64,000 nt of DNA from Klugiella xanthotipulae (GTDB taxonomy: Bacteria; Actinomycetota; Actinomycetes; Actinomycetales; Microbacteriaceae). The stretch covers positions 372,001-436,000 of the forward strand of contig NZ_VFPN01000002.1 in the NCBI RefSeq assembly GCF_006716695.1, read 5' to 3'. Every line of letters starts with the position of its first letter. Position 1 is the first letter of the stretch. This document shows positions 1 to 64,000 of the stretch, piece by piece. The notes beneath the pieces are model-generated. The model had not been told where the DNA came from. It worked only from the letters and a program-made list of their open reading frames with translations, and searched no databases. The position numbers were made by a program, and so were the translations under genes.

Positions 1-130
1 ACACCGACGGATGGCTCGCCTCGCGGCTGGCCCGCCCCCGGCGCGCCGCAAAGACGCCCACCACGGTCAAACCCACCCCGATGAGCACACCCAGACAAAG
101 CGCAAGAAGAACCAGCCACACGGATTCCAT
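1..130 (-). CDS. senX3: Sensor histidine kinase SenX3-like, N-terminal fragment
   Basis: Only the first 43 codons of a reverse-strand gene are inside the window; the gene runs off the left edge. An ATG at 130-128 opens a frame starting MESVWLVLLALCLG, one hydrophobic membrane segment followed by a basic stretch (AARRGR), which fits the short membrane anchor of SenX3-type kinases. The assignment rests mainly on context: in actinobacteria senX3-regX3 lies beside phoU and gpmA, exactly as here (divergent phoU, then gpmA). The kinase would sense phosphate limitation together with PstSCAB/PhoU and phosphorylate RegX3, expected just outside the window. No catalytic domain is visible, so the name is an inference. 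Confidence 0.6.
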   Translation of the reverse strand, partial: MESVWLVLLALCLGVLIGVGLTVVGVFAARRGRASREASHPSV

Positions 131-202
131 AATGACCAGCGTAGTGACTCCCTGCGTTGTCTACCTCCGCGATACACTCCACACGGTAGGGTTTCAGACA
201 CT

Positions 203-231
203 GTTTAGCTGCCGAGTACCAATCGTTAACC
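203..231. promoter_or_regulatory. Candidate three-unit PHO box between senX3 and phoU
   Basis: Three 7-nt units start exactly 11 nt apart at 203, 214 and 225: GTTTAGC, GAGTACC and GTTAACC. Actinobacterial PhoP/RegX3 PHO boxes are 11-nt direct-repeat units whose conserved core resembles GTTCACC. The third unit matches 6 of 7 positions, the first 5 and the middle 4, so the site is degenerate. Its position between divergent senX3 and phoU (131-291) is where autoregulation would be expected. Confidence 0.4.
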
Positions 232-291
232 TTGGCCCCCAACAATGGTGATGATCCGTGCGGACTCACCCGAGAGAAAGGCCCCAGCGCA

Positions 292-933
292 ATGCGCGAA
301 GTATTTCAACAAGAATTGCGCGAGGTTCAGACCGGACTCGCCGATATTTCTGAGCTTGTCGAGTCCGCTATTCAGCGCGGAACGCAGGCCTTCCAAACCT
401 CCGATGTGGCCCTGGCCGAAGCCGTGATCGAGGACGACCTACGCATCGACGCCCTCGCGACCAGCCTCGACGAACTTGCCATCACCATCCTGGCCCGGCA
501 GCAACCCGTCGCCAGAGATCTCCGCATCATCGTCAGCGCGCTCCGGATCAGCGCATCGCTTGAACGCATGGGCGACATTGCCGAGCACATCGCCCAGCTG
601 GCCCGCTACCGCTTCCCGGACAGCGTCATCCCCAAGGGCCTCGGCAAAATCTTCCGCGAGATGGGTGAGCTCGATATTGCTGTTGCCGCCGATGTGACGC
701 GACTCCTGCGCACGGAAGATATCGTGCTCATCGACGAGATTCGCAATCGCGACGACCGTATCGACGAGTTGCATGCGAAAGTCTTTGAGAAGGTGCTGAG
801 CGACACCTTTAAAGGCGAGGTCACCAACGTGGTGGATGCGACCCTCGCGAGCCGCTACCACGAGCGTTTTGCCGACCACGCTGTCTCGATTGCGAAAAAA
901 GTACAGTACCTCACGACCGGCGAATACAGCTAA
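292..933 (+). CDS. phoU: Phosphate transport system regulator PhoU
   Basis: A 213-residue protein of normal PhoU length, built of two repeated three-helix domains. The family E(R)xxD motif occurs twice, as ERMGD at E91/D95 and ERFAD at E191/D195, exactly 100 residues apart as expected for the duplicated fold. PhoU binds metal through these acidic motifs and damps the Pst transporter/SenX3-RegX3 signal when phosphate is plentiful. I chose the ATG at 292 because MREVFQQEL is the usual PhoU beginning and a GAGAGAAAGG ribosome site precedes it; the frame stays open upstream to a TTG at 232 without family similarity. It is divergent from senX3 and convergent with gpmA across a strong hairpin. Confidence 0.95.
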   Translation: MREVFQQELREVQTGLADISELVESAIQRGTQAFQTSDVALAEAVIEDDLRIDALATSLDELAITILARQQPVARDLRIIVSALRISASLERMGDIAEHIAQLARYRFPDSVIPKGLGKIFREMGELDIAVAADVTRLLRTEDIVLIDEIRNRDDRIDELHAKVFEKVLSDTFKGEVTNVVDATLASRYHERFADHAVSIAKKVQYLTTGEYS

Positions 934-945
934 CACCCCGGTAGC

Positions 946-989
946 AGACGGACGGGTCGGTACCCCAAGGGGTACCGACCCGTCCGTCT
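946..989. terminator. Bidirectional terminator hairpin between phoU and gpmA
   Basis: A perfect 21-bp inverted repeat (946-966 with 969-989) with only two unpaired bases between the arms lies between two converging stop codons. There is no T-run, but its position and stability fit a shared terminator. Confidence 0.8.
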
Positions 990-1002
990 CTGGTTGTCTG
1001 AG

Positions 1003-1755
1003 CTACTTCGTGTTGCCCTGGGCTGCCACGGCAGCAGCACCGGCAGCAGCAGCTTCTGGATCAAGGTATTCGCCGGGGGCGCTGGGGGTAAAATCAGCGT
1101 TAAGCCGGTAGACAAGCGGGATACCCGTGGGGATGTTCAACTCGGCAATATCTTCGTCTGAGATCCCGTCAAGGTGCTTCACAAGCGCACGTAGTGAGTT
1201 ACCGTGGGCCGTCACGAGCACGGTCTTACCCGCGGCGAGATCGACCGTGATGTCGGAGTGCCAGTAGGGCAGCATCCGCTCGATCACGTCTTTCAGGCAC
1301 TCAGTGCGGGGCACGTTCTCGCCCAGGTCGGCATAGCGCTCATCGCCCCACTGAGACCACTCGTCACCGTCGTCAATCGCGGGAGGTGGGGTGTCGAACG
1401 AACGACGCCAGGTCATGAACTGCTCCTGGCCGTACTCGGCCAAAGTCTGGGCCTTGTCCTTACCCTGCAGGGCACCGTAGTGGCGCTCGTTCAGACGCCA
1501 GGATCGCTTGACGGGAATCCACAGGCGATCAGCCGCGTCCAACGCCAGGTTGGCCGTTTGGATGGCGCGACTCAGCACCGAAGTGTAGAGAACGTCCGGG
1601 GCAATCCCCGACTCAGATAACAGCTCTCCGGCACGCTGCGCCTCGCCGCGGCCCTTCTCGCTCAGGCGAACATCAACCCAACCCGTAAACAGGTTTTTCT
1701 GGTTCCAGTCGCTTTGACCGTGGCGGAGCAGGACGAGGGTGAGTGGTTCAGTCAT
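1003..1755 (-). CDS. gpmA: 2,3-bisphosphoglycerate-dependent phosphoglycerate mutase
   Basis: Interconverts 3- and 2-phosphoglycerate in glycolysis in the cytoplasm. The 250-residue protein begins [19 protein letters not shown]11-H12-G13 is the phosphohistidine motif of the branch-1 histidine phosphatases, followed by NLFTGW and later [11 protein letters not shown], which supplies the second catalytic histidine. I chose the ATG at 1755 over an upstream in-frame start (1809), because the upstream 18 residues have no family counterpart. The C-terminus is an Ala-rich tail. Location next to phoU/senX3 matches the conserved gpm1-senX3-regX3 order of actinobacteria. Confidence 0.95.
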
Positions 1756-1812
1756 ACCCGACAGCTTACTGGACTCGTCAACACGCGACCCGAACCCACC
1801 ATCGAGCAACAG

Positions 1813-2901
1813 CTAGTCGAGCGGGGGCAGGAGGGTACGCGCGTCCTCCGGGGTAACACCCGCAGCACACAAAAGATCAACAGTGAGCGGCCGCAGTGAG
1901 AGCACAATGCCCACGTCGCCCAGCGAATCCTGAACGCCCGAGCGCTGCGGGTCAAGCCGGGGCACAACCTGTTCGAGCGACTCACGAGCGGTCATACGAA
2001 ACTCACGGTCAACCACGCTGCCACCCAGCAGGCTCACCCCGCTGGAGAGCGATACGATCAACTGGCCAAGACGGGGCCGTGGGACATCGTCCTGCAGCTT
2101 GTACATGGCCCGCCGGGCGATCACACGCAGGCTGCGCGTGGCCAAATCCATGTAGCGCAGCATCTCGGCAAGATCGAAGAGATCATCGCGGTGTCGATGC
2201 GCAAACGGTGAAATCCGGGCGAGCGCCTCGGCCGATTCAAGCGACTCCGCCCAGTCGTCGAGCAGGGGCTGGGTGGCCCGAAGCCGGGTGAGTGCCCGCT
2301 CGGCAGAGTGGTGGTCGCCCAGGTTCAGACCAGCTGCAAGAGCGGAGAGGGCAGCGTTCCACTCGTTGAAAAGTTTCTTGGCCGCGCGCCGAGGACCCCG
2401 CCGAGGATCCCGGGGAATGAATGCCGTAAACAGAAGCGCAACCAGCCCGGCCACAAGACCATCAAGACTCCGGGTGAACGGACCACCATCTGGCAGCGGC
2501 AGAACCTGCACCATGGAGGCCTGGATCGCCGCGACGACCGCAAAGCTGTTGGAGGGCGAAAAGAAACGCCCGGCAACAAACACAACCACCAGAACACAGG
2601 CCAGCTGCAGAGTGCCCTGGCCCCAGAGGATCAGACCCAGCTCCGAGAGGGCAATCCCCATCACCATGCCGAGCGCGGTCTCGGCGAGTAGACGCGGTCG
2701 GGCATCCCGCTGTAACCCCAGGCTGGAGATTGTGACGACAAGCGCCACGACCGGGTTTTTATGACCCAGCAGATGGTGGGCAATCAGGTAAGAGATGATC
2801 GCGGCAACCGTAATCTGAGCGATGGCAGGTGCCGAGTGGAGTACCCGCCCGGCACCGGCTCGAACATCAACCCGCCGACGCAGTCGCTGAGTCCAGCGCA
2901 C
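1813..2901 (-). CDS. FUSC-family membrane protein
   Basis: A 362-residue protein with an N-terminal membrane domain (about residues 25-165, five or six hydrophobic segments) and a long helical cytoplasmic part ending LLPPLD. The membrane domain carries the FUSC/aromatic-acid-exporter-like pattern: AAIISYLIAHHLLGH, LAETALGMVMG, RFFSPSNSFAVVAAIQ and a final PRDPRR boundary. Members are thought to be inner-membrane exporters or their scaffolds; no substrate can be read from the sequence. It starts with GTG at 2901, 28 nt after the ygfZ stop, so it is probably the last gene of a reverse-strand unit with ygfZ and the nitrobindin gene. Confidence 0.75.
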   Translation of the reverse strand: MRWTQRLRRRVDVRAGAGRVLHSAPAIAQITVAAIISYLIAHHLLGHKNPVVALVVTISSLGLQRDARPRLLAETALGMVMGIALSELGLILWGQGTLQLACVLVVVFVAGRFFSPSNSFAVVAAIQASMVQVLPLPDGGPFTRSLDGLVAGLVALLFTAFIPRDPRRGPRRAAKKLFNEWNAALSALAAGLNLGDHHSAERALTRLRATQPLLDDWAESLESAEALARISPFAHRHRDDLFDLAEMLRYMDLATRSLRVIARRAMYKLQDDVPRPRLGQLIVSLSSGVSLLGGSVVDREFRMTARESLEQVVPRLDPQRSGVQDSLGDVGIVLSLRPLTVDLLCAAGVTPEDARTLLPPLD

Positions 2902-2929
2902 AACGCGACCCGAATAGCCAAGATACTCT

Positions 2930-4132
2930 CTAGCGTTCAGCGCGACGCTCCCCCAAGCGTGGCAGCCGAGGCACGTGGGCTACCGACCCGGCATCGGGCG
3001 GAACAATCACGTTCTGCGCGGCCGCCACCTCGGCTTCTCCGCCGCCCACAACCACCACGAGGTCGGCATCCACCGGGGCAGAGCGCTTAAGCAGGGCAAG
3101 CGCGATACCACCGAGCTCCCCGTGTCGAGCCGGAGTGGTGATAATACCCACCTGCACGCGATCATTGCCGCTACCCGCATACACAGGGTCGCCGTGGCGG
3201 GGGAGCACCGATTCACTGCCGTCAAGGTGGAGCATGACCAGTCGGCGCGGCGGATGGCCCAGGTTGTGCACCTTGGCAACCGTTTCCTGTCCACGGTAAC
3301 ACCCCTTGGCGAGGTGCACGGCGGTGCGCATCCAGTCAAACTCGTGCGGGATCGCGCGGTCGTCCACTTCCGTGGCCTGCCGTGGGCGCCAGGCCTCCAC
3401 ACGCAGGGCCTCCAGCGCCAGCCAGCCAGCCGGGGTCACCCCGGCCGCGGGCAAGGCGGTAACCAGTGCGGACACCTCACCACGGGGCACAAGCACCTCC
3501 ACGTATCGCCACGAACTCGACGGATGCGGGTCGCCGTGACCAGACACTGCCGCGGCATACTGCCAGCCGGTGACGGGCGGTTGAGCCCAGGCATCGTGCC
3601 ACACCAGGGGATGACCAGCCGGACTCGCCGCGTACCGGGTCAGGATCTGCACGGCTTCCGCACCCGGGGCATCCGAACGGTCGGCAGCCGCGCCCATAAG
3701 GGCACCAACGGTGGCCCACTCGGCGGAACGATCAGTCACCTCGACACGCAGCATAAACCGCATCCGGTCGAGGAAATCAACGAGCGGTCCGGTCTGCTCT
3801 CCCTCAACAAGCAGCCAGGTCGTCTCACCATCATCAAACACGCGAATGTCGTGCTCGATCCGTCCGTTCGGACTGAGGAGCAGGGTCTCGGCGGAGCCAC
3901 CGGGGGTGAGAGTACTCAGCCGCTGACTCGTGAGCGAGTCCAACCAGGTCAGACGGTCCACGCCCGTGATGGTGATAACACCGCGATTACCCAGATCGAC
4001 AACGGAGCGGCCGTCCGCCAGTTCGTGCTGTTCACGGTGCGGAGCACCGTAGTGGGCCGGGATACCCGGAACCTCAGGATCCACCACCGCACCGGCGAGG
4101 GTGACAAACGGGCTCGGCATCGCGTCACTCAC
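2930..4132 (-). CDS. ygfZ: Folate-binding YgfZ/GcvT-like iron-sulfur repair protein
   Basis: A 400-residue GcvT-fold protein. The diagnostic YgfZ motif KGCYRGQE is present, with the Cys at residue 278, following the HEFDWMRTAVHLAKG lead-in; it separates YgfZ from aminomethyltransferases. YgfZ proteins bind tetrahydrofolate and help assemble or repair Fe-S enzymes. N-terminal GcvT-like features (DLGNRGVITITGVDRLTWLDS) are seen at about residues 45-68. The GTG start at 4132 overlaps the end of the upstream nitrobindin gene by 8 nt; an ATG four codons inside is an alternative. Overlap implies translational coupling. Confidence 0.9.
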   Translation of the reverse strand: MSDAMPSPFVTLAGAVVDPEVPGIPAHYGAPHREQHELADGRSVVDLGNRGVITITGVDRLTWLDSLTSQRLSTLTPGGSAETLLLSPNGRIEHDIRVFDDGETTWLLVEGEQTGPLVDFLDRMRFMLRVEVTDRSAEWATVGALMGAAADRSDAPGAEAVQILTRYAASPAGHPLVWHDAWAQPPVTGWQYAAAVSGHGDPHPSSSWRYVEVLVPRGEVSALVTALPAAGVTPAGWLALEALRVEAWRPRQATEVDDRAIPHEFDWMRTAVHLAKGCYRGQETVAKVHNLGHPPRRLVMLHLDGSESVLPRHGDPVYAGSGNDRVQVGIITTPARHGELGGIALALLKRSAPVDADLVVVVGGGEAEVAAAQNVIVPPDAGSVAHVPRLPRLGERRAER

Positions 4133-4742
4133 GCCGGGCCAGTCGAGCGGAAGCGTGGGTCGCCAGCGGTTGACCCAGTGCGGCGATATCCCAAGCCCAG
4201 AGCAGATGCTGCTCGACCAGTCCGTACAGGCGTGTAGCCGCGGTGTATTCTTTCGCGCCGGCGGTACGCATCACGTAGTCCGTAGCCAGGGTAATCCGGG
4301 GGCCCTGGATCGCACCCAGGTAGACCTCACTCACGCCCGTGGGATGCACGATCGAAACCTCCACCGGAAAGCCGTCACCGCCACGCAATGATTCCACCGA
4401 TTCCACGGTGGAAAAAGCGGCGGGTTCGGCACCGGGCAACATCCCCGGGCCGGGATCGTTTTCTGTCTGCGGCCGACTCAGACGCCAGTATCCGGTTTCA
4501 CTGATCAGGGGTTTCTCGGGGGCAGCGCTGCCCCCGACCGTTAACGGGTCCGTCGTCCATGCGTAGGCGCTGTAGTTGAGATAGGGCAAACCGTCATGGC
4601 TGAAACTGATGCGCTGTCCGAACTCCTGGGTGACGTGCTCACCATCAATGACGTAGTCAATGACACCCGAGCCTTCCCAGACACCGATCAGCCAGGACAG
4701 CGGCCCCAGCTCTGCGGGAATATCCGTACGAATATCAATCAC
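4125..4742 (-). CDS. FABP-family nitrobindin-like heme protein (THAP4/nitrobindin domain)
   Basis: A 205-residue beta-barrel lipocalin-like protein with the family GxWxGxG motif at residues 20-26 (GVWEGSG) and the usual flow of the family (FGQRISFSHDGLPYLNYSAYAW, then a central ETGYWRLSR). Nitrobindins bind ferric heme and isomerise peroxynitrite or store nitric oxide. A His in EQHLLWAWD near the C-terminus could be the axial heme ligand. The GTG start is fixed by an AAGGAGC ribosome site. It is the first gene of the apparent nitrobindin-ygfZ-FUSC operon, which may link NO/peroxynitrite defence to Fe-S repair (inference). Confidence 0.85.
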   Translation of the reverse strand: MIDIRTDIPAELGPLSWLIGVWEGSGVIDYVIDGEHVTQEFGQRISFSHDGLPYLNYSAYAWTTDPLTVGGSAAPEKPLISETGYWRLSRPQTENDPGPGMLPGAEPAAFSTVESVESLRGGDGFPVEVSIVHPTGVSEVYLGAIQGPRITLATDYVMRTAGAKEYTAATRLYGLVEQHLLWAWDIAALGQPLATHASARLARRE

Positions 4743-4789
4743 GAGATGCTCCTTACAACGGACGGGCCTGCAACGGTGCGGAAGATGAA

Positions 4790-4903
4790 CTAGCGCTGAC
4801 CCTTAAAGAGCTTAAAGACGACGATGCCGGCCACCCATGCGATAGACAGGGATGCCAGGCCCAACAAACCGACAAAGAAAAGTTCTAGAGCGAGAAGATT
4901 CAT
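4790..4903 (-). CDS. Small single-pass membrane protein, 37 residues
   Basis: A short frame beginning MNLLALELFFVGLLG and ending FKLFKGQR: one long hydrophobic helix with a basic C-terminal tail, typical of actinobacterial mini membrane proteins. The frame is open further upstream (to 4972), but those residues overlap the neighbouring gene's end and look non-coding. It lies in the gap between the nitrobindin gene and a second small membrane-protein gene, on the same strand, so it could be co-transcribed. Function unknown. Confidence 0.5.
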   Translation of the reverse strand: MNLLALELFFVGLLGLASLSIAWVAGIVVFKLFKGQR

Positions 4904-4913
4904 GGGCACAAGT

Positions 4914-5246
4914 CTATGCCACGAGAGGGCCGAGGGCGGAGAACAATGCAACCACGATAAAAGCACCCGCAACGCTCAACGCTGTGCGGTCGATAAAGCC
5001 CCTCTTCTGTGCGGTGCCCAGCTGAAGGCCAAACGTCAACAGGGTGGCACCGGCGAGGACAAAGAGAAGCCACTCAAACCGAAGCCCGTCACTCACCCAC
5101 ACGCTCACAGCCGCTGAGGCGAGCGCTGCGACAACCCACACAATCACCATCCGGGACAGGTGCCAGTAACTACCGTCAATAACAACCTCTGAGCCCTCTC
5201 CCCCCGAGGATGAGTGTTCGCCGCCGCCAGCCTGTTCTTCTGCCAT
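4914..5246 (-). CDS. Hypothetical membrane protein with acidic N-terminus
   Basis: A 110-residue protein starting MAEEQAGGGEHSSSGGEG, a disordered Gly/Glu/Ser leader, followed by three hydrophobic segments (MVIVWVVAALASAAVSVWV, FEWLLFVLAGATLLTFGLQLG and TALSVAGAFIVVALFSALG). I placed the start at the ATG 5246 because longer versions run into the promoter region of the divergent regulator gene. An in-frame ATG at 5255 is possible. I do not recognise a named family. It diverges from the GlnR-like gene with about 80 nt between them. Confidence 0.7.
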   Translation of the reverse strand: MAEEQAGGGEHSSSGGEGSEVVIDGSYWHLSRMVIVWVVAALASAAVSVWVSDGLRFEWLLFVLAGATLLTFGLQLGTAQKRGFIDRTALSVAGAFIVVALFSALGPLVA

Positions 5247-5270
5247 AGTCCTCATTCTGACATGATCCCC

Positions 5271-5299
5271 CTGACCCGCGGACAAAATACGGGTAGTAT
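5271..5299 (+). promoter_or_regulatory. Candidate sigma-70-type promoter for the GlnR-like/mshD unit
   Basis: CTGACC (5271-5276), a 17-nt spacer, then TAGTAT (5294-5299), each matching the -35 and -10 consensus at 4 of 6 positions. It lies 28 nt before the GTG start of the regulator gene, which has a GGGAGG ribosome site at 5318-5323. Confidence 0.4.
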
Positions 5300-5327
5300 T
5301 GCCACGAAGTAAGACTCGGGAGGATGT

Positions 5328-6032
5328 GTGGCTCAGCTTCTTGTCCTCACCAGTGCGGGCGAACATGATGCCCTCCCAGCGCTTGGGCTCCTGAATCATC
5401 AGGTGCGATTTATCCCCTTGACCACAAGCCATCTTCTCGGTGCCCCCGAAAGCGACCTCATCCTCGTGGACGCACGCCGGGACCTGGCCGGGGCAAAGTC
5501 GCTCTGTACCTCCCTTCGGTCGGCAGGGATCTCCACACCGGTCATCGTTATTCTCAGCGAGGGCGGGTTCACCGCCATCGGAGCCGGATGGGGCGCAACA
5601 GACGTGATTATCGCCACGGCGGGGCCTGCCGAGACGGAGGCGCGCCTCCGGATGGCGCTCGAGCAGGCCGCGGTGGACCCCCCCAGCATGCGTATCCACG
5701 CCTCCGGAGTCACGATCGACGAGGCCAATTACTCAGCCAAGGTCAGGGGTAAGCCGCTCGACCTCACCTATAAAGAGTTTGAACTTCTCCGATTCTTCGC
5801 ATCACACCCCGCACGAGTATTCACCCGAGAACAGTTACTCAGCGAAGTGTGGGGCTACGACTACTTTGGCGGAACCCGCACTGTGGATGTTCACGTACGA
5901 CGACTGCGGGCCAAGCTGGGCGACCTAGAACAGCTGATTGGCACCGTCCGCAACGTCGGCTACCGCTTTAACCTGGCAGAGGATGAGAATGACCGCACCA
6001 GCACACGTACCGTTTTACCTGACTCCCGCTGA
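5328..6032 (+). CDS. glnR: GlnR-type orphan response regulator (winged-helix DNA-binding)
   Basis: A 234-residue protein with a degenerate receiver domain (about 1-120) and an OmpR/PhoB-type winged helix (about 125-220). The output domain is clear: [28 protein letters not shown], then [18 protein letters not shown] and [11 protein letters not shown]. The receiver keeps an Asp in LILVDARRD but lacks the usual acidic pocket, as in GlnR, the actinobacterial nitrogen regulator, which works without a partner kinase. Its position immediately before mshD matches the glnR-mshD pairing in mycobacteria. The gene begins with GTG after GGGAGG and overlaps mshD by 44 nt, which implies co-translation. It could be another atypical OmpR-family regulator; context favours GlnR. 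Confidence 0.75.
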
Positions 6033-6921
6033 CCCCGGCGGGGAGCTAGCCGGGCCAGTCGCGGCCCTGATCTCGAGGGTGACCGCGGGCGACGGCATCC
6101 CACCCTTCTCCGACCAGGGACTGGTGGAGTGGCGAACCGGTCGCCGCTCGCTCACCGTGGCGCTCGGCAGCGCATCGGCCGATCTCCTCGGTGCCGCGCT
6201 CCGAGGAGAAGACGAACTAGAGCTCACTGTTGACCCGGCCCATCGTCGGCGCGGCGTGGGGACAGCCCTCCTCGCCGACGCGCTGGCCCAGCGCAGGGGC
6301 TCGCTGCTCTGCTGGGCGCACGGCAACAGCCCCGCATCGGCTGCACTGGCCGGACGGCATGGCTTTGTGCCCGTGCGAACGCTGCTCAGACTCAGTGCGC
6401 CCGTACCCCGGACAATAGGCGCGACGCCCACCAGCACCGACTACACGGTGCGCCCCTTCCAGCCGGGTATGGACGACGACGCCTGGGTGGAACTCAATGC
6501 GCGCGTCTTTTCCAACCACCCGGAACAGGGCAAGCTGACCCGCCAAGACCTTGCCGAGCGCCAAGCCGAGTCCTGGTTTAACCCGGAGGATTTCCTGGTG
6601 TTGACCGGACCTGATCACCGCCTCGTCGGATACAACTGGCTCAAGATCACGGAGCGGCACGGGGAAAGCGCTCCCCCAGCGGGGGGCCGTTCCGGCGAGG
6701 TCTACGCCATCGGTGTCGCGCCGGAGGCAGCGGGTCACGGCCTGGGTCGGTTACTGCTGCAACGCGGGTTTGACCGGCTTCGCGAGCGAAGCATCCCGAG
6801 CGTGTCACTGTATGTGGAGGGTGATAACACGCCAGCGCTGGCCCTGTACCACAGCTCAGGATTTGAAACAGAGGCCACGAGCGTCCAGTACCGCAGAGAG
6901 GCCCACCCCGAGCAACCGTAA
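5989..6921 (+). CDS. mshD: Mycothiol synthase (double GNAT acetyltransferase)
   Basis: MshD acetylates Cys-GlcN-inositol with acetyl-CoA, the last step of mycothiol synthesis. The 310-residue protein has two GNAT domains. The first (about 1-145) contains [15 protein letters not shown], and the second (about 160-300) contains [23 protein letters not shown], both acetyl-CoA loops. MshD landmarks PPFSDQGL and NHPEQG are present. I chose the ATG at 5989 because the family N-terminus begins there and the frame upstream is inside glnR. Mycothiol is restricted to actinobacteria, so this gene supports the lineage assignment. Confidence 0.93.
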
Positions 6922-6990
6922 TCTCGGCAATGCTATGTAGTCGCAACAAATAAGCCCGCCGCCTCGGCCAGATACTGCCAAGATAGTGTT

Positions 6991-9141
6991 ATGAATGAGT
7001 TATCTGCCTCCGCCCCGGTCGATGTTGTCCCTGGTGTAAGCCCCTCCTGGGCAGAGCTCCCCGCAGACCGGTATATTGACCGGGAAATGAGTTGGTTAGC
7101 TTTTAACCAGCGCGTGTTGGAGCTCGCCGAAGATCCCAACCTACCCGTCCTCGAACGGGCCAACTTTCTGGCCATCTTTGCCAGCAACCTTGACGAGTTC
7201 TTCATGGTGCGCGTCGCCGGGTTGAAGCGCCGTATTGTCACGGGATTGGCGCTCCCCACAAACGTGGGCCGTGCGCCACACGATGTGCTGGCAGACATCT
7301 CCGTCAAAGCACATGAATTGCAGGCCAGACATGCCGCGGCCTACCAGGATCTGGTAGGCCCCGCACTCGTTGAGGCAGGCATCCACGTGGTCACCTGGGA
7401 CAGCCTGGATGAGGCAGATAAGACGATCCTCTATCGGCACTACTCACAACATATCTACCCCATCCTGATGCCACTGGCCGTAGACCCGGCACACCCCTTC
7501 CCCTACATTTCGGGCCTCTCCCTCAACCTATCGATTCGGGTACAGAACACGAAGACAGGCAAAGAAGAGTTCGCGCGGCTCAAGGTACCGCAGATGATGT
7601 CCCGCCTCATCCGGGTGGATGCGCGCGAAGACCTCGATTACGTGCGCTATATCGCGCTCGAAGACCTGATCGCCAACCATCTCGATGGACTCTTCCCCGG
7701 GATGAAGGTCCTCGACCACCACGTGTTCCGCGTGACCCGCAACGAGGATGTCGAGATCGAGGAAGACGAGACCGAGAACCTCATTCAGGCTTTGGAAAAG
7801 GAGCTGCTGCGTCGTCGTTTTGGCCCGCCCATCCGCCTGGAAATCAGCGAGGACATGGACGAAACAACACGGATGCTGCTACTGCGCGAGTTCGACATCA
7901 CGGAGCAGGAAGTTTATGTGCTGCCTTCCCCCATCGACCTGCGTGCGCTCTTTGTGCTGGCCAAAATCGACCGGCCCGAACTGCACTATCCCAACCACGT
8001 CCCCACAACCAATGTGTGGCTCAAGCCCTCAAACCCCAACGAGCGCGCCGATATCTTCAAGGCGGTCTCCCGCCGCGAGGTCCTCACCCATCACCCCTAC
8101 GAGTCATTCACGACGAGTGTGCAAGCCTTCCTGGAGCAAGCCGCAGCTGACCCGCACGTGCTCGCCATCAAGCAGACCCTGTACCGCACTTCGGGTGACA
8201 GTCCCATCGTGGCAGCACTGATCAAAGCCGCCGAGTCGGGCAAGCAGGTGCTCGCCCTCGTCGAGATTAAGGCCCGCTTCGACGAAGAGGCCAACATCTC
8301 GTGGGCCCGCAAGCTAGAGAAGGCTGGCGTGCACGTGGTGTACGGCATTGTGGGGCTGAAGACCCACTGCAAGCTGGTGCACGTGATCCGCGAGGAGAAG
8401 GGTGTACTTAAGCACTACAGCCATATGGGCACGGGAAACTACAATCCCAAGACCAGCCGCATCTACGAAGATTTGGGTCTCTTTACCTCGTCAGAAACGG
8501 TGGGCAAAGACCTGACCAAACTCTTTAACGTGCTCTCGGGATACGCGATCGAGAAGAAATACAAGCGCCTACTTGTGGCCCCTCTCCACCTGCGCAACGG
8601 CCTACTCGCCCGGATCGAGACCGAGGCAGCCAACGCACGCGCCGGACTCCCGAGCGGCATCAAGATCAAGGTCAACTCAATCGTAGACGAGGTCATCATT
8701 GACGCCCTCTACCGTGCGAGTAGCGATGGTGTGCCCATTGACGTATGGGTACGCGGAATCTGCGGGATCAAGGCGGGGCAACCCGGGTACAGCGAGAACA
8801 TCCGGATCCGCTCCATCCTTGGACGATACCTGGAACACTCGCGCATCTTTGCCTTCCACAACAGCGGAGATCCGGACGTCTTAATTGGCAGCGCGGATAT
8901 GATGCACCGCAATCTTGACCGACGCGTGGAAGCACTGGTCAAGCTCACCGACCCCGAGCACGTGGAGCAGGTTCTCGACATGTTCACGCTATGCTTTAGC
9001 GACAAAACTGCTGGGTGGACTCTCGAGCCAGACTCCACCTGGACTCGCACCCACCTCGATGCCAGCGGGCACCCGCTCGAGGATATGCAAGATCGACAAA
9101 TGACCCTGGCGATGTCGCGCCGCAGAACAGGAGCCCGATGA
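6991..9141 (+). CDS. ppk: Polyphosphate kinase 1
   Basis: Makes inorganic polyphosphate from ATP. The 716-residue protein has the full PPK1 layout: N-terminal helical domain starting [20 protein letters not shown], middle head domain, and two phospholipase-D-like C-terminal domains. The catalytic histidines are visible as H459 in GLKTHCKL (the autophosphorylated residue by comparison with the E. coli enzyme) and H478 in YSHMGTGN. Length is normal. It starts at ATG 6991 after a 69-nt gap from mshD and shares an ATGA overlap with the following NUDIX gene. I looked for a PHO-type direct repeat in the upstream gap and did not see one. Confidence 0.96.
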
Positions 9142-10076
9142 CGGACCTCGTCTACGCCTCCGGTGCCGTGTGTTGGCGTCGAGTAGGCGACGAGCTGATG
9201 ATATTGCTCATCCACCGTACCCAACACAAGGATATTTCCTTCCCGAAGGGAAAACTTGACCCGGGCGAGACGCTGCCCATGACGGCTGTGCGCGAGGTGG
9301 AGGAGGAGACCGGACTTGCCGTGTCTCTCGGCGCAAACCTGGGCAGTATCCACTACCCGCTCCCCAAGGGGCGCGAGAAGTTTGTGCAGTACTGGGCCGC
9401 CGAGGTCTCGGAGGAGGCCGTTCAACGGTCCACCTTCATGCCCAACAAAGAGGTGGATGCCCTCATCTGGACCCCCCTGAAGAAGGTGCGCGCGGCCCTC
9501 GACTATCAGCAGGACAAGGAGATTTTCGACGTCTTCCTCGCCCTGGTCGAACGGCAGGCACACGACACCTTCTCTGTGGTGCTGCTGCGGCATGCTCAGG
9601 CGGAGCCCCGCGGCGAGGCGTTTCCCGTTGATCATCTGAGACCGCTCACCGGGTTGGGCCGCGGGCAGTCGCTCACGATTGCCCCCACTATCGCGGCGTT
9701 TGGCCGGGCCAAAATCCTCAGCAGCACCGCGGTGCGTTGTCGGCAAACCTCGGCCCCACTGGCCACGCTAACGAGCAAGAAGGTGGCAACCACGGAAGAC
9801 CTCAGCCAAGACGCCTGGGACGAGGGCACAGGCAATCTGCGCGGTGTTCTCGGCAAGGTGGTGCGGCAGCGGAAGAACGTTGTGCTGTGCAGCCACCGCC
9901 CCGTGTTGCCCGATATTGCGCGCGAGCTGGTGCTGGCCACCGGCACCATCCCGGGTGGCTATCTGACCGAGTCAACGGATCTTCCGGTCTCCGGGTTCTC
10001 CGTTTTCCACCTCTCACAGGAACACCCGAGCTCCGGCATCCTCTCCATCGAGACGTACCCTAAGCTCCTGTCTTAG
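9138..10076 (+). CDS. NUDIX hydrolase fused to histidine phosphatase (MutT1-type)
   Basis: A two-domain protein of 312 residues. The NUDIX box spans residues 38-60 (G38, E44, R52-E53, E56-E57, G59), and a histidine phosphatase domain follows from about 143, with RHA at 151-153 and a later [10 protein letters not shown]. This fusion is known in mycobacterial MutT1, which removes 8-oxo-dGTP and, by the NUDIX half, can act on diadenosine or other nucleotide polyphosphates. The start codon overlaps the ppk stop (ATGA), so ppk and this gene are translationally coupled. The link to polyphosphate or nucleotide turnover is inferred from that coupling. Confidence 0.9.
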
Positions 10077-10097
10077 TCGTCATCACAGAACCGCTAA

Positions 10098-10127
10098 CTG
10101 GCCGGGCACCCCGTGGTGCCCGGCCAG
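10098..10127 (+). terminator. Terminator hairpin after the ppk-NUDIX unit
   Basis: A 13-bp perfect stem (10098-10110 with 10115-10127) and 4-nt loop, 21 nt after the NUDIX stop codon. No T-run follows. Confidence 0.7.
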
Positions 10128-10177
10128 CCACTCGTTAACCGGAACACTACCCGGCGGAGGAACCCGCGTTAACCGGC

Positions 10178-10213
10178 GACTGCCCCCGCACAACCAGGGT
10201 TGCGGGGGCAGTC
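10178..10213 (-). terminator. Terminator hairpin of the surface-protein gene
   Basis: A 13-bp perfect stem (10178-10190 with 10201-10213) and 10-nt loop just downstream of the reverse-strand surface-protein stop at 10228. Together with the hairpin at 10098-10127 it separates two converging units. Confidence 0.7.
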
Positions 10214-10227
10214 ATCGTGTGAGCGGA

Positions 10228-13200
10228 CTATACCGTGCGACGGCGGCGGCGAGCTGCCAGCAGCGCCCCTCCCCCGAGGAGCAGTATTCCAGCGAGCATC
10301 CCGATACCACCATCGGCACCCGTGATCACCAATTCATCCGGAGCGGTGAAGAGAGACGCAGAGGCATCGTCTTCAGCGGTCAGGTTCTCCCGGGGGTTGG
10401 CGGGGTCGGCCGCGGTAACGGTCGCAAGATTCGTATAGCCCTCGGACAGGGCATCCTGCGGAATGATTCGCGTAACAGTCTCGCCCGCCTTAATCAACGG
10501 GATTGTGGCGTAGTGGCCCAGCGCCGGATCGCCTAGCGCCACCTTGACCAGCGGATAGTTACCCGTGTTCGTGACACTCAGCCGCCAATAGACGCTATCA
10601 CCGCTGCCAACTTTAACCGTCTCACCCCAGGAGCCATCGGCCGAGACCGAGACATCCTTGGCAATGGTGATTCCCTTAACGAGGCCGTAGTAGAACGAAT
10701 CGTCGGCAGCCATCAGATCTGCAGCCCCCTGCTGGGGCGCCCTGGCTGAAGCCGTCACGGTGTTCTGGTACTGCCCTTCCCGAGCGGTTCCGGTTGCGGA
10801 GAGAACCTGCGACTGGCCTGGCGCAAGGGATGCAATCGTCTCGGTGAAGACGGTGTCTCCCGCGCTGTCCACATCGGCGACCTCCACGTTCGTCAGCGGC
10901 AACGTGCCCGTGTTAGTAACGGTGTACTCCCACGCGACCTCATCACCCGGGGTGAGGAAGGGTCCGGGGGCCGACGCCACATCCGTGCCATTTGTTGTCT
11001 TGACAACGGTTAGGCCGGAGGTACCCGCCAGGTACCAGGATTCATCCTGGGCGGGTGCGACGGGAGCGGCGAGAGTAGTACCGAGGTCATCCACCGCGAC
11101 AGCGTTGACCGTAGCAGTGTTATGGTACTGGCCGGCGATGGCCGGGGCACTCGCCGTGAAAGTACGGGTCTGACCGGGTAGAAGCGGCCCGGTCGCGGTG
11201 CTCGTGGGGACAAGCGTACCCGTCGCACCGGAGCCATCAACAAAGGCGTCCTCAACCGTGATCTGGTCGAGAGCGACGTCTCCGTCGTTGGTGACTGCGT
11301 AGGTCCATTCCACCGTGCTGCCCGTAGCCACAACGGCTCCAGGGGCGGCTGAGACGTCGATGCCATTGGTCTTCTTGACCACCGACATCTCGGGGTGTGC
11401 ATCCGCAGCAATCTGCGCCGGGTTCGAGGAAAGCGAGCGCTGCGCACTGTGGTACACCGCGTGGGCCTCGACCGTGTTGGTGGCCTCGGTGAGGTAGCTA
11501 ATTCCCGCAGGAACCTCAGTCGCCGGAACCTCCAGGGTGAAGTCCGCACCCACGTTCAGCTCCGGGACTGTAACACGGAACGCCGTGGCACCCGTCGGTG
11601 TTGTAGACCAGCTTCCGGTATCAGCCGAGGTAGCATCAACGGAGTACTCGACCGTCGAACCGGCGGGAGCGCCCGTAACCGGCGAGGTGAGCGTTACCCC
11701 AAAATCAGAGTTACGCGTGTCACCGTCGAAGGGCATCCTGTCAAAGACCACCAGGTCGCTCACCGGGTCAGTCAAGACGTTCTTCACGTACACCTGCCAG
11801 TCAGCCGTACCGGGAGAGGCAACGGAGGCAAATGTTGACCAGGGCCGCGACGCATCACTGCGGACAACTTTACCGATGAGCAGCCCACCTGCAGTTGCGA
11901 CCGTGGACTGCGCTGAGGCAACAGCCACGCGTGTGAGGTTAGCGTCCAGATCGAAGCTATCTGCCGCGTAATACGAGGGCCAGTATCCCATCCGAAGCGT
12001 TTTAACAGCATCATCGTTGGTGTAGGCCACCGAATACGTGTTCACACCCGTTCCCCCCGAGGCATAGGCCTGTGCCAGCACCGTCACAGGAACGTTGTAC
12101 TGGAAGCCCAGACCCTCGTAGCGGTTCTTGGGCGAACCGGCCAAGCGGATGGATTCCAGCGTGTCAAAGGTGAAGACCACGACCTGATGATCGCCATCCG
12201 CTGCGGTGACCGTGTTCGTGGTAATCGTCAGGCCGTTCCCGGGGGCGGGAACAGGAATGTTTGAGGTCACCGTTGTCGGTGACACCCGAGACACTCCCAC
12301 CGTGGGATCGTAGAACACACCGACCGGGAGCACCACGTTCATTACCGAGTTATCAAAGGAACGAACCGGGTCCAGGTTAGAGATGTTTGCCACGTAGTTG
12401 GCTGGTGAGCCCACCGTCAACGAAGCCGGTGCCGCGATGGTGGTAATGATCGGAACCTGGTCCTCCACAGTTGTGGTAGCACTGTCGTTCACCGTGGTGA
12501 CGGCGGCTCCACCCTCCAGCACACCCGAGGTTACAGCGGTGTTTTTGAGCGTGACAGAGCTGCCAGCGGCACCCTTGTTGATGGGGATATAGCTGGTGAA
12601 GACCTCCACCTCGGAGTTGTGGTGAATGGCCGCGTCCGTTGCTCCAGGCGACACAGTGACACGCCACCCCGTGATGCGCTCGCCACGGCCCAGATTCAGC
12701 ACCTGCCGGTACCCCTCCGAGACGAAGCCGTTTGACCCGCTCGTCTGCGTGTTCAGGAACAGGCTCTGTGCCGTGGTCAGGCCCGCACCGTACGTTTTCC
12801 AGTCGCTACTCGCGGTTGTGGTGTACTCAAACGTATACGGGATATCGGCCCGAATCAGCGTGGAATTGAAGCCCACCCGGAGACGGTAGACATCGCTCTG
12901 TGCATAAAAATCGGCATTTTCTGCACTCTGGGCAGAAGAATCCTCCAGCACGATACGGTCGAGACCCTCGGAATCCACATCGTTCAAGAATGACCCGGCA
13001 ACTCGGAAGGCGGGAAGCCAGTCTCCGTTGTAGTAGGTGTAGTTATCGCTGTTCCCGTCAACGTATGCATGCTTTGTCATGTGGAGGCGTTTGTCGGCCC
13101 CCTGAATGATTGCCGGAGAGGAGGCGGTTGCTGTCGGCCGAGCCTGCCAGGTTCCGCTGAAGTCACGAACATCGAGCGCCACAACGTTTGCGGGGGGAGT

Positions 13201-14073
13201 TATCCCAGCGGCAAATGCGCCCTCAGGGAAGTTCACGGTAATCCAGAGTTGATGGTCCACATCATCCAGATGGGCCTGACTCGGACCGTACGGCGTGCCC
13301 GTGCGCTCCCACACGGCAGTCTGTCCTGTCGCCGCACTGCCGGTAACCGTCCAGGCACCGCCCACGCTGGAATAGGTGTCCGTGATCGTTGCACCGGCCG
13401 GCAGGGTATCCGTGAGACGCTGGCCCCACGAGGTGAGCGTGTCGGACTGCTCACTCGGGGTATCGGTACTCACGTTGAAGTAGTAGGTGACATCCCGGTT
13501 GTTACTCCCGACCACGGTCACAGCGGACTTCACCGGCGAGTAATTGAGGTTTCCGGTGATGCGGGTACTGGCCGTGGCCGGAGCAACCGCACCGCCGGGA
13601 CCGTCGCTACCGGACAGGGTCGTGGTGAGCACCGTTGAGGTATCCATCTTCTCGGGCTCGACAGGTTTGACCGTAAAAATGAATGTGCTGAGACTCTCGG
13701 TCAGGTCTCGCAGGGTGAAGATGACGACTCCCGTCGTGGCATCGTACGTATACGACTTCACCGCCGAGTCTGGGCCAACGGGTACGGCCTCGAAGGCCAG
13801 GCCCGGGGCGAGTTGGGCGGTGAGCACGATGCCCGTTGCCGGAGAGCCGACCTGAGCATCCGCATCCACCGTTACGGTGTATGAGAAGCCCTGCCGGACG
13901 GCGACCGAGGCTGGTGCCTCGATCTCAACCGTGTAGTCGCCGATAGCCGCGGTGGCTGCTCCGGCTCCCGTGACGAGAAGCACGCTCGCGGCCAGCAGCG
14001 TTACTACTGCTAGCGCCACGCTGCGTAACCAATGTTTTACTGTGGATTTTTGTGTCCACGACGATGACGTCAT
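10228..14073 (-). CDS. Large wall-anchored surface protein with DUF11-like repeats
   Basis: A 1281-residue secreted protein. The N-terminus has a basic region and hydrophobic signal segment (VALAVVTLLAASVLLVTGAGA). Residues about 40-890 resemble Ig-like/isopeptide-type adhesin domains. About 895-1240 hold three tandem DUF11-like repeats, each opening with a TNG or similar strand and containing VTNTGxxPL (EWTYAVTNDGDVAL, WEYTVTNTGTLPL, WRLSVTNTGNYPL). The C-terminus is a sorting signal: LVITG at 1248-1252, a hydrophobic helix and RRRRRTV. LVITG departs from LPXTG, so the sortase class is uncertain, and no sortase gene is visible here. It is divergent from pstS, with GGTAGGG before its ATG. Role in adhesion is inference. 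Confidence 0.85.
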   Translation of the reverse strand: MTSSSWTQKSTVKHWLRSVALAVVTLLAASVLLVTGAGAATAAIGDYTVEIEAPASVAVRQGFSYTVTVDADAQVGSPATGIVLTAQLAPGLAFEAVPVGPDSAVKSYTYDATTGVVIFTLRDLTESLSTFIFTVKPVEPEKMDTSTVLTTTLSGSDGPGGAVAPATASTRITGNLNYSPVKSAVTVVGSNNRDVTYYFNVSTDTPSEQSDTLTSWGQRLTDTLPAGATITDTYSSVGGAWTVTGSAATGQTAVWERTGTPYGPSQAHLDDVDHQLWITVNFPEGAFAAGITPPANVVALDVRDFSGTWQARPTATASSPAIIQGADKRLHMTKHAYVDGNSDNYTYYNGDWLPAFRVAGSFLNDVDSEGLDRIVLEDSSAQSAENADFYAQSDVYRLRVGFNSTLIRADIPYTFEYTTTASSDWKTYGAGLTTAQSLFLNTQTSGSNGFVSEGYRQVLNLGRGERITGWRVTVSPGATDAAIHHNSEVEVFTSYIPINKGAAGSSVTLKNTAVTSGVLEGGAAVTTVNDSATTTVEDQVPIITTIAAPASLTVGSPANYVANISNLDPVRSFDNSVMNVVLPVGVFYDPTVGVSRVSPTTVTSNIPVPAPGNGLTITTNTVTAADGDHQVVVFTFDTLESIRLAGSPKNRYEGLGFQYNVPVTVLAQAYASGGTGVNTYSVAYTNDDAVKTLRMGYWPSYYAADSFDLDANLTRVAVASAQSTVATAGGLLIGKVVRSDASRPWSTFASVASPGTADWQVYVKNVLTDPVSDLVVFDRMPFDGDTRNSDFGVTLTSPVTGAPAGSTVEYSVDATSADTGSWSTTPTGATAFRVTVPELNVGADFTLEVPATEVPAGISYLTEATNTVEAHAVYHSAQRSLSSNPAQIAADAHPEMSVVKKTNGIDVSAAPGAVVATGSTVEWTYAVTNDGDVALDQITVEDAFVDGSGATGTLVPTSTATGPLLPGQTRTFTASAPAIAGQYHNTATVNAVAVDDLGTTLAAPVAPAQDESWYLAGTSGLTVVKTTNGTDVASAPGPFLTPGDEVAWEYTVTNTGTLPLTNVEVADVDSAGDTVFTETIASLAPGQSQVLSATGTAREGQYQNTVTASARAPQQGAADLMAADDSFYYGLVKGITIAKDVSVSADGSWGETVKVGSGDSVYWRLSVTNTGNYPLVKVALGDPALGHYATIPLIKAGETVTRIIPQDALSEGYTNLATVTAADPANPRENLTAEDDASASLFTAPDELVITGADGGIGMLAGILLLGGGALLAARRRRRTV

Positions 14074-14386
14074 GTGCCCTACCTAACTTGCGCACCGCAT
14101 CCCAATCCCGTGAGAGGCGAAACGAATTTTCCCAAAAATAAATGGTCGTACACGTATACAAGACGAGATGCTGCCCGGATCGTGACGCATGACCCGATCA
14201 TTTAGCAGACATACAGCCCGTCAGTACAAGCAACACGGTAGCACCATCTTTAATGCGGAAAATCCGCCCAGCGTTAACCATCCGTTCACTCTCAGGGGGG
14301 AGACTCGTCACCGGCGGTGCCTAGTGTTCAGAACGAACCGGAGGGTTCTTCACAGCACCACTTACGCAATAGAACGGACACTGTAC
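14074..14386. promoter_or_regulatory. Divergent intergenic region between surface-protein gene and pstS
   Basis: A 313-nt non-coding stretch, relatively AT-rich at 14120-14270, serving both genes. It contains the PHO-box-like repeat at 14273-14290 and a possible -10 (TAGTGT, 14322-14327) on the pstS side. I see no clear -35, which is common at activator-dependent promoters. No gene was found in it. Confidence 0.6.
14273..14290 (+). promoter_or_regulatory. PHO-box-like direct repeat upstream of pstS
   Basis: Two units, GTTAACC (14273-14279) and GTTCACT (14284-14290), lie exactly 11 nt apart and each matches the actinobacterial GTTCACC core at 6 of 7 positions. This is the expected RegX3/PhoP operator for pstS induction under phosphate starvation. 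Confidence 0.6.
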
Positions 14387-15484
14387 GTGAGATTCTCAAC
14401 CACGAGCACGGCGGTCGCGCTGGCCGCTATCACCACTCTCGCCCTTACCTCCTGTGCCGCCAACGAGTCCGGCGGAACCACCTCCACCAGCGACGGGGCG
14501 GCACTCAGCGGCACCATTGCCGGCATCGGAGCGTCTTCTCAGGGCAGCGCCCAGGAGGCCTGGATTGCCTCGTTCCAGACCGCAAACGCCGACGTGACGA
14601 TCAACTACTCACCGGACGGTTCCGGTGCTGGCCGTAAGGCATTCATCGCCGGTGGTGTCGCCTTTGCCGGCTCAGACTCCGCCCTGAACGATGAGGAGTT
14701 GGCTGGCTCCTTCGGCTCATGCGCGGCCGACAGCACAGCAATTGACCTCCCCGTCTACATCTCGCCAATCGCCGTGATCTATAACGTGGACGGCGTGGAC
14801 AACCTCAAGCTTGACGCAGCCACACTCGCCAAGATCTTCAAGGGAGACATCAGCACCTGGAACGACCCGGCCATCGCGGCACTCAACCCGGACGCAACTC
14901 TGCCGAGCGCCAACATCACGCGGGTCAACCGCTCGGATGACTCGGGCACCACCAAAAACTTCAGCGACTACCTTTTCCAGAACGTCCCCAAAATCTGGGA
15001 CGCTGAGCCCGCCGACGCTTTCCCCTACACGGGTGGCGAAGCGGCTAAGGGAACCTCCGGGGTTGCGGATGCCGTGGCGAACGGAACCAACACGATTGGC
15101 TACGCTGACGCCTCCGCCGCCGAGCCCCGTAACCTGAATGTGGCCGAGATCAAGGTGGGAGACAAATTCGTCGCTTTTTCACCCGAAGCTGCTGCAGCAG
15201 TCGTTGACGCTTCACCCTTGGCCGAAGGTCGCGGTGAGAACGACCTCGCGATCACGATTGACCGCACCACGACCGAGGCCAACACCTACCCGCTCGTGCT
15301 GGTGAGCTACATCATCGCCTGCCAGGAGTACTCAGACCCCAACACCGCCTCGATCGTGTCGTCGTACCTGAACTTTATCGCCAGCCCCGAGGGCCAGAAA
15401 GAAGCGGCTGACAAGGCCGGATCGGCACCCATCTCCGACTCGCTTTCCGAGAAGGTGACCGCCGCCATCGGCACCATCAAGTAA
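14387..15484 (+). CDS. pstS: Phosphate-binding lipoprotein PstS
   Basis: Extracytoplasmic receptor of the high-affinity phosphate ABC transporter. The GTG at 14387 opens a signal peptide ending in a lipobox, LTSC, with the lipidated Cys at residue 23; the frame is open further upstream, but that part is not signal-like. The 365-residue protein has PstS ligand-loop features: IGASSQGSAQEAW near the N-terminus, FAGSDSAL in place of the usual SD loop, and NRSDDSGTTKNFSDYL. It is the first gene of pstSCAB and lies behind a PHO-box-like repeat. Confidence 0.95.
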   Translation: MRFSTTSTAVALAAITTLALTSCAANESGGTTSTSDGAALSGTIAGIGASSQGSAQEAWIASFQTANADVTINYSPDGSGAGRKAFIAGGVAFAGSDSALNDEELAGSFGSCAADSTAIDLPVYISPIAVIYNVDGVDNLKLDAATLAKIFKGDISTWNDPAIAALNPDATLPSANITRVNRSDDSGTTKNFSDYLFQNVPKIWDAEPADAFPYTGGEAAKGTSGVADAVANGTNTIGYADASAAEPRNLNVAEIKVGDKFVAFSPEAAAAVVDASPLAEGRGENDLAITIDRTTTEANTYPLVLVSYIIACQEYSDPNTASIVSSYLNFIASPEGQKEAADKAGSAPISDSLSEKVTAAIGTIK

Positions 15485-15490
15485 GACTCA

Positions 15491-15527
15491 ACCGGGGTGT
15501 GTGCGGTGATGCAGCACACACCCCGGT
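15491..15527 (+). terminator. Intercistronic hairpin between pstS and pstC
   Basis: A 14-bp perfect stem (15491-15504 with 15514-15527) with a 9-nt loop, 7 nt after the pstS stop. It could act as a partial terminator or 3'-end stabiliser, letting pstS be made in excess over the membrane components. Confidence 0.65.
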
Positions 15528-15592
15528 CGTTGTTCATCATCCACCACCAGCGACAGAGAACCGCGAGCGCGGGCAGAAAGGCAGCACCGTCC

Positions 15593-16639
15593 ATGAGCGA
15601 CACCAGCGTGCAGGACACCGGACAGGACAGCCTGCGCGATACTCCCCGCTCGGCAGAGACTCCGCCGCAGGACCATCAGCCGCGAACCCAAGAACCACCG
15701 ACCACCACCGGCACCCCCCGACGACCCCTGCGCCGCCTGGGGGATCTGCTGTACTCGGGCACGTCGCGCACCGCGGGTATCTTGATCCTCGTCACCCTCG
15801 CGGCTGTGGCGATCTTCCTGGTGGCCCAGAGCATCCCTGCGCTCACCGTTGATCCCGCCGAGTTGAAGGGTGCCCCCACAAGTTTCTGGGTCTATGTGGC
15901 CCCGCTCGCGTTTGGGACCGTGTGGGCCGCCGCCCTCGCTCTGCTTTTCGCCCTGCCCGTGGCGATTGGTATCGCCCTCTTCATTTCGCACTACGCGCCC
16001 CGCAAACTCGCCCAGGGCCTCGGCTATGTGATCGACCTGCTCGCCGCCGTGCCCTCCGTGGTCTTCGGCCTGTGGGGCATCAAAGTGCTCGCGCCGGGTG
16101 TACAGCCCGTCTACGCGTGGCTGACCGAAAATATGGGCTGGTTTCCGCTGTTTAGTGGCCAAGCCTCCGGAACCGGACGTACCATCCTGACCGTCGCTAT
16201 CGTGCTCGCGGTCATGATTCTGCCGATCATCACGGCACTCTGCCGCGAAGTATTTCTCCAGACCCCTCGCCTGCATGAGGAGGCCGCGCTTGCCCTCGGG
16301 GCGACACGCTGGGAGATGGTGCGGGTAGCGGTGCTGCCGTTTGGCCGGGCCGGGATCGTCTCGGCCTCAATGCTCGGCCTCGGCCGTGCGCTCGGCGAGA
16401 CCATGGCTGTGGCAATGGTGCTCTCACCCGCGACCGTGATCAGCTTTGCTCTGCTCACCTCTAGCAACCCCACCACGATCGCGGCCAATATTGCGCTCAA
16501 CTTTCCCGAGGCGTTTGGCGTCAACGTCAACGCACTCATCGCCACCGGGCTGGTGCTCTTTGTCATCACCCTGCTGGTCAACTCGGTGGCCCGCATCATT
16601 GTCAACCGCCGCAAGGCCTTCTCAGGGGCAAACTCATGA
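15593..16639 (+). CDS. pstC: Phosphate ABC transporter permease PstC
   Basis: A 348-residue inner-membrane permease. A hydrophilic Pro/Thr-rich leader of about 55 residues precedes six hydrophobic helices. The ABC permease EAA-type loop is visible as EEAALALGATRWEMVRVAVLPFGRAG, followed by GLGRALGETMAV. The ATG at 15593 follows AGAAAGG; longer frames read into the intercistronic hairpin. It overlaps pstA by ATGA, so the two are translationally coupled and form the heterodimeric channel. Confidence 0.95.
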   Translation: MSDTSVQDTGQDSLRDTPRSAETPPQDHQPRTQEPPTTTGTPRRPLRRLGDLLYSGTSRTAGILILVTLAAVAIFLVAQSIPALTVDPAELKGAPTSFWVYVAPLAFGTVWAAALALLFALPVAIGIALFISHYAPRKLAQGLGYVIDLLAAVPSVVFGLWGIKVLAPGVQPVYAWLTENMGWFPLFSGQASGTGRTILTVAIVLAVMILPIITALCREVFLQTPRLHEEAALALGATRWEMVRVAVLPFGRAGIVSASMLGLGRALGETMAVAMVLSPATVISFALLTSSNPTTIAANIALNFPEAFGVNVNALIATGLVLFVITLLVNSVARIIVNRRKAFSGANS

Positions 16640-17718
16640 CAACGGCAACACTCTCCCGCCCCCGCGCCAACCCACTGACGGCGGGGCGGCTGCCCCGCTG
16701 GGCTCCGTGGGCACTCCTGGTCACCAGCATGGCTGTCTCCGCGATACTCTTTGCCCTCGTCATGCTGTCGGAGAAGAGTGACGAGCTCAATCTCTTCGGC
16801 ATCCTGCTGGTGGGAGCCGTGCTCTACGCGGTGCTCATCTTCACGTTTGCCTGGCTCGCAGAGGGCCACCGGCGTGCGGTTGATCGGCTGATGACCACGC
16901 TCATCACGAGTGCGTTTATTCTGGCACTTTTCCCACTTGTCTCGCTGCTATGGACCGTGATTGCCGGCGGCCTCGCCCGGATGGACTCCGAGTTCTTCAG
17001 CTACTCAATGCGCAATGTGACCGGTGAAGGCGGCGGGGCCGTGCACGCCATCCTGGGTACGCTACAGATCACGGGGCTGGCCACGCTCATCTCTGTGCCG
17101 GTAGGCCTCTTCACCGCCATCTATCTCGTGGAGTACGGTCGCGGCTGGCTCGCGCGGGCAATCACCTTCTTTATCGATGTGATGACGGGAATCCCGTCCA
17201 TTGTCGCCGGTCTCTTCGCTTTTGCCCTGTTTGCGATGTTCTTCGGCCCGGGCGTACGGATGGGGTTTGGCGGGGCGGTGGCGCTCTCGGTCCTGATGAT
17301 CCCCGTGGTCGTGCGCTCCTCCGAGGAAATGCTCAAACTCGTGCCCAACGAGCTACGCGAGGCAAGCTTTGCGCTCGGCGTGCCCAAGTGGTTGACCATC
17401 TCAAAAGTAGTCATCCCCACCGCCATTGCCGGCATCACGACGGGCGTGATGATCTCGATCTCGCGCGTCATCGGGGAAACCGCTCCCCTGCTCATCATCG
17501 CCGGCTTCACCACGAGCATGAACTACAACATGTTCAACGGGCCCGTGATGACGCTGCCGGTCTTCGTCTACAACTCCTACGCCAACCCCGGGACAGATGT
17601 GGGCGCTTACCTCGACCGCGCCTGGGCCGGGGCGCTCACGCTCATCCTGATCGTGATGCTCCTCAACCTCGGAGCCCGCATCATCGCCCGCGTCTTCTCA
17701 CCCAAGCTCAGCCGCTAG
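16636..17718 (+). CDS. pstA: Phosphate ABC transporter permease PstA
   Basis: A 360-residue membrane permease and partner of PstC. The permease core lies in about residues 130-350, with the coupling loop NELREASFALGVPKWLTISKVV and the PstA ending RVIGETAPLLIIAGFTTSMNYN. The N-terminal 110 residues carry three additional hydrophobic segments. The start overlaps the pstC stop, and pstB follows after 21 nt. Confidence 0.95.
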   Translation: MTTATLSRPRANPLTAGRLPRWAPWALLVTSMAVSAILFALVMLSEKSDELNLFGILLVGAVLYAVLIFTFAWLAEGHRRAVDRLMTTLITSAFILALFPLVSLLWTVIAGGLARMDSEFFSYSMRNVTGEGGGAVHAILGTLQITGLATLISVPVGLFTAIYLVEYGRGWLARAITFFIDVMTGIPSIVAGLFAFALFAMFFGPGVRMGFGGAVALSVLMIPVVVRSSEEMLKLVPNELREASFALGVPKWLTISKVVIPTAIAGITTGVMISISRVIGETAPLLIIAGFTTSMNYNMFNGPVMTLPVFVYNSYANPGTDVGAYLDRAWAGALTLILIVMLLNLGARIIARVFSPKLSR

Positions 17719-17739
17719 TCGCCACCACGAAGGACAACC

Positions 17740-18519
17740 GTGTCAAAACGAATCGAAGTCTCTAACCTCAATGTGTACTACTCCTCCTTCCTGGCGGTCG
17801 AGGAGGTAAACCTCACGATCAACCCGCGCAGTGTGACAGCGTTCATCGGCCCGAGCGGTTGCGGCAAGTCCACACTTCTGCGCACGCTCAACCGGATGCA
17901 TGAGGTGATTCCGGGTGCTCGTGTGGAAGGTGAGGTGCTGGTAGACGGCAATAACCTCTACGCCAACGGGGTTGACCCGGTGCTCGTGCGACGCCAGGTG
18001 GGCATGGTTTTCCAACGCCCCAACCCTTTCCCCACGATGTCTATCCGAGAGAACGTGCTCGCCGGGGTGCGACTCAACAACCGCAAGATCTCCAAATCAG
18101 ATGCGGAGGAGCTGGTGGAGCGCTCCCTCGGTGGAGCCAACCTCTGGAACGAGGTCAAGGATCGCCTCGACAAGCCCGGGTCGGGTCTCTCGGGTGGCCA
18201 GCAGCAGCGCCTGTGCATTGCACGAGCAATCGCGGTGTCCCCCGACGTGCTGTTGATGGACGAGCCGTGTTCAGCCCTCGACCCGATCTCCACCCTCGCC
18301 ATTGAGGACCTGATCGAGAACCTCAAGAAGGACTACACGATTGTGATCGTCACCCACAATATGCAGCAGGCCTCGCGCGTCTCTGACCGCACGGCGTTCT
18401 TCAACATCGCGGGCACGGGCAAACCGGGCAAGCTGATCGAGTACGACGACACCACCACGATCTTCTCCTCACCCTCGGTGCAGGCCACCGAGGACTACGT
18501 GTCGGGCCGATTCGGATAG
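17740..18519 (+). CDS. pstB: Phosphate ABC transporter ATPase PstB
   Basis: A 259-residue ATPase driving phosphate import. Walker A is at residues 37-45 (GPSGCGKST), with [11 protein letters not shown] (Q-loop), [14 protein letters not shown] (signature), [12 protein letters not shown] (Walker B) and a switch His in [10 protein letters not shown]. The NPFP phrase is diagnostic of PstB. The GTG start at 17740 follows GAAGGAC. Last gene of pstSCAB and followed by two hairpins. Confidence 0.97.
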
Positions 18520-18534
18520 TGCGCCACCAAACGA

Positions 18535-18566
18535 GGGAAGGCCTGCCCCCAGGGGCGGGCCTTCCC
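18535..18566 (+). terminator. Terminator after pstB
   Basis: A 14-bp stem with one G-T pair: 18537-18550 pairs with 18552-18565 around a one-nucleotide centre. It lies 15 nt after the pstB stop. Confidence 0.7.
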
Positions 18567-18614
18567 CGTTAACAAGCGCGAGTGCCGGACCACAGAAACG
18601 CCTCTCGGCGGAAG

Positions 18615-18636
18615 GCCGCTCGAAGCGGCAATTTTT
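18615..18636 (+). terminator. Second intrinsic terminator after pstB
   Basis: GCCGCT (18615-18620), loop CGA, AGCGGC (18624-18629), then AATTTTT: the classic hairpin-plus-T-run form on the plus strand. It backs up the hairpin at 18535. Confidence 0.75.
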
Positions 18637-18731
18637 GGAGCCCGGGGTTACTGTGATCCGGCAAAAAGTAGCTTACCGCACTCGTTGGACCGCAGCACGG
18701 GCCCTACGGTCACGGCGACTAACCGACTCAT

Positions 18732-19376
18732 CTAATCGAGCGAGCCAGACCGCCAGAGTGAGGCCACCGAGCGAAAGTCGTCGGCAAACTGCGAGTAACG
18801 CAGTCCACGCGTGGTGAGAACCTGTGCCCGCTCGGGCTCACCTGCTTCGACATCCGTGGCCAGATCGATGTAGCCCGAGCGCAACACCCGACAGAACGAA
18901 GCCGCGCGGTCGAGCGCAATTCCGAGGTCGCCGCTGAACACACCCGTGAGTATCCGATCACTCAGCGCGGATATTTCCTCCGGGCCGGTGGGGGCGACGG
19001 CACCGGACACAACGGGGTCAATCGTGCTGAGCGCCTCAGCACCGCGACGATAGGCATAGGCCGTTGATTCGGGGTCGTTGCGCACAACAGCGCGAACCAG
19101 GTACAACCGCCACAGCGCACCGGGCAGTGATCGAGCACTCGCCTGAGACCACAGCTGCGCAATATCGTCGAGGCCACCGTTCGTGTCGGCCACCAGCATC
19201 CGCTCAACAATGTTCTGGGCTACCCCCTCGCGGTCAGTACTGCCGCGCACCCGATCCAGCAGCGCCCAGGCCGTATCGCGAGCCAGGGTGTAGTGCACGG
19301 CCGGGTCTTCGGCACCCCAGTGATCGTCAAACTCGTGGGTGGGCCGCAGGACGGGCCGATGAAACTCTTCCGACAT
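18732..19376 (-). CDS. Conserved actinobacterial hypothetical protein
   Basis: A 214-residue soluble, mostly helical protein starting MSEEFHRPVLRPTHEFDDHWG. It contains no motif I can tie to an enzyme. The composition (many Ala, Leu, Arg with regular spacing, such as GALWRLYLVRAVVRNDPES) suggests stacked helices. It is a lone gene, convergent with pstB and upstream of tRNA-Lys on the opposite strand. Homologues of this type are sometimes labelled as an RNA-polymerase subunit in databases, a name nothing in this sequence supports. Confidence 0.7.
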   Translation of the reverse strand: MSEEFHRPVLRPTHEFDDHWGAEDPAVHYTLARDTAWALLDRVRGSTDREGVAQNIVERMLVADTNGGLDDIAQLWSQASARSLPGALWRLYLVRAVVRNDPESTAYAYRRGAEALSTIDPVVSGAVAPTGPEEISALSDRILTGVFSGDLGIALDRAASFCRVLRSGYIDLATDVEAGEPERAQVLTTRGLRYSQFADDFRSVASLWRSGSLD

Positions 19377-19554
19377 TCGGTGGATGTCCCCATTTTCTCT
19401 CGTGCGGGTCGTACCCGGCCAGGATAGTTCAGAACAGCGACGGTACCATCGATTGAGCGCCCCCGCCCGGATGTCACGATTGAGGGCGGGTACCCCAGCT
19501 CATTACCAGGGACGATTAAGTACTCGGCCCCAATTCACGATAGGTTAGTCGGGC

Positions 19555-19630
19555 GGGCCTGTAGCTCAGTTGGTAGAGCATCGGACTTTTAATCCGCGGG
19601 TCGCGGGTTCGAGCCCCGCCGGGCCCACCA
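19555..19630 (+). tRNA. tRNA-Lys (anticodon UUU)
   Basis: A complete cloverleaf of 76 nt with encoded CCA. The acceptor GGGCCTG (19555-19561) pairs with CGGGCCC (19620-19626), with one G-U pair. D-arm GCTC/GAGC, anticodon loop CTTTTAA with TTT, and T-arm GCGGG-TTCGAGC-CCCGC are all present. The outermost pair of the anticodon stem (T/C) is a mismatch. TAGGTT at 19541-19546 may be its -10. Confidence 0.97.
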
Positions 19631-19631
19631 C

Positions 19632-19670
19632 AAACCCCCGGCAGATGCATAAAGCATCTGCCGGGGGTTT
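19632..19670 (+). terminator. Terminator after tRNA-Lys
   Basis: A 17-bp perfect stem (19632-19648 with 19654-19670) with a 5-nt loop, beginning in an A-run and ending in TTT, directly after the tRNA. Confidence 0.85.
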
Positions 19671-19698
19671 AATCGTGTCAACGCCGTGGGCCACACGT

Positions 19699-19724
19699 GG
19701 CTTATAGGACAAAAAGAGTGGATG
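19699..19724. repeat. Left terminal inverted repeat of the IS
   Basis: Begins GGCTTATAGGAC and matches the complement of 20916-20941 at 25 of 26 bases. Confidence 0.93.
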
Positions 19725-19736
19725 GCCCCGGGTGCG

Positions 19737-20849
19737 TCATCCGCTGCCTGCCCATCCGGCGCGTACCCAGAGGCCTTCGCTGGCGTCGAGGCCGGTGTCG
19801 TAGAGCGGTGGCTGGTCTGTTTGTTCGGCTGGCTCGGTGGTGTTGTCTGGGGCGGGTTCTGGTGTGTGTTGGATGAGTTCGTGTGCGCGGTCAGAGGGGA
19901 TCTCTTTCAGTGTGAGGAACCATTCCGCGGCTCGTTTCATGTGTACTTCGCTCATTCCGCGATGGTTCCGCAATACCGTCCTAATGCCGTTGTTGATCCC
20001 GCCCTCGAGTGGCGACGTGGTTCGAGCATTTCCGTGTTCGAGGTATGTGAATAGGACCCCTTTTCGGTTGAGGCTGTGGAGCAGATTCCAGGCTTTGCGT
20101 AACCGGTCGTGAGTGTATCCCCAGTTTCCGTCACGGTATCGGGTGCGTTCTTTCGTGAGGTGTCCGTATGCCTGCCACCACACGTTCAGGAGTTTCTGCC
20201 ACTCGATCGCGTCGTGAATGGTGGTGACTTCTGAAAGCGCGCGACCGATCTGCGCGAGGTGCTTGCCGGCGCCTGTTTTCGGGTTGAGGGTGAGGTGACG
20301 GCGGAGGTTCATGCGGACGTGGAAGATGCAGCGTTGTATCCGGGTGGCGGGCCATTGTTGGCGGAGCGCAGACGCAATCCCGGTGCCACCGTCACAGACC
20401 ACGACCGTTGGTGCCGGGAGACGTTCCAGGAGTGCCAGCCACGCCGCAGTTGATTCTCGCGCGCACCATTGCCACGCCAGCACTTGCAACGATTGCGTGA
20501 CCGCGATGAGTAGACACCAGGAACCGATGTAGATGCCGTCGACCAGGATCGTGTGGTGCGCGGTCGTGACGGGACCCAGGCGGGGTTCAATATCCCAACA
20601 CCACCTCGTTGAGCGTCGAAACTGCCGCGCGGCAGACGGGCCACCGAGGTCAGCCTGGGAGTGCTTCCCGGCAAGCCAGCTCAGGAACTCGTGGAGTTGA
20701 TGTCGCTGTGTGAGATCGGCACGTTTTCGGGTCGCGGAAGCCCCGCAATTCGGGCAACGCCAACGCTGCGTGCCAGAACGATGTCTCCCGTTCTTCACGA
20801 GCTTGGAATCGCATACCGCACATTTGCCGGAGTTGGGGGTGTTTGGCAC
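19737..20849 (-). CDS. IS1249-type transposase (IS256 family DDE)
   Basis: A 370-residue transposase. An N-terminal zinc-ribbon-like motif has C10, C13, C32 and C35. The DDE triad can be read as D104 (LVDGIYIG), D153 (VVCDGGTGI) and E282 (TSPLEGGIN). The FHVRMNLRRHLT stretch and the REST/AAW pattern between D153 and E282 match the IS256-type MULE domain. The GTG start at 20849 follows TAGGAG. The C-terminal 45 residues are Pro/Thr/Glu-rich and look dispensable. No frameshift or stop is seen, so it may be active. Confidence 0.92.
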   Translation of the reverse strand: MPNTPNSGKCAVCDSKLVKNGRHRSGTQRWRCPNCGASATRKRADLTQRHQLHEFLSWLAGKHSQADLGGPSAARQFRRSTRWCWDIEPRLGPVTTAHHTILVDGIYIGSWCLLIAVTQSLQVLAWQWCARESTAAWLALLERLPAPTVVVCDGGTGIASALRQQWPATRIQRCIFHVRMNLRRHLTLNPKTGAGKHLAQIGRALSEVTTIHDAIEWQKLLNVWWQAYGHLTKERTRYRDGNWGYTHDRLRKAWNLLHSLNRKGVLFTYLEHGNARTTSPLEGGINNGIRTVLRNHRGMSEVHMKRAAEWFLTLKEIPSDRAHELIQHTPEPAPDNTTEPAEQTDQPPLYDTGLDASEGLWVRAGWAGSG

Positions 20850-20915
20850 TCCTAATCATGCCGGGGTATGACCAGCGCCGTTCTGCCTCATGATCACGGG
20901 GCTAGATCAAGATCT

Positions 20916-20941
20916 CATCCACTCTTTTTGTCCTATAACCC
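20916..20941. repeat. Right terminal inverted repeat of the IS
   Basis: Ends CCTATAACCC and pairs with 19699-19724. The 8-bp target duplication CCACACGT follows at 20942-20949. Confidence 0.93.
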
Positions 20942-20962
20942 CCACACGTGGTACGGCACCGA

Positions 20963-22843
20963 TTATGCGCTCTCTCTCACGTCCCGCTCGCGGTACAGTT
21001 CGGCGTACAGCCCCTCGGCCGCCATCAACTCGGTATGCGTACCGCGCTCCACAACACGCCCGGCACGCACCACGTAGATGCAGTCGGCATTGCGCACGGT
21101 AGAGAGGCGGTGCGCAATCGAAATGGTGGTGCGCCCGCGGGATGCCTGATCCAGAGCATCCTGCACGATCCGCTCCGAGGTGGAATCTAGGGCGCTCGTG
21201 GCCTCGTCGAGGATCAGGATATCCGGGTCTTTCAGTAGCACCCGCGCAATCGCCACGCGCTGCTTTTCACCGCCGGAGAGCCGGTAGCCGCGCTCCCCCA
21301 CCACGGTGTCATAGCCGTCGGCGAACGACTCAATCGTGTCGTGAATGTTGGCCGCACGCGCCGCCGCGCGCAGTTCCTCATCGGTGGCATCGGGCCTGGC
21401 GTAGCGCAGGTTCTGCGCGATGGTGTCGTGGAAAAGGTAGGTCTCCTGACTCACGATGCCCACGCGGGCGACGAGCGACTCGTGTTGCAGATCGCGCACA
21501 TCAATCCCGGACACTCGAACGGCCCCGTCGGTCACATCGTAGAGCCGCGGGATGAGGTAGCTGAGGGTGGTCTTCCCCGAGCCAGAGGGCCCCACAAACG
21601 CCACAAACTGGCCCTCCTCAATGCGCAAGCTCACACCGTTAAGGGTGGGGGCCGGGATCGCGTCGGGGTCAGCGACAGCCGCGGCCACGGCATCCGGGTA
21701 CTGAAACGACACCCGATCCAACTCGATACTGCCAATGCGCTCGGGCACCGGCTGGGCTCCGCGGCGGTCACGGATCGCCGGGGTCATATCGAGATACTCA
21801 AAGATGCGGGCAAAGAGTGCGGTGGAGGTCTGCACATCGAGAGCCACGCGCATCAGGCCCAGAAGCGGGAACATGAGCCGGGATTGCGCCGCGGTGAAGG
21901 CCACGATGGTGCCGGCTGTCACCGTGGCCACGCCCTGGCCGATCATCAGACCGGCCAACAGGTACACGACCGCGGGGATGCTCGACAGGAAAATACTCAC
22001 GGTGGCAAAGAACCACTGCCCACTCATCGCCTGCCGCACCTGCAACCGCACCTGCTCGCGGTTGGCCTGACGGTAGCGCTCCACCTCGGCGGGCTGACGG
22101 TTGAAACTCTTGGCCAGCAGAACCCCCGAGACGCTCAGAGTTTCCTGCGTAATCGCCGACATCTCGGCAAGCGACTCCACCGTGGCCGAGGCGATTCGAG
22201 CCCGCACCCGGCCGATGCGGCGCTGGGCAAGCACCAGAACGGGCATCAGGATGAACGCCACAATCGTCATCTGCCAGCTCAGTAGCAGCATAGCAACGGC
22301 CGCCGCGATCACCGTAACGGTGTTGCCCAGCACATTGGATACGGCGTTGGTGAGTACCCCGGCCACACCGCCCACATCGTTTTGCAGGCGCGATTGGATG
22401 CTGCCGGTTTTCGTTCGGGTAAAAAAGTTAAGCTCCATACGTTGCAGATGCTCAAACATCCGTGTGCGCAGGGAACCCATGACACTGTTGCCCACCGAAG
22501 CGGTGAGATAGGTCTGCCACACCCCCAAGCCACCCGTGAGGGCGAAGAGCGCAATCATCATGACCGTCAGCCGGACGAGCAGGGACAGATTGAGTCCGTC
22601 GGGACTAAACAGCGCATCGTCAAATACTGCCCGCGTGAGCAGCGGGGGAAGCACCGAGAGCGCCGCGCTGAACAACACCAGGATGACAATGAGGATGAGC
22701 GGGTTGCGATATCCGGCAAACAACCCCCGGATGCGTCGAGACAGGTGCGGGATCTGCGGGGCGTCGGCATTGAGGCGACGTTGGAGATCCTCGTCGGCGG
22801 AACTGATCCGCCTGCCGCCACCTCGTCCACCACCCATGCTCAT
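20963..22843 (-). CDS. ABC exporter, fused permease-ATPase half-transporter
   Basis: A 626-residue type-IV ABC exporter subunit that should work as a homodimer. Six transmembrane helices lie in about residues 45-350, preceded by a Gly/Arg-rich leader. The nucleotide-binding domain (about 385-620) has VGPSGSGKTT (Walker A), LSGGEKQRVAIARV (signature), ILILDEATSALD (Walker B) and a switch His in SIAHRLSTVRN. This resembles MsbA/BmrA-like lipid or drug exporters; the substrate cannot be read. The IS lies just beyond its stop codon, 22 nt away, so the gene is intact but may have lost its original terminator. Confidence 0.9.
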   Translation of the reverse strand: MSMGGGRGGGRRISSADEDLQRRLNADAPQIPHLSRRIRGLFAGYRNPLILIVILVLFSAALSVLPPLLTRAVFDDALFSPDGLNLSLLVRLTVMMIALFALTGGLGVWQTYLTASVGNSVMGSLRTRMFEHLQRMELNFFTRTKTGSIQSRLQNDVGGVAGVLTNAVSNVLGNTVTVIAAAVAMLLLSWQMTIVAFILMPVLVLAQRRIGRVRARIASATVESLAEMSAITQETLSVSGVLLAKSFNRQPAEVERYRQANREQVRLQVRQAMSGQWFFATVSIFLSSIPAVVYLLAGLMIGQGVATVTAGTIVAFTAAQSRLMFPLLGLMRVALDVQTSTALFARIFEYLDMTPAIRDRRGAQPVPERIGSIELDRVSFQYPDAVAAAVADPDAIPAPTLNGVSLRIEEGQFVAFVGPSGSGKTTLSYLIPRLYDVTDGAVRVSGIDVRDLQHESLVARVGIVSQETYLFHDTIAQNLRYARPDATDEELRAAARAANIHDTIESFADGYDTVVGERGYRLSGGEKQRVAIARVLLKDPDILILDEATSALDSTSERIVQDALDQASRGRTTISIAHRLSTVRNADCIYVVRAGRVVERGTHTELMAAEGLYAELYRERDVRESA

Positions 22844-22931
22844 CCGGCCAGTCTACGTCCACCGGGGGGTGCCACGTGGAACGGTCCGCCAGCGCATAAA
22901 GCGTACATCGCACGGAAATTTGCGAGTGGCT

Positions 22932-23927
22932 CTACCCAGCCGTGAGCTGGGTGGCCCCCGCCTCGAACTCGTCGAGGTCACCCGTCTCTCCGGCCCGCAC
23001 AGCCCGACCACCCAGCACCAGCATGTAGGCGAGAAACAGACCGAACGCGCACAGGCCAATTCCGATCTTGACGGGCCACGGCCACGGCTGCGGAGTCACA
23101 AAACCCTCCACGATACCGGAGACAAACAACCAAAACGCGAGGCCAACGGCCACAGTGATGAGCGCCCTTCCCTCTGCGGCAAGCGACACCAAACGGGTGC
23201 GCGGCCCGGGAGCTACCCAGGACCAGAACAGCTTCATACCGGCACCGGCAGCCACAAAAACACAGGTGAGTTCGAGCAAACCGTGCGGCAGGATGTACAG
23301 AAAAAAGGTATCCCCTTCGCCGTACGCAAACATCACACCGGCGGAACTACCCACATTCACGCCGTTCTGTAAGAGCATCACGGGAACAAACAACCCGGTG
23401 ATGCCAAAAGCCAGGCACTGCGCCGCAATCCACGCATTATTGGTCCACACCTGACCGGCGAACGAGGCAGCCGGATTCTCCGAGTAGTAGTTGACAAAAT
23501 CGTGGTCAACCAGCTGCTGAAGCTGCGCATCGGAGCCGAGGGCCGCGAGCATCCGCGGGTCGTTTGTTACTGAGAGAGCGGTGAGAACACCCACCACGAT
23601 CACTGCGAGGCCTGCGGCAAGCGACCACCAGCGCGTGCGATAGAGGGCGGCTGGAAGGTGCACGGTAACAAACTGAGCGAGGGCCGTCAACGGGTTGCTG
23701 CGGGTGCCGGTGAAGCGCAGCCGGGCTCGGGAGAGCCGCACTGAGAGTGCGGTACCCTCGGCAGTATCCCCCGCTGCGGTACTGATCGCGGAAAGATGAC
23801 TTGCCGCGGATTGGTAGCGATCAATGAACTCGTCAATGTGGGGACCGCTCAGATGCCGCTGGCGGGTGAGCGCATCAAGTCGCTCCCACTCGGCCCGGTG
23901 AGCATCAGCATAGGCATCTATATCCAT
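22932..23927 (-). CDS. Stage II sporulation protein M (SpoIIM) domain membrane protein
   Basis: A 331-residue protein with a cytoplasmic helical N-terminus (about 1-95) followed by five or so membrane helices. The SpoIIM/DUF95 pattern is visible in YYSENPAASFAGQVWTNNAWIAAQCLAFGITG and LPHGLLELTCVFVAAGAGMKL. The organism shows no sign of sporulation, so the domain name should not be taken as function. I set the start at ATG 23927 (MDIDAYADAH); the frame is open a little further upstream. It is divergent from an RDD-family gene with only 19 nt between starts, a pairing repeatedly found in actinobacteria. Confidence 0.85.
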   Translation of the reverse strand: MDIDAYADAHRAEWERLDALTRQRHLSGPHIDEFIDRYQSAASHLSAISTAAGDTAEGTALSVRLSRARLRFTGTRSNPLTALAQFVTVHLPAALYRTRWWSLAAGLAVIVVGVLTALSVTNDPRMLAALGSDAQLQQLVDHDFVNYYSENPAASFAGQVWTNNAWIAAQCLAFGITGLFVPVMLLQNGVNVGSSAGVMFAYGEGDTFFLYILPHGLLELTCVFVAAGAGMKLFWSWVAPGPRTRLVSLAAEGRALITVAVGLAFWLFVSGIVEGFVTPQPWPWPVKIGIGLCAFGLFLAYMLVLGGRAVRAGETGDLDEFEAGATQLTAG

Positions 23928-23946
23928 CTGCTGGAATACTAGTCGA

Positions 23947-24768
23947 GTGAGCACCACAAGCGGTACCTATAGCGACGACCTCATCACGGGCGAGGCGGTC
24001 GCTCTGAGCGTCCGGCCCGCCGGGTTTATCCTGCGCGGGGCCGGTCTGATGATCGACGTGCTCGTGACCCTCCTCTTCACCGGGGCACTCCTCCTTGCCG
24101 CCTCGCTGGCACTCGCCGCCAGTGACGCCGACGAAGCCCTCGCCCGAACGGCGGTCCTCAGCTGCATTGTGATCGGCCTTGTTGTGATGCCCACCCTGGT
24201 GGAGCTTCTGACCACGGGGCGATCACTCGGCAAGCTCGCGACCGGCGTGCGCATCGTACGCGACGATGGCGGGGCCATCCAGTTTCGGCACGCCTTCATC
24301 CGCGCGCTCGTCGGGTTTGCCGAGATCTACGCCACGGGTGGCGGCGGCGCAGCGCTCACCGGGCTACTCTCCCCCACCACCAAACGACTCGGTGACCTGA
24401 TGGCAGGCACCTACGCGCAGCACGAGCGGGTGCCACACCCGACGAGTCGGCCCGCCTTCCTGCCGCCCGAGCTCGTCGGGTGGGCACAGGTTGCAGATGT
24501 CGCCCCCTTACCTGACCCCCTCGCCCGCCGTATCGGGCAGTTTCTCGCCAATGCACCACGGATGCTGCCGGAAGCGCGTTCCACCGTGGCCGCGGGACTG
24601 GCCGTCGAGGTATCCCCCTACATATCACCCGCCCCCGGCGGGGAGCCACTGGCCGCGCTCCAGGCAGTGATGAGCATCCGGCGACAGCGCGAAACCGCCG
24701 CGCTCGCCCGCGAGGCGGCCCGGCTCGCCCGGCTAGAACCGACGCTCACGGGGCGACCACCGGTCTAG
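23947..24768 (+). CDS. RDD-family membrane protein
   Basis: A 273-residue protein with an N-terminal RDD domain (about 20-155): the first helix contains RGAGLMIDVLVTLLF, in which R-x-x-D replaces the canonical RDD spacing, and GRSLGKLATGVRIVRDDG is the conserved loop. A cytoplasmic tail of about 115 residues follows, mostly helical and rich in Arg/Ala. The GTG start at 23947 is only 19 nt from the divergent spoIIM-like start, so the promoters must overlap coding DNA or each other. Function unknown; paired function with the SpoIIM-like protein is inference. Confidence 0.85.
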   Translation: MSTTSGTYSDDLITGEAVALSVRPAGFILRGAGLMIDVLVTLLFTGALLLAASLALAASDADEALARTAVLSCIVIGLVVMPTLVELLTTGRSLGKLATGVRIVRDDGGAIQFRHAFIRALVGFAEIYATGGGGAALTGLLSPTTKRLGDLMAGTYAQHERVPHPTSRPAFLPPELVGWAQVADVAPLPDPLARRIGQFLANAPRMLPEARSTVAAGLAVEVSPYISPAPGGEPLAALQAVMSIRRQRETAALAREAARLARLEPTLTGRPPV

Positions 24769-24786
24769 CACGGGACGCGGGCGCTG

Positions 24787-26262
24787 TCAGTAGCGGTAGT
24801 TCTCACCCTTGAAGGGCCCCTCAACGGGCACCCCGATGTAGGCCGCCTGCTCGGGCGTGAGGGTGGTCAGGCGCACACCAAGCGCGTCCAGGTGTAGCCG
24901 GGCCACCTTCTCGTCAAGGTGCTTGGGCAGCACGTGGACGCCCACCGGGTAGCTGTCGAGGCGCAGGTACAGCTCAAGCTGCGCGAGCACCTGGTTGGTG
25001 AAAGAGTTACTCATCACAAAGCTCGGATGACCCGTCGCGTTGCCCAGGTTCATCAGACGACCCTCGCTGAGCACAAGAATGGAGCGGCCCGTAGGCAGCC
25101 GCCACTCGTGCACCTGGGGCTTGATGAGGACGGACTCGGCTCCGGCCAAGCTCTCCAGCCCGGCCATGTCGATCTCGTTGTCAAAGTGGCCCACATTAGC
25201 GACGACCGCGAGGTGCTTCATCCCCCGCATATGATCGACCGTGATGACGTTCTTGTTACCCGTGCAGGTAACGAAAATATCGACCTGGCCCACCACCTCC
25301 TCAATCGTGGCCACCTGGAAGCCATCCATCGCGGCCTGTAGCGCGCAGATGGGGTCCACCTCGGTCACGATCACGCGCGCGCCCTGACCGGCCAGGGCCT
25401 CGGCCGCCCCTTTGCCGACGTCACCGTAACCGACCACGAGGGCCACCTTGCCGCCGATGAGGACGTCGGTGGCGCGGTTGAGACCATCAGGCAGCGAGTG
25501 GCGGATGCCGTATTTGTTGTCAAACTTCGACTTGGTCACCGAGTCGTTCACATTGATCGCGGGAAACAGCAGCTCGCCCGCACGACAGAGCTCGTGGAGG
25601 CGGTGGACGCCCGTGGTGGTCTCCTCCGTCACACCGCGGATCTCGGCCGCAACGCGGCTCCAGCGCTGGGGGTCGGCCGCGAGGCTGTCACGGAGGAGGC
25701 CCAGCACAATCCGATGCTCCTCGTTCTCGGCCGTCTCGGCATCCGGAACAGCACCTGCCCTCTCGAAGGTCACACCGTTGTGCACGAGCAGGGTGGCATC
25801 GCCGCCATCATCAAGGATGAGGTTGGGGCCGGTCCAGTCGGCACCCGCCGCCGCGGCCTCGGCGCTCCAGTCGAAGATGCGCTCGGCGCACCACCAGTAC
25901 TCGTCAAGAGTCTCGCCCTTCCAGGCGAACACGGGCACACCGGCGGGCTCGTCGGGGGTGCCGGTCGGCCCGACCACGACGGCGGCGGCGGCCTCGTCCT
26001 GGGTGGAGAAAATATTGCAGCTCGCCCAGCGCACCTGCGCGCCCAGGTCCACGAGGGTTTCAATCAGCACGGCCGTCTGCACCGTCATGTGTAGCGAGCC
26101 GGCGATCCGAGCACCGGCGAGCGGGCGCTGACCACGGTACTCCGCCCGCAAGGCCATCAGCCCGGGCATCTCCGCCTCGGCCAGCCGTAACTGGTGTCTA
26201 CCGGCCTCCGCCAGGCTCATGTCGGCGATGCGGTACGAATCGGTCGTGGCGGGTGCGGTCAT
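24787..26262 (-). CDS. ahcY: S-adenosyl-L-homocysteine hydrolase
   Basis: Splits S-adenosylhomocysteine into homocysteine and adenosine with bound NAD. The 491-residue protein has [33 protein letters not shown], the Rossmann glycine motif [24 protein letters not shown] and the C-terminal ENYRY in place of the more usual HYRY. The ATG at 26262 is preferred over a GTG four codons earlier because GAAGGTAA then lies 5 nt upstream. The gene converges on the RDD gene with 18 nt between stops. I see no SAH-type riboswitch in the 39-nt leader to DUF3499. Confidence 0.96.
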
Positions 26263-26301
26263 GATTACCTTCACAAGAGTGGGCGGATGCGGTCTGTGCG
26301 G

Positions 26302-26547
26302 TCAGACCAGCTGGGTGGGAGCCGGGTCGGCAGCCGCCTCAACACCGCCGAAAACGGTGTGTCGCAGCAGGGTCCAATTGGCGGGCGGTGTGAGCCGGTC
26401 GCTGTGGATCTGACAAAGATCGTAGCTATTAGGGTCGGCCGTAGGACTCAGGGGCCCAATAGCCATCGCGCACCCCGCGTAATCGTACGTGAGGGTAAAG
26501 GCAGCGGGTCGGCCGCAGATGGCTTTTGAACAGAGTCGTGCGCGCAT
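26302..26547 (-). CDS. DUF3499-family small cysteine-containing protein
   Basis: An 81-residue protein with C6, C11, C26 and C45-x-x-H48, a spacing that could bind zinc. It begins MRARLCSKAICGRPAAFTLT, the pattern of the actinobacterial DUF3499 family. In this lineage it normally lies between a zincin-like gene and ahcY or a phosphomannomutase, as here. Function unknown. Confidence 0.8.
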   Translation of the reverse strand: MRARLCSKAICGRPAAFTLTYDYAGCAMAIGPLSPTADPNSYDLCQIHSDRLTPPANWTLLRHTVFGGVEAAADPAPTQLV

Positions 26548-26591
26548 ATCCCCACCAGGCTACCCTGTTGACCGCCGGGTAGGATGTTGAC

Positions 26592-27038
26592 ATGCACAAT
26601 TCGCGGTCCACAGCTCGGCGTCGGGGCGTCCACGCCAACCGGCACGGCCGCGGGATGCGCTCCCCGGTATCCGGCCCCGAGCTGCCCATCCTGTACAACA
26701 GGATCGCGGCCTTCGACCGCGTGGCCGGCGGCACCGTCGAGTACCTGCGCTCCCTCTGGCCGGGCGAGCTCGACCGTGTGCGTTTCGATTTTGTATCAAT
26801 TCCCGTCACCCCCTCACCGGAGCCGGTCACCGAACCGCAACTGTGGCGGGTGGATGCGGCGAATCACCGCATCACCTTCTACCGTGTTCCCCTCCAGCGC
26901 TCAGGGAAGCTTCATGTGGAAGATGCCGCCCACCGGCGCATGTTCATCGAGTACGCCGTGTACAGCGCGGTCGCCGAATACCTGGGCAAGGAGCCCTGGG
27001 AGCTCCTGCCGCCCGAGGCACCCGGCCACCACTTTTAG
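26592..27038 (+). CDS. Zincin_1-like metallopeptidase-family protein lacking HExxH
   Basis: A 148-residue protein with a basic, Arg-rich start (STARRRGVHANRHGRG) and a core matching the small actinobacterial metallopeptidase-family proteins next to DUF3499. The family's active-site HExxH helix has no counterpart here: the equivalent helix reads AHRRMFIEYAVYSAVAEYLG. It is therefore probably not an active peptidase. The ATG lies 44 nt from the divergent DUF3499 start, and the stop faces the DUF5719 stop with a 4-nt gap. Confidence 0.65.
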   Translation: MHNSRSTARRRGVHANRHGRGMRSPVSGPELPILYNRIAAFDRVAGGTVEYLRSLWPGELDRVRFDFVSIPVTPSPEPVTEPQLWRVDAANHRITFYRVPLQRSGKLHVEDAAHRRMFIEYAVYSAVAEYLGKEPWELLPPEAPGHHF

Positions 27039-27042
27039 ATCA

Positions 27043-28464
27043 CTACCTCGTATACACCGTGAGCGGTTCAGCCTGCACAGTAGGCGATTGAACCGTGTAG
27101 CTGGCCAGCACACCATCACTCGAGTACGACACGGCCGCATAGATGGTTTCGGGGCTGTCCAGCCGGACACCCTCCCCTGCCGTCACCGCAAGGTGAGCGG
27201 TGGCACCGGGGGCAACCGTCACGGTACGTTCGCTTCCGCTTCCCTGCACCGTCACCGCCACGGGATCGGAATTGTCGTTGTAGAGGCTCAGCTTGGGGTC
27301 GTTACCGGGGGCGATCACGGTCGCCGCCTCGCCGGAGAGGGCACCCGCCGATTCGAACCAGGCAAAGTCGTCGGTGGAGCTACCAATCGCCACAACCCGC
27401 ACGGCGGCGAGGATCTGGACATCGGCCGTCACGGTGACCGTAAAGATCCCGCTGTCGAGCCCCGAGAGCTGGTACTCGTTAACCACCCGCGGATCGACCT
27501 CAAAGCGACCGAGGGCGATTGCGGTGCCATCCGCACGGTAACCGGTCGCCGTAACCGTGGTTGGTTGGTCGCCGGGAGTGAACACCCGCAGCACCTGGAT
27601 GGCTTCCTCATCCCCGTGCTCGTCGCGAGTATCCACACCCGCGGGGCGGTCAACCCGCACACCGGGAATGACAACGCGATCTTGAGCCTCCGGCACGGCG
27701 ACAACCGCGTCAACGCCCACAGGGTTGAGGCCGATCAGCTGGCTCTGTTGAAGCGCAGCAAGCACTTTACCGCCACGCGACTGCACCAGGATCACCGCGG
27801 AGGACGCCCCCGGGGCGAGACCGTTCAGCGAGAGGATGCGTTGGGAACCGGCATCTACCACGATGCCAGACGAGCCGGGGCTCGCCACCAGGCCCTCGTT
27901 CGTGTAGACCGTGAGCGACACTGTGGCCGTGACCTTGCCGGGGTTGGTGAGCACGACAAGGGAGGAGGATCCCGTTGTGGTGGTCCCGGCCACCAGCCAG
28001 CTCTCGGCGAGCGGTTGGGCACACGCTGTGGCAGCAAAGCCCTGAAAATCGTCCTCGCTGACGCGCTGCGACTGCGCTCGGGCAGCGCGGGCACGGTCAC
28101 CACCGGCGATCCGAACCGCCGTGGGCAGCGCCCCCTCGGGGGTGTCCCCGGCCTCGGCCCGGGACAGCACGATCGGATCGAGGCTCTCCCCTTCGGGAGC
28201 CTTGCTGGCCACATCGGGCGTGCCCACAGCGCGAATGGCGAGCGGATTACTGGGATCCGATCCGAGCTCGGCCAGCGAGCCCAGGCACCCCAGCTCAGAA
28301 CTGGTTGCGGCGGCGGTATCGACAGTTGTTGAACTCACGGGCCGCTCAACGGCGGGCACGCTCACCACGCCGAGTAAGACGATAACGGCGGCGGTGAGAC
28401 CACCGGCCACCAGACCGGCTGCCACGCGGCCCACAATCGTGAGGGCTTTCTGTGTTTTAGCCAT
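27043..28464 (-). CDS. DUF5719-family secreted or membrane-anchored protein
   Basis: A 473-residue protein with one N-terminal membrane segment (VAAGLVAGGLTAAVIVLLGVVSV) and an extracytoplasmic beta-rich body with repeated VTATVSLTVYTNEG, VTVTADVQILAAVR and VTVQGSGSERTVTVAPG strands. This fits DUF5719, a family found next to the large membrane glycosyltransferase in actinobacteria. The ATG at 28464 (MAKTQKAL) overlaps the glycosyltransferase stop by 8 nt, so the two are translationally coupled. A role in glycan assembly is inferred from that coupling. Confidence 0.8.
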   Translation of the reverse strand: MAKTQKALTIVGRVAAGLVAGGLTAAVIVLLGVVSVPAVERPVSSTTVDTAAATSSELGCLGSLAELGSDPSNPLAIRAVGTPDVASKAPEGESLDPIVLSRAEAGDTPEGALPTAVRIAGGDRARAARAQSQRVSEDDFQGFAATACAQPLAESWLVAGTTTTGSSSLVVLTNPGKVTATVSLTVYTNEGLVASPGSSGIVVDAGSQRILSLNGLAPGASSAVILVQSRGGKVLAALQQSQLIGLNPVGVDAVVAVPEAQDRVVIPGVRVDRPAGVDTRDEHGDEEAIQVLRVFTPGDQPTTVTATGYRADGTAIALGRFEVDPRVVNEYQLSGLDSGIFTVTVTADVQILAAVRVVAIGSSTDDFAWFESAGALSGEAATVIAPGNDPKLSLYNDNSDPVAVTVQGSGSERTVTVAPGATAHLAVTAGEGVRLDSPETIYAAVSYSSDGVLASYTVQSPTVQAEPLTVYTR

Positions 28465-31400
28465 GGGTGGGGCCCTCCTCCGTGGGGGTGTCACCGTCAG
28501 ATGTCGGGGTCGGATGCTCGGCATCCGGCTCCACCACCTCGGGTGTGTCGTCAACGATGGTGTCTTCCCACGCGCTCAGGCTCGCGTCGTCGAAGCTCTC
28601 GTCCGGGTCGGCGGCCTCACGGTCGGCATCCTGCACGGGGAAAACCGGGGCACTATCCTCCGGCTCCGGGGGCACGCTGACGACGATATCCGGGGCCACC
28701 GTGTGTGAGGTGACCCGCACGGGGCCCGGCGCGGCCGACGTCCCCTGGGGAACCTCCGGATCCGCGCCGTCCGCAGCCGTGGGGTCGGGCTCGTCGGCTG
28801 GGAGCTGGATGGGCACGGGGGCTGTCCCCGTCTCAATGTAGCTGGCGCGGCGCGGGCGCCCGATGGTCGATGCGGGATCACCCGTGTAGGGCTTATCCCA
28901 CCCGAGGTCATCATTGCCCGGGAGCGGCTCGCTGTCCTCAGGGGCGGGCGAACCTCCCCGAGCGATCATGCCCACCCCCACCGCGGCGGCACCGGTCACA
29001 GCGGCGGTTGTCTCAGCACCCACCGGGGCTGCGGCACTATCGCCGCGGGACTTCTGCGCTTTTTTCTCAGCCCGACGCGCGGCACGCTCAGCCCGTCGAA
29101 CAGCACGCGCGGTGAGCGCGAGGGCATGCACCTCGGCAGCTTCTGTCTCGGGCTCCACCTCGGCAGCGGCCGAGGCAGACTCCCCCGTTGAATCGCCGGG
29201 CGAACTCGGGGTGTGTGCGGTGTCTGGTGCGGTGTGGTCCTCGGCGGGTGTATCGCTATCGGCTGCAGGATTCAGGCCCGCGGAACCTCCCACGGGAGGC
29301 TCCGGGCGGCGCTTCGTCTTAGCGTTCTTCGGCGGCCTCTCGACAACGGCCCCCGTGGGCAGAGCGAGAAGCAACATGCCCAGCAGAATAACAATTTGCA
29401 CCCACCACAGGGCCTGACTCAGCAGGCGCGGAATCACGGCCGTGTCGGCGGCGGGGGCCGCGGCAACATCCGTACTGACCTTCCACAGGTCACCAAACTC
29501 GGTGGGCCCCACTGTGGTGAGATCATCGTTGTTGTCGAGGGCACTCTGTAACCGGGCAGCGGATGCAGATGCCCGCGGATCGAGCACCTGATCAACGCCG
29601 ACCCCGGAGGTGTTCACGACCACGTAGCTAATACCCAAATCAGCAAACGCATCGGCCTGACTCGCCGCGCCCTCGGAAGCCAAGGCACCGATCAGGGCGG
29701 CCCGCTCCTTCTCCGATGCGCTGAGTTCCTCGTCCAGGAAGAGGAGCGTGGACTGTTCGTCGAGTGTGGCCCCGGTATCCCGGACCACCTCGCCTCGGAT
29801 ACCACCGTCGGCCTGGGGAGTGAGCACCAGCGTCCTCACAACCTCACCGCTGGTCTGCGCGGCCGCACGGACCACAGCCGGAACCGTATGCTCGTCACTA
29901 CTCAGGCTCGCGTGGCTCGTAAACAGGCCAGCGATGAGCGGCACAACCGCGAGAAGGAGGGCCAAACACGAAACGACCGAGACCGTCTCCGCCAGTCGGG
30001 GGAGGGCACCAATACCGGCGACAGCCAACGTGAGAAGACCCAGCCAATACAGGCTCAGGCTGGGGCCAGCCCAGATACCGACGGGATCAAGCCCCGCGCT
30101 ACTCAGCACAAAGTGGTTGGCAACCAGGGCACTGGCCAGACCCGTTGCGGCGAGCAGCAGCCCCACCGCCGAGTGTCGGATACGCGAGACCACAACACCC
30201 AGAAGCGCCAGGATACCGAGGGGTGCCACGAGACACGTCACGATGAGGGTGTAGGGCCAGCCGGGCGCACCCACGGTCTGGAGAGCAGTATCCCAACCCG
30301 CGAGACCGGCGGTGGGGAAGCCCACGAGCAACTGACGCGCGGTGGGGGCCACAAAAGGATCGGCCACGCCCGGGTCAATCAGCGCAAAGAGCGGGTTGCC
30401 GTGCAGAAACCCAAAGCCCACCAGCGGCAGATAGAGCACAATCGAGGCGACGGGAACCATCAGAACCCGCGCAACCCCCTTGCCGCTGAAAGCGAGGCCC
30501 ACCAGGAACAGCAGGATCGCAGCGGGGAGGAGCGATGGAGCGCAGGCGAGCACCCCCGCGAGCAGCAGCGAGGAGGTACCGGCAGCCGACCAGGAGCGCT
30601 TAGCCCCCATCAGCGCGAGCAGCAGCCACGGCAGCAGCAGGTGGGCAATCACAGCCCCAATACGGCCGTCACCGAGCGAGGCCAGGAGCGTGGGGCTGAG
30701 CATCCAGGCCACGGCAGCAACGCCACGGGCCACGGGGCGCTCGGTGAGGCGGGCTGCCCACAACCAGGCCCCCATCGCCGCGAGTGGAAGGGCCGCCAGG
30801 TAGAGCAGCACAATCGAGAAGGAGGGCTGCCAGAAGGTGAGGCTACCCAGAAGAGCGAGCACAAAGCTAAAGGGATGCGCGGGGCCGATGAGTGCCCCGT
30901 CGGTACCGTGAAATCCGTAGCGGGTGCTCTCCCACAGATCGCCGAGTGAGGTACTGAGCGGCAGCGCACCGCCGCCGGAAATCGCGACCGCGGTAAAGAG
31001 CGAGTAGAAGAGCACGGCCGACACCACGATGCTCACCATGACAATCGTGAGACCGCCGGTCGCGATGAAGTGCGGTTCATGCATGGCGCGACCCTGACGG
31101 GCCAGGATGGCCTCGCGGTCAATCATTCGCTGGGTGCGCACGGTGCCATAGTTCACCCGTAACGGCCGGATAGCGTCCCAACCGACGGTCTTCGCGCGGG
31201 CGAGGGCGCGGCGGGCAGCCGAGACTTTACCGGCAGAGAAGAGAACGCTACAGGCGGCAGCCCACTCACCGGGGATGCGGCCGGGCAGCTCGCGAATGAG
31301 ATACCAGAACGTGCGGAAGAGAGCCAGCGGCAGCAGGGAGAGCCAGTGCAGCGGGACAGCCCAACCGGGCGCGTAGACCAAGCGGCGGTGCAACTGTGCA

Positions 31401-32131
31401 CGACGGTCGTTGCGGTGGTTGCGGCGCGCAACCGATTGTTTGCGACTGATCCGCGGACCGGCCACACCGTCACCGGCAAAGTGCACATGCGATTCGGGTG
31501 ACACCACCACGCGGTAACCGGCGAGACGGGCACGCACGCACAGATCGAGTCCGTCGTCGTGGGTGGTGAGGGCACGGTCGAAGCCGCCCAGCTGGTCCCA
31601 TACACGACGCTGTACCAGCATTCCAACGGGGCCGACGGCCAGGGTATCCTGCTGGGTGTCGCGCTGCTCTTGGTCGAGCTCTTCGGTACTGAGTTGCCAG
31701 CGGGCCCCCAGTCGAGTGAGGGTCTGGCCGATCTCACGGATGTGGTCTGGGCGGTCCCACGAGGTGAGCTTTGGTCCGGCAATAGCCACGGAGGGGGCCT
31801 TCTGCACGGTATTGAGGATGCCCTCCAACGCTCCCGGTTCCGGCGCGCTATCCTGGGTCAGCAACCACAGCCACTCGCCCTCGACCGGCTCATCGGCAAT
31901 CACCCGCAGTGCGGTGGCAATCGCCTCACCAAAGGAGAGAATCTCCGCCGTTGAGATGATCCGCTCCGCCGGAGTATTCGCGCAGATCTCCGCCGTCTCA
32001 TCGGTTGATCCGTTATCGACGAGGATCACGCGATCAGGTTGACGCGTCTGCCCCGCAAGCCCCGCCAGGGTTCGCTCCAGTCGCGCGGCTCCATTTGTGG
32101 CCACCACAATTGCTGTAACTCGACTTTGCAT
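28457..32131 (-). CDS. Large membrane family-2 glycosyltransferase, 1224 residues
   Basis: Residues about 1-240 form a GT-A (GT2) domain with VTAIVVATNG, ILVDNGSTDET, LLTQDSAPEPGAL in the metal-binding position and a late DDGLDLCVRARLAG. Residues about 265-720 contain many membrane helices (roughly a dozen), and 720-900 an extracytoplasmic part. From about 900 the protein is a long acidic/Ala-rich disordered tail containing a basic helix (ARRAEKKAQKSRG) and ending PTEEGPTHG. Such proteins sit before whiB2 in actinobacteria and are thought to add a sugar to a wall polymer or lipid carrier. The unusual tail suggests protein-protein docking. It is the first gene of a unit with DUF5719. Confidence 0.85.
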   Translation of the reverse strand: MQSRVTAIVVATNGAARLERTLAGLAGQTRQPDRVILVDNGSTDETAEICANTPAERIISTAEILSFGEAIATALRVIADEPVEGEWLWLLTQDSAPEPGALEGILNTVQKAPSVAIAGPKLTSWDRPDHIREIGQTLTRLGARWQLSTEELDQEQRDTQQDTLAVGPVGMLVQRRVWDQLGGFDRALTTHDDGLDLCVRARLAGYRVVVSPESHVHFAGDGVAGPRISRKQSVARRNHRNDRRAQLHRRLVYAPGWAVPLHWLSLLPLALFRTFWYLIRELPGRIPGEWAAACSVLFSAGKVSAARRALARAKTVGWDAIRPLRVNYGTVRTQRMIDREAILARQGRAMHEPHFIATGGLTIVMVSIVVSAVLFYSLFTAVAISGGGALPLSTSLGDLWESTRYGFHGTDGALIGPAHPFSFVLALLGSLTFWQPSFSIVLLYLAALPLAAMGAWLWAARLTERPVARGVAAVAWMLSPTLLASLGDGRIGAVIAHLLLPWLLLALMGAKRSWSAAGTSSLLLAGVLACAPSLLPAAILLFLVGLAFSGKGVARVLMVPVASIVLYLPLVGFGFLHGNPLFALIDPGVADPFVAPTARQLLVGFPTAGLAGWDTALQTVGAPGWPYTLIVTCLVAPLGILALLGVVVSRIRHSAVGLLLAATGLASALVANHFVLSSAGLDPVGIWAGPSLSLYWLGLLTLAVAGIGALPRLAETVSVVSCLALLLAVVPLIAGLFTSHASLSSDEHTVPAVVRAAAQTSGEVVRTLVLTPQADGGIRGEVVRDTGATLDEQSTLLFLDEELSASEKERAALIGALASEGAASQADAFADLGISYVVVNTSGVGVDQVLDPRASASAARLQSALDNNDDLTTVGPTEFGDLWKVSTDVAAAPAADTAVIPRLLSQALWWVQIVILLGMLLLALPTGAVVERPPKNAKTKRRPEPPVGGSAGLNPAADSDTPAEDHTAPDTAHTPSSPGDSTGESASAAAEVEPETEAAEVHALALTARAVRRAERAARRAEKKAQKSRGDSAAAPVGAETTAAVTGAAAVGVGMIARGGSPAPEDSEPLPGNDDLGWDKPYTGDPASTIGRPRRASYIETGTAPVPIQLPADEPDPTAADGADPEVPQGTSAAPGPVRVTSHTVAPDIVVSVPPEPEDSAPVFPVQDADREAADPDESFDDASLSAWEDTIVDDTPEVVEPDAEHPTPTSDGDTPTEEGPTHG

Positions 32132-32199
32132 ATCGGGTTTAGCTTAGGCGGGCTGTTGAGCATCACGGCCACGGCACTCCGCGTGGCGAAATTTGGCGA

Positions 32200-32230
32200 A
32201 ATCCGGGTCGCGTAGACCGTGACCCGGATT
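32200..32230 (-). terminator. Terminator downstream of whiB
   Basis: A 10-bp perfect stem (32200-32209 with 32221-32230) and 11-nt loop between the whiB stop and the glycosyltransferase start. No T-run. Confidence 0.55.
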
Positions 32231-32256
32231 CAACACCGCTCTGCGCACGCCGCGCG

Positions 32257-32574
32257 CTAGATTGCCCGCTTACGCAGCTTTCGGCGCTCACGCTCGGAGA
32301 GACCACCCCAGATACCAAAACGCTCATCGTTCTCAAGAGCGTATTCAAGGCACTGGGATCTCACCTCGCACGATGTGCAGATCTTTTTTGCGTCACGTGT
32401 TGACCCACCCTTTTCTGGGAAAAAAGCCTCGGGGTCAGTCTGTGCGCAGAGCGCATCCGCCTGCCAGGCAAGCTGCCCGCCATCGTCAGTGCTACGAACC
32501 CCCGGGACGCCCAGCTGTACAGGGTCGATGAACCAGTCGCCCGGTACTCCGGAACGGTAGTTTGGAACCGACAT
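32257..32574 (-). CDS. whiB2: WhiB-family iron-sulfur transcription factor (WhiB2/WhmD type)
   Basis: A 105-residue regulator with the four cluster-binding cysteines C43, C66, C69 and C75, the GIWGG turn at 87-91 and a basic C-terminal tail (RERRKLRKRAI) for DNA binding. The position beside a large GT2 and manA/galE is that of WhiB2/WhmD, which is needed for septation in relatives. The ATG at 32574 is chosen over a GTG at 32583, because the latter lies in the AGAGAGG ribosome site. Confidence 0.93.
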   Translation of the reverse strand: MSVPNYRSGVPGDWFIDPVQLGVPGVRSTDDGGQLAWQADALCAQTDPEAFFPEKGGSTRDAKKICTSCEVRSQCLEYALENDERFGIWGGLSERERRKLRKRAI

Positions 32575-32756
32575 GGTGCTCACCCTCTCTACTCACTTAG
32601 CGATAAAAAACACACTCCGACAATTACAGCGGTGTAGTTCCGTCAAGTCAAGCTGGGAATGCTAAACCCTCAAGAACCGCTAGAGTCTTTACGACACGGC
32701 TTGTGACCACAAGAGGAAGAATTTGTTATCAGGGCGTTATCAATACCGGTAGATAT
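32575..32756. promoter_or_regulatory. Leader and promoter region of whiB
   Basis: 182 nt of AT-richer non-coding DNA between whiB and the galE stop. It is long for this compact region, which fits a regulated whiB promoter. I see no convincing single -10/-35 pair or terminator and no ORF. Confidence 0.45.
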
Positions 32757-33737
32757 TTATCCCTCGACCTGCATAGATTTTTCTCGCGCCCGGCGAGCCT
32801 CCCAGTCGCTCCGCAGCATATCCTCTAGCGAATGCCGCATCTGCCAGTCGAGGTCACGGGCCGCGGCCTGGCCGTCGGCAACGATTCGGGCCGGATCTCC
32901 CCCGCGGCGCGGCGCGCTCACGGGCTCGAAGGGAATGCCGCTCACCCGGGCCGCCGTGCGCATGATGTCCCCCACGGACACGCCCGCACCACTGCCCAGG
33001 TTATAGGCGGGCAGGATGCTCTCCCCTCGCTCCATCCGCAATGCCGCGGCCACATGCGAACGCGCCAGATCGGCAACGTGTACGTAGTCACGCACGCAGG
33101 TGCCGTCCTCCGTGGGGTAGTCGCGACCAAACACCGTGGGAGTTTTACCCGCCATGAGTGCCCCCAAGACGAGCGGAAACAGGTTGTGCGGGCTCGTATC
33201 CACGATATCGGGAAACCCCGTCCCCACCACGTTGAAGTAGCGCAGCGAGGTATGCACCAGGCCCCCAGCCACGCCCAGATCGCGCAAGAGCCACTCACCG
33301 ATGAGTTTCGACTCACCGTAGGGCGATTCGGGTGCCGTTGCGGTATCCTCGGTCACCACCTCGGTGTGCGGCGTTCCATACACCGCGGCACTCGACGAGA
33401 AAACGATGCGGGATACCCCCGCCTCGGCCATCGCCGAAAGTAACACCGTGGTACCGGTCACATTCTGTTCGTAGGTGTGCAGCGGACGCCGCACCGATAC
33501 GCCGGCATATTTGTAACCGGCTACGTGCACCACCCCGGTGACGCCATAGGTACGCAGGGCTGTGAGCACGGCCTCCCGGTCCAGGATGCTGGCATACACC
33601 CGGGGGATTTCTGCCGACACAAAACTTTCGTGGCCGCTCGAGAGATCATCAAGTACCACCACGGGGATCCCCTCCCCCGCGAACGCCCGCACCACATGCG
33701 AGCCGATGTACCCCGCGCCTCCCGTCACCAACCACAT
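32757..33737 (-). CDS. galE: UDP-glucose 4-epimerase
   Basis: Interconverts UDP-glucose and UDP-galactose for glycan synthesis. The 326-residue extended SDR has the NAD glycine motif at residues 6-12 (GGAGYIG), a YGESK catalytic Tyr/Lys motif, and YFNVVGTG and DGTCVRDYVHVADLA. Start at ATG 33737 (MWLVTGGAG); the upstream frame lacks similarity. It lies 40 nt after manA on the same strand and starts the polysaccharide region. Confidence 0.93.
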   Translation of the reverse strand: MWLVTGGAGYIGSHVVRAFAGEGIPVVVLDDLSSGHESFVSAEIPRVYASILDREAVLTALRTYGVTGVVHVAGYKYAGVSVRRPLHTYEQNVTGTTVLLSAMAEAGVSRIVFSSSAAVYGTPHTEVVTEDTATAPESPYGESKLIGEWLLRDLGVAGGLVHTSLRYFNVVGTGFPDIVDTSPHNLFPLVLGALMAGKTPTVFGRDYPTEDGTCVRDYVHVADLARSHVAAALRMERGESILPAYNLGSGAGVSVGDIMRTAARVSGIPFEPVSAPRRGGDPARIVADGQAAARDLDWQMRHSLEDMLRSDWEARRAREKSMQVEG

Positions 33738-33777
33738 ACCAGCATTCCCTTCGTCGCGAGTCACTGTCGCGTCGGCA

Positions 33778-34977
33778 CTAGTCGCCGACGGTTGCCGCAA
33801 AAATCACCCCGGTACCGCTCACGAGGACGCGGCCAGGCTCAGCACACACCGCGCAAGATTGGCCGGCACGGAAGGTCTGGCGCTGGTCCCCCTCAGTGAG
33901 GGTGATCTCACCCTCCGTCACAATGCCGAGCGCCACCCCACGCCACGGCGCGGGGATTGGCGAGTTCGCGGACGGCGAGAGCCGCCACACCTGGAAATCC
34001 GGCACATCGGGCGACCACCGGGCGACCCCCTCACCGAGGGTCTCCGCGGCCAGAAGAGGCGAGGGCAGGGTGGCGTAATCGAGCACCGCAAAGAGTTCGG
34101 CGGTGTCCACATGCTTGGGGGTCAACCCACCACGCAGCACGTTGTCGGAGGCCGCCATCACCTCGATTCCCACCCCGTGCAGGTAGGCATGGATATTCCC
34201 GGCCGGCAGATACACCGCCTCGCCGCGGGCGAGCGTAATTCGGTTGAGGAGCAGGGAGACGATGGTGCCGGGATCTCCCGGGTAGCGGCCCGCGAGATCG
34301 CGAAGAGTGGCCACGCTGGGTGAGGCCGCACCCACCAGGCCTGCGGCGGCGCGTTCGAGGGCCACACCCGCGCGGACAGCCTCGGGCGAAGCCGAGAACA
34401 CCCAGTCGAGCAGTTCCCGCCGAACAGCTTCCTCGGTGGGCGCGTGCATGCTGACCGTACACCGCACGGCAAACCGGGAGAGGGCCGCGAGGTCATCCTC
34501 GCTCAGGGTCGTGACGGCGGCGAGCGCGGCCAGGTCATCCTGCACCTCGGCGAGCGCACGGAAACCCGAGAGGGCGTGAAAAGCGTCACTCAGGGCGACC
34601 ACAACCTCGGGCTTGTGCTGGGCATCCCGATAGTTACGGTGGGGGGCGTCACGGGGGATGCCGAGCGCATTTTCGCGTTCGAATCCTGCTCTGGCCTGAA
34701 CCATTGAGGGGTGCACCTGAAGCGACAGCGGCCGCTCGGCCGCAAGAACCTTCAGCAGGTACGGGAGTTGAGGAGTCGCCCCGACGGATTCGAGCCACTG
34801 TCCGAGGTCGCCCGTGGAGCCGTCGGGCAGCACAACCGTGCTGGGTGAGCCGGGGTGGGTCCCCAGCCACAGCTCGGCCTGCGGGCGCCCGGTCGGCGCG
34901 GTTCCGAGGAGTTCGGGGATAGCCGTGGTGGACCCCCACGCGTAATCCCGGGGAACATTTGCGATCTGTACAAACAT
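33778..34977 (-). CDS. manA: Mannose-6-phosphate isomerase, class I
   Basis: Converts fructose-6-phosphate to mannose-6-phosphate, the entry to GDP-mannose. The 399-residue cupin enzyme has zinc-site motifs LSLQVHPS and HKPEVVVAL, plus GEAVYLPAGNIHAYLHG. Start at ATG 34977; the frame is open a few codons upstream. It is divergent from the first ligase-like gene (52 nt). No phosphomannomutase is in the window. Confidence 0.93.
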   Translation of the reverse strand: MFVQIANVPRDYAWGSTTAIPELLGTAPTGRPQAELWLGTHPGSPSTVVLPDGSTGDLGQWLESVGATPQLPYLLKVLAAERPLSLQVHPSMVQARAGFERENALGIPRDAPHRNYRDAQHKPEVVVALSDAFHALSGFRALAEVQDDLAALAAVTTLSEDDLAALSRFAVRCTVSMHAPTEEAVRRELLDWVFSASPEAVRAGVALERAAAGLVGAASPSVATLRDLAGRYPGDPGTIVSLLLNRITLARGEAVYLPAGNIHAYLHGVGIEVMAASDNVLRGGLTPKHVDTAELFAVLDYATLPSPLLAAETLGEGVARWSPDVPDFQVWRLSPSANSPIPAPWRGVALGIVTEGEITLTEGDQRQTFRAGQSCAVCAEPGRVLVSGTGVIFAATVGD

Positions 34978-35029
34978 GCGTAGAACCATACCAAGCCCTC
35001 CTGAGCAGCGGGCGGTTTAGACTCATAGG

Positions 35030-36376
35030 ATGAGTGACGCGAAAACCAGATTGGCGATCAGCGCCCTAGCCATTGTGACGTTCGTCTTCACCCTCGGGGC
35101 TAACGCCTTTCGCAACCTCCTCGGCTGGCCTGGATTTTTAGGCCTCGCGGTTATTCTTGTTGCCCTCAACGTGTGGGCGTTCATCACGATGCGACCGGAG
35201 CGATTCCGCTGGTACCGCCTCCCCCGCTCGCTCACCCTCTTCCTCGTGGTGGCCGCGCTCTCGATCCTGTGGTCGGCCTATCGCGTTGAAACCGTTCTGG
35301 GAGTCGCCGCACAGCTCGCCACGACGGCTATGGCCGTATCGATCGCTTTTGTCCTCACCTGGCCCGAACTCATCCGCGCACTCTCAACCGCACTGCGCTA
35401 CCTGCTGGGACTCTCGTTGCTGTTCGAACTCGTGGTAGCCACCGTGATCCGGCACCCCGTGCTCCCGCTGTGGACAGACCGCCCCGAGGGGCCCATCTCA
35501 CCCCTGCTCTGGTGGAGCCGGGACCTGCTTTTTACAGGCGGTCCCATCCAGGGACTCCTGGGCAGCAGCGTCATGCTGGGCTTCCTGGCCCTGCTCGCGC
35601 TCATTGTGTTCGGCATCCAGCTCACGGGCAAGAGCGTGCGGAAGGCCCCCGGAATTTTCTGGCTTTTCATCGCGGCCCTCACCCTTGCCCTCACTCGGCC
35701 AGCCACCGTGCTGGTGGCCCTCGTGGTGGTGCTCGTGGCGCTGGGCTTTGCCCTGTGGGCCCGTGGCGTCGGCGTGGAGTCGCGCCGACCGCTCTACCTC
35801 ACCTTTGGCGCGCTACTGGTGGCGGTGGGGCCGCTCACCTGGGCGCTCCGCGAGCCAATCCTCGGCCTCCTGGGTAAGAGTAGCGACCTCACGGGTCGGG
35901 TCGATATCTGGGCAGCGGTGACCCACCTCGCCGAACAGCGCCCGTTTGCCGGCTGGGGCTGGGTCAGCTACTGGCCCACCTGGGTCGAACCCTTTAAAGG
36001 TCTCTACACCCGCAATGGATTGCCCGTGCCGCACGCGCACAACGCGTGGCTTGATGTCTGGTTCCAACTGGGTCACCTGGGGGTCTTCTTCTTCGCGCTG
36101 CTCGTGGGACTGACACTCTGGCGCTCCTGGTTCCGCGCGGTGGACCGCCCCCAGCGCTACCCGGGAGAGGTGCTGCCCTACGCGGCATCCACCCTGCTCC
36201 CCCTGCTCATCACTGTGGCCCTGATCGTGCAATCACTCAGCGAGAGCCGCATCCTCAGCGAGGGCGGCTGGCTACTCCTCGTCGTGCTGGCCGCCAAGAC
36301 CAAGAGCGACTTTGCCGTGCCCTCCACCTCGGGAGACGAACCCATTCCCGCCTGGCGCGACGTGCCTCTCCGCTAG
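35030..36376 (+). CDS. O-antigen ligase/polymerase-like membrane protein, copy 1
   Basis: A 448-residue protein with about ten to twelve hydrophobic helices and a large extracytoplasmic loop. The Wzy_C/WaaL-type motif RVDIWAAVTHLAEQRPFAGWGWVSYWP, then HAHNAWLDVWFQLGHLG, is seen at about residues 285-355; the second part carries the His typical of ligases. In this family the protein either polymerises repeat units or ligates a finished chain to its acceptor. A second paralogue follows immediately (5-nt gap), so the two are probably expressed together and divide the labour or act as partners. Confidence 0.85.
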   Translation: MSDAKTRLAISALAIVTFVFTLGANAFRNLLGWPGFLGLAVILVALNVWAFITMRPERFRWYRLPRSLTLFLVVAALSILWSAYRVETVLGVAAQLATTAMAVSIAFVLTWPELIRALSTALRYLLGLSLLFELVVATVIRHPVLPLWTDRPEGPISPLLWWSRDLLFTGGPIQGLLGSSVMLGFLALLALIVFGIQLTGKSVRKAPGIFWLFIAALTLALTRPATVLVALVVVLVALGFALWARGVGVESRRPLYLTFGALLVAVGPLTWALREPILGLLGKSSDLTGRVDIWAAVTHLAEQRPFAGWGWVSYWPTWVEPFKGLYTRNGLPVPHAHNAWLDVWFQLGHLGVFFFALLVGLTLWRSWFRAVDRPQRYPGEVLPYAASTLLPLLITVALIVQSLSESRILSEGGWLLLVVLAAKTKSDFAVPSTSGDEPIPAWRDVPLR

Positions 36377-36380
36377 CATC

Positions 36381-37685
36381 ATGACAGCACCCCGCAGGCT
36401 TCTTCTGGCGCGCGCCCAACGCTTTCTGGGCAGCGCCGAATTCACCTCCATTCTCAGTACGCTGATCTGCGGGGTACTGTTTGCCTCATACGCCATCGAG
36501 CGGCTGATCGGCACCCCCGGCTTCGCCGCCATGATCGGCACACTCGTGCTGGCCGCGATCGCCTCAGCGGTCAGCCGCCGCGAAGAGATCGAGTGGAACC
36601 AGACGTTCCCCCTCACTCTCGTAGCGTTCATGGCCTGGTGCATCATCAGCCTGAGCTGGGCGAGTCGTACGGGAGCCACGTGGTCCTCGCTCAGCTTTCA
36701 GGTGGCCGTGGCCATCCTCGGGCTCTACATCGGAACCTTCCGCGACCTCATCCAGATCGTGCGCTCGCTCGGCGACGCGTTTCGCGCGCTACTCACGGTG
36801 GCCCTCGGGCTGGAACTGCTCTCGGGCATCCTGATCGACACGCCCCTCACGTTCCTCGGCATTCAGGGCAACCTGGGGGCGGGCGGACCGGTCCAGGGAA
36901 TCTTCGGCTCTCGCAATCTGCTGGCCTTCGTGGCCGTCATCGCCCTCATCACGTTTGTCACCGAGTGGCGCACCCGCTCAGTACCACCCGGTCTGAGCCT
37001 CTACTCGGGCGTGATAGCCCTGACCCTGCTATTTTTTACCCGCTCTCCCATCCAACTCGCCATCACCCTGTGCGTCATCCTGGCCCTCGGTGCCCTGCTG
37101 CTCGTGCGACGCCAACCCGCCGCCTCGAAAGGCACCTGGCAGATCGGCATGTTTGCGCTCGCCGCGCTCGTCGGCCTCCTCCTGTGGAGCGTGCGCAACG
37201 CTCTCGTTTTCCAGTTGCGCGCCACGCGTGACTTGGAGGCACGGATCTCCCTCTGGCGTTCGGTCTGGGACACGGCCAGACAGCAGCCGTTGGAGGGCTG
37301 GGGTTGGGTCGGCGCATGGCCGAACGGCACCCAGCCCTACTTTGCGATCAACTTTGACGACGGAACGAAACACCAATCGGCGCTCAACGCGTTTGCCGAC
37401 CTCTATCTTCAGCTGGGGATCGTGGGGTTGGTACTTTTTACTCTGCTCCTGATGCTGGCGCTCGTGCGCTCAACGCTGGTGGCCACCAATAAGCGTAGCG
37501 ATGTGTATCTGTGGCCGGCGCTCATCCTGATCGTGCTCGCGCTCACATCTCTCGTGGAGAGCACGGCGCTGACCGGCCCAGGCTGGTTCATGCTCGTCGT
37601 GGCCGCAGCGATCTCCTCGCGCCAGATGTCGTGGCGTAACCGGTTGCGACCGACCCCGATTGAGGTGTCACCGGGCCGGTTGTAG
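36381..37685 (+). CDS. O-antigen ligase/polymerase-like membrane protein, copy 2
   Basis: A 434-residue paralogue of the preceding gene, with the same helix pattern and the aligned motif RISLWRSVWDTARQQPLEGWGWVGAWP. The following part (QSALNAFADLYLQLGIVG) has Asn/Gln where copy 1 has HAHN, so the ligase-type His is lost. I chose the ATG at 36381, because the 23 preceding residues overlap copy 1 and have no similarity. The last 18 nt overlap the converging GT2 gene. Polymerase versus ligase roles for the two copies cannot be assigned from sequence. Confidence 0.82.
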   Translation: MTAPRRLLLARAQRFLGSAEFTSILSTLICGVLFASYAIERLIGTPGFAAMIGTLVLAAIASAVSRREEIEWNQTFPLTLVAFMAWCIISLSWASRTGATWSSLSFQVAVAILGLYIGTFRDLIQIVRSLGDAFRALLTVALGLELLSGILIDTPLTFLGIQGNLGAGGPVQGIFGSRNLLAFVAVIALITFVTEWRTRSVPPGLSLYSGVIALTLLFFTRSPIQLAITLCVILALGALLLVRRQPAASKGTWQIGMFALAALVGLLLWSVRNALVFQLRATRDLEARISLWRSVWDTARQQPLEGWGWVGAWPNGTQPYFAINFDDGTKHQSALNAFADLYLQLGIVGLVLFTLLLMLALVRSTLVATNKRSDVYLWPALILIVLALTSLVESTALTGPGWFMLVVAAAISSRQMSWRNRLRPTPIEVSPGRL

Positions 37686-38693
37686 CAGATCGCGCACAGC
37701 ATCCTTGCGGCCGTAGTCAAAGTCGCTGTAACGGCCCGTGCGCAGTTCTCGCAGGATGGGACGAATACGGCGCAACCGGCTCGCGGGCAGCGCCAGCCGG
37801 AATGACTCGTGGTCAAGTTTCTCGTGTGCCCGCGCTCGGCGCTCGGCGCTCACTCCGGCCAATACGTCGAGCCGCGGGGCCAACGTGCGGGCGCGGTCGT
37901 GAAGGCGCTGGTTACGACGCTCCCGCGGCAGGAAAAGCTTCCGGATCTTGCCCCAGAGACTCTGCTGCAACGCGCCGATCTGATTGCTGCCATGCTGACG
38001 GTAGTCAATCAATTCTCGCTCGGAGAAGGCAATGCGGGCGGTCGCCGCGGCCACGACCGCAAGCCACTCGTCGTGCACCCACTCGGGCGGGAAGGGGGTG
38101 GCCCGCTCCACCAACGAACGGCGGAAGAGAGCGGTCGCCCCCGTCACCACATTGCGACGCAGCAGCACCTCGAACGCGTTACCCTCCCGAATGAGTGCCC
38201 GCTCGGCGGGGGACAACCCAATCGCGGCAAAGAGAGAGTACCCCAGCGGGGTACCCACACCATCCACCATCCGGGCATCGGAGAAGACGAGGTCGCAGCC
38301 CTCGTCCGCCGTGCAGAGAGCAACGAGCGTGGCGATACGCTCGGGATGCCACACATCGTCCTGGTCACACAGGGAAATGTAGTCTCCGCCACACGCGGCG
38401 ATAGCGCTCTCAAAGTTTTGGGTCACGCCGAGCGCCGGCACATTGGTGAGCACACGCAGCACGGGGGCGGTCTCGCCGGGGGCGGGCGGATACTGGGACA
38501 GGTAGTCCGACATCGCCAGGCGGGCCACCTCAATGGTGTTGTCGCGCGAGTGATCGTCGGAGAGCACAATCTCGGCCACCGGGTAGCTCTGAGCCAGGAT
38601 ACTGCGCAGTTGCTCGGCCAGAAAGCGCTCCCCATTGTGGGTGCCGAGCGCGACGGAGACGCTCGGCCGAACCTCGGAAGTGGGTAGTGCCAT
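37668..38693 (-). CDS. Family-2 glycosyltransferase (rhamnosyltransferase-like)
   Basis: A 341-residue cytosolic GT-A enzyme. The donor-binding part starts SVSVALGTHNGERFLAEQLRS; LSDDHSRDNT and CDQDDVWHPERI contain the nucleotide- and metal-binding acids, and HDEWLAVVAAA supplies the catalytic acid position. The QDDVW form is common in dTDP-rhamnosyl transferases of the family, but no rhamnose genes are in the window. The C-terminus is basic (KIRKLFLPRERRNQRLHDRARTL), probably for membrane contact. It lies between + strand genes and diverges from the next GT4 gene. Confidence 0.85.
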   Translation of the reverse strand: MALPTSEVRPSVSVALGTHNGERFLAEQLRSILAQSYPVAEIVLSDDHSRDNTIEVARLAMSDYLSQYPPAPGETAPVLRVLTNVPALGVTQNFESAIAACGGDYISLCDQDDVWHPERIATLVALCTADEGCDLVFSDARMVDGVGTPLGYSLFAAIGLSPAERALIREGNAFEVLLRRNVVTGATALFRRSLVERATPFPPEWVHDEWLAVVAAATARIAFSERELIDYRQHGSNQIGALQQSLWGKIRKLFLPRERRNQRLHDRARTLAPRLDVLAGVSAERRARAHEKLDHESFRLALPASRLRRIRPILRELRTGRYSDFDYGRKDAVRDLLQPAR

Positions 38694-38790
38694 GCGGGTG
38701 TGGATCCTTTCCGTGTTCTGGTGCCAGACTACCCGGGCAGCCCGGCACCGCCGTGATTCCCGACCCGGGGCACAGGCGGCGTTTGCTAGC

Positions 38791-39936
38791 ATGGCCCTCA
38801 TGCATAACCCGCCCTCGCCGGACTCCAACGCTGCCCTTCCCACCCCGGAGGCACCCCTGCAGGTGGCACTCCCCCTGCTTTCGATGGTGCGCGGAGGCAT
38901 GGGCGGCACCGAGACCTACGGGCGCGAGATCATCCGGCAACTGAGCGTACGACCCGAGGTGAGCATCCACACGTATGTTGCGGCGGCGGCGGCCGGGTTC
39001 TCATCTCCCAGCGTAGAGACGGTGGTGCCCTACATCTCCGGCGGTTCATCGACAACCGCTCGACTTCGCACCGTAGCCGAAAGCACCCTGCACCGGGGCA
39101 AGCTGCAAAAACTCATGGCCAATGCCGAGGTGATCAACCCACTTTTTACCCTCCCGCTGCCCCCCGCGACCCGCGACCAGGCATTCGTACAGGCCCTACA
39201 CGATGTGCAACACCTAGACCTGCCCCACCTGTTCCCGGCGGCCGAGCGGATGTTTCGCAAACGCTACTATGACAAGCCCGCCCGCGAGGCCGACGTGGTG
39301 ATGACCCTCAGCAGTTTTGCCAAGGAACAGATCGTGCACCACCTCGGTGTAGACCCGGAGCGCGTGATGGTGTCCTATCTGGGCGTTGACGCCGACGAGT
39401 TCACCCCCAACCTGGGGCCGCGCGAAGACATCATCATGTATCCGGCTCGCGGCTGGGCCCACAAGAACCACACACGGCTCTTCGCCGCCATGCGCATCCT
39501 GAAGGAGCGCGCACCGCATCTGAAGCTGGTGCTCACGGGCGGTGCCCTTGATGACCTGCGAGACATCCCGGACAATGTGGAGGTGCGCGGCCTCGTGCCG
39601 CTCGCCGAACTGCGTGGCCTGTACCAGCGGGCGAGTTGTCTGGTGTTTCCTAGCCTGTATGAGGGCTTTGGCCTCCCGCCGATGGAGGCGATGGCCTCGG
39701 GATGCCCCGTAGCCTGTTCCACCTCCGGCTCACTACCCGAGGTGGTGGGCAACGCTGCCGTGCTCTTCGACCCGACCTCCCCCGACGAGATCGCCCAGGC
39801 CGTGCTGGACGCCATCGAGGACACCGAGCGGCTACAGACTCTGGGGCTGGCACGGGTGCGCGAGTTCACCTGGGAAAGTTGCACCGACCGGCATGTGGCG
39901 GCCTACCGCCTCGCCCGAACCAACCACGGCTCATGA
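38791..39936 (+). CDS. Family-4 glycosyltransferase
   Basis: A 381-residue retaining GT-B enzyme. The N-terminal acceptor domain contains VALPLLSMVRGGMGGTETYGREI, and the donor domain has YPARGWAHKNHTRLF and the EX7E site SLYEGFGLPPMEAMASG. Start ATG 38791 or 38800 are equally possible; neither has a strong ribosome site. The stop overlaps the flippase start (ATGA). It probably uses GDP-mannose or a similar donor, but this is not shown. Confidence 0.87.
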   Translation: MALMHNPPSPDSNAALPTPEAPLQVALPLLSMVRGGMGGTETYGREIIRQLSVRPEVSIHTYVAAAAAGFSSPSVETVVPYISGGSSTTARLRTVAESTLHRGKLQKLMANAEVINPLFTLPLPPATRDQAFVQALHDVQHLDLPHLFPAAERMFRKRYYDKPAREADVVMTLSSFAKEQIVHHLGVDPERVMVSYLGVDADEFTPNLGPREDIIMYPARGWAHKNHTRLFAAMRILKERAPHLKLVLTGGALDDLRDIPDNVEVRGLVPLAELRGLYQRASCLVFPSLYEGFGLPPMEAMASGCPVACSTSGSLPEVVGNAAVLFDPTSPDEIAQAVLDAIEDTERLQTLGLARVREFTWESCTDRHVAAYRLARTNHGS

Positions 39937-41264
39937 CCTCACCGGCCGAGGAACTCCGCCAACCACAGGAATCCACGGCCACAATTGGCGCGGGAGGTGC
40001 GTCCCGCGTGGCCGTCGCCTCGGTGGTGGCCGCAGCAGCTGGCTATCTGGTCATGCTCGTCGCAACCCGCAGCCTGGGAAAGATCGGCTCCGCGGATTTC
40101 CTGGCCTACTGGTCCCTTCTCTTCATGATCTTTGGGGTGTTAAGCGGGATCCAGAACGAGGTCACCCGCGCCGTCGGTGCCACCCTGATCACCCCGTCTA
40201 CCCCCGGCATCGGGACCAGGTCGGCCCGCGCCCTACCCTGGGCTCTCGGCGTGGGGGCGGTGCTCGGCCTGCTCCTCCTGAGCACCTCACCGCTCTGGGC
40301 TGCCAGCCTTCTTCCCGACAATACAACGGTTCTCGTCATTATCCTCAGCCTGGCCGCCGTCCTCTTCTCGGGTCAGGCCGCGGTCACCGGCGCGGTGGCG
40401 GGTCGTCGGCAGTGGCCGCTCTACGCCACGCTGATCAGCCTGGATGCGGTCGCCCGCCTCGCGGTCGCCGTCGCCGTCGCCGTCCTCACCCACTCCCTCT
40501 GGGGAATCGAAGCCGCGTGCGCCGCCGGAACCCTCGTCTGGGTCGTGGCGCTCCTCGTCTCGCGGGATACTCGCTCGGCCGCGGGGGCATACGCGGATGT
40601 TCCGGCTCCCCGCCTCCTGCGCAACTACGGCCACGCGATACTCACGACCGCCTCATCATCGGTGCTCGTGGTGGGGTTCCCCATTCTGCTCCGGGCCACC
40701 ACCTCGGTGGAGGACTATCAGCTGGCCGCCCCGCTCGTTCTCGCAATCTCACTCACCCGGGCACCCATCATGATCCCGCTACAGGCTTTCCAAGGGGTCG
40801 CAATCTCAGCGTTCATGCGGAGCACCTCGCACCGGCTGGGCGCCCTGGTAAAGCCTGTGGTCCTTCTCACCGGAATCGGTGTGGTCGGCGGTATCGCGGC
40901 GGTGTTTATCGGGCCGCCGATTATGTCGATTTTCGGGGCGGGTTTTGGCGATATCTCGGGCTTACTTCTCGGCGTGCTCACCCTGGATGCCGTGCTCATG
41001 GCCATCCTGACACTGACGGGCACAGCCCTTCTCGCTCTCGGCCGGCACGGAAGCTACTCCCTCGGCTGGGTGGTCGCGGCCGTGCTCTCCGTGCTCCTAC
41101 TCCTGCTACCCGGTACGGTCGAGACGCGCGCGGCGGTTAGCCTGTCGGTGGGGCCCGTCCTGGGCATCATCACCCACATCGTCGCGATTGTCCTGACCAG
41201 ACCGGCAGCCTCGGCCGATGACGGGGCCGAAACGTCCGAATCCACAGAACAAACTCCGTTATAA
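39933..41264 (+). CDS. Wzx-like polysaccharide flippase
   Basis: A 443-residue protein of about twelve membrane helices with the MOP-superfamily pattern (ASRVAVASVVAAAAGYLVMLVATRSLG at the start, and FLAYWSLLFMIFGVLSGIQNEVTRAVG). It should flip an undecaprenyl-phosphate-linked repeat unit across the membrane. I set the start at the ATG overlapping the GT4 stop; the frame is open 77 codons upstream but overlaps that gene. This is one of two export routes in the locus, the other being Wzm/Wzt at 54.6-56.8 kb. Confidence 0.85.
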   Translation: MTSPAEELRQPQESTATIGAGGASRVAVASVVAAAAGYLVMLVATRSLGKIGSADFLAYWSLLFMIFGVLSGIQNEVTRAVGATLITPSTPGIGTRSARALPWALGVGAVLGLLLLSTSPLWAASLLPDNTTVLVIILSLAAVLFSGQAAVTGAVAGRRQWPLYATLISLDAVARLAVAVAVAVLTHSLWGIEAACAAGTLVWVVALLVSRDTRSAAGAYADVPAPRLLRNYGHAILTTASSSVLVVGFPILLRATTSVEDYQLAAPLVLAISLTRAPIMIPLQAFQGVAISAFMRSTSHRLGALVKPVVLLTGIGVVGGIAAVFIGPPIMSIFGAGFGDISGLLLGVLTLDAVLMAILTLTGTALLALGRHGSYSLGWVVAAVLSVLLLLLPGTVETRAAVSLSVGPVLGIITHIVAIVLTRPAASADDGAETSESTEQTPL

Positions 41265-41315
41265 TTCAACCAGCGGAGACGAAACTACCCGCACGTTCTG
41301 AGAAGGGGCCACCGC

Positions 41316-42203
41316 ATGTCGCTCGATATCTTCATCCCCTACTGGGGCGACCCGGAGTACATGAAAGAGACGGTGCAGAGCGTTCTCGACCAGGAGAACC
41401 CGAACTGGCTGCTCACCGTGGTGGATGACGACTACCCCGGAACCGTGATCGAGGACTACCTGGCAACGCTCGGCGACCCGCGCATCACCTACATTCGCAA
41501 AGAAAAAAACGCGGGGATCACCGCTAACTTTCGCACGTGTGTACAGCTGGCGACGCAGGATATTGTCGTCATTATCGGCTGTGATGACGTGATGCTCCCG
41601 CACTACGTCGATACCGTGTTGGCTGCCCACGCCGAGTTCCCGGAGGCGGGAATCATCCAGCCCGGTGTCGAAGTCATTGATGAAAACGGCCGGATCGTCT
41701 CTCCCCTCGTTGACTCGGTCAAACAAAGGGTGGTGCGGCCACGAACCTCAGGGCGCACGCTACTGGCCGGGGATCGACTGGGGGCTTCACTCCTGCACGG
41801 TGACTGGCTCTACTGGCCCTCGCTCACGTTCCGGAGGGCGAGCATCCAGTCGGTGGATTTCCGCGAGGGCTTCCCGATTATTCAAGATCTCGCCCTCATC
41901 ATGGACCTGCTCTTCGCTGGCGAAACGCTCGTGTTCGATCCGGTCGTCTGCTTCCGCTATCGGCGGCACTCGGCGAGCGCCTCCGTCAGCCAGTTGAGTG
42001 ACGGTTCGCGCTTTGTGGGGGAACGCGCATACTTTGCCCTGGCCGCCACCCTGGCACGGAAAAACGGCTGGCCCCGCACCAGACGTGCGGCTAAGCTGAG
42101 AATCACATCGCGAGCTCACGCCCTGTCGCTTATTCCCGGTTCGCTTCTCCGCGGGAATGTTGCGGCCGTTCGAGTGCTCACCCGGCACGCGCTTGGTCGC
42201 TAA
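41316..42203 (+). CDS. Family-2 glycosyltransferase
   Basis: A 295-residue GT-A enzyme with LDIFIPYWGDPEYMKETVQSVLDQ, VVDDDYPG, an IIGCDDVMLP metal site and a later EGFPIIQDLALIMDLL catalytic acid region. It follows the flippase by 51 nt in the same direction, with a tandem hairpin after its stop. It probably belongs to the flippase-linked unit. Confidence 0.87.
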   Translation: MSLDIFIPYWGDPEYMKETVQSVLDQENPNWLLTVVDDDYPGTVIEDYLATLGDPRITYIRKEKNAGITANFRTCVQLATQDIVVIIGCDDVMLPHYVDTVLAAHAEFPEAGIIQPGVEVIDENGRIVSPLVDSVKQRVVRPRTSGRTLLAGDRLGASLLHGDWLYWPSLTFRRASIQSVDFREGFPIIQDLALIMDLLFAGETLVFDPVVCFRYRRHSASASVSQLSDGSRFVGERAYFALAATLARKNGWPRTRRAAKLRITSRAHALSLIPGSLLRGNVAAVRVLTRHALGR

Positions 42204-42285
42204 GGGGCACCGTCTTCACAACCGGCCGGTGCCCGTGTGACCACTGAGAATAATCGGTCACAGACCAGCCGTCAACACACAGCTT

Positions 42286-42346
42286 CCTCGGACCCTAGTC
42301 CGAGGCCAGGGAGCTGTGGCATCCGCGGTTGGGGCGGATGCCACAG
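42286..42346 (+). terminator. Tandem hairpins after the flippase/GT2 unit
   Basis: An 8-bp stem (42286-42293 with 42298-42305) is followed by a 13-bp stem (42314-42326 with 42334-42346) and then a short T/C stretch. The 246-nt gap (42204-42449) holds no ORF I accept. Confidence 0.7.
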
Positions 42347-42449
42347 TCATTTCCACACCCCGCCCTCGTCGGCGCACCACGAAGCGGCGACCGGCTTTCG
42401 TGCGTGGCGGGTGGGCACGGATGCATATGCGTAGCCTAGAATCGAGTCC

Positions 42450-43178
42450 ATGCCTAATCTCTTTGCACGCACACTCATTGTGATGCCTGCATTTAACGAA
42501 GAGGCCGTCGTCGGAGATGTGGTGCGCGAGGTCTACGCCACGCTTCCAGGGGTTCACTGTCTGGTGGTGAGCGACGGGTCGGTTGACCACACCGTGGCAC
42601 GTGCGCGGGCAGCCGGTGCTACCGTAGCCGATCTCCCGTTCAACCTGGGAGTGGGCGGTGCCATGCGCGCAGGGTTCAAGTATGCGCGTGAAAATGGCTT
42701 CGATAACGTTGTGCAAATTGACGCCGACGGCCAACACGACCCGGCAGGGGTGCCCGATCTGCTCGCCCTGTTGGGTGAGGCTGATGTCGTGATTGGTGCC
42801 CGGTTTGCGGGAGTGGGCAGCTACACCGTGCGTGGCCCCCGCAAATGGGCAATGAAGTTTCTCTCCGCCGTACTGAGCAAGACGGCCCACACTCAGCTGA
42901 CCGATACCACCTCCGGGCTCAAGGCCAACGGGCCACGCGCCGTTGCACTCTTTGCCGACAACTACCCGGCGGAGTATCTCGGCGACACCATTGAAGCGCT
43001 CGTGATCGCGGGTCGCTCCGGGCTGGTCATCCGCCAGGTTCCCGCAGCGATGCGGCCCCGTGCCGGCGGTACCCCCTCGCATGCCCCGATTAAGGCGGCC
43101 GTTTACCTGGGCAGAGCGATGATGGCCCTCGCCATTGCCTACCTCCGTCCCTTACCGAAGGCAGGAGCGCTCGAGTGA
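42450..43178 (+). CDS. DPM1-like polyprenyl-phosphate sugar transferase (GT2)
   Basis: A 242-residue GT-A enzyme of the dolichol-phosphate-mannose/UDP-glucose type: LIVMPAFNEEAVVGDVV, VVSDGSVDHT, NLGVGGAMRAGFKYA and VVQIDADGQHDPAGV. Such enzymes charge polyprenyl phosphate with a single sugar on the cytoplasmic side. It overlaps the next gene by 4 nt and is the first of a tight three-gene unit (GT2, DUF2304, DUF2142) that probably decorates a glycan on the outer face. Confidence 0.9.
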   Translation: MPNLFARTLIVMPAFNEEAVVGDVVREVYATLPGVHCLVVSDGSVDHTVARARAAGATVADLPFNLGVGGAMRAGFKYARENGFDNVVQIDADGQHDPAGVPDLLALLGEADVVIGARFAGVGSYTVRGPRKWAMKFLSAVLSKTAHTQLTDTTSGLKANGPRAVALFADNYPAEYLGDTIEALVIAGRSGLVIRQVPAAMRPRAGGTPSHAPIKAAVYLGRAMMALAIAYLRPLPKAGALE

Positions 43179-43582
43179 CGGTGACCAGCTATATTTTTGG
43201 TATTTTCACAGCCGTTATCACACTGGGAGTCGTTATCGAGATGCTGCGCCGCAACCGCCTCCGGGAGCGGCACGCCGTGTGGTGGCTCTTCGGCGGTGCG
43301 CTGGGCCTCGTTATCGGCATCTTCCCGGGCTCACTCGAATGGGCCGCCTCTGTTATTGGCATTGAGGTGCCCACCAACCTGGTGTTCTTTGTCAGCATCG
43401 CCCTGCTCGTGCTCGTGTGTATCCAGCACAGCTCGGAACTCACCCGATTAGAAGATAAAACCCGTATCCTGGCCGAGGAATCGGCCCTGCTCGCGGTTCG
43501 CGTGCGCGAATTAGAGACCGCTACGGGCACCGGCCCCGGCCGACTCGGCCCACACCTCGACGGACAGGACACGACAGAATGA
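43175..43582 (+). CDS. DUF2304-family small membrane protein
   Basis: A 135-residue protein with three hydrophobic helices (ITLGVVIEMLRR, VWWLFGGALGLVIGIFPG, VFFVSIALLVLVCIQ) and a helical polar tail. It matches DUF2304, repeatedly found beside DPM1-like enzymes. GTG start overlapping the previous stop; the stop overlaps the next gene's start. A role as flippase or partner of the lipid-linked sugar is inference. Confidence 0.83.
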   Translation: MTVTSYIFGIFTAVITLGVVIEMLRRNRLRERHAVWWLFGGALGLVIGIFPGSLEWAASVIGIEVPTNLVFFVSIALLVLVCIQHSSELTRLEDKTRILAEESALLAVRVRELETATGTGPGRLGPHLDGQDTTE

Positions 43583-45264
43583 ATCGAGCGGCACCCACGG
43601 ATACCCGCACCACTCGACCCGCGGTACCCGCCTTCCTCCGCGGGCGCTGGCGTGTCTTCTTCGTGTCGTGGCTCCTGCTCACCGGACTGATGTCGATCTG
43701 GGCCATCACCACCCCCGTCTCGGGCTCACCGGATGAGCCCGCGCACATGGTCAAGGCTGCATCCGTGGTGCGCGGTCAGTTCATTGGCGAAAACTCACCC
43801 TCGGGTCACCAGGTTCAGGTGCCCGCGTACATCGGGGAGACGACCGACAAACGCACCTGTTTTGCCTTCCAAAACAAGGTCAGTGCCACCTGCCAGCCCG
43901 CCCCCGCCGCCGAGAGCAACGCCACGGTGACGGCCCCCACTACGGCGGGGCTCTATAACCCTGTTTACTACCTCCTCGTCGGCTGGCCCACCCTCATTTT
44001 CACCGACACCACCGGCATCTACGCCATGAGAATTGTGAGTGTGGCGCTCACCAGCCTTTTCATGGCCTTTGCAATCTCCTGTGCGGCCACCTGGCGCGTC
44101 CGTCGATACGCCATGATGGGCGTTCTCATTGGGGCCACTCCGGTCTTCCTGTTCCTGGGGGCGGCCGTCAACCCCAACGCCGTTGAGGCGAGTTCTCTTT
44201 TCGCCGTCTTTGTGGGAATGCTCACCATCATCACGCAAAGAACCACGCCACCGTCTGTCCTCATGGAGCGTGGAATAGCCGTGGCCATCGCGGGTATGAT
44301 CGGGGTCAATACGCGCGGTTTATCCGCGCTATGGTTGGCCATAGCGGTACTCGCTCCGCTCATTCTGCTCTCCGGAGCGCAGCTTCTTGAGCTGATCCGA
44401 AAACGGATCGTCATCATCACGGCAATTCTCGTTGCCCTGGGCAGCGCATTCGCGATCCTCTGGCTACTCTCCTCAAATGTGCTCGGGGCCGGCATTGACG
44501 ATACCAACCTCGACCGGAAGTACCCCCTCTACGGCCAACCCTGGTGGATGGGCTTCCGCATCCTGATTATGGGGTTCTTCGACTACTCGAAGGGCATCGT
44601 TGGACTGTTCGGCTGGCTCGATACACCGGCTCCAGAACCCGTCTACTTCCTGTGGGCAACTCTCACCGGTGGCGTTTTCATCCTGGCGATGGCCGTGCTG
44701 CGCGGTCGCAAGCTCATCATGGCCACGACGCTGACGGCTCTCTTTATTCTGCTACCTGCCATCATCCAGGGCATGTACATCACGGGGGGCGGACTGATCT
44801 GGCAGGGGCGCTACAACCTGCCGCTCTTCATGATGCTTTTTTTCACCCTGACCGTGGGTGCGGGCGAGTACCTGCAGCGGGCCCCCGCCTACGCTCAGAA
44901 GCGCGCGAGCGTGATCGTGGTGATTGCCCTGGGCCTGGCCCACCTGTACGCATTTACCGAGGTTCTTCGACGGTTCACGACCGGGCTCGATACCGGCTGG
45001 CCGCAAGCGTTGCGCTACCCCGAGTGGAAACCGCCGCTCGGCACCATCCCCGGGCTCGGGATCATTCCGATCATCTGCACCTATGCTCTGGCTCTGGCGG
45101 TAACACTGTGGTTCTGCCTGCGAATCATGCGCACACGTCCCACTGAAACGGTTACCCCGGAGGTGGCCGATGCCGACACGGTAGACACCGAGGCACCCGC
45201 GGATGCAGCCCTCGAGCCGGCTCACGCCACCTCGGAGCCGAACGCTACCCCGACACCCCACTAG
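43579..45264 (+). CDS. DUF2142-family membrane protein, predicted GT-C transferase
   Basis: A 561-residue multi-pass membrane protein with about ten helices. The first external loop contains SPDEPAHMVKAASVVRGQ; a DE pair here is the hallmark of GT-C enzymes, which use polyprenyl-phosphate sugars. It fits DUF2142. The C-terminus is Glu/Thr/Ala-rich. With the two upstream genes it makes a full donor-flip-transfer module. The acceptor cannot be read. Confidence 0.83.
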   Translation: MNRAAPTDTRTTRPAVPAFLRGRWRVFFVSWLLLTGLMSIWAITTPVSGSPDEPAHMVKAASVVRGQFIGENSPSGHQVQVPAYIGETTDKRTCFAFQNKVSATCQPAPAAESNATVTAPTTAGLYNPVYYLLVGWPTLIFTDTTGIYAMRIVSVALTSLFMAFAISCAATWRVRRYAMMGVLIGATPVFLFLGAAVNPNAVEASSLFAVFVGMLTIITQRTTPPSVLMERGIAVAIAGMIGVNTRGLSALWLAIAVLAPLILLSGAQLLELIRKRIVIITAILVALGSAFAILWLLSSNVLGAGIDDTNLDRKYPLYGQPWWMGFRILIMGFFDYSKGIVGLFGWLDTPAPEPVYFLWATLTGGVFILAMAVLRGRKLIMATTLTALFILLPAIIQGMYITGGGLIWQGRYNLPLFMMLFFTLTVGAGEYLQRAPAYAQKRASVIVVIALGLAHLYAFTEVLRRFTTGLDTGWPQALRYPEWKPPLGTIPGLGIIPIICTYALALAVTLWFCLRIMRTRPTETVTPEVADADTVDTEAPADAALEPAHATSEPNATPTPH

Positions 45265-45281
45265 CAGCACGCCACACACGC

Positions 45282-45317
45282 GGTGATGCCCCGCCACCAC
45301 GGTGGCGGGGCATCACC
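45282..45317. terminator. Bidirectional terminator after the DUF2142 module
   Basis: A 17-bp perfect stem (45282-45298 with 45301-45317) with a 2-nt centre, between converging stops at 45264 and 45332. CTTTCG follows on the plus side. Confidence 0.8.
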
Positions 45318-45331
45318 CTTTCGTATCCGTC

Positions 45332-47812
45332 CTAGCGGCGCTTGAGCCGGTTCGAAACCTTCTTCACCAAAATCTTAGGCCCGCCGTTTTTCAGGTAAAA
45401 CACGGCCAGTTCCACATCGCGGGCGAGACCGTGCTTGCGAACGCGTACCCGCCGACCGGCGGCGACCGGGCTATCGAACGAGGCCCCCTGCCGAATGCGA
45501 TCCTCGGCGAAGTGAGCCTCGTTCACGAACGATACGAGCGGCTCCAACACGCGGTCCCAGAAGTAGTCCTGGCGTACCTCGCGAATGTTCTCCCGGACCG
45601 CCTCAGCAAAGGCGTCGTCAAAGAGAACACGTTCGAGCGCATCCGTAAGCGCCGACACATCCTCGGCGGGCACCGCAACACCCAGGCCGCGCTCGGCAAC
45701 TAGTTGGGCGAAGTGGTCGCCCTCCGTCACCACCATCGGTAGTTCGGCCCAGAGGTAATCGAGAATGCGGGTGCGAAACGAAAACGTGGTCTCCACATGC
45801 GAGAAGTGCGTGCTCACACCGGCGTCCGCCTCGGTGAGGAAATTCTGCCGATCAGCGTAATCCACCCAGGACGAGTTAAAGAAGACGTTCTGATCGAGCA
45901 CACCCAATTCGGCAGCGAGAGCGCGTGATTCGGCAACGATGGCCATCTCCGGCACCCCCGGGTGCGGATGCTTGGTGCCCTGGAAAAACAGGCGCACGTT
46001 CTCCCGTCGCCGACTCAACTCGGCCACCGCGCGGATGAGGTTCTTGGGGTCAAACCAGTTGTAAACCCCGCCGCTCCACAGCAGCACCTTGTCGTCCGGG
46101 CCGATACCGGGCCAGACCCCCTTGAGCACGTCGCGCTCATGCCGAGGCGGCTCAGTATCGAGGCCAAACGGTACGACGCTGATCAGCCCGGTGAGGTCGG
46201 GATCGTTCTCGTAATTGGCCGGGTTGATGCGGCCCAGTGCGGCCAATTGGCCAAGATAGAAGTGCCGCTGACGCTCCGAGGCGCACAGGAAGTAGTCGCC
46301 GCGTTCCAGTTGCTCGTTGAGCACATCCGTAGCCGAGGACACCTGACGCGTCCACTCGGCCCCGCCGTGCTCGCGGCCCTGCTCCAGATGTTCCAGGTGC
46401 ATGGGGTCGTAAATGTCGCAGACAAGAATCTTGCTGGTCTCCCGAATGCACCGAAACAGCGCCATCGCGAGCCCCTGGAAGACAACCACATCGGCCTTCT
46501 GCTCAAGCGCCTTCATATCTTTCTCCGCACCGGGAGCCACATGCACGATATCGAACGGGGCATCCACCTCGCCCTGCACTCCGGCAAGAGTCACGAGGGT
46601 TACGAGGCTATGGGCAGAGAGCGCCTGAGCCATATTCCACGCGCGGATAGCCGGACCGGCCATCTTCGGCCCGATGGGGTCGCCCGTGATAATCAGCACC
46701 CGACGCGCCTCGGGGGCGTCCAGCACAGCAAACGTGTTCACCAGGTTGGCATAGCCCTCGTGAAAATAGTCACCGGCGAAGGCGGGGGCGTCGGTCTCGC
46801 CAAAGAGACGCCACAGCTGGCGGTCATCCACCACCCGCGTGGACTGGATCTGCTCCCGCGCCTCGCGGAGGCCCGGGAGCTCGGCGACAAACTGGTCAAC
46901 ACCGTAGAGCGTGGCCAGGGTACTCTTCGGCACCTCCTGGGTTTCCCCGTCGCTCCCACCTTTTCGCAGGTCGAGCGAGGTTGAGTCGAGATCGCCGCGG
47001 GCAACAGCGCGGCGGGCGGTGAGGGCAATCGCCGCTGCCAGGTTCTCGTGCAGCGACTCCTCCCCCAGGTTCTTGTAAAGCGTAAAGAGCGCGTTGCGTT
47101 CCAGAAAATAGGTTTCCTTAAACGAGCCAAACTTGCTCATCGACGCGTGGTGTTTGTGGTAAGCGAGCGAGGCAGGCTCGTACACGTAACGGTAGCCAGC
47201 GAGGTTGAGGCGCCAGCCGAGGTCAACATCCTCGAAGAACATGAAGTAGCGCTCGTCGAAGCCGCCCAGCTGGTCGTACACGCTGCGGCGCACAAACATG
47301 GCTGAGCCCGTGCCAAAGAGCACATCCTTCACCGTGTCGGGGGTGCTCGGGATGCTCTCCCCGGTAAACGGTTTGTAGCCCATCCCGTACCAGGTGAGGG
47401 CCGCACCGATGAAGTCAACCTTCTCTCCCTCCCAGTCGAGCACGCGGCTGGCCACCGCGCCGATCTTCGAGGAGCGCTCGAAGCGGTCAACAGCCGCTCG
47501 GATCCACTGGCTGTCTGGCCGGGCATCGTTGTTAAGCAAGGCCACGTACTCCCCAGAGCTCTTCGCCACCCCGAGGTTGCACCCCCCCGCGAAGCCCAGA
47601 TTCTTCTTCGACACGATGAGGTTAATGCCGCTCACCTCGGTGCGGAGGCGCTGCTCGCTATCATCGCCGGAGGCGTTCTCCACCACCACGATCTCGAGGC
47701 GGTCCTGGGGCCAATCGATGGCTTGGAGGTTACGGATAGCGTCGAGGGTGTCGTCCGTACCCCGAAAGTTTACGAGGACAACGGAAACGACGCCTGAGTG
47801 TTGTGCAGACAT
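45332..47812 (-). CDS. Two-module GT2-GT4 glycosyltransferase
   Basis: An 826-residue cytosolic fusion. Residues about 8-245 form a GT2 domain (VSVVLVNFRGTDDT, VVENASGDD, LLNNDARPDSQW, FMFFEDVDLGWRLNLAG). From about 370 a GT-B domain follows (VLIITGDPIGPKMAGPAIRAW, then VLLWSGGVYNWFDPKNL and FRTRILDYLWAELP in the donor region). Two consecutive sugars may be added by one chain. Start at ATG 47812; the open frame upstream has no similarity. It is third in a reverse unit with the two genes at 47.9-49.9 kb. The last 40 residues are basic, probably for membrane contact. Confidence 0.87.
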   Translation of the reverse strand: MSAQHSGVVSVVLVNFRGTDDTLDAIRNLQAIDWPQDRLEIVVVENASGDDSEQRLRTEVSGINLIVSKKNLGFAGGCNLGVAKSSGEYVALLNNDARPDSQWIRAAVDRFERSSKIGAVASRVLDWEGEKVDFIGAALTWYGMGYKPFTGESIPSTPDTVKDVLFGTGSAMFVRRSVYDQLGGFDERYFMFFEDVDLGWRLNLAGYRYVYEPASLAYHKHHASMSKFGSFKETYFLERNALFTLYKNLGEESLHENLAAAIALTARRAVARGDLDSTSLDLRKGGSDGETQEVPKSTLATLYGVDQFVAELPGLREAREQIQSTRVVDDRQLWRLFGETDAPAFAGDYFHEGYANLVNTFAVLDAPEARRVLIITGDPIGPKMAGPAIRAWNMAQALSAHSLVTLVTLAGVQGEVDAPFDIVHVAPGAEKDMKALEQKADVVVFQGLAMALFRCIRETSKILVCDIYDPMHLEHLEQGREHGGAEWTRQVSSATDVLNEQLERGDYFLCASERQRHFYLGQLAALGRINPANYENDPDLTGLISVVPFGLDTEPPRHERDVLKGVWPGIGPDDKVLLWSGGVYNWFDPKNLIRAVAELSRRRENVRLFFQGTKHPHPGVPEMAIVAESRALAAELGVLDQNVFFNSSWVDYADRQNFLTEADAGVSTHFSHVETTFSFRTRILDYLWAELPMVVTEGDHFAQLVAERGLGVAVPAEDVSALTDALERVLFDDAFAEAVRENIREVRQDYFWDRVLEPLVSFVNEAHFAEDRIRQGASFDSPVAAGRRVRVRKHGLARDVELAVFYLKNGGPKILVKKVSNRLKRR

Positions 47813-47890
47813 ACACACCTTTCGGGGAATCTGGGCTGCGGTCATCCTATCAGCGCCGGGTTGGCTCGGGATGGGTGTCGGCACGCGGTG

Positions 47891-48472
47891 CTACCGGCGG
47901 AGAAGACCCGCCACCCGACGCAGCGGTGCCGTGAGCCAGGCAACGACACCGCCCACCCGCCACTCGGCCGTGGCGTGGATATTGGCGCGACCCGCCGACG
48001 CAAGCTCCATTCGTCGGAAGCCTAAATCGGGCACCGCAAGCCACACCTCCACGATGCGCGGCAGCCGCCGCAGCTCGGTTGTCACCGGCACGGTGGGCAG
48101 CACCTTGGCCACGGCGCGGAGCATGGTGTCCTCGGGACCAATCGGGATGAGGGCAGAGGAGAGATCGTTGTGGTCAACGATGCGCTTATCAACTGAGCGC
48201 GCATCGGGCGGAGCCGCCCACACGTAGGGCACGGCGCAGACCCGGGCCGCGAGCGCACCGTAGGGCGACACATGGCCCACAGCGAGCACAACGGTGACCT
48301 CCCCCGCGGCAAGAATCTCCGTCACCTCACGAAAGAGCTCGGTGGCCCGCTCGGCAAGCATTAGCGTATCGTGCGGGAAGTCCTCCGAGCCCACGACCAC
48401 GTGCAACACGTCGGTCCGGTCGCGCCAAGCGTTAGCCCGCTCGCTGCCGTCGGTAATCACCAAAACCTTCAC
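47891..48472 (-). CDS. Unrecognised 193-residue protein, possible half GT-B domain
   Basis: The GTG start at 48472 overlaps the stop of the GT4 gene by 4 nt, so it is co-translated with it. It begins VKVLVITDGSERANAW, and a Rossmann-like repeat (EVTVVLAVGHVSPYGALAARVCAVPYVWAAP) resembles the N-terminal half of GT-B enzymes. No donor-binding half is present: the protein ends after a helical basic region (APLRRVAGLLRR). I do not recognise a named family. It could be a truncated GT, an activator of its neighbour, or a separate protein. Confidence in the frame is good because of the tight overlap. Confidence 0.7.
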   Translation of the reverse strand: MKVLVITDGSERANAWRDRTDVLHVVVGSEDFPHDTLMLAERATELFREVTEILAAGEVTVVLAVGHVSPYGALAARVCAVPYVWAAPPDARSVDKRIVDHNDLSSALIPIGPEDTMLRAVAKVLPTVPVTTELRRLPRIVEVWLAVPDLGFRRMELASAGRANIHATAEWRVGGVVAWLTAPLRRVAGLLRR

Positions 48473-49863
48473 GAGCGCCTCCCGCCCCGCTGACGCCACC
48501 AGCGCTGAACGGAGCGGATCGGTGCCATAATCTGTTCCCCCACCTGGTAGCGAGGCAGCGAGCGCGGATCCACATCGAGGTGAACGGCGGAGACAACCCG
48601 GCGGAACGTGGCCGGCAGCGTCATCCAATGGTGCACCAGATGGGGCAGGTGAGGCAGCTCAAACGTGACCTCGTCGGAGACCGCCAGAGCCTCCAGGCGG
48701 TCGATAACCGCCCCCACCGGGTAGCGCGTGGCGAGTACCCGGTCAAATCGCTCGCGCGCGGCGCGGCCGTCGGTCATCACGCGCTCCGTCTTGCCCCGGT
48801 ACGCACTGATCGCCTCGGCCAGGCTGTGTGCATCCCCCGAGTCGAAGAGGATGCCGGTCACCCCGTCCTCCACCAGCTCCAGGTTTGCTCCAGCCCGGGA
48901 GGCCAGCACGGGCAGACCCAGCGCCATGTACTCGGTCGTACCGCGGCCAAACGCCTCGGCGCGTGACGCCGTGATACCCACATCGGCCTCGACGACGTAG
49001 GGGAAGGGGTTACTCACCTCGCCAACCAGTTGTACGTGCTTCTCCAGCGAGCGTTCACGCAGCAGAGCCTCCATCCGGGCGCGTTCGGCCGGCAGAATCG
49101 AGCCGACGAGACACAACCGCACGGGCTTACCCGCCGCCACCAACTCCGTGACGGCATCAATGACGGTGTACTGGCCCTTCGACTCGGCCACCCGGCCCAG
49201 CATCACGAGTCGGAGGTCCTTCGGGTTATGCGTGAAGACCCACGGCTCCCGCCCCGCCTCCCAGTCCTCCTGAGAGCGCTCACGTACGCTGTCTGCATCC
49301 ACATCGGGATACTGCACCATCATCGTGCCGGCATCCACCCACGGAGCGATGTGGTCGCGAATCGTCTCGGAGTTGGTAATGACCACCTGTGAGAGCAGGT
49401 TGAGGTCGGTGTAGGTCTCTTCGCGACCAAGGGCAAAGGTGAGGCCGTGATCCAGGTCACCAAATTCACGGACAAACCAGGCGTGTGGCACCTGAGCGAG
49501 CGCGGCGGCCACCCCGGCCCAGGGCGAGACGATTGTGTTGGTCACGACAAGATCAAATTTGCGTTCAACGATGATCTGACGGATGAGCGCAATCGCGTTG
49601 GCATTATTCCGCTCGTTGCCCAGGATCTCGTAGTCGTCGGTTGAGGGCACGGTCAGTACCCAGGAATCGTAGGGAATCGTGTGACACTCGATCTCGCGCG
49701 CGCGAAGTTCGGGCTGCAGCAGGCCCTCGGGCGTACGGGCCACCACCACAATCTCGATCTCGGGGGTGCGGGCACGCCAGACGTCGATCAGTCGCAAAAA
49801 CGACAACTCGGCCCCGCCAAGATTCTCCTGGGCGGAGCTGTGGGACAGCATCAGAACCCTCAC
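48469..49863 (-). CDS. Family-4 glycosyltransferase
   Basis: A 464-residue GT-B enzyme: N-terminal MLSHSSAQENLGGAELSFLRL, hinge, and donor domain with RLVMLGRVAESKGQYTVIDAV and SRAEAFGRGTTEYMALGLPVLAS (the two Glu of the EX7E site). The GTG start at 49863 is the first of the frame. First gene of a reverse-strand trio (this, the 193-residue protein, the 826-residue fusion) and divergent from the next GT gene. Confidence 0.87.
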   Translation of the reverse strand: MRVLMLSHSSAQENLGGAELSFLRLIDVWRARTPEIEIVVVARTPEGLLQPELRAREIECHTIPYDSWVLTVPSTDDYEILGNERNNANAIALIRQIIVERKFDLVVTNTIVSPWAGVAAALAQVPHAWFVREFGDLDHGLTFALGREETYTDLNLLSQVVITNSETIRDHIAPWVDAGTMMVQYPDVDADSVRERSQEDWEAGREPWVFTHNPKDLRLVMLGRVAESKGQYTVIDAVTELVAAGKPVRLCLVGSILPAERARMEALLRERSLEKHVQLVGEVSNPFPYVVEADVGITASRAEAFGRGTTEYMALGLPVLASRAGANLELVEDGVTGILFDSGDAHSLAEAISAYRGKTERVMTDGRAARERFDRVLATRYPVGAVIDRLEALAVSDEVTFELPHLPHLVHHWMTLPATFRRVVSAVHLDVDPRSLPRYQVGEQIMAPIRSVQRWWRQRGGRRS

Positions 49864-49979
49864 CGGACCATCCTATGCGAGCACCACCTGGGCACACACC
49901 GAGTGCCGGATACCCGCAGAGACCGCCCCGTAGACTAAATAGCACCGCCCACCGTCCCGGCCCAGGAAAGAGTCACCCC

Positions 49980-52091
49980 ATGACGACGCGCTCTGCCGCC
50001 AGTCCGCCCACTCGCACCACGATTGTGGTTCCGGTCTACGGCGACTGGCCCACGCTGCACCGCTGCATCGACTCACTCCTCGCGCACGCCTCCCCTGAGC
50101 GGTGTGATGTGCTCTTTGTGAACGACTGCGGGCCAGAGGCAGACGCCCTGGAGGCGGGCATCCTCGAGGCTATCGAGGGACACCCCACCCTGCGCTACGA
50201 ACGCAACCCGCATAATCTGGGCTTCGTGGGCACGTGCAACCGAGCCGTTACCGAACTCGACCAGACCGACAACAACATCCTGCTGCTCAACAGCGACGCC
50301 GAGCTGACGGCCGGGGCACTCGAGGAGATGGTGGATGTCCTGCACCTCAGCGAGCGCCACGCCACGGTCAGCCCGCGCAGCAACAATGCCACAATCGCCT
50401 CACTACCCTTCCAACGCCGGGCCGCGGAGAACGAGCCCCGCGAGACCGACCGAACGGCCCGGGTGTTTGCCACCCTCGCCGAGCGGTTACCCCGCTACTA
50501 TGTGAGCCCCATCTCGCACGGCTTCTGCCTGCTCGTGCGGCGCTCACTCCTCCACAACCACGGGCTCTTTGACCCGGTCTTTGGCCGCGGCTACAACGAG
50601 GAGAACGACCTGTGCCTACGTCTCAACGCGCTCGGCTACTCGTCGCTGATCGCCAACCACGCGCTCGTGCTGCACGCGGGCAGCGCGAGCTTCGGCAGCG
50701 AGCAGCGCGGCGAGCTCGAAACGCGCAACTCGGCCATCCTGCGCGAACGTTACCCCTTCTATCCGGATGCCGTGGTGCGGTTCATCCAAAACTCCTACAC
50801 CGCCGCCGACCGTTTCGCCGACCTGATCGTACCGGACGGTGCACCGCGCCGCCGCGTGCTCGTGGACCTCTACGAGATGCCCGCCGTGCACAACGGGACA
50901 ACCCGCAACATCCTCACCTTTCTGGAAACGCTGCGGGGCGAACGACCCGAACACCTCGAGGTGGTACTCGCCGCCCAGCCCGACGCCATTGTTCACTTCG
51001 ATCTGCCGTCCTACGGCTTCCGCGTGGTGCCCTACGCGGAGATCGACGGCATCTTCGACCTGGGCATTGCGATCTCACCCGTGGCGAGCACCGACCAGCT
51101 GATCGCCCTCAACCGCTTCTGCCTGCGCTGGGTTGTCTCCTACCTCGACATTATCGCCCTGCGCACGTGGGATATCCGGGTGCAGACGCCCGAACGCGCG
51201 AGCGTCATGGAGCTGGCCCTGCGCTACGCCGACCGGACGATAGCGATCAGCGCGGCAACGGTCGCGGATGCCCGCCTCTTCTTCACCGGCATCGAGGAGA
51301 GCGCTTGGGAACGCGTACAGGTCATCCCCATGGGGGCTGGGTCTCAGGTCGAGGCACCACGGCCAGCTACCGATACCCTTCCCTCCGCCATCCGCGCGCT
51401 GATCGGAGCGGGTGACTACGCGCTCGTGATGGGTAACGCGTTTGCCCATAAGCAGCTGCGCCAGGCGCTCACGGCGCTTGCGGCGAGCAGCGTTCCCGTC
51501 GTGGTCCTGGGACCGGCCACACTCGCCGCCGAGTTTCCGCACGCCACCTTCCTCCCCTCCGGCGCGCTCGACGAGTTCTGGCTGAACAAGCTGTACCGCT
51601 CATGCGGTTGCCTGGTTTTCCCCTCCGCCTACGAGGGCTTTGGCCTCCCGCTCGCCGAGGCCGCACGGCTGGGTGCCCGCACAGTGGCCTTCGACACCGT
51701 CACCACCCGCGAGGTGGTCGCTACGCTCCGCATCGGCGACTATGTCACCCTCTTCGATCACTTCGACGGGCTCGCGGATGCCGTAGCCACGGCGATCACC
51801 GAGCCCCGGCTTCCCGCCGCCACCGGCCTGCGCAGTCTGGCCGACTACCAGCGTGAGTTCTGGGCGAGCGCGAGCGAGGTACTCGCCAGCGCCCCCGATC
51901 TCGACCGACTCGCGGCCCGTGACCACACCGTGGGCATCCTCGCGGCACAGGCCGAACCCGTCATTGCTCATGAGCGGCAGCTGGAACAGCACCTGGAACA
52001 GGTGACGGGCAGCCGCAGCTACGCCCTCGCCCAGCGACTCGCGGCGGCATCCTCTCGGCTACGTCGGCTACGTGGGGGGCTGCGCCGCTAG
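49980..52091 (+). CDS. Two-module GT2-GT4 glycosyltransferase
   Basis: A 703-residue cytosolic fusion. The GT2 half (about 12-270) has TTIVVPVYGDWPTLHRCIDSLL, VNDCGPEADAL, LLNSDAELTAGAL and RGYNEENDLCLRLNALG. The GT4 half (about 300-660) has ALVMGNAFAHKQLRQAL and PSAYEGFGLPLAEAARLG with the EX7E glutamates. The ATG at 49980 follows AGGAAAG; the preceding open frame is antisense to the neighbouring gene. It converges with the secreted repeat protein, only 17 nt between stops and no hairpin between them. Confidence 0.88.
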   Translation: MTTRSAASPPTRTTIVVPVYGDWPTLHRCIDSLLAHASPERCDVLFVNDCGPEADALEAGILEAIEGHPTLRYERNPHNLGFVGTCNRAVTELDQTDNNILLLNSDAELTAGALEEMVDVLHLSERHATVSPRSNNATIASLPFQRRAAENEPRETDRTARVFATLAERLPRYYVSPISHGFCLLVRRSLLHNHGLFDPVFGRGYNEENDLCLRLNALGYSSLIANHALVLHAGSASFGSEQRGELETRNSAILRERYPFYPDAVVRFIQNSYTAADRFADLIVPDGAPRRRVLVDLYEMPAVHNGTTRNILTFLETLRGERPEHLEVVLAAQPDAIVHFDLPSYGFRVVPYAEIDGIFDLGIAISPVASTDQLIALNRFCLRWVVSYLDIIALRTWDIRVQTPERASVMELALRYADRTIAISAATVADARLFFTGIEESAWERVQVIPMGAGSQVEAPRPATDTLPSAIRALIGAGDYALVMGNAFAHKQLRQALTALAASSVPVVVLGPATLAAEFPHATFLPSGALDEFWLNKLYRSCGCLVFPSAYEGFGLPLAEAARLGARTVAFDTVTTREVVATLRIGDYVTLFDHFDGLADAVATAITEPRLPAATGLRSLADYQREFWASASEVLASAPDLDRLAARDHTVGILAAQAEPVIAHERQLEQHLEQVTGSRSYALAQRLAAASSRLRRLRGGLRR

Positions 52092-52108
52092 AGAGGTGCC
52101 CTCCGCGG

Positions 52109-54511
52109 TTAGCGCGTGACCGTCTTGCACCCCACCTGGGCGGTACGCGCCCCGTTGGCACTAATCACCGAGGTACACACCGTGCTTTTCCCCGCCGGAA
52201 GCGGAACGGTGAGCGAGTAGCCGTGAGTAGGTCCCTGTGCGGGGTACACGCGCTGCACATCCGACCGGGGCACGTTGGCGAGGGCGGTGGTACTGAGTTT
52301 TCCGTTCACCGAGACAGACACATTGACCGGCGCCTTAACACCAGCCTCAAAGCCCCAGCCGGAGACCACCACGTTGGCTCCGCTCACCGTCGCCGAGTCC
52401 AGGCGTCCGTCCAGCTTCGCCGCGCTGACCGTAACGGTCTTACAGCCCAGAGCCCGGGAACCCGCGCCCGATAGTGATCGAGCGGTCGCGCACACCTGGT
52501 GCGTACCCGCGGCCAGAGTCGTCGTGTAGCCAAACCCGTGGGCGGAGCCCTGCGCGGGGTATGCCCGCTTCACATCGGGTCGGGCAACGTTGGCGGTGAC
52601 CGGCACAGCCGGACCCCCGTCAACCGTCACGTCAACCCGGGTCGATGCGGTGCTCGTGGGATCAAACGCCCACCCGGATGCGCTCAGGGTGGTGCCCAAC
52701 ACGGAAGCAGCCTCCAGCTTGCCCTGCGGCACGGCGGCAACCCGCGTCACCGTTTTACAGCCCAGATCGGCGGTCTTGTCTTTCTGCACGTTAACAGCCT
52801 GCACACAGACGGTATTGGCACCCTCTTTCAGACCGGGGACAGCGACCTGGTAGCCGTGGGTTACCCCCTGAGCCGAGTAGACGCGCTGCACATCCGTGCG
52901 CGTTGCGGTGGTCACCGCGTCGCTGACCGCCACGCCGTTGAGGGTCACCCGAACGGCAATCGCGTTGACAGTGGCCGGGTCAAAGGCCCAGCCGTTCACG
53001 GAGGCCGTGGAGCCGGAAACCGTCGCCGACTCGAATCGACCAACGGGCGTCTGCGTCGTCACCGTGATATCCGCGCATTTGAGCGCGACCTTGGCCGTAC
53101 CCGCGGCGTTCACCGCGTAGGTGCACACGTTGTAGGTTCCCACCGCACGCGGCAGGACCTCGGAGTAACCGAGCAGGTTGGTGGTCGCCGCGGGGAAAAA
53201 ACTCTTGAGGTCGCTACTCGCCTTATTTGCCATGTGCATTGAGGTGTACTTACCGTTGACGTAGAAGTGCAGACGACCGCCGGTACCCGAGGCACCCGTG
53301 ACCACCCAACCCTCCGCCTTCACACCGCGAGCGGTCGCCTCCAGCACGGCGGAACGGCCCGTAAGCGTACCCGCATCGGCCGTTACCTTCACGCTACGAC
53401 AGCCCAGATTGGTGCTGCGGGTGGATCCGGCGTTCACCGCGGTCACGCAGACGGTACTCGTACCAATCGGCGAGGGCATGTTAAGGGTAAACCCGTGGCG
53501 GTCACTCTGGAGGGGGTACGCACGTTTCACGTCTGCGCGGAGCGCCGAGGCGGCCTCCTGAGAATACAGTTTGCCGTTGACGGTCGTCCGAATGTTCACG
53601 GGGGCTGTGACCCCCTCGTCGAAGGCCCAACCGCTCAATTGGATGCCGCCCGAGGTGCCGGAGACCGCTTCCAGCTTTGCCCTCACCTGCGTGGCCCCGT
53701 TAGGGGAGCCGAACCACTTCGTGAAGTAGTTATAGAAGTTGCGATTCCCGTAGGAACTACAGCTGTTACCCGTACCGAACCCGGCGGCGAGAGCCGCAGC
53801 ATTCGGCTGGTAGGGCGTGTACACGTAGAGTCCGGCCGTGGCCTGGTTGCGGATGAACACGGTGGAGGATCCACAGGCCGCGTTGGGGTGATACAGCACA
53901 GCGTTATTAGCCCCGGCCTTGTAGCGGTAGTTCTGTGGGTTGGCCGCGTAACGCTTAAAAGCTGTCGCCGCCTGGTAGACCTGGTTGAAGAATCCGTAAA
54001 ACTGGGCGTCACAGGGGGCGGTATCCGGGCATCCGTACCCCATCGCCGCACGCATCTGAAAGGAGCTGGGGTTGGCAGCGGTGATGAGGCCCTGCTCTTT
54101 TTGCAGGGTCACGAGCAAGACCTGAGGGTTCACACCGCAGATCGTGGCCACCTTCTTGATGATGAGGGCCGCCGATTCGTTTGTCCCGGCGGGGTACCCC
54201 GAGCAATAGGCCGTCGCGGCCCGACTCGCGGTGTTCTGCCGATAGTTCCTCAGGCAGCTTGATCCCGCCCCACAGCTCGCAACCTGCCCGTTGAGAAATG
54301 TTTGAATCTGAGTTTCATTCATCGTGTTCGGATTAAAAAAGAGTGCGTCGGAAATAATATATCCGGGATCAAACCCGGCAGCCTGGGCTGGTTCATCGGA
54401 CACGCTCGGCACAACAGTAAGTACGGTGGCGCACAGCAGCGCCGACAACGCAAGCACCCCACACTTTTTTAACGCACGAAAAGTTCCCACCCTGCTATTC
54501 ATACTGACCAT
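52109..54511 (-). CDS. Secreted protein with lysozyme-like head and GWAFDP repeats
   Basis: An 800-residue exported protein: basic start, hydrophobic signal (CGVLALSALLCATVLTVVPSV) and then DEPAQAAGFDPGYIISDALFFN. Residues about 45-270 form a Cys-rich domain; the E in LVTLQKEQGLITAA is a candidate lysozyme-type catalytic acid. From about 275 to the end there are five repeats of roughly 100 residues with GWAFD(P/E), a DVxRxYPxQGxxHGY centre and a terminal Cys pair. The second repeat is degenerate. Such proteins are often called hemagglutinins; a peptidoglycan- or glycan-acting role is inference. No wall anchor is seen, and it is divergent from wzm. Confidence 0.8.
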   Translation of the reverse strand: MVSMNSRVGTFRALKKCGVLALSALLCATVLTVVPSVSDEPAQAAGFDPGYIISDALFFNPNTMNETQIQTFLNGQVASCGAGSSCLRNYRQNTASRAATAYCSGYPAGTNESAALIIKKVATICGVNPQVLLVTLQKEQGLITAANPSSFQMRAAMGYGCPDTAPCDAQFYGFFNQVYQAATAFKRYAANPQNYRYKAGANNAVLYHPNAACGSSTVFIRNQATAGLYVYTPYQPNAAALAAGFGTGNSCSSYGNRNFYNYFTKWFGSPNGATQVRAKLEAVSGTSGGIQLSGWAFDEGVTAPVNIRTTVNGKLYSQEAASALRADVKRAYPLQSDRHGFTLNMPSPIGTSTVCVTAVNAGSTRSTNLGCRSVKVTADAGTLTGRSAVLEATARGVKAEGWVVTGASGTGGRLHFYVNGKYTSMHMANKASSDLKSFFPAATTNLLGYSEVLPRAVGTYNVCTYAVNAAGTAKVALKCADITVTTQTPVGRFESATVSGSTASVNGWAFDPATVNAIAVRVTLNGVAVSDAVTTATRTDVQRVYSAQGVTHGYQVAVPGLKEGANTVCVQAVNVQKDKTADLGCKTVTRVAAVPQGKLEAASVLGTTLSASGWAFDPTSTASTRVDVTVDGGPAVPVTANVARPDVKRAYPAQGSAHGFGYTTTLAAGTHQVCATARSLSGAGSRALGCKTVTVSAAKLDGRLDSATVSGANVVVSGWGFEAGVKAPVNVSVSVNGKLSTTALANVPRSDVQRVYPAQGPTHGYSLTVPLPAGKSTVCTSVISANGARTAQVGCKTVTR

Positions 54512-54582
54512 GTTAAGCGAGACGGCGGCACAACCACCAGCTTTTGGCCATTATGCTCAGAATGCTCTTCGAGCGCCAGGAC

Positions 54583-54588
54583 TATACT
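54583..54588 (+). promoter_or_regulatory. Candidate -10 element for wzm-wzt
   Basis: TATACT, matching TATAAT at 5 of 6, lies 33 nt before the wzm ATG in the 110-nt divergent gap with the secreted-protein gene. No good -35 is seen at the expected distance. Confidence 0.35.
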
Positions 54589-54621
54589 TGGGTGACTTTG
54601 CCCGTAACATCCGAAGGAAAT

Positions 54622-55527
54622 ATGACTGCCCAAGATCGCTTTGATGCCCTCTCACATGAGCCGCTTCAATCGGTTGGTGGCGGCACCAACAAGATCCAGT
54701 TCTTTGCCTCGGTGCGGGATATCTTCGACAACAGAGCACTCCTTGACCTGTTGATCCGCCGAGATCTGAAGGCCAAGTACAAAGACAGCGCCCTGGGCTT
54801 TCTGTGGACCCTCATTAAGCCCCTCACGCAACTCCTGATCTACTGGCTCATTCTGGGGAAGGTCCTCCAGGCTGAGCGCAATATCCCGGAATTTGCCATC
54901 TACATCTTTGCCGGGTTGACGGCATACGGCCTGTTCTCGGAGATCCTGAGCAGCGGGACCTCCTCAATTGTCAGCAGCAGCGGCCTGATCAAGAAGGTCT
55001 ACCTGCCGCGCGAGATTTTCCCACTCGCAGCCATTGGCTCCGCCCTCTTCAACTTTGTGGTGCAGTTCGCGATTCTGGTGGCGGCGACAATTTTGATCGG
55101 CAGTTTCCCCCTCAGCTGGCGCATTCTGTACATCATCCCCGCGGTACTCCTACTTGTCATTCTCGGGCTCGGCCTGAGCCTCCTCCTCTCGGCCATCAAC
55201 GTCTATCTCCGAGACATAAAATACTTGGTCGAGGTGGCCACCATGGTGCTGATGTGGGCGTCGCCCATCGTCTACTCCTGGTCGATGGTGCACCGCATTC
55301 TGGGTGACGGAATCGGCATGGCTCTCTACACCAACAACCCCATCACCCTGGCGGTTTTGGGCTTCCACAAGGCCATGTGGACGGGCGGAGGGGAACCCAC
55401 CGCGCAGGAGTACCCTGACAACCTCATGCTGTCGCTGTGGGTGGCCATCGGCATCAGCACCCTCATCACGCTTGTTTCACACGCCGTCTTCCGTAAGCTA
55501 CAGGGCAACTTTGCCCAGATGCTCTAG
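54622..55527 (+). CDS. wzm: Polysaccharide ABC transporter permease (Wzm/TagG type)
   Basis: A 301-residue ABC-2 permease with six membrane helices. The N-terminal cytoplasmic part reads DLLIRRDLKAKYKDSALGFLWTLIKPL, the hallmark of the family, and ends in a helix followed by VFRKLQGNFAQML. It exports a lipid-linked polysaccharide with Wzt. Start at ATG 54622 behind GAAGGA; an upstream open frame lacks a ribosome site. wzt follows after 32 nt. Confidence 0.92.
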   Translation: MTAQDRFDALSHEPLQSVGGGTNKIQFFASVRDIFDNRALLDLLIRRDLKAKYKDSALGFLWTLIKPLTQLLIYWLILGKVLQAERNIPEFAIYIFAGLTAYGLFSEILSSGTSSIVSSSGLIKKVYLPREIFPLAAIGSALFNFVVQFAILVAATILIGSFPLSWRILYIIPAVLLLVILGLGLSLLLSAINVYLRDIKYLVEVATMVLMWASPIVYSWSMVHRILGDGIGMALYTNNPITLAVLGFHKAMWTGGGEPTAQEYPDNLMLSLWVAIGISTLITLVSHAVFRKLQGNFAQML

Positions 55528-55559
55528 TAGCTCTGTCACCGGACAAGGACATCCCCGCA

Positions 55560-56807
55560 ATGACTTCTGACTCAACTCTCGCGCACGACTCCACCCCCGC
55601 CGCACGGGACACCCCCGTGATGGTGAAGGTTGATAGCGTGACCAAACGGTTCCAGATTCGCAGCGACAACTCGCTCAAGGAACGCATCGTTACCCTCGGC
55701 CGCGACGGCCGCCGCCACCGCCAGGATTTCTGGGCCCTCGACGGCGTATCACTCACGATCAACGCGGGGCAAACGATCGGCCTGATCGGCCACAACGGCT
55801 CGGGTAAGAGCACGCTCCTCAAGATTATCGGCGGCGTTATCAGCCCCACCGCGGGGGAGGTGATGCGCCGCGGTCGCCTGGCTGGCCTCCTCGAACTCGG
55901 TGCCGGCTTCCACCCCGACCTCACCGGCCGCGAGAATATCTACCTCAACGGTGCCATCCTGGGACTCAGCACGGAGGAAACCGAGGCACAGTTTGCCGAT
56001 ATCGTGGCATTCTCCGAAATTGGCGAATTCATCGACACCCAGGTCAAGTTCTATTCCTCCGGCATGTACGTGCGCCTCGCGTTTTCGGTCGCGGTACACA
56101 CCGACCCCGACCTCCTCCTCGTTGACGAGGTACTCGCCGTGGGCGACGAAGCGTTTCAGCGCAAGTGCCTCGATAAGATCCGTGAATTCCAGCAGGAGGG
56201 TCGCACTATCATCCTGGTAACTCACTCGATGGCCACGGTCCAGAACTTCTGCGACAGCGTTGTTCTCCTCGACCACGGTGTCGTCACCTACCAGGGCGAA
56301 CCACGCACCGCGATTGAAAAGTTCCGCGACCTGCTGGAAGAGGCCCGCCAGGAGCGCCTCCCCGAAGAGGAGAAACGACTGGGGTATACTCCCGGTCGCG
56401 TCACGGGGGCCACCGCACGGGGTCGCGACAAGGAAGCCTATACACCGATCGGGCCGGGCGAGGATGTCCTGATCACCACCGAGGTCGAACACGATGAGCC
56501 CCTCGCGGAGTGGGGGGTCGCCATCCAGGTGACGGATTCCCGGGGCAACAACATCTTCTCGACGAGTTCGGCACGACTCGGACAAGAATTCAGCCCGCTC
56601 CAGGCCAATCGCCGGTTACAGTTCACCCTGGCCGACAACCACCTGGGATCGGGTAAGTATGCCGTCACAGTTGCACTCGTTGACGGGTCCGGCGAGCAGA
56701 TTCACCTGCGGCGCCAGGCCACGACGTTTACCATTCAGACCGCCACCAATGTGGGCGGTGTGGTGTACGTCGATACGTCGGTCGAAGACCAGGGAGTTGT
56801 GTCCTAA
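55560..56807 (+). CDS. wzt: Polysaccharide ABC transporter ATPase with C-terminal Wzt-type domain
   Basis: A 415-residue ATPase. Walker A is at 77-85 (GHNGSGKST), the signature is YSSGMYVRLAFSVA and Walker B is LLLVDEVLAVGDE. A further 150 residues (about 265-415) form a beta-rich domain (EDVLITTEVEHDEPLAEWGVAIQV, RRLQFTLADNHLGSGKYAVTVAL) of the Wzt C-terminal kind. In O9a-type systems this domain recognises a cap on the finished chain, so export depends on terminal modification. Its presence suggests recognition of a capped glycan here. Confidence 0.92.
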   Translation: MTSDSTLAHDSTPAARDTPVMVKVDSVTKRFQIRSDNSLKERIVTLGRDGRRHRQDFWALDGVSLTINAGQTIGLIGHNGSGKSTLLKIIGGVISPTAGEVMRRGRLAGLLELGAGFHPDLTGRENIYLNGAILGLSTEETEAQFADIVAFSEIGEFIDTQVKFYSSGMYVRLAFSVAVHTDPDLLLVDEVLAVGDEAFQRKCLDKIREFQQEGRTIILVTHSMATVQNFCDSVVLLDHGVVTYQGEPRTAIEKFRDLLEEARQERLPEEEKRLGYTPGRVTGATARGRDKEAYTPIGPGEDVLITTEVEHDEPLAEWGVAIQVTDSRGNNIFSTSSARLGQEFSPLQANRRLQFTLADNHLGSGKYAVTVALVDGSGEQIHLRRQATTFTIQTATNVGGVVYVDTSVEDQGVVS

Positions 56808-56843
56808 ACTGACCATGCGTACCAATGCGAAGCGGAGAACACT

Positions 56844-57695
56844 GTGACAGAGACCCTGGTAGTCACGGTCGCGTTTAACTCTGCTGACGTCCTCGACGAT
56901 TTTTGTGCCTCGCTCCCCGCGGCCAGCGAGCGAGGCTTCCGGCTCGTCATCGTTGAGAACAACTCCGGCGAGCGAGAGGCCACCCGAGACATCGCCCGGA
57001 GGCATTCGGCCCAGTTTGTCGCCCTTGACCAGAACCTCGGCTACGGTGGCGGCATCACGGCGGGTCTCACCCAGCTCGCAATCAGTGAAGATTTCATCCT
57101 GATCGCCAACCCAGACCTCGTCTTCCACCCCGGTGCTATCGACGCCCTCGTGGACGCCGCCCATCGCAACCCGCAGGCCGCCGCGTTTGGCCCCCAGATT
57201 CTCAACGTGGATGGCGGGGTGTACCCTTCTGCTCGCCAGCTACCCTCGCTGCGTAACGGCATTGGCCACGCGCTCTTCTACCGCCTGTGGCCGAGCAACC
57301 CCTGGACGGCACTCTACCTTCAGGAAACCAACACCAGCACAGAGCGGCCAGCCGGCTGGCTTTCGGGGGCGTGCATCCTCATTCGACGTGACGTCTTTGA
57401 CGCCATTGGCGGCTTTGACAGCACCTACTTTATGTACTTCGAAGATGTTGACCTGGGCGCGCGCATCGGCCGCGCTGGCTGGGCCAATATGTACGTGCCC
57501 AGCGCACTCGTCACCCACCGCGGTGCGCACTCCACCTCCACGAGCGAATCTGCCGCCATGATGATCCGTGAACATCACCGTAGCGCCTACACCTACCTCT
57601 CCCGCAAATACACGGGCTGGTACCTGGCCCCCCTGCGCCTGGTCGTTCGTGGGGGGCTCTCGTTCCGAAGCTGGTGGCTCACCCGTCGCCTGTAG
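56844..57695 (+). CDS. Family-2 glycosyltransferase, WbbL-like
   Basis: A 283-residue GT-A enzyme: LVVTVAFNSADVLDDF, VIVENNSGE, NLGYGGGITAGL, LIANPDLVFHPGA, and FMYFEDVDLGARI near the catalytic position. This is the WbbL rhamnosyltransferase-like subgroup. GTG start after GAAGCGGAGA. It is the third gene of the forward run with wzm and wzt, so it probably starts or extends the glycan exported by them. Confidence 0.88.
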   Translation: MTETLVVTVAFNSADVLDDFCASLPAASERGFRLVIVENNSGEREATRDIARRHSAQFVALDQNLGYGGGITAGLTQLAISEDFILIANPDLVFHPGAIDALVDAAHRNPQAAAFGPQILNVDGGVYPSARQLPSLRNGIGHALFYRLWPSNPWTALYLQETNTSTERPAGWLSGACILIRRDVFDAIGGFDSTYFMYFEDVDLGARIGRAGWANMYVPSALVTHRGAHSTSTSESAAMMIREHHRSAYTYLSRKYTGWYLAPLRLVVRGGLSFRSWWLTRRL

Positions 57696-57729
57696 TGCAC
57701 TGTCATCACCCGACCAGAAGGACTCCACG

Positions 57730-60700
57730 TTGACAACTCCCGCCTCGGCCCCCACCGGCATCACGCGCGTCATTGAGCGCGCGATCGGCGGACTCGTGAG
57801 CCGGTCTACCCTGATTGACCTCAAGTCGGTCATCCAGCGCCCCCTCTGGCTGCGCAGTCGGCTCGTGCACAAGGAATACTACGAGTCACAGCTCGACCGT
57901 ACCTTTCCGTCACTGCACGCGGCCGAGAGGCATTACCTCACCACCGGGTGGAAGATGGGGCTGCTACCCAACCAGTTTTGTGTCGCCCCCGAGGCCCGAG
58001 CAGATATCTACGCCAGCCGCCACATCCGGGAGTGGGTTCTCGCAGCGACCCCGGTCGAAGAACCGGAACTTCGCCTCATCACACCGGATTACGGCAGTAC
58101 GGTTCCCCGCGCTACCCGCCACACCGGCGGGATTGTGGGCCACCAGCTCAGCCGGCTACCAAGCCAGCTACGCCACGCGCACTTCCGGGACGCCGACGGC
58201 CGCATGCTCACGTGGGACGACGTGATTCTGAGTACCCTGCACAACCGCATGGTCTTCCGCACGATCGCGGCCTCGCCCCTCTTTGACCTCGACTACTACG
58301 CCGCGCAGACGGGCCTCACTTTCCTCTCCCGAGAGGCAGCAATCAACCACTATCTGGAGACGGGCGAGATACTGGGTTACTCCCCCAGCCCCCTCTTTGA
58401 ACCCGAGTGGTACCTCAACCACCTGGTCGAGTACCAGCCGGACCCCACCGTCAATCAGCTCTTCCACTTCCTCAGCATCGGGCAGGATGCCCCAGCCAGC
58501 CCGATCTTCGACGGTCACCGCTACGGCGAACTCTTCCCCGAGGCACCAGACCACCCGGGCGGGCGGGCGGGCCATTTCCTGGAGCGCGCCGAAACTGATC
58601 GCACGCTCGAAACGTGCCCCAGTAACCCCAACGTCCCCCACCCCGAGTGGGTCACCGTGCGCGAGCGCGCACTCACCGCCGCCGCCGAGTACTGCGCCCA
58701 TCGCGCGCTCACGGGTCGCGGGCTCCCCCCCACCCCCCCGCAGCGGCTCGCGGCCCCCGCACCCGCTACGGATGCCGCGGCCGCGAGCAGCGTGACAATT
58801 CTGGTGAGTGTGACCCAGATTTCGGTCGAGAGTATGGAACCGATCAACACCCTCCTCGCGCAAACACATACCGACTGGGAGCTACTCATCTGCGGCACCG
58901 CCGAGGAGGCGCTCTCACGCACACGCTTTGTCAACGCACTCGTGGAGCGTGACCCGCGCATCCGTGTCGTCACCACGGAGGGCAGGAGAACCGCGGCCCT
59001 CAACGAGGCCGCCGACGCCGGCACCCGGCAGACCATCACCGTGTGGAACGGATCGGAAGCCTGGTCTCCCGACCGGCTAAGCTCTCTGCTCACCACGGGC
59101 GGCACTGACACCGGCCTCCGCTACGCGCAGGCGGTGTGGGCCTCGGGAGCGGCCGCCGACGTTCCCGGCTACACCCCTGCCGAGCGCCAACTGTGGCTCG
59201 GCCCCACCTCGTTACGCGGCTTCCTGGTGAGCTACGAGCTTTTTATCCGCGAGGGCCGTTTCAGCACAGACCTCGACGCACTCGTGGAGTGGGATTTCCT
59301 CGTCCGCACCGCCTCCATCGTGACCGGCCAACGCCGGGGTCGCCCGGCCGAACGCCCGGGACCGGAGGCACCACCCGCACTCAGCCCGCCCGTTGATCGG
59401 GACCTCGCAATCATCCAGGCCCGCACGCTTGAACGCTGGGATGAGGTGGCGACTGGCCTCCCCCAGCGCAACGCGGCGCTCAGCTCCATCCTGCTTTACG
59501 TGCGCTCAGGCTGGGAGAATGCGCTCACGGCGCTCACGGCACTCCGCGCCACCACACCCGCCGACGTCGAGATCATCGTCGTCTGCGACGGGACCCCCCG
59601 CTCAACCTCAGCCGTACTCACCCTTGCGAGCCTGACCGACCGGCGTGTGCAGATCATCCGAACGCCCGCCCGGGTAGAACGGAGCGTGGCGCTCAACCTG
59701 GCCTGTGCCCGTTCAACGGGGAACCGGATCGTCCTGGCCGATGAAAACGTGGTGGTGGCAGACGGCTGGTTCGAGGCCCTCAGCCGAGTGCTGGCCCGTG
59801 ACGGGGTAGCGGGAGTCCAACCGCTCCTGCTGGACAGCGACGACACCGTGTTCACCGCGGGAACCGTGTACGCCGCAGACGAGGCTCTTCCCTCACGGTT
59901 CCTCTCGGGCTTCCCCGGCGAGGATGGTGTCCAGGCTGAGGGGTACGCATTCGCCGCGGCCTGTGGCTTGCTCCTCATGGTGCCCGCCGCGGCCTTCTGT
60001 GGTGTCGCCGGATTCCGCGCCGCCTACCTGGAAGAGCACGGCGATACCGACCTGTGCCAGCGCATCACCCGGACGGTTGAGGGGCACTTTCGCACGGTCA
60101 CCGAAACCACCGCACGGCGACTGGTGGCACACAGCGCACCCCTCCCCGCGGATACCGCCCAACTCCGTGCCGCGGCCGACTCCGCACACTTCCAACGCGC
60201 CTGGTCCGAAACACCCGCCCGCACCGACCGGGAGGTGTTCGGCTCCGGATCGCTGACCACCACCGGCACACTCGCCGGGCGACGGCTACCGGGCACCTCC
60301 GTTCGCCGTGCACACTTTCAGGTGGCGCGACCCGCGCGCCGTGTGCCCTCCGGCCCGGCTGCTGGCCTGCCCTCACTGCGCTGGGCGATCAAGAACCCGG
60401 CCCACGCTGGCCCCCGAGGCGCGCAGTGGGGCGATACCTTTTTTGCCAATGACCTGGCGGCCGGGCTCCGCGCCCTCGGCCAGGAGGTCGTGATTGACCG
60501 GCAACCCGCCCACGAGCGACCCGACTCCACCCACCTCGACGATGTGACCGTCACCCTGCGCGGGCTGGAACGCTTCGTACCACAGCCGGGTGCCACCAAT
60601 ATCCTCTGGATTATCAGCCACCCAGAGTTGGTCACCACAGACGAGCTCACTTCCGGCTACCAGCTTGTCTACGCCGCGAGTACGGGATGGGCGTCCGAGG

Positions 60701-61299
60701 CATCGGCGCAGTTGAAGATACCGGTCCGCCCGCTGCTTCAGGCCGCCAACACCCAGCGCTTCCACCCCCGAGCTGAGCCACACTCGGCTGCCGAGCACGA
60801 CGTCCTTTTTGTGGGCCGCACCCGTCGAGTGTTCCGCCCAATCGTCCGCGACGCAATCGAGGCCGGTGCCCGGCTCGACGTGTACGGTGACGACTGGGAG
60901 ACCTTCATCCCCGCACACTTTGTGAAGGCCCACTCCCTGCCCAACGCCACGCTGCCGGAGGCCTACCGTACTGCCCGTATCGTCCTCAACGACCACTGGT
61001 CAGTGATGGCGGCCCAGGGCTTCTACTCCAACCGCCTTTTTGAGGCTGTCGCCTCGGGCGCGCGCGTCATCAGCGACCCCGTCGAGGGGATAGAGGAACT
61101 TTTTCACGGCACCGTGAAAACCTACGGGAACATCGATGAGCTCCGGCTGCTGCTGGCCGAAGACTCCCCCCTCTGGCCGGATGAAGTCACCTTCCGGCGG
61201 GCTGCCGAGGCTGTAGCGCGCGAGCACACGTTTGTGCGCAGGGCGCAGACACTCCTCGGGGACGTGCTGACGGAGCGCGGGATAGCGCACCCGCTGTAG
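57730..61299 (+). CDS. Giant multi-module glycosyltransferase, 1189 residues, TTG start
   Basis: A cytosolic protein with four parts. Residues about 1-330 hold repeats of the form HYLxTGxxxGxxPxxxF (HYLTTGWKMGLLPNQF, HYLETGEILGYSPSPLF), typical linkers in multi-GT proteins. A GT2-like fold starts at 355 (VTILVSVTQ), but its metal site reads WNGSEAWSPDRL instead of DxD. A second GT2 fold starts at 585, with VVCDGTPRS and VLADENVVVADGW. A GT-B domain with CgeB/Glyco_trans_1_2 features starts at 880 and includes WGDTFFANDL and NRLFEAVASGARVISD. A TTG with AGAAGGA upstream is the only sensible start. Which modules are active is unknown. Confidence 0.85.
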   Translation: MTTPASAPTGITRVIERAIGGLVSRSTLIDLKSVIQRPLWLRSRLVHKEYYESQLDRTFPSLHAAERHYLTTGWKMGLLPNQFCVAPEARADIYASRHIREWVLAATPVEEPELRLITPDYGSTVPRATRHTGGIVGHQLSRLPSQLRHAHFRDADGRMLTWDDVILSTLHNRMVFRTIAASPLFDLDYYAAQTGLTFLSREAAINHYLETGEILGYSPSPLFEPEWYLNHLVEYQPDPTVNQLFHFLSIGQDAPASPIFDGHRYGELFPEAPDHPGGRAGHFLERAETDRTLETCPSNPNVPHPEWVTVRERALTAAAEYCAHRALTGRGLPPTPPQRLAAPAPATDAAAASSVTILVSVTQISVESMEPINTLLAQTHTDWELLICGTAEEALSRTRFVNALVERDPRIRVVTTEGRRTAALNEAADAGTRQTITVWNGSEAWSPDRLSSLLTTGGTDTGLRYAQAVWASGAAADVPGYTPAERQLWLGPTSLRGFLVSYELFIREGRFSTDLDALVEWDFLVRTASIVTGQRRGRPAERPGPEAPPALSPPVDRDLAIIQARTLERWDEVATGLPQRNAALSSILLYVRSGWENALTALTALRATTPADVEIIVVCDGTPRSTSAVLTLASLTDRRVQIIRTPARVERSVALNLACARSTGNRIVLADENVVVADGWFEALSRVLARDGVAGVQPLLLDSDDTVFTAGTVYAADEALPSRFLSGFPGEDGVQAEGYAFAAACGLLLMVPAAAFCGVAGFRAAYLEEHGDTDLCQRITRTVEGHFRTVTETTARRLVAHSAPLPADTAQLRAAADSAHFQRAWSETPARTDREVFGSGSLTTTGTLAGRRLPGTSVRRAHFQVARPARRVPSGPAAGLPSLRWAIKNPAHAGPRGAQWGDTFFANDLAAGLRALGQEVVIDRQPAHERPDSTHLDDVTVTLRGLERFVPQPGATNILWIISHPELVTTDELTSGYQLVYAASTGWASEASAQLKIPVRPLLQAANTQRFHPRAEPHSAAEHDVLFVGRTRRVFRPIVRDAIEAGARLDVYGDDWETFIPAHFVKAHSLPNATLPEAYRTARIVLNDHWSVMAAQGFYSNRLFEAVASGARVISDPVEGIEELFHGTVKTYGNIDELRLLLAEDSPLWPDEVTFRRAAEAVAREHTFVRRAQTLLGDVLTERGIAHPL

Positions 61300-61300
61300 C

Positions 61301-61330
61301 CGCGTGCGGGTGTGGCAGACACCCGCCGCG
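61301..61330. terminator. Bidirectional terminator between two glycosyltransferase genes
   Basis: An 8-bp GCGGGTGT/ACACCCGC stem (61306-61313 with 61319-61326), extended by CGCG/CGCG after a one-base bulge, between converging stops. Confidence 0.6.
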
Positions 61331-61335
61331 TGGGC

Positions 61336-62496
61336 CTAACGCCCGATCAGTTTCTTCGCCGCACGCACCGGGGCCAGGACCGCCCGCCCGATCCGGTAAT
61401 CCGGGCTCGCATACACGGCCTGAGTCTCGCGGTGGGCGGCCTCCGCCTCCTGTGCACGCTGGTTACTCACACCCTGCAACCGCTTACGCTCTGTGACCTC
61501 GCGGGCGAGAGCCTCCGTGCGCTCGACCTCGATGGGCAGAGCCGCACCCACAATCTCCGCGGCGTGGGCCTGCTCTTCTGCGGTATAGGGCTCGCCCTCG
61601 GGGCTGTTAAGTGTGGCCGCCAGATCGCCAGGGGAAAGCGCGCGACCCGAATCCAGCAGATCGTGCAGGGAGGTCGCCATCCAGCGGTCGGCGACAAAAT
61701 CCGTGGAGTCGTCCGTGAGCTCGTGCTGCTGGGGGTGGCGGTACTCGTAGAATTCCTCCAGGATGCCAGCCTTCAGGAACCGGTAGTCACGCATCCCGTG
61801 GTGGCGGGGACTCGGGCGCAGCGTGGGGCTGCCCTCATAGGCCAGACCCGCGTTCTCCACCTTGGTACAGAACTGCGCCCAGGAACGCCACGGGTAGTGC
61901 AGCACCTCAAGGGCGAGCGCGGCCTCCGGCTGCCCCTGACTCTCAATACTCACAAAGTGGTTTCCCTGGGCCACCGTCACATCGGCCCGGCCCACGTGGA
62001 TGGCGTTGGGTGTGGGCTGCGCGTTCAGCCCCGCACTGCGTGCAAGCGTCTCGTTACTACGCTCATCCCGCCAGGTGAGACGGTCGATACCGCTGCCACT
62101 GCGACCGGGCAGGCCGGTCATATTGACCACGCGCGCGGTAAAAGCACCCAGGGCGATAGGGATGCGTTCGAGGGCCTCGCGCAGCGTGAGCGTACGATCA
62201 ACGGGGATAAAAAATTCGTCAGCATCCGCATTGATCACCCAGTCGGCAGCGTGTTCGGTGAAGGCGCGGGAGGCCATCTTTGAGACAACCGCGCTCTGTT
62301 GCTTATCGTGCTCACGGTAGTCGTGCAGCTCGACCCGGCCGGTATCGGCGTAGCGGCTCACAATCTCGCGCGTACCGTCAACCGAGCCGTTATCGGTCAC
62401 AATGATCAGATCAACACCCTGGGCGAGGTGGTGCTCCAGCATGGCAGCAACGATGTCTGCCTCGTCTCTGACCATCATTGTTGCTACGAGTTTCAT
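61336..62496 (-). CDS. Family-2 glycosyltransferase (Glyco_tranf_2_4 type)
   Basis: A 386-residue enzyme: LVATMMVRDEADIVAAMLEHHLAQG, VTDNGSVDGT and VINADADEFFIP, in which DADEF is the metal site of the DUF23/GT92-like subgroup. HYPWRSWAQF and a helical, partly coiled C-terminus follow (EVERTEALAREVTERKRLQ). Its C-terminal YASPDYRIGRAVLAPVRAAKKL motif resembles the tails of wall-glycan GT2 proteins. Divergent from the GT4 gene. Confidence 0.87.
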   Translation of the reverse strand: MKLVATMMVRDEADIVAAMLEHHLAQGVDLIIVTDNGSVDGTREIVSRYADTGRVELHDYREHDKQQSAVVSKMASRAFTEHAADWVINADADEFFIPVDRTLTLREALERIPIALGAFTARVVNMTGLPGRSGSGIDRLTWRDERSNETLARSAGLNAQPTPNAIHVGRADVTVAQGNHFVSIESQGQPEAALALEVLHYPWRSWAQFCTKVENAGLAYEGSPTLRPSPRHHGMRDYRFLKAGILEEFYEYRHPQQHELTDDSTDFVADRWMATSLHDLLDSGRALSPGDLAATLNSPEGEPYTAEEQAHAAEIVGAALPIEVERTEALAREVTERKRLQGVSNQRAQEAEAAHRETQAVYASPDYRIGRAVLAPVRAAKKLIGR

Positions 62497-62599
62497 GGGT
62501 CCATCCTAATTTGTTGCACTACCGTGGCAAACACACCCTCCACCGGGTACGGTATATCTACCGCCACCACCAAAGTTTGGGGAGAGTACGAACACGGTC

Positions 62600-63715
62600 A
62601 TGCCCACCATCCTCGTTTTCCCGCAATACGATAATCCCTACCTCACTATCTTGTCCCTCGCCCCCCAGTCTCAGGGGTACACGGTAGTGAGTGAGCTGAC
62701 CCTCACGAAGCTAATAGACCGCCTTCACTCTCTGAAGAACGGCGATACCTTCCACCTCCACTGGACAGCACCCATATGTCAGACTGCCACCGACGCGGAT
62801 GCTGCACGAAAAAACCTGGACACATTCCGCGAAGCAACGCGCGCAGCGCTCGGCCGCGGAGTCACTGTACTCTGGACCGTCCACAATACGCTCCCACACG
62901 AGCTCACCTACCGAGAGCTCGAAATCGAATTGTGCGAATTTCTCGCCAGTACTGCGACACGTGTCATCCAGTTGAGCGAGAAAACCGCCGATGTGGTCTC
63001 GGAGACGTACACGCTCCCCCCCGATCGCCTCGTAACACTCCCGCTATCGAGCTACCTGGGGGTCTACCCCATCTCAGCAACACGGGCCGAAGCCCGGGAA
63101 CATTTCGGGTTGGATGAGGATGCCGGACCTGTGATCGTTTTTGTCGGACAGATCAGGCCCTATAAAGGCCTAAAAACCCTCTTCGACGCCGTGGAAATCC
63201 TGACGAAACAATATCCCAAGATAGCCCTCCTCGTTGCCGGTAATACTCGGGCCGAGGCACGCGCCGAACTCTCCGCACTCTTTCCTCCGTCGGCACAGGT
63301 CGTGAGCCAACTCACATTTGTGGCGGATGAGGAGATCCAATGGTGGTTTACTGCCGCCGATATTGCGGTCTTCCCCTACCAAGCAATTCTCAACTCCAGT
63401 AGCGTCTTTCTCTCGGCTACATTTGGTCGGCCCTGTATCATCCCGGATGGTGAGCCGCTTCGTAGCCAGTTCGAAGGGGAAGCTTGGGTCACTCGATACC
63501 CCACCGGGGGCGGGGCGGGGGAGGAGGCGGAATCACTTGCCCGTGCGATCTCGGCAAGCGTCCCGCATACTGAGGCCACGGGTCAGGCGGCCTTCCGCTT
63601 CGCACGGGCGCATTTACCTTTCGAATTATCACTCACATACCTGGATCTGTTGCAGAGTCTTAATCGAGCGAACGAAGTTACTGCTAGTGGAGCCACCCTC
63701 GCAACCGACGAATGA
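62600..63715 (+). CDS. Family-4-like glycosyltransferase
   Basis: A 371-residue GT-B enzyme: ILVFPQYDNPYLTILS at the start, GDTFHLHWTAP, WTVHNTLPHE and donor domain VIVFVGQIRPYKGLKTL, then ADIAVFPYQAILNSSSVFLSATFGRP. The latter has Ser where other GT4 proteins have the first Glu of EX7E. It looks lower in GC than its neighbours. TATATC at 62553-62558 could be the -10. The stop overlaps the reverse-strand ORF at the right edge by about 30 nt. Confidence 0.83.
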   Translation: MPTILVFPQYDNPYLTILSLAPQSQGYTVVSELTLTKLIDRLHSLKNGDTFHLHWTAPICQTATDADAARKNLDTFREATRAALGRGVTVLWTVHNTLPHELTYRELEIELCEFLASTATRVIQLSEKTADVVSETYTLPPDRLVTLPLSSYLGVYPISATRAEAREHFGLDEDAGPVIVFVGQIRPYKGLKTLFDAVEILTKQYPKIALLVAGNTRAEARAELSALFPPSAQVVSQLTFVADEEIQWWFTAADIAVFPYQAILNSSSVFLSATFGRPCIIPDGEPLRSQFEGEAWVTRYPTGGGAGEEAESLARAISASVPHTEATGQAAFRFARAHLPFELSLTYLDLLQSLNRANEVTASGATLATDE

Positions 63716-64000
63716 GTGCACGACATACCCGGATAACGACGTGCGACCGCCGGAGCAGCAGTAGGTCCTTCTCCTGCGCACCGTATGATGCCACGATGAC
63801 TGGCCAGCCGCGTGACCTGTTCGAGGAGTGGTCTGCTCCTATCTGAGAGGGAACGCCCAAGGGTCTCGCCAGAGTTCCCGCATCACTCGATAACTCAAGC
63901 AGAATACGCCAGTAACCCGCACGATTAAACTCATCGACAGACACCGTCATCCGGCGCTCGAAGAGTCCTGTCTCAAGCCCGACAATAGGCCCCAGCGACA
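63684..64000 (-). CDS. Unrecognised ORF, cut by the right edge
   Basis: A reverse-strand frame remains open from the right edge to a stop at 63684, at least 105 codons with no internal stop. It contains GLETGLFERRMTVSVDEF and ends ALIRRLRGWLH. An internal ATG at 63950 is the last Met. I see no family motif. The wobble-position GC looks lower than in neighbouring genes. It may be the C-terminus of another glycan gene or a non-coding open frame; more sequence to the right would decide. Confidence 0.45.
   Translation of the reverse strand, partial: SLGPIVGLETGLFERRMTVSVDEFNRAGYWRILLELSSDAGTLARPLGVPSQIGADHSSNRSRGWPVIVASYGAQEKDLLLLRRSHVVIRVCRALIRRLRGWLH

Follow-up and report, generated by a model that had tools for sequence, protein, structure and literature searches.

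A conserved PHO box upstream of pstS in Klugiella xanthotipulae and a neighbouring surface-protein gene that probably lies outside the phosphate regulon

We analysed a stretch of 64,000 nucleotides from Klugiella xanthotipulae, hereafter the window. It carries the genes for polyphosphate kinase (ppk), a NUDIX protein and the phosphate transporter pstSCAB, with a large surface-protein gene on the opposite strand between the NUDIX gene and pstS (Table 1). The region common to pstS and the surface gene had been put at 313 nt in a preliminary description, and the coordinates agree: 14074-14386 lies between the surface ORF (10228-14073) and the pstS start at 14387. The context of this GTG start, GTACGTGAGATT, also occurs in two relatives (genomes G003 and G023). 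pstS is present in 147 of 150 genomes of the family and is single-copy here. Downstream of pstB lies an IS1249-family transposase at 19737-20849; the ORF between the two (18732-19376) matched nothing in Pfam or NCBIfam at E 0.001.

Table 1. Features of the locus, in window coordinates, with the basis of each assignment.
Feature	Position	Strand	Basis
phoU	292..936	+	homology from 304; start codon picked by eye
ppk, polyphosphate kinase	6991..9141	+	domain/profile matches
NUDIX + histidine-phosphatase protein (MutT1-like)	9138..10076	+	NF052459 below cut-off; start by eye
Surface protein, 1281 aa, DUF7507 + DUF11 repeats, sorting-like tail	10228..14073	-	domain search
DNA between operator and surface gene, no similarity to relatives' loci	14074..14261		presumed site of the surface gene's promoter
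Weak third unit ATCCGCC, 11 nt 5' of the dimer	14262..14268	+	low-information positions in relatives
PHO-box dimer GTTAACC-ATCC-GTTCACT, predicted pstS operator	14273..14290	+	consensus matching and conservation in relatives
Conserved promoter block GGGGGGAGACTCGTCA (consensus GGGnGGAnnCTCGTnA)	14295..14310	+	alignment of relatives' contexts
Presumed pstS promoter -10, TAGTGT (consensus TAGCGT)	14322..14327	+	conserved; read as a putative -10
pstS, phosphate-binding lipoprotein	14387..15484	+	TIGR00975 above cut-off
pstC	15497..16639	+	profile match
pstA	16636..17718	+	named from translation
pstB	17740..18519	+	named from translation

The dimer upstream of pstS consists of GTTAACC (14273-14279) and GTTCACT (14284-14290), separated by ATCC. 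The letters agree with the earlier reading of two 7-nt units, each matching GTTCACC at six of seven positions and starting 11 nt apart, so that at least two direct units near the consensus stand at the spacing of a PHO box. With up to three mismatches, the window contains 11 matches against 7.0 expected, and 8 of 100 shuffles also reach 11, which makes this level uninformative. At two mismatches the dimer is the sole match in the window. Consensus counting at two to three mismatches was dropped as too loose to inform. In the whole genome (2.98 Mb), GTTNACC-N4-GTTNACC with at most one mismatch occurs at 14 places, twice the seven found for a reversed control; our own arithmetic from this search gives about 0.0014 chance matches for the 296 starts in the region. 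A matrix built from relatives scored the site at 14273-14290 at 19.6, against 4.6 for the next 18-mer in the window; among the remaining 13 genome places the highest score was 12.3. We examined the flanking ORFs for 11 of the genome-wide motif places. Elsewhere in the genome, a second good box, GTTCACC-GGCG-GTTCACA (C2:693215-693232; L032/L171/L175), lies 97 nt upstream of a lipoprotein-like ORF without a Pfam match and is a candidate for a further RegX3 target.

The dimer is conserved upstream of orthologous pstS genes across the Microbacteriaceae. In a sample of 29 family loci, the best match in the 300 nt upstream of pstS agreed at 11-14 of 14 positions in every case. In a set of 80 loci, which overlaps the first and has several genomes in common with it, 78 agreed at 12-14 positions (14/14 in 38 loci, 13/14 in 31 and 12/14 in nine). 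The two remaining loci, L116 and L155, reached 8/14 and have neither ppk nor NUDIX in the locus; their pstS genes may be second copies. We derived a 29-nt matrix and consensus from 107 of the 109 loci (L116 and L155 fell below the threshold), representing 93 distinct contexts, with the window site excluded from training. The consensus reads GTTCACCTnCCGTTCACC, with near-invariant dimer units, followed by GGGnGGAnnCTCGTnA at +22 to +37 and TAGCGT at +49 to +54. The TAGCGT element is fixed at +49, and its first, second and last bases are 98-99% conserved; we presume that its counterpart TAGTGT in the window is the -10 of the pstS promoter. With this matrix the window site scored 20.4, whereas the training sites scored at least 21.9 (median 31.3), a comparison that favours the training sites because they score themselves; the next place in the window scored 4.5. 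Scanning 9900-15600 for sigma-70 promoters and for terminators returned none, where 1.3 and 3.8 were expected; this result is of little weight because the DNA is G+C-rich.

The conservation of the dimer before pstS makes a chance match to the consensus untenable. Such a match might be argued from the absence of an excess in the window at three mismatches and from the merely twofold genome-wide enrichment, but persistence before pstS in both samples of relatives, together with the fixed architecture downstream, leaves this explanation extremely improbable.

The genome also encodes a cognate two-component system together with phoU. phoU occupies the leftmost part of the window, and a histidine kinase gene and a response regulator gene (L174:8725-10131 and L174:8045-8728, respectively) are divergent from it. 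The kinase gene begins inside the window, with its initial 130 nt at positions 1-130, and the remainder lies to the left; the name senX3 rests on a reading of its translation and on its position. Among solved structures, the best relative of the response regulator is RegX3 of Mycobacterium tuberculosis (2oqr, E 7.7e-95). About 16 kb separate regX3 and the operator. Between senX3 and phoU, a degenerate three-unit array with 11-nt phasing, GTTTAGC-GAGTACC-GTTAACC (203-231), is the second-best matrix match in the window and is possibly an autoregulatory site. In Aurantimicrobium minutum, ORFs resembling regX3, senX3 and phoU, named by reading their translations, stand directly before pstS (L151:7135-10001).

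The repeat is thus best read as a well-conserved PHO-box operator of pstS, for which our comparisons support a prediction of RegX3 binding. Alternatively, this genuine and conserved operator could be bound mainly by another regulator, for example a PolR-like protein answering oxygen, given that PolR of Microlunatus phosphovorus binds GTTCACnnnnnGTTCaC before pstS, according to the available text of PMC6754071. We judge this very unlikely, as senX3-regX3 and phoU are about 16 kb from the operator and GTTCACC is the unit of Streptomyces PhoP (PMC4415409, available text).

We then consider the surface gene. The suggestion that it sits where ppk, NUDIX and pst would otherwise be contiguous holds. 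In 72 of 80 Microbacteriaceae loci, 132-563 nt separate the end of the NUDIX gene from the first pstS residue in the alignment; in 27 of 29 sampled family loci the distance to pstS is 149-522 nt (coordinates read by hand). The comparison therefore supports the surface gene as an interruption of an otherwise contiguous ppk-NUDIX-pstSCAB array. Among exceptions to this order, ppk and NUDIX lie on the opposite side of pstS in L144, and L151, like L116 and L155, has neither gene in the locus.

A search for the surface gene at the same site in relatives recovered none among the 80 Microbacteriaceae pst loci (tblastn, E 1e-5). Other genes occupy the junction instead. In G003 these are a TetR-type regulator, epimerase-like ORFs (by eye) and a divergent M20 peptidase; in G023, a 215-aa ORF with an MctB match below cut-off; and in L152, a gene of the diacylglycerol-kinase family. 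An alkaline phosphatase gene (7770-9814) is divergent from pstS in Microbacteriaceae bacterium VKM Ac-2855 (L110), and so is a gene for a PGA_cap protein, lipoprotein-like by eye, in two Leucobacter genomes (L130:8527-9765 and L142:8602-9879). The junction is a settling place for varied and unrelated genes rather than the seat of a conserved pairing.

Positions 14069-14400 gave nine alignments at E 0.1 against the loci of 84 relatives; eight begin at 14263-14273, at the operator, and extend towards pstS, and the ninth (G003) begins at 14349. Neither 14069-14262 nor the NUDIX side (10041-10235) aligned to any of these loci at E 0.1. The test is coarse, because 75 of the 84 loci gave no alignment and the NUDIX side gave none either. 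Flanking repeats were considered as a trace of an insertion mechanism and rejected; they comprised just short imperfect pairs, mostly within the surface gene.

The surface protein has tandem DUF7507/DUF11 repeats, a signal peptide and a tail of the form LVITG-hydrophobic-RRRRR, the last two read by eye. A search by sequence for relatives of solved structure returned none at E 0.01. It is a fair guess from the domain content that the protein is an adhesin. Matches at E 1e-40 or better occur in six of 398 family genomes, its own included. Five other genomes contain at least eight near-full-length homologues, which span about 1000 to 1270 of the 1281 residues; since one search scored the best two candidates per genome and another the best four, some homologues may be missed. 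The third homologue in G003 (L074) came from the best-four search only. Five partial matches (L069-L072 and L075) share just the repeats and were excluded from the homologue tests below; their best result in the box scan was 10/14. In G003 (L176, C1:915546-924251), two homologues are divergent from each other, with more repeat matches close by.

The preliminary description had further proposed that the surface gene, by virtue of the region in common with pstS, might belong to the phosphate regulon and link phosphate starvation to surface adhesion. The part of that proposal concerning pstS stands, as its box is conserved in 29/29 and 78/80 loci; the part concerning the surface gene is not supported. 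In the 199 nt between the surface start codon and the operator, the best box on the surface gene's own strand scored -22.6 (p 0.91, 400 resamples). The homologues likewise show no association with box or pst genes. No match to ppk, NUDIX, pstS or pstC was found near the eight listed homologues (1.5 kb flanks, more for three genomes), and the best box in the 550 nt upstream of these eight, on both strands, scored -4.8, compared with 19.6 for the window operator. One of them, L073, reached 11/14 at the start of its match, and -13.1 when the scan stopped before the match.

We applied the own-strand test at four junctions in total, as L142 left 5 nt to scan. The M20 gene of G003 behaved like the surface gene (best -22.4, p 0.63). 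The alkaline phosphatase gene of L110 scored 2.1, a value reached by 1 of 400 resamples, and the PGA_cap gene of L130 scored 5.9, reached by 0 of 400; reverse-strand scores in L142 were at chance level (best -7.9). L110 carries its own reverse-strand box array, with a further in-phase unit, GTTCACA, at 9753-9759 on the alkaline phosphatase strand. Within these four junctions, a box on the gene's own strand thus accompanies the plain phosphate gene but is missing for the surface gene. Because GTTAAC is palindromic, such a unit might be recognised in either orientation; the reverse-strand score of the pstS box itself was 3.3 in G003 and -13.9 in the window. Two TANNNT sites lie on the surface gene's strand, of which the nearer (14135-14140), with a 3-of-6 upstream hexamer, is a weak -10 candidate; its distance is 61 nt to the surface start codon and 133 nt to the box.

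These results bear on the possibility that the pstS operator has captured the surface gene, with RegX3 controlling both directions and phosphate starvation altering adhesion in this lineage. The surface gene does share its 313-nt upstream region with a real operator, divergent genes at this junction can bear boxes, as in L110 and L130, and GTTAAC-type units are close to palindromes. We nevertheless find capture unlikely: the surface gene lacks an own-strand box, its sole -10 candidate is weak and distant from the operator, the listed homologues have no boxes, and the pairing is not conserved in the 80 loci. Membership of the regulon is unsupported given the variable junction, an operator oriented and spaced for pstS, the missing own-strand box and the boxless homologues. 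A link between adhesion and phosphate starvation through neighbouring position is accordingly not supported by the sequence comparisons.

We consider it probable that pstSCAB is served by a RegX3/PhoP-type operator and that the putative adhesin gene next to it is a lineage-specific insertion outside the regulon. When phosphate is scarce, SenX3 would phosphorylate RegX3, which would bind the GTTCACC-type units, phased at 11 nt, in a head-to-tail arrangement and recruit RNA polymerase to the presumed -10. pstSCAB would then be switched on at low phosphate, promoting phosphate uptake. The surface gene would have inserted between NUDIX and pstS in this lineage, with the insertion ending just upstream of the operator; most likely it has its own promoter in 14074-14261 and is independent of the regulon. 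In favour of this explanation are the repeat, its conservation, the fixed promoter architecture, senX3-regX3 with phoU, the variable junction and the lack of an own-strand box. Counted against it are the score of the window site below all training sites, the twofold level of the plain motif over its control, the coarseness of the alignment test and the GTTAAC palindrome.

The comparison describes how the operator and promoter of pstS are arranged across the Microbacteriaceae and yields a matrix usable for regulon prediction. It also indicates that a PHO box in a common intergenic region is weak evidence of a neighbour's phosphate control, because a divergent plain phosphate gene, the alkaline phosphatase, carries a box of its own. 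Among the open-licence papers searched, we found no report joining Microbacteriaceae with a PHO box and none of a Pho-adhesin link in Actinobacteria; the match obtained concerned Agrobacterium. Mycobacterial RegX3/ESX-5 was set aside as a phosphate-to-surface precedent, as the available text of PMC6016242 and PMC12301784 gives no binding site. The Streptomyces pap-pitH1 operon, described in the available text of PMC7866108 as opposite in orientation to the linked pstSCAB and unbound by PhoP, was also set aside as evidence, as it may not represent the same junction.

The locus resembles several known systems. Streptomyces PHO boxes comprise two 11-nt units with the consensus GTTCACC, and SenX3-RegX3 is the established mycobacterial counterpart (available text of PMC4415409 and PMC7866108). 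The Streptomyces pstS box likewise has two 7-nt units with 4-nt spacers and the same consensus (same sources), and pst, nudix and ppk genes are clustered there too (PMC7866108, available text). Unlike in Streptomyces, with its PhoP, the closest solved relative of the regulator here is RegX3 and the gene order is ppk-NUDIX-pstSCAB, the present system being known from its sequence. In Microlunatus phosphovorus, the PolR motif has the same letters, GTTCACnnnnnGTTCaC, and likewise stands as direct repeats upstream of phosphate genes, pstS among them; the difference is that its regulator there is DevR-like and proposed to respond to oxygen (PMC6754071, available text). According to the available text of PMC12617251, fibrillar adhesins have stalks made of DUF11 and DUF7507 (CLIPPER, CLIPPER_2) domains with isopeptide bonds. 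The surface protein shares these repeats and, by eye, the signal peptide and sorting-like tail of such adhesins; any ligand, adhesion and isopeptide bonds are putative.
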